Positions 1 to 9,421 of a DNA stretch of 9,421 nt are shown here, in pieces. The position numbers were made by a program, and so were the translations under genes. The notes below the pieces were generated by a model, which saw only the letters and a list, made by a program, of their open reading frames with translations, made no database searches and had not been told where the DNA came from. The number at the start of each line of letters is the position of its first letter. The first letter of the stretch is position 1. Source of the stretch: Lachnospiraceae bacterium (GTDB lineage: Bacteria > Bacillota > Clostridia > Lachnospirales > Lachnospiraceae); contig CAAEUM010000021.1 in the NCBI GenBank assembly GCA_900759225.1, positions 1 through 9,421 of the forward strand, read 5' to 3'.

Positions 1-31
1 CATCATCTCTGCCGCCTCACGAACAGAAGTT

Positions 32-60
32 ATTATATCCTATGGATGCCTGCTTGTCAA
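32..60 (-). promoter_or_regulatory. Near-consensus vegetative promoter for a gene beyond the left edge
   Basis: Read on the minus strand, a perfect -35 hexamer TTGACA (55-60) and a perfect -10 hexamer TATAAT (32-37) are separated by 17 bases. Transcription would start near position 25 and run out of the window. A GAGG motif lies eight bases before ATG ATG at positions 6-1, so a coding region probably begins at position 6, but only two codons are visible and the product cannot be identified. The promoter lies about 50 bases past the stop of the preceding phosphoesterase gene, so the left-edge gene can be transcribed independently of the upstream operon. Confidence 0.8.
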
Positions 61-83
61 CTGATTTTTTCAAAAAATCTGTT
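59..83. repeat. AT-rich inverted repeat immediately upstream of the left-edge promoter
   Basis: Eight-base arms GATTTTTT (63-70) and AAAAAATC (72-79) surround a single central base. With one mismatch the symmetry extends to 59-83. It abuts the -35 box of the left-edge promoter. It could act as a weak end for the upstream operon or as an A/T-tract UP-like element. It lacks a GC-rich stem, so I do not call it a terminator. Confidence 0.45.
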
Positions 84-112
84 TTGCCTGAAAGCTGAAC
101 TGTTACAGTATA

Positions 113-613
113 CTACAGATAATGCAGATACAGATGTATCTCATTCTCCTCATCCAGCTCCATTATCATGTAAGAGGGCCTGCGTCCCTCCTGGCGGGGA
201 TAGGAAAGGCTTCCAGGATTCATCACCAGCAGATCCTTCTCTCCCCGTTTCTTGAAAATCTCATAAAAAGGCTTATGGGTATGGCCAAACATGGCAATAT
301 CAAAGCCTGCTGCCCTGGCCTCATTTACCAGGTACTCCACCCCCAAAGATACCGTATAATAATGTCCATGAGTCAGCAGCGCCTTATAGGGGCCAATCTG
401 AAGCTCCTTCTCCCGCTCAAGCCGGGAAAAAAAATCATTATTCCCCAGGACCATCTCCAGATCGCAGCCTTCATCCAGCCAGGAGCCAAGTATATACTCC
501 GCCCCCTCAGAATCCCCCAAATGTATCAGCATATCAAAGGGCTTCTCTTTTTCGATCACCTGCTGAAGATTCCCGTTTTTCTTATGAGTATCGCTGACAA
601 TCAGTATCTTCAT
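113..613 (-). CDS. Calcineurin-like metallophosphoesterase, YsnB/YfcE family
   Basis: A small single-domain phosphoesterase of 166 residues from the chosen start. The di-metal motifs are all present in order: D8-T-H10, G33-D34, GNND (57-60), THGH (81-84) and GHTH (110-113), followed by NPGS (132-135). Members of this family hydrolyse phosphodiester or phosphomonoester bonds with Mn or similar metals; the physiological substrate is usually unknown. An in-frame ATG at 628 also exists, but ATG 613 is preferred: GGAGAGG lies six bases before it and the protein then begins directly with the MKILIVSDTH beta strand typical of the family. The gene follows rdgB by 17 bases, the same order as Bacillus ysnA-ysnB, and ends the operon. 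Cytoplasmic, with no signal peptide. Function beyond the fold is not determinable here. Confidence 0.9.
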   Translation of the reverse strand: MKILIVSDTHKKNGNLQQVIEKEKPFDMLIHLGDSEGAEYILGSWLDEGCDLEMVLGNNDFFSRLEREKELQIGPYKALLTHGHYYTVSLGVEYLVNEARAAGFDIAMFGHTHKPFYEIFKKRGEKDLLVMNPGSLSYPRQEGRRPSYMIMELDEENEIHLYLHYL

Positions 614-630
614 CCTGCGCCTCTCCATTC

Positions 631-1230
631 CTATTTCAACGCCTCTTCCAGAGCTTCCTTCATGGCACGCAGCGCCTTCCCCCTGTGGCTGATGCAGTTT
701 TTCTCCTCCATGGTGAGCTCCGCTGACGTTTTCCCGTATTCAGGAAGATACAGGATCGGGTCATATCCGAAGCCTCCCTGACCTGCAGGCGCCTCTGCGA
801 TCAGGCCTTCCATTGTCCCCTCTGTGGAAAGGACTTTACCGTCCGGAAGGATGGCCGCAATGGCACATACAAAACGCGCACTGCGCTCCCCTTCCCCGGC
901 GCCTTCCATGCGGCTGATCAGGTTTTTGTTCTTTTCCTCATAGGAGGTATCCTCCCCCATATAACGGGCAGAATAAATCCCCGGCTCACCATTTAGATAA
1001 TCAATTACCAGACCGGAATCATCTGCCAGCACAATATCGCCGGTACAATTCCATACGGCCCTGGCCTTTATAAGGGCATTTTCCTTAAAGGTGGAACCGT
1101 CCTCCACGATCTTCGGCATAGCCCCGGCTTCCTTCATAGACAGCACCGGCAGATTAAAATCCGCCAGTATCTCCCTTATTTCCCTCATTTTTCCTTCATT
1201 TCCTGTTGCAAATATAATCCTATGTCCCAT
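631..1230 (-). CDS. rdgB: XTP/dITP diphosphatase (non-canonical purine NTP pyrophosphatase, RdgB/HAM1)
   Basis: A house-cleaning enzyme that hydrolyses dITP, ITP and XTP to monophosphates plus pyrophosphate, keeping deaminated purines out of DNA and RNA. The visible family signatures are ATGNEGK (8-14), EDGSTFKENA (43-52), LADDSGL (68-74) with the acidic metal ligands, GEPGIYSARY (81-90), GGFGYDP (152-158) and SHRGKA (181-186). Length is 199 residues from ATG 1230, typical for the family. An upstream in-frame ATG at 1245 overlaps the preceding gene; ATG 1230 is preferred because GAGGA sits at suitable spacing and MGHRIIFATGN is the usual N-terminus. The start lies four bases after the stop of the C1 peptidase gene, so translational coupling is likely. 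Cytoplasmic. Confidence 0.95.
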   Translation of the reverse strand: MGHRIIFATGNEGKMREIREILADFNLPVLSMKEAGAMPKIVEDGSTFKENALIKARAVWNCTGDIVLADDSGLVIDYLNGEPGIYSARYMGEDTSYEEKNKNLISRMEGAGEGERSARFVCAIAAILPDGKVLSTEGTMEGLIAEAPAGQGGFGYDPILYLPEYGKTSAELTMEEKNCISHRGKALRAMKEALEEALK

Positions 1231-1234
1231 GTGC

Positions 1235-2677
1235 TTATTCCTCATTGTCCGTATAGGCCTTCAGGCAGAGATTGCAGCGCTGAGTTTCCTCCACACGCTC
1301 CCATACGCTGCCGTTATGGCTTAAATATCCCTCGCCGTCCTCCAGATTCACCCTGGCATAGCCATCACCGGAATCATACTCAATGGCAACGGGATGGATC
1401 GTTCCCGGCGTTGTTATTTTCACTATTATAGCAAACTTCTCCCCTGAATCCAATCTGATTTTTTCCTCCAGAGGTACTGTGTAAAAGCCTTCATATTCCA
1501 GGCTGCCCTTTACAAGAGGCTGCCGCCTGCCCAGGGCCCGCTCCATTTCCAGCTGCCCATGCCCATTACTGCCATCCACAGTCAGGGCAGGGGTCTCCGG
1601 CAGATGCCTGGCAATATAAATCTCATAATCCGTGTCCCCTCCTGTTGCATAAAAACCTGCCGCCGAGAGGCTCTCCTGCCCCTTTGCGCGGTAAGTGTTG
1701 GCAAACCAGGCTGTATCCCTTCCATATCCAATCTGCCCCACCCATCCGCACAGATCACTCTGATACAGGTTGTCGTAGTTATCCGGCTCCTCCGCCCTGG
1801 TGTATACAATATTATTTACACCGATATTGCTGTCGTAATAGGATACATAAAAATACCCCTCATCCCCAAATTCCTCCCCCCAGCTGTTGGTACAGATAAA
1901 AGCCCCGTCCCCCTCCAGTTCCATGTTGAAGTTTTCTTTTGGGTAATGATCATCCCAGCCTACAATGACGGAATCATGGTTTGGCTCATTCCCTCCAATA
2001 TAGCAGTAGGAATTGGTATTCCGGTTATAATAGACAGACTGGCTCTCATAGTCCTCCATGGATGTGTAGAGGGAGCTCTGCACTCCGCCTGTCGTATAGA
2101 CAGCCTGCTTAATGGCCTCATAATCCTTGGCTGGAAGTATCTGAATCTCCTGTACATGCTTCCCCGGCTTTAAGCCCTCCGGAGAAATGCCGTCCCCATA
2201 TGGGTCCTGCTGCTCATATACAGGCCCCTGCCATGCCAGCAAGTAGGCCATAGACATGGTATATTCCCCGCCGTCATCCTGACCTAAAAGGAAGCTGTTG
2301 TGCATCGTCATATGATCCACAGAAAAAGCAGCCTCCTCACCCGGCAAAAGGGAAGAAGACAGAGCCGTCAGTGAGGCAAAGGCCCAGCAGGTTCCAAGGC
2401 TTCCCTGATTTCCAATCTGCGGGGCCCGGCCATGTTCCCGGTAATCATAGGCAGCCGGCAGCTTTACCTTTTCTTTTCTGCTGTCCCATGTTTCCCCCTG
2501 CCATCTGCCCGCCTGTCCCTCCAGCTGCCCGGTCTGCTTCTGGGTGATGGAAGCGCCTCCAGCCTCCTCCACAGAGGGTGCAGACGCCTCCGGCTTTACC
2601 GGCACGCAGCCGGAAAAGAGGACTGCGGCCATGCACAGTCCTGTAAAAATCCCCTGTTTTATCCCTGCTTTTTTCAA
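1235..2677 (-). CDS. Lipoprotein C1A (papain-like) cysteine peptidase with C-terminal lectin-like domain
   Basis: 480 residues. The N-terminus has lysines 2-3, a hydrophobic stretch (about 9-21) and a lipobox-like LFSGC with Cys24 as the predicted lipidation site, so the mature protein should be tethered outside the membrane. A low-complexity linker (25-70) leads into a papain domain (about 73-290): Gln91 and Cys97 in NQGSLGTCWAFA, His234 in NHDSVIVGWDD and Asn264 in TNSWGEEFGDEGYF, so the active site is intact. Residues about 300-475 form a beta-rich region resembling the lectin-like domain found in many clostridial C1 peptidases. The start codon is TTG, sharing bases with the TGA stop of the upstream methyltransferase. 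It is supported by GGGGAG nine bases upstream and because the signal peptide needs it; the next Met (16) would destroy the signal. Substrate unknown. It is out of character among nucleic-acid housekeeping genes. Confidence 0.9.
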   Translation of the reverse strand: MKKAGIKQGIFTGLCMAAVLFSGCVPVKPEASAPSVEEAGGASITQKQTGQLEGQAGRWQGETWDSRKEKVKLPAAYDYREHGRAPQIGNQGSLGTCWAFASLTALSSSLLPGEEAAFSVDHMTMHNSFLLGQDDGGEYTMSMAYLLAWQGPVYEQQDPYGDGISPEGLKPGKHVQEIQILPAKDYEAIKQAVYTTGGVQSSLYTSMEDYESQSVYYNRNTNSYCYIGGNEPNHDSVIVGWDDHYPKENFNMELEGDGAFICTNSWGEEFGDEGYFYVSYYDSNIGVNNIVYTRAEEPDNYDNLYQSDLCGWVGQIGYGRDTAWFANTYRAKGQESLSAAGFYATGGDTDYEIYIARHLPETPALTVDGSNGHGQLEMERALGRRQPLVKGSLEYEGFYTVPLEEKIRLDSGEKFAIIVKITTPGTIHPVAIEYDSGDGYARVNLEDGEGYLSHNGSVWERVEETQRCNLCLKAYTDNEE

Positions 2678-3840
2678 TCCTCGCTGCTCCCCTGGCTGCG
2701 CCTTGGCGGCTTCGGGCCCATAAACTGATAGAAATAGGTTTTCATCATTCCATTATAGATCTTCCTGTTTTTATCTGCCTTCCTTCCAATATACTTTTCT
2801 GTATCTGCATAGGAGGTGATCAGGTACATGGACCAGGAATCAAGGGCAGCAAAACGCTGGCCAATTTCCTTATAAAGAGCCGGAAGATTCTCCTTGTCCT
2901 CCAAACGCTCGCCGTAGGGCGGGTTTGACACCAGAAAGCCGTATTTTTTCGGATGGCTTAAGGCATTTACCGGACGCTGCTGGAAATGGATCAGATGATT
3001 CACCCCTGCTGCCTGAGCATTGGCGCGGGCTGCCTTCACAATATCCCCGTCAATGTCATAGCCCTGGATATCCACAGAAACCTCTGTATTTACCAGGTCA
3101 TTTGCCTCATCGATCGCTTCATACCAGCATTTCCTTTTAATTACATTTTTCCAATCCTCTGACAAGAAGGAGCGGTTCATACCGGGAGCCATGTTGGCCG
3201 CCATCATGGCCGCCTCAATGGGGAAGGTACCGCTGCCGCAGAATGGGTCTACCAGGATCCGCTCTTTGTTCCATGGCGTCAGCATTAAAAGGGCAGCCGC
3301 CAGTGTTTCCGTAATAGGAGCTTTGCTGGTAAGGGTACGATAGCCACGCTTGTGAAGGGAGTCACCACTGGTATCAATGCCAACTGTCACTATGTCTTTA
3401 TATAAGAAAACCCGCAGCGGAAAGCTTGCCCCGTTTTCCGGAAACCAGCTTACCTGATAGCGGCTCTTCAGCCGCTCTACCATGGCCTTTTTCATAATAG
3501 ACTGGATATCGGAGGGACTGAACAGCTTGCTCTTGATGGAAGAAGCCTTGGCTACCCAGAATTTCCCATCCTCTGGGATAAATTCCTCCCAGGCAATCTC
3601 CTTTGTGCCCTGGAACAACTCCTCAAAGGTTTCTGCCCGAAAGCTGCCTGCCTTCAAAAGCACCCTCTCTGCAGTTCTCAGGAAAACATTGGCGCGGCAG
3701 ATTGCCTCATCATCTCCTAAAAAGGTGACGCGGCCGTCCTCCACCAAGGAAATTTCATATCCCAAATCTAATATTTCTTTTTTCAGCACTGCTTCCAGAC
3801 CAAAATGGCAGGGAGCAATGAGCTCATACATCTGTTTCAA
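2674..3840 (-). CDS. THUMP-domain 23S rRNA (guanine-N2)-methyltransferase, RlmL/YpsC type
   Basis: A class I SAM-dependent RNA methyltransferase of 388 residues, close to the length of Bacillus YpsC. The N-terminal ferredoxin-like segment (1-45) and THUMP domain (about 45-160) bind RNA. The Rossmann domain carries DPFCGSGTFPIEAA (198-211) for SAM binding, the acidic strand-2 motif GYDIDGDIV (260-268) and catalytic NPPYGERL (306-313), typical of N2-guanine methylation. By family it should modify a guanine of 23S rRNA (E. coli G2445); the exact position is inference. A longer frame from GTG 3861 exists, but TTG 3840 has AGAGGG seven bases upstream and gives the usual short N-terminus MKQMYELIAP. 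It follows yfcE by 21 bases and overlaps the next gene's start. Cytoplasmic. Confidence 0.92.
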   Translation of the reverse strand: MKQMYELIAPCHFGLEAVLKKEILDLGYEISLVEDGRVTFLGDDEAICRANVFLRTAERVLLKAGSFRAETFEELFQGTKEIAWEEFIPEDGKFWVAKASSIKSKLFSPSDIQSIMKKAMVERLKSRYQVSWFPENGASFPLRVFLYKDIVTVGIDTSGDSLHKRGYRTLTSKAPITETLAAALLMLTPWNKERILVDPFCGSGTFPIEAAMMAANMAPGMNRSFLSEDWKNVIKRKCWYEAIDEANDLVNTEVSVDIQGYDIDGDIVKAARANAQAAGVNHLIHFQQRPVNALSHPKKYGFLVSNPPYGERLEDKENLPALYKEIGQRFAALDSWSMYLITSYADTEKYIGRKADKNRKIYNGMMKTYFYQFMGPKPPRRSQGSSED

Positions 3841-3861
3841 TGGTAATCCCTCTCTTTTCAC

Positions 3862-4416
3862 TTATAATGGAAGGCTTTTTACCACATCCCCATCCAGGGT
3901 AAGTATGGTAAAGACGCCATCCTCCAGAACGCCGTATGTATTGGGGTTTCCGCCCTTTGGAATGGATACGGAGCCAGGGTTTAATACGGTAATCATACCG
4001 GCCTCTGTTTCCACCCTCTCTGCCTTTAACAGATGGGTGTGTCCATGAACCAGAATGTCCCCCTCCCGCACAGGCGGAAGCTTCTCCTGGTTATACACAT
4101 GTCCGTGGGTTGCATAAAAGGTATGACCACAGGCTGATAAAAGGGCATAATCTGCCAGAATAGGGAAGGACAGCACCATCTGGTCAACCTCTGTGTCACA
4201 GTTGCCCCGCACTGCATAAATCTGATCCTTCAATGGGTTTAACATGGCAATGACTTCCTTTGGCGCATACTCCCTTGGAAGGTCATTTCGAGGGCCATGA
4301 TACAAAATATCTCCCAACAGTACCAGCCGGTCCGCCCCGGACTTCTCATAAATTTCAAGCAGCTTCCTGCAATAATATGCAGAGCCATGTATATCCGATG
4401 CAAATATCCATTTCAT
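3862..4416 (-). CDS. yfcE: Phosphodiesterase YfcE
   Basis: 184 residues, the same length as E. coli YfcE and recognisably similar along its whole length. It shares MKWIFASDIHGS at the start, HGPRNDLP with the following YAP near 40-52, AVRGNCDTEVDQM (68-80) and NPGSVSIPKGGNP (146-158). Metal-binding residues are complete: D8, H10, D36, the GNCD asparagine, H104/H106 and GHTH (125-128). E. coli YfcE is a Mn-dependent phosphodiesterase active on artificial bis-pNPP; its natural substrate is unknown. The ATG start has AAGGAG ten bases upstream. It is the first gene of the compact five-gene set and is followed almost immediately by the rRNA methyltransferase. No promoter is evident between it and the rhodanese gene. 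Cytoplasmic. Confidence 0.93.
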   Translation of the reverse strand: MKWIFASDIHGSAYYCRKLLEIYEKSGADRLVLLGDILYHGPRNDLPREYAPKEVIAMLNPLKDQIYAVRGNCDTEVDQMVLSFPILADYALLSACGHTFYATHGHVYNQEKLPPVREGDILVHGHTHLLKAERVETEAGMITVLNPGSVSIPKGGNPNTYGVLEDGVFTILTLDGDVVKSLPL

Positions 4417-4445
4417 AATCCTATTTCTCCTTGATCTCTTTTTAT

Positions 4446-4460
4446 GGGGCAGCGGGCCCC
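4446..4460 (-). repeat. Short GC-rich hairpin before yfcE
   Basis: Five-base arms GGGGC (4446-4450) and GCCCC (4456-4460) flank a five-base loop. It follows the larger hairpin 4464-4498 in the minus-strand transcript and lies 30 bases before the yfcE start. No U-tract follows on the minus strand, so termination here is doubtful; it may protect or process the transcript between rhodanese and yfcE. Confidence 0.5.
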
Positions 4461-4463
4461 AAG

Positions 4464-4498
4464 GTTCAGACGGCCCCTTCCTGACAGGCCGTCTGAAC
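4464..4498 (-). terminator. Strong 12-bp intercistronic hairpin after the rhodanese gene (no U-tract)
   Basis: Perfect 12-base arms GTTCAGACGGCC (4464-4475) and GGCCGTCTGAAC (4487-4498) enclose an 11-base loop, beginning five bases after the rhodanese stop codon. The stem is stable, but on neither strand is it followed by a run of U, so it is at best a partial terminator or an RNA-stability hairpin. Its location between rhodanese and yfcE with no visible promoter after it suggests some read-through into the downstream operon. Confidence 0.55.
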
Positions 4499-4503
4499 TG
4501 TTA

Positions 4504-4845
4504 CTATTTTAAAGCCCGGATCGGAGTTCTGTCAATGTATTTCCCCCGGTAATTCAATAATCCTCCTGCTAGATCCACTGCATCATAACCCCTTCGCCAG
4601 AAGTCCCGGCAGACTGCCATGCTCTTTGCACCCCGGTCACAGTAAAATACCACGATCCCCCTGCAGCAGATTTCATCCTGACGCCAGGAAACGTCCCTGT
4701 AGGGTATATTAACACTGCCGCAGATGCGCATTTCTTCAAACATCCATGGTTCCCGCAGATCCACCAGCTGCCTTATACGGCCTTCCTCAAGCCACAAATC
4801 AAATTCTCTGTAGGGAAGCATAAGGAATGCAGCCACCTGCCCCAC
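4504..4845 (-). CDS. Single-domain rhodanese-like protein
   Basis: About 105-113 residues, a standalone rhodanese domain. The visible features are LVDLREPWMFEEMRICGSVNIPY (27-49, shown here as two CH2-type halves around Glu37/38), the active-site loop CDRGAKS (69-75) with Cys69 as the sulfur-accepting nucleophile, and GGLLNYRG (94-101). Such proteins move sulfane sulfur to acceptors such as cyanide, thiols or biosynthetic partners; the partner cannot be told here. The start is uncertain: GTG 4845 gives the longest frame but AAGGA is only two bases away, GTG 4836 has AAAGGA at 11 bases, and ATG 4821 has a GGTGG motif at 11 bases. All keep the whole domain. Its leader is long and structured (see 4872-4981), which hints at RNA-level control. 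Cytoplasmic. Confidence 0.85.
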   Translation of the reverse strand: MGQVAAFLMLPYREFDLWLEEGRIRQLVDLREPWMFEEMRICGSVNIPYRDVSWRQDEICCRGIVVFYCDRGAKSMAVCRDFWRRGYDAVDLAGGLLNYRGKYIDRTPIRALK

Positions 4846-4871
4846 CGTCCTTTCTGAAAAACATACCGCAT

Positions 4872-4981
4872 CATCAGGAGATCAAGCGCAAGCCTGGCGA
4901 GCATTTGATCTCACCTGATGTAGTAACAGCAAAACCAGTAAGCTGCCATCCGGCAGCGGCAGACATGCCTCTGCACGTCTG
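4872..4981 (-). promoter_or_regulatory. Structured 5' leader with three hairpins upstream of rhodanese
   Basis: In minus-strand order the leader holds three hairpins. Hairpin A (4981-4960) has nine pairs and an AGAG loop. Hairpin B (4957-4942) has arms GCTGCC/GGCAGC and a GGAT loop. Hairpin C (4920-4872) has two 7-bp helices, CATCAGG/CCTGATG and AGATCAA/TTGATCT, separated by a two-base bulge, with a 19-base apical region. One pair of hairpin A is G-U on the minus strand but an A-C mismatch on the plus strand, which favours minus-strand RNA as the folded form. The last hairpin ends 27-51 bases before the possible rhodanese starts. It resembles no riboswitch class I can recognise. It could be a cis-regulatory RNA or only a set of stabilising hairpins. 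Confidence 0.5.
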
Positions 4982-4989
4982 GGTTTTGG

Positions 4990-5000
4990 AGTATATCATA
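4990..5000 (-). promoter_or_regulatory. Probable extended -10 promoter for rhodanese
   Basis: The minus strand reads TGG-TATGAT, an extended -10 (TATGAT at 4995-5000), overlapping an alternative TATACT (4990-4995). No good -35 hexamer is present at 16-18 bases. Initiation near 4983-4988 would place the first hairpin of the leader at the very 5' end of the transcript, which supports this placement. Confidence 0.45.
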
Positions 5001-5045
5001 CCATATGCATTTACAGTGGGACATGTGAGGGCTTGTTTGTAACGC

Positions 5046-5079
5046 AAAAAACCTGCCCCACATCTGTAAGGCAGGCTTT
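5046..5079 (-). terminator. Rho-independent terminator after the small Asn/Ser-rich gene
   Basis: On the minus strand CCTGCC (5075-5070) pairs with GGCAGG (5057-5052), extended by a G-U pair and flanking A-U pairs, and is followed by six T (5051-5046). A run of A precedes the stem, as is usual. It closes the transcription unit of the small gene and isolates the rhodanese promoter. Confidence 0.8.
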
Positions 5080-5092
5080 CGGTAAATCAGGC

Positions 5093-5119
5093 AGAGAATT
5101 CTGCTTTGCAGAATTCTTT
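5093..5119 (-). repeat. Perfect hairpin just after the small gene's stop
   Basis: Arms AGAATTCTGC (5095-5104) and GCAGAATTCT (5108-5117) are exact inverted copies around a three-base loop, with two further pairs outside. It begins about three bases after the stop codon at 5121 and lies 14 bases before the terminator. It has no U-tract and probably stabilises the 3' end of the mRNA. Confidence 0.65.
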
Positions 5120-5120
5120 C

Positions 5121-5315
5121 TTAGAACTCGTAATCGTTTCTGGTGCTGCTCTGGCTGTTATTACGGCTGCCGCTCTGATTGCTGTTTTTGCTGCTGTTGG
5201 ATGCGCCGCCGCCCTGGCCGTTGTTTTTGCTGTTATTCTGGCTCTTGTTCTGATTGCTGTTCCTGCCGTTGTTGGAATTTTCCATGTCGTTATTCATGTT
5301 ATTTCTTTCTGGCAT
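5121..5315 (-). CDS. Small Asn/Ser-rich hydrophilic protein, candidate small spore protein
   Basis: 64 residues, of which 20 are Asn and 13 Ser, with Gln, Gly, Lys and Arg making up most of the rest; there is no Cys, Leu, Ile, Val, Trp or His, and the C-terminus is NDYEF. Low-complexity sequence of this kind should be disordered and soluble. The composition recalls gamma-type small acid-soluble spore proteins, which serve as amino-acid stores in Bacillus spores, but I see no clear repeat of that family and do not claim homology. ATG 5315 is chosen over an in-frame ATG at 5336 because AGGAGGT lies six bases before it. A sigma-G promoter match lies 40-70 bases upstream, and two hairpins with a terminator follow. 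Together these argue for a real gene expressed in the forespore. Confidence 0.75.
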   Translation of the reverse strand: MPERNNMNNDMENSNNGRNSNQNKSQNNSKNNGQGGGASNSSKNSNQSGSRNNSQSSTRNDYEF

Positions 5316-5355
5316 TTGAGTACCTCCTGAAAACATAAGTTTCTGGTTACTCTCC

Positions 5356-5386
5356 TAGTATGGCAGGACTCGCTTTAAGTTATTCA
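5356..5386 (-). promoter_or_regulatory. Sigma-G (forespore) type promoter
   Basis: The minus strand carries TGAATA (5386-5381) and CATACTA (5362-5356) separated by 18 bases, matching the Bacillus sigma-G consensus at essentially every position. The first three bases of the -35 are the TGA stop of the upstream NlpC/P60 gene. Transcription would begin near 5349, about 35 bases before the small gene's ATG. The same region has no sigma-A-like -35/-10 pair. Confidence 0.7.
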
Positions 5387-6094
5387 CCCCATTACATTTT
5401 TAATCTGAACCGGATTTCTGTAATTCCATGGAGAAACTGTGATGCCCGTTTCCTCACTGGAGGCATGCACCACCTGTCCCTCTCCTATGTACATGGCAAC
5501 ATGATTGATCCGCTTTCCGCTTCCATAAAAAATCAGATCGCCAGGCTGCATCTGTTCTGCGCTTACAGACGCTCCCTGTGCAGCCTGTCCCGTAGAAGAA
5601 CGGTTTAAGGAAATACCTGCTCCGTTCTGCAGCACATATTTTGTAAATCCGGAGCAGTCAACCCCTGTATGAGGGTCACTGCCGCCATAACGGTATCTCC
5701 CTCCCACAAACTGCATGGCATAATCCACTGCCTGCTGACGTTTTTCCTGCTCTGCATCTTCCCTGGCCTCCTGGCGTACCTGCTCAAGCATAGCCGCATC
5801 TGCCTCATGGAGAGACGCATTTCCGGAAACCGGCATATATCCTTCTGTATCATTTACCTGAACTCTCATCCAGCCATTTCCATAATCCTCCAGTACCTCA
5901 TAGCTGCTTCCCTTCTCAGCTGTAAAAAGCACCTCCTCACTGTCAAGGCTCTTATTAATATTTACGCTTTCTGCCGTAACAGTAGCAACATACGCATTTT
6001 CTGCTTCCTCTGCCATTGCCGTAAGGGGATTGGCCGACATAAGCATACCACAGACAATACCTGCCCGCATAAGTTTTATCAGTAAATGATGCAT
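5384..6094 (-). CDS. Secreted SH3b-NlpC/P60 peptidoglycan endopeptidase (copy 1)
   Basis: 236 residues. A signal peptide (about 1-28, ending TAMA before EEAE) directs export. A bacterial SH3 domain (about 34-92) for wall binding is followed by a charged helical linker (95-121) rich in Glu, Gln and Arg, then the NlpC/P60 catalytic domain (122-236). Catalytic residues are Cys147 in DCSGF, His198 in NHVAMYIG and His210 in VVHAS; the 51- and 12-residue spacings match those of E. coli Spr. Such enzymes usually cut the D-Glu to diamino-acid bond in stem peptides, allowing wall growth or daughter-cell separation. The ATG has AGGAG ten bases upstream. It has its own promoter (6166-6193) and a WalR-like box in the leader. 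No terminator separates it from the small spore-protein gene, so read-through is possible. Confidence 0.93.
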   Translation of the reverse strand: MHHLLIKLMRAGIVCGMLMSANPLTAMAEEAENAYVATVTAESVNINKSLDSEEVLFTAEKGSSYEVLEDYGNGWMRVQVNDTEGYMPVSGNASLHEADAAMLEQVRQEAREDAEQEKRQQAVDYAMQFVGGRYRYGGSDPHTGVDCSGFTKYVLQNGAGISLNRSSTGQAAQGASVSAEQMQPGDLIFYGSGKRINHVAMYIGEGQVVHASSEETGITVSPWNYRNPVQIKNVMG

Positions 6095-6135
6095 GGACTG
6101 CTTTCTCCTATCCTATGGTTTATTTTCTTCTAAAT

Positions 6136-6160
6136 ATTACATAATTGTTACATTGTTACA
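6136..6160 (-). promoter_or_regulatory. WalR (YycF)-like direct-repeat box in NlpC/P60 copy 1 leader
   Basis: The minus strand reads TGTAAC (6152-6147), five bases AATTA, then TGTAAT (6141-6136), fitting the WalR consensus TGTWAH-N5-TGTWAH. A third half-site TGTAAC (6160-6155) lies two bases upstream. The main box starts 13 bases after the -10 hexamer, at or just after the start of transcription, a position more typical of repression than activation. Confidence 0.6.
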
Positions 6161-6165
6161 AATTT

Positions 6166-6193
6166 ATTATATCAGATTTCGGAAAGCCGTCAA
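6166..6193 (-). promoter_or_regulatory. Sigma-A-type promoter of NlpC/P60 copy 1
   Basis: TTGACG (6193-6188) and TATAAT (6171-6166) are separated by 16 bases on the minus strand. A-tracts just upstream (AAAAAA near 6204-6211) could serve as an UP element. The predicted start near 6159 gives a leader of about 65 bases. Confidence 0.8.
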
Positions 6194-6231
6194 TGAGTTT
6201 ATACTTTTTTAAGATATCATCCTCGCGGAGC

Positions 6232-6297
6232 GTTTTTGTTTTATAGGAAGAGCTTGTTGCACTTTAGTGTGACAGGCTCTTCCTATAAAACAAAAAC
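6232..6297. repeat. Long perfect palindrome between the two NlpC/P60 genes
   Basis: Arms 6232-6253 and 6276-6297 are exact 22-base inverted copies. The 22-base interval can pair further: in plus-strand RNA one U-G pair and eight more pairs (two of them wobble) leave a TTTA loop, giving about 31 pairs in all; in minus-strand RNA those wobbles become mismatches. The right arm contains the T-tract of the copy 2 terminator read on the minus strand. It could be a miniature inverted-repeat or REP-like element, or an inverted duplication of the terminator tail. No flanking direct repeat is apparent. Confidence 0.75.
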
Positions 6298-6318
6298 CTG
6301 CTGTCCTAAGACAGCAGG
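6287..6318 (-). terminator. Terminator overlapping the 3' end of NlpC/P60 copy 2
   Basis: Nine-base arms (6297-6305 and 6310-6318, minus-strand CCTGCTGTC and GACAGCAGG) enclose a four-base loop and are followed on the minus strand by TTTTTGTTTT. The TAG stop codon (6308-6306) falls at the loop, so the last codons form part of the terminator stem. Confidence 0.88.
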
Positions 6319-7025
6319 CTCACGATTTTCACAGGCTCACGATAATCATATACCGATGTCCTAATTCCTGTTTTTTCTGTAGATGCATGTACCACTTGCC
6401 CATTTCCTATATAAAGAGCCACATGATTAATCGAACCGTTCTGGCTGTAGAAGATCAGATCTCCCGGCTGCATATCCTCCTCTGCAACCTCCTGGCCAAA
6501 CCCGGACTGTCCGGCAGCCGAATGAGGAAGGCTGATGGATGCCATATGCTCCATAATATAGCGTGTAAACCCGGAGCAGTCTGCCCCCCGGTTAGGGTCT
6601 GTACCACCGTAAACATAAGGGTTTCCCACAAACTGAAGGGCAAATTCCACCGTCTGGCGGCGTTTCTTTGCCGACTCGTTCACCGTCTTTTTTGCCCGCT
6701 CTACCACAGTTGCATTCCCTGCTGTTTTAATATAGCCTTCACGGCCTCCGGTGCGGATTTTTACCCATCCTTTTGTACCGGAATCCAGCACCTCATAGGA
6801 CTGCCCCCGCTTTACCATTCCCTGGGTTTTGGAGCTTAAGCTGGCTGACTGATGTACCTCTACCTCCGGTGCTTCGATTGTCACCGTATAGGAGGAACGC
6901 GTCTGTACCTCTGCTGTCTTTACTGCCGCCTGGCTTTCCCCTGGCACTGCCACCGTAAGCCCTGCACACAGCATCATCATAGCACAGCCTCTGATCACCT
7001 GTTTTCCAATCTGTCCAGCCTTCAC
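6306..7025 (-). CDS. Secreted SH3b-NlpC/P60 peptidoglycan endopeptidase (copy 2)
   Basis: 239 residues, a paralogue of the neighbouring copy with the same architecture: signal peptide (1-33, ending ESQA), SH3b domain (about 45-105), basic linker (110-124) and NlpC/P60 domain (125-239). Catalytic Cys150 (DCSGF), His201 (NHVALYIG) and His213 (VVHAS) keep the same spacing as copy 1. Shared blocks include MQPGDLIFY and GQVVHAS. The open frame extends to a TTG at 7097, but that lies at the predicted transcription start; GTG 7025 is preferred because GGGAG sits seven bases upstream and a clean signal peptide follows. The linker is Lys/Arg-rich whereas copy 1's is Glu/Gln-rich, which may give different wall or partner affinity. 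It has its own promoter, a WalR-like box and a terminator. Confidence 0.92.
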   Translation of the reverse strand: MKAGQIGKQVIRGCAMMMLCAGLTVAVPGESQAAVKTAEVQTRSSYTVTIEAPEVEVHQSASLSSKTQGMVKRGQSYEVLDSGTKGWVKIRTGGREGYIKTAGNATVVERAKKTVNESAKKRRQTVEFALQFVGNPYVYGGTDPNRGADCSGFTRYIMEHMASISLPHSAAGQSGFGQEVAEEDMQPGDLIFYSQNGSINHVALYIGNGQVVHASTEKTGIRTSVYDYREPVKIVSLLS

Positions 7026-7071
7026 TGCAAATCTCCCATCCTTTGATATATTAAGATTTATCGCAATATTT

Positions 7072-7088
7072 ATTACATAATTATTACA
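7072..7088 (-). promoter_or_regulatory. WalR (YycF)-like direct-repeat box in NlpC/P60 copy 2 leader
   Basis: The minus strand reads TGTAAT (7088-7083), AATTA, TGTAAT (7077-7072), again fitting TGTWAH-N5-TGTWAH. It starts 13 bases after the -10 box, exactly as in copy 1, while the rest of the two leaders has diverged. Confidence 0.6.
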
Positions 7089-7101
7089 AAACCCCAAACA
7101 C

Positions 7102-7130
7102 AGTATATAATTTTTTCATGATTTTGTCAA
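7102..7130 (-). promoter_or_regulatory. Sigma-A-type promoter of NlpC/P60 copy 2
   Basis: Minus-strand TTGACA (7130-7125) and TATACT (7107-7102) are separated by 17 A/T-rich bases. Predicted initiation near 7095 gives a leader of about 70 bases to the GTG start. Confidence 0.85.
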
Positions 7131-7165
7131 TAAAATCTCTGTCATTTTCTTAAATTCGGAGCAGC

Positions 7166-7201
7166 AAGAAACCGCCCTCTTTTTCAGACAGGCGGCCTCT
7201 T
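7166..7201 (-). terminator. Terminator after the hydrolase gene
   Basis: On the minus strand CCGCC (7195-7191) pairs with GGCGG (7176-7172), continued by two G-U pairs and AAGA/TCTT. The lower stem merges into the T-rich TTTCTT. The wobble pairs exist only on the minus strand, agreeing with use by the hydrolase transcript that ends 12 bases before it. Confidence 0.8.
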
Positions 7202-7212
7202 TATTCATCCAG

Positions 7213-8148
7213 TTATCTTTTACTGTTTTTCAAATACTTATCAAAAAACCGCAAAACAATCTCTTTCGTTTCTGGTTGAAAAAACTCCGGTGTTCCATGT
7301 CCCCCATTCTTTAATACATAAAACTCCGTCTGTGTCTCTAACCCCGCATCACAAAGCCTACTATAAAAGCACTCACTAATAGAAAGAGGAACCAATGGAT
7401 CTGCATCTCCATGCATAATCAACATAGGCGCAGTCTTGGAAGTAATAAAATTGGCAACGCAGGCTTCTACAGCTCGCTCTTTCATAGTTTTCGGATTTCC
7501 GCCCAAAAGTGCGCCTGCATGAGTATCCTCTATACATTTCCAACGGTGGTTTGGATTATTCTTCATAGCAATTTCATCTGCTTCCATAAGTTCAATAAAG
7601 TCTACCGGGCCAAACATATCGTAGACTGCCTGCACATCTGAAGAAAATTCTCCCCATTCCTCTGTATCATATCCCTTTGTATTCATGCCAGCCATAGCAC
7701 TTAGATGCCCCCCGGCAGACCGCCCCATAATTCCGATATGCTCTGGGTCAATTTCATATTCAACTGCATGGGCTCTGAGAAAACGGATCGCCGTCTTCAC
7801 ATCCTTTAGCTGAGAAGGATATTTTTCTTCTGCACTGCTGCGATAATACATAGAAGCAACAACATACCCTGCTTCTGCCAGATATGCCACTTCTGCAACC
7901 ATAAGGTTTTTATCTGCTCCCCTATAACCGCCTCCCGGCACCCAAAGAATAGCCGGTTTTTCCACATTTTTTCTTGACATATCATCTATCCCGGCTGCTG
8001 CCTTCATCTCGCTATTCCCGTTCTGAAGCATAATAGACATTTCCAGCTTCATTGGATTTCCTGTTAAATCCGTTGTCTCTGAATATACAATACTATCAAT
8101 AAAGTTAATACTTGGACGTCTACGTCCCGGGTCAATATAAGCTTTCAT
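7213..8148 (-). CDS. Alpha/beta hydrolase, Aes/BD-FAE-like esterase
   Basis: 311 residues from ATG 8148. It has the alpha/beta-hydrolase order: WVPGGGYRG (69-77) as oxyanion loop in the place of the usual HGGG, nucleophile Ser144 in GRSAGGH, Asp250 in HGDADPLVP and His284 in NGGHG. The enzyme is therefore a probable carboxylesterase or peptidase-like hydrolase; the nearest styles are the Aes/lipase group and the BD-FAE feruloyl or acetylxylan esterases, but the acyl group is unknown. No signal peptide, hence cytoplasmic. The open frame extends to 8205 inside the transporter gene, but ATG 8148 has AAGGAG ten bases upstream and the added residues look non-native. It lies 25 bases after the transporter stop, so the two are very likely co-transcribed, suggesting hydrolysis of an imported ester or amide. 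Confidence 0.88.
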   Translation of the reverse strand: MKAYIDPGRRRPSINFIDSIVYSETTDLTGNPMKLEMSIMLQNGNSEMKAAAGIDDMSRKNVEKPAILWVPGGGYRGADKNLMVAEVAYLAEAGYVVASMYYRSSAEEKYPSQLKDVKTAIRFLRAHAVEYEIDPEHIGIMGRSAGGHLSAMAGMNTKGYDTEEWGEFSSDVQAVYDMFGPVDFIELMEADEIAMKNNPNHRWKCIEDTHAGALLGGNPKTMKERAVEACVANFITSKTAPMLIMHGDADPLVPLSISECFYSRLCDAGLETQTEFYVLKNGGHGTPEFFQPETKEIVLRFFDKYLKNSKR

Positions 8149-8173
8149 AGCCTTACCGCTCCTTTTTATAATG

Positions 8174-9421
8174 TTAAATCCCAATCGGATAGAATATATT
8201 AGCACTGATAATCAGTGTAACTGCCAGAAGACAGACTAAAGGTAACGTAAACCGCATGGTCTTTAATGGATTATGATTTCCCATTCCAAATCCCATTATA
8301 GCAGCAGAACTTCCTGTAGGCATTACAAACGCCATCATCCATGCCGTTGCACCAACCACCAAAACTACATTCTTTACATTCATGCCGCCAGCCATAGCTG
8401 TTGATGCAGCGATAGGAACAAGCACTGCCATGGTTCCCATATTGTTCATAAAATTTGTCATAATCGTTGCAACCACGCAAAATACAATAATCACCATAAG
8501 GCCACTTGGATTTTCTCCCAAGATTCGAAGAACCATTTCACCAATCAGCTTATCTACGCCTGTTGCTGATAATGCACTTGACATAGTTTGCATACCAATT
8601 ACCATAAAAATCATGTCTGAAGACAGCGTAGCTGTTACTTGTTTTACTGGAAGAACTTTAAAAAGAATCATCACAATAACACCCACGGCAGGAATAATAT
8701 TAGAAATATCACTTCCTAATATATCCTGGAACATGAAGCCTATGGTTACTGCTGCAAATACTCCCCATATAATAGCCTCCCCCTTTTTGTCCAAGGGCTG
8801 TTCTTCTATCTTTTTTCCTCCAGTCAAATCAGTATCTGTTATTTTTGTTTTAGGTATCAGGCGATAAAACAGCAAACAGTAAATAGTTCCCACAATAGAC
8901 GGCAAAAGACCGATTTTCAAAAAATCTGTAACATTCAGTAATTCCTTCGGTTGTACAATTCCCGAATATAGCGAATTTATGATTCCTGTCATTGCAACGC
9001 CCATTCCTACCGGAATTCTTGATACCCACAAACAGTTCATAACTGAAACAATAAAAAACATACGTCCCGGAGAAATTTCACTATCTTCATCAAAGGTCTG
9101 CACCAGCAAAATCATAATAGACAGACAGGCCGTTGACCCCATAAACTGCGATAATAAAATAGTAAAACCAAAAATAATCAAAATCAAAAAAATACCCTTT
9201 TTGCCCTGAAGCTGGCGCATCTGCTTCTGAAGTTTTTTAATAAAGCTGAGCTTTCCCAAAGCTGATGCCACTACAATCATAGTCGCCACCATAATGGTAT
9301 TTCCACTGGACATACTGGCAAATGCTGTAGGGATATCAAAAACTCCTGTTACAACTAAAGTAACACAGCAAATCATTCCCGTTACACCATAAGGAATAAT
9401 ATGAGTCAAAAGCGCTACAAC
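8174..9421 (-). CDS. SLC13/DASS-like (ArsB/NhaD superfamily) anion permease, 5' end outside the window
   Basis: The frame is open to the last base, so the N-terminus is missing; 415 residues are visible. It is strongly hydrophobic with about ten membrane segments, in two similar halves separated by a charged loop (about residues 188-216 counted from the edge). Each half carries an SNT-like substrate-site motif: SQFMGSTA near 91-98 and TNFMNNMGTMAVLVPI near 322-337, where family members have SNT; both are degenerate. AFVMPTGSSAAIMGFG (364-379) matches the conserved final region of this family. Family members use sodium to import di- and tricarboxylates, sulfate or related anions; the altered SNT motifs make the substrate unpredictable. 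It is the first visible gene of a two-gene unit with the hydrolase and is AT-richer than the left half of the window. Confidence 0.85.
   Translation of the reverse strand, partial: VVALLTHIIPYGVTGMICCVTLVVTGVFDIPTAFASMSSGNTIMVATMIVVASALGKLSFIKKLQKQMRQLQGKKGIFLILIIFGFTILLSQFMGSTACLSIMILLVQTFDEDSEISPGRMFFIVSVMNCLWVSRIPVGMGVAMTGIINSLYSGIVQPKELLNVTDFLKIGLLPSIVGTIYCLLFYRLIPKTKITDTDLTGGKKIEEQPLDKKGEAIIWGVFAAVTIGFMFQDILGSDISNIIPAVGVIVMILFKVLPVKQVTATLSSDMIFMVIGMQTMSSALSATGVDKLIGEMVLRILGENPSGLMVIIVFCVVATIMTNFMNNMGTMAVLVPIAASTAMAGGMNVKNVVLVVGATAWMMAFVMPTGSSAAIMGFGMGNHNPLKTMRFTLPLVCLLAVTLIISANIFYPIGI

Follow-up and report, generated by a model that had tools for sequence, protein, structure and literature searches.

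The two-component system WalRK, essential for cell wall homeostasis, is best known from the Bacilli, in which it turns on NlpC/P60 endopeptidases; in Bacillus subtilis the NlpC/P60 genes lytE and cwlO are activated by the response regulator WalR. The same regulator acts both ways, as it also activates yocH and represses iseA and pdaC, according to the part of the study drawn upon here (PMC4478028). For the direct WalR regulon of Staphylococcus aureus, the excerpted account describes a 17-bp direct-repeat site with the motif TGTHH-N6-WGTNDD, associates sites upstream of the -35 element with activation and sites between or downstream of the promoter elements with repression, and finds no association of site orientation with the outcome (PMC10746227). 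In C. difficile, transcription of the NlpC/P60 gene cd630_27680, which has two predicted WalR sites approximately 100 nt before its start, drops about 4-fold upon overproduction of WalR, again as stated in the portion of the report considered (PMC9210968).

The locus described here shares features with each of these systems. As in the operators of B. subtilis WalR (YycF), both of its boxes fit TGTWAH-N5-TGTWAH exactly and NlpC/P60 and 3D-domain wall proteins are among the targets in relatives, but unlike those operators the box is located behind the -10 hexamer, nearly always in one orientation and with a constant A in the spacer (92 of 92 sites), at NlpC/P60 genes. The 17-bp direct repeat is likewise common to the S. 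aureus regulon, the excerpted motif of which is looser, whereas here the orientation is tied to the promoter side in NlpC/P60 leaders (PMC10746227). C. difficile provides the precedent of a clostridial WalR that, when overproduced, lowers expression of an NlpC/P60 gene for which two sites are predicted; there, in the part of the report used, the sites were predicted with the Bacillus motif, whereas here a tight promoter geometry and a wall-hydrolase regulon extend across many genomes (PMC9210968). The box, the regulator class, the position rule and the two-way action of B. subtilis WalR are already known. The novel elements are the tight geometry, the bias of 92 to 7 in box orientation behind the -10 hexamer, the constant A of the spacer and a mirrored arrangement that is largely restricted to a single branch of these hydrolases. 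In the literature searched, which covered few subscription papers, no report of such a WalR-box regulon in Lachnospiraceae was found. We propose, with a probability of roughly 0.7, that the boxes are conserved operators at which a WalR-like regulator binds behind the promoters, hinders RNA polymerase and lowers the output of the predicted wall hydrolases.

Two NlpC/P60 genes with WalR-type boxes in their leaders

The window, as the whole analysed stretch of 9,421 bases from a Lachnospiraceae bacterium is called here, carries two tandem genes whose products both belong to the NlpC/P60 family, with scores of 92.6 and 90.9 bits against PF00877 (gathering threshold 23). The GTG start codon of copy 2, picked for its ribosome-binding site, is putative. 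A pattern scan of the whole window for the direct repeat TGTWAH-N5-TGTWAH returned exactly two exact matches, both on the minus strand and one in the leader of each gene (Table 1). The original prediction of two near-identical WalR-like boxes, differing at one base and each 13 bases behind a good -10 hexamer, is thereby confirmed. By chance, a mean of 0.04 such boxes is expected in the window, and two were reached in none of 200 shuffles. As the two proteins are only 42% identical, the shared box is not the trace of a recent duplication, which was rejected as its source.

Table 1. Coordinates of the two NlpC/P60 genes and of their putative control elements in the window
Feature	Position	Strand	Description
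NlpC/P60 gene, copy 1	5384-6094	-	236 aa; NlpC/P60 domain, SH3 match below cut-off
NlpC/P60 gene, copy 2	6306-7025	-	239 aa; SH3_3 and NlpC/P60 domains
WalR-type box, copy 1	6136-6152	-	TGTAAC-AATTA-TGTAAT; starts exactly 13 nt after -10
WalR-type box, copy 2	7072-7088	-	TGTAAT-AATTA-TGTAAT; starts exactly 13 nt after -10
Predicted promoter, copy 1	6166-6193	-	TTGACG-16-TATAAT; 11/12 to consensus
Predicted promoter, copy 2	7102-7130	-	TTGACA-17-TATACT; 11/12 to consensus
Extra half-site, copy 1	6155-6160	-	TGTAAC; 5 nt after -10, 2 nt before box
A+T-rich block	6198-6212	-	TTAAAAAAGTATAAA; upstream of copy-1 -35
Long inverted repeat, 32-nt arms	6232-6297	-	End of copy 2; adjoins terminator-like hairpin 6294-6321

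Each of the two genes has its own predicted promoter and box. As the promoter scan of the region itself is not above chance (five promoter-like sites versus 3.4 in shuffles), the two promoters, which are the best of those five, rest on their quality and on their conservation in relatives. The gap from box to start codon amounts to 41 nt for copy 1 and to 46 nt for copy 2 with its putative start, which leaves no room for a second promoter in between. The hairpins between the genes likely insulate copy 2 from copy 1, with a regional terminator count (two versus 1.7) that is not above that of shuffles. The A+T-rich block upstream of the copy-1 promoter is possibly an UP element or the site of a second regulator.

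Copy 1 is followed by a gene for a small protein of 71 amino acids rich in Asn, Gln and Ser (window 5121-5336) with no Pfam match, and a protein similar by eye is encoded behind the gene pair in Clostridium porci (L094, 221-412). Elsewhere in the window, two genes for YfcE/MJ0936-like phosphoesterases are located approximately 3 kb apart, one recognized by eye (113-628) and one by Pfam Metallophos_2 (3862-4416), and positions 1235-2677 encode a papain-type C1 peptidase that carries a lectin-like domain at its C-terminus (PF00112, PF18560) and is likely secreted.

Conservation and geometry of boxes and promoters in relatives

The nearest named relatives are [Clostridium] citroniae and Clostridium porci, with 66% and 60% identity, respectively, over the copy-2 protein, and conservation was assessed in 17 genomes of the genus of [Clostridium] citroniae (copy-2 search with E up to 1e-40). 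The copy-1 gene is present in all 17, always with a promoter of the form TTGAC[GT]-16-TATAAT; 14 nt separate the -10 hexamer from the box, which matches the motif without mismatch in 11 leaders and with one mismatch in six. The third half-site that had been noticed ahead of the copy-1 box in the window is equally kept, as [CT]GTAA[CT] stands 5 nt after the -10 hexamer in each of the 17 orthologous leaders, which leaves 3 nt to the box there and 2 nt in the window. An orthologue of copy 2 was identified in 14 of the 17 genomes, always behind TTGACA-17-TATACT, and its box starts 8-13 nt after the -10 hexamer in all 14 leaders, with zero (six leaders), one (five) or two (three) mismatches. Across the 17 copy-1 leaders the mean information content per column is 2.00 bits in the -10 hexamer and 1.69, 1.80 and 1.70 bits in the three half-sites, as compared with 0.85 in the promoter spacer and 0.47 in the 30 nt after the box; the 20 nt before the -35 element reach a mean of 1.36 bits, with 8 of 20 columns invariant.

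In the wider family, the comparison covered 80 leaders, each of a complete NlpC/P60 gene, from 80 loci and the window; three loci and the window contributed two leaders each, and in five loci the gene was cut off or missed by the simple open reading frame caller. TGTAAY-N5-TGTAAY occurs on the coding strand (forward) in 28 of these 80 leaders versus 3 of 489 other leaders of the same loci, and on the opposite strand (reverse) in 17 of the 80, the 489 other leaders having been scored on the coding strand only. Half-site spacers of four or six bases gave no match, and the half-sites thus keep a constant distance of one helical turn. A promoter was recognized in 69 of the 80 leaders. All 34 strict forward boxes are located behind the -10 hexamer, where they start 5-20 nt after it, and all 17 strict reverse boxes are located before the -35 element and end 6-17 nt upstream of it (8 nt in ten cases, 6 nt in four), such that among the strict boxes of these NlpC/P60 leaders the rule that the box faces the promoter is without exception. 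When one mismatch and weaker promoters are allowed, 37 leaders show the forward box behind the promoter, 19 the reverse box before it, two both and 16 none, with six leaders lacking a promoter; no leader among the 80 has only a forward box before or only a reverse box behind.

In a quick tree of the 80 proteins, 18 of the 19 sequences with the reverse box before the promoter fall, along with one boxless sequence, in one group, near which 21 sequences with the forward box behind the promoter and one further boxless sequence are found, and two changes between these states suffice. Both groups have a support value of 93, which does not reach the starred level, long rows are flagged, and the order of the states is not given by the tree. 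A group of 12 longer NlpC/P60 paralogues, in which no box was recognized together with a promoter, provides an internal contrast. Two NlpC/P60 promoters (L052, L061) are flanked by a box on either side and are possible intermediates between the two geometries.

Beyond NlpC/P60 leaders, 200 genomes of the family of [Clostridium] citroniae were searched with the composite pattern TTGAC-N17-19-TATNNT-N5-14-TGTAAYN5TGTAAY, with the pattern read backwards as control. The forward box behind the -10 hexamer was found at 92 sites in 72 genomes (control 0). Products were examined at 30 of the 92 sites, one per genome in listing order, and all 30 sites precede genes with wall-type domains, namely NlpC/P60 (22), Hydrolase_2 (four), 3D (two), choline-binding with a lysozyme-like domain (one) and SH3 as the only domain in the stretch examined (one), as expected of an operator that marks a regulon of envelope genes. 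All 92 sites have an A directly behind the first half-site, as the first base of the spacer, and the gap from the -10 hexamer, within the searched range of 5-14 nt, is 5-6 nt in 28, 7-8 nt in four and 9-14 nt in 60. Versus these 92, reverse boxes behind the -10 hexamer number seven, in seven of the 200 genomes (control 0); they are probably real but rare, because wall genes (3D, Hydrolase_2 twice, choline-binding, SH3, LytR_cpsA_psr) follow in six of the six cases with a called gene. The mirror pattern TTACAN5RTTACAN6-8TTGACA, with the reverse box before the -35 element, gave nine sites in nine of nearly the same 200 genomes (control 0), each ahead of a gene with SH3 and NlpC/P60 domains. Forward boxes before the -35 element were found at eight sites in seven of the 200 genomes (control 1), with mixed targets: Hydrolase_2 in three cases and one case each of choline-binding, no Pfam match, an acyltransferase-like product (by eye), a location inside a gene and no gene called downstream. 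A genome-wide rule that every box faces its promoter was rejected on account of these eight sites. A near-identical promoter with a forward box 7 nt before TTGAC recurs, in what by eye is a repeated stretch, at three loci of one genome (L088, L090, L092) and at one locus of another (L211).

The box without its promoter is not specific. Once the -35 element is dropped from the pattern, hand sums over the family genomes give approximately 222 sites versus approximately 49 in the control, the two orientations differ only weakly (122 versus 97 of the 200 genomes), and wall-type domains are found at 21 of 30 loci examined; the other nine have no near gene (L136, L137, L138, L155, L156), no Pfam match (L135, L151) or an unscanned product (L140, L141), and 14 further loci judged by eye were left out of these counts. 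The box alone occurs 11 and 8 times in the two nearest named genomes (control 2 and 3), several times inside genes. Wall genes follow five of the 11 boxes in the nearest named genome, namely two NlpC/P60 genes, a CAP gene with two overlapping sites and a 3D gene. In both nearest named genomes a conserved reverse-orientation box stands ahead of 3D-domain genes (L081, L082).

The candidate regulator and rival explanations

A WalR-like regulator is encoded in one copy in 191 of the 200 family genomes, as found by a profile search with up to 14 candidates scored per genome, and in 16 of the 17 genomes of the nearest genus, where all candidates were scored. In most loci examined its neighbours are a sensor kinase and, by eye, a ComEA-like gene. 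Of five regulators scanned against NCBIfam, four match NF040534 (YycF/WalR) best and the fifth matches RpaB best, by a margin of 1.2 bits (258.3 versus 257.1). The equivalog cut-off of 340 bits is reached in none of 20 genomes, with scores of 252-281 bits in the 18 that have the regulator (best 280.6), and for this reason the protein is called WalR-like and not WalR. Similarly, WalK (NF033092) is the best NCBIfam match of both kinases scanned, at 267.6 bits far below its cut-off of 725. Among solved structures the whole regulator matches RegX3 and MtrA best, YycF, VicR and WalR being present in the PDB only as separate domains, and its DNA-binding domain, analysed for L101, is nearest to WalR/VicR, the top five consisting of VicR, WalR, YycF and two unnamed regulators that share the recognition region. 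The recognition region differs from that of B. subtilis YycF in one residue, T to H, and GDVRTVDVH(V/I)RR(L/M)REKIE is kept in 16 sequences, one with A for the first V, in an alignment without L104 and L114, for which the caller had picked the wrong strand. With a recognition region nearly identical to that of WalR, the WalR-like protein is the inferred binder of the boxes. No box was found in the two walR loci examined.

The original prediction had assigned both hydrolases to a WalR regulon and named a walR homologue, a concentration of the motif at wall genes and conservation of the box in orthologous leaders as the points to check. Run on relatives, these comparisons of sequences speak for the assignment, with a WalR-like regulator in 16 of 17 genus and 191 of 200 family genomes, wall genes at 30 of 30 examined of the 92 promoter-plus-box sites, and the box kept in 17 of 17 copy-1 and 14 of 14 copy-2 leaders. 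That prediction had overlooked the mirrored geometry, the bias in box orientation and the wider regulon.

Direct repeats with a one-turn spacing are common binding sites of OmpR-type regulators, and between 12 and 88 OmpR-type matches were counted per genome in 20 genomes, which lends some weight to another member of this family, such as a MutS2-linked or VanR-like regulator, as the binder of the boxes. The MutS2-linked regulator, the second conserved one, has a similar recognition region, GDTRTVDVHIKRLREKI, but its nearest solved structure is SaeR, with VicR fourth, whereas the DNA-binding domain of the WalR-like protein is nearest to WalR/VicR. Also in favour of another regulator, some genomes carry boxes without a WalR-like gene: two (G003, G020) reach only 202 and 207 bits, the hit in G003 with VanR as its best match, and their NlpC/P60 leaders carry the box despite the missing gene (L004, L074); among the nine family genomes without a detected WalR-like gene, five have loose and two have strict promoter-box matches; and one genome of the nearest genus (G223) has both boxes with the gene not found. 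These cases may reflect incomplete assemblies or, in the 200-genome search, the limit of 14 scored candidates per genome. With a box equal to the published WalR consensus and with targets of the WalR-regulon type (NlpC/P60, 3D and wall hydrolases), a different OmpR-family regulator appears unlikely. That the WalR-like regulator activates, or merely tunes, transcription from the downstream box would agree with the activation of lytE and cwlO in B. subtilis and with the use of both promoter sides within the same family. We regard this as distinctly unlikely, since the gaps of 41 and 46 nt are too short for a second promoter, sites between or downstream of the -35 and -10 elements go with repression in the part of the S. 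aureus report considered (PMC10746227), and overproduced WalR lowers expression of the C. difficile NlpC/P60 gene that has two predicted sites, in the corresponding part of that study (PMC9210968).

As the box lies inside the predicted transcribed leader of both genes, it could alternatively work in the 5' end of the mRNA, as a protein or structure site, and not as a DNA operator. The mirror-image boxes upstream of the -35 element are outside any transcript from that promoter, the half-sites always stand one helical turn apart and no Rfam family above cut-off was found in the window; an RNA element, highly improbable, was set aside because of the position of the mirror boxes and the absence of such a family. 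Least credible of all is a chance similarity in A+T-rich leaders, for which the A+T-richness of the motif and the background of the search without -35 element (approximately 222 versus 49) could be adduced. Chance was rejected at the level of sequence by the shuffles (0 of 200 with two boxes), the contrast among leaders (28 of 80 versus 3 of 489), the conservation in 17 of 17 genomes and the zero control of the full-promoter pattern.

Proposed mode of action and significance

In the proposed repression by a WalR-like regulator, two subunits of the active protein would sit head to tail on the direct repeat, at about +7 to +24 relative to the predicted start, and the bound dimer would hinder promoter escape, such that less of both hydrolases would be produced as long as the regulator is active. 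That binding at this position represses is inferred by analogy with the position rule of S. aureus, as given in the excerpted report (PMC10746227). At copy 1 the conserved extra half-site likely seats a third subunit, which would place copy 1 under the tighter control. In the other branch of the NlpC/P60 family, with its mirrored box just upstream of the -35 element, the same regulator would activate; by the S. aureus rule, the geometry of the window predicts repression and the mirrored geometry activation.

A more far-reaching reading, put forward tentatively and with less than even confidence, is that in Lachnospiraceae a polarity-coded operator sets the sign of WalR control over NlpC/P60 genes and that one branch has flipped to the opposite sign. 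If so, the 5' half-site would face RNA polymerase in these genes, with those carrying the forward box behind the -10 hexamer repressed and those carrying the mirrored box before the -35 element activated. As the genes examined were wall genes in 30 of 30 cases, the composite pattern could be used to find wall genes in unannotated genomes, and the two mirror geometries within one gene family amount to a natural experiment in which the sign of control by OmpR-family regulators can be related to the position and polarity of the operator. If the geometry does mean switching off, WalK must likewise follow a different sensing logic in this large family of gut Firmicutes, and, should the polarity reading be true, the homeostasis of wall cutting would have been rewired to the opposite sign with the regulator and the box unchanged.
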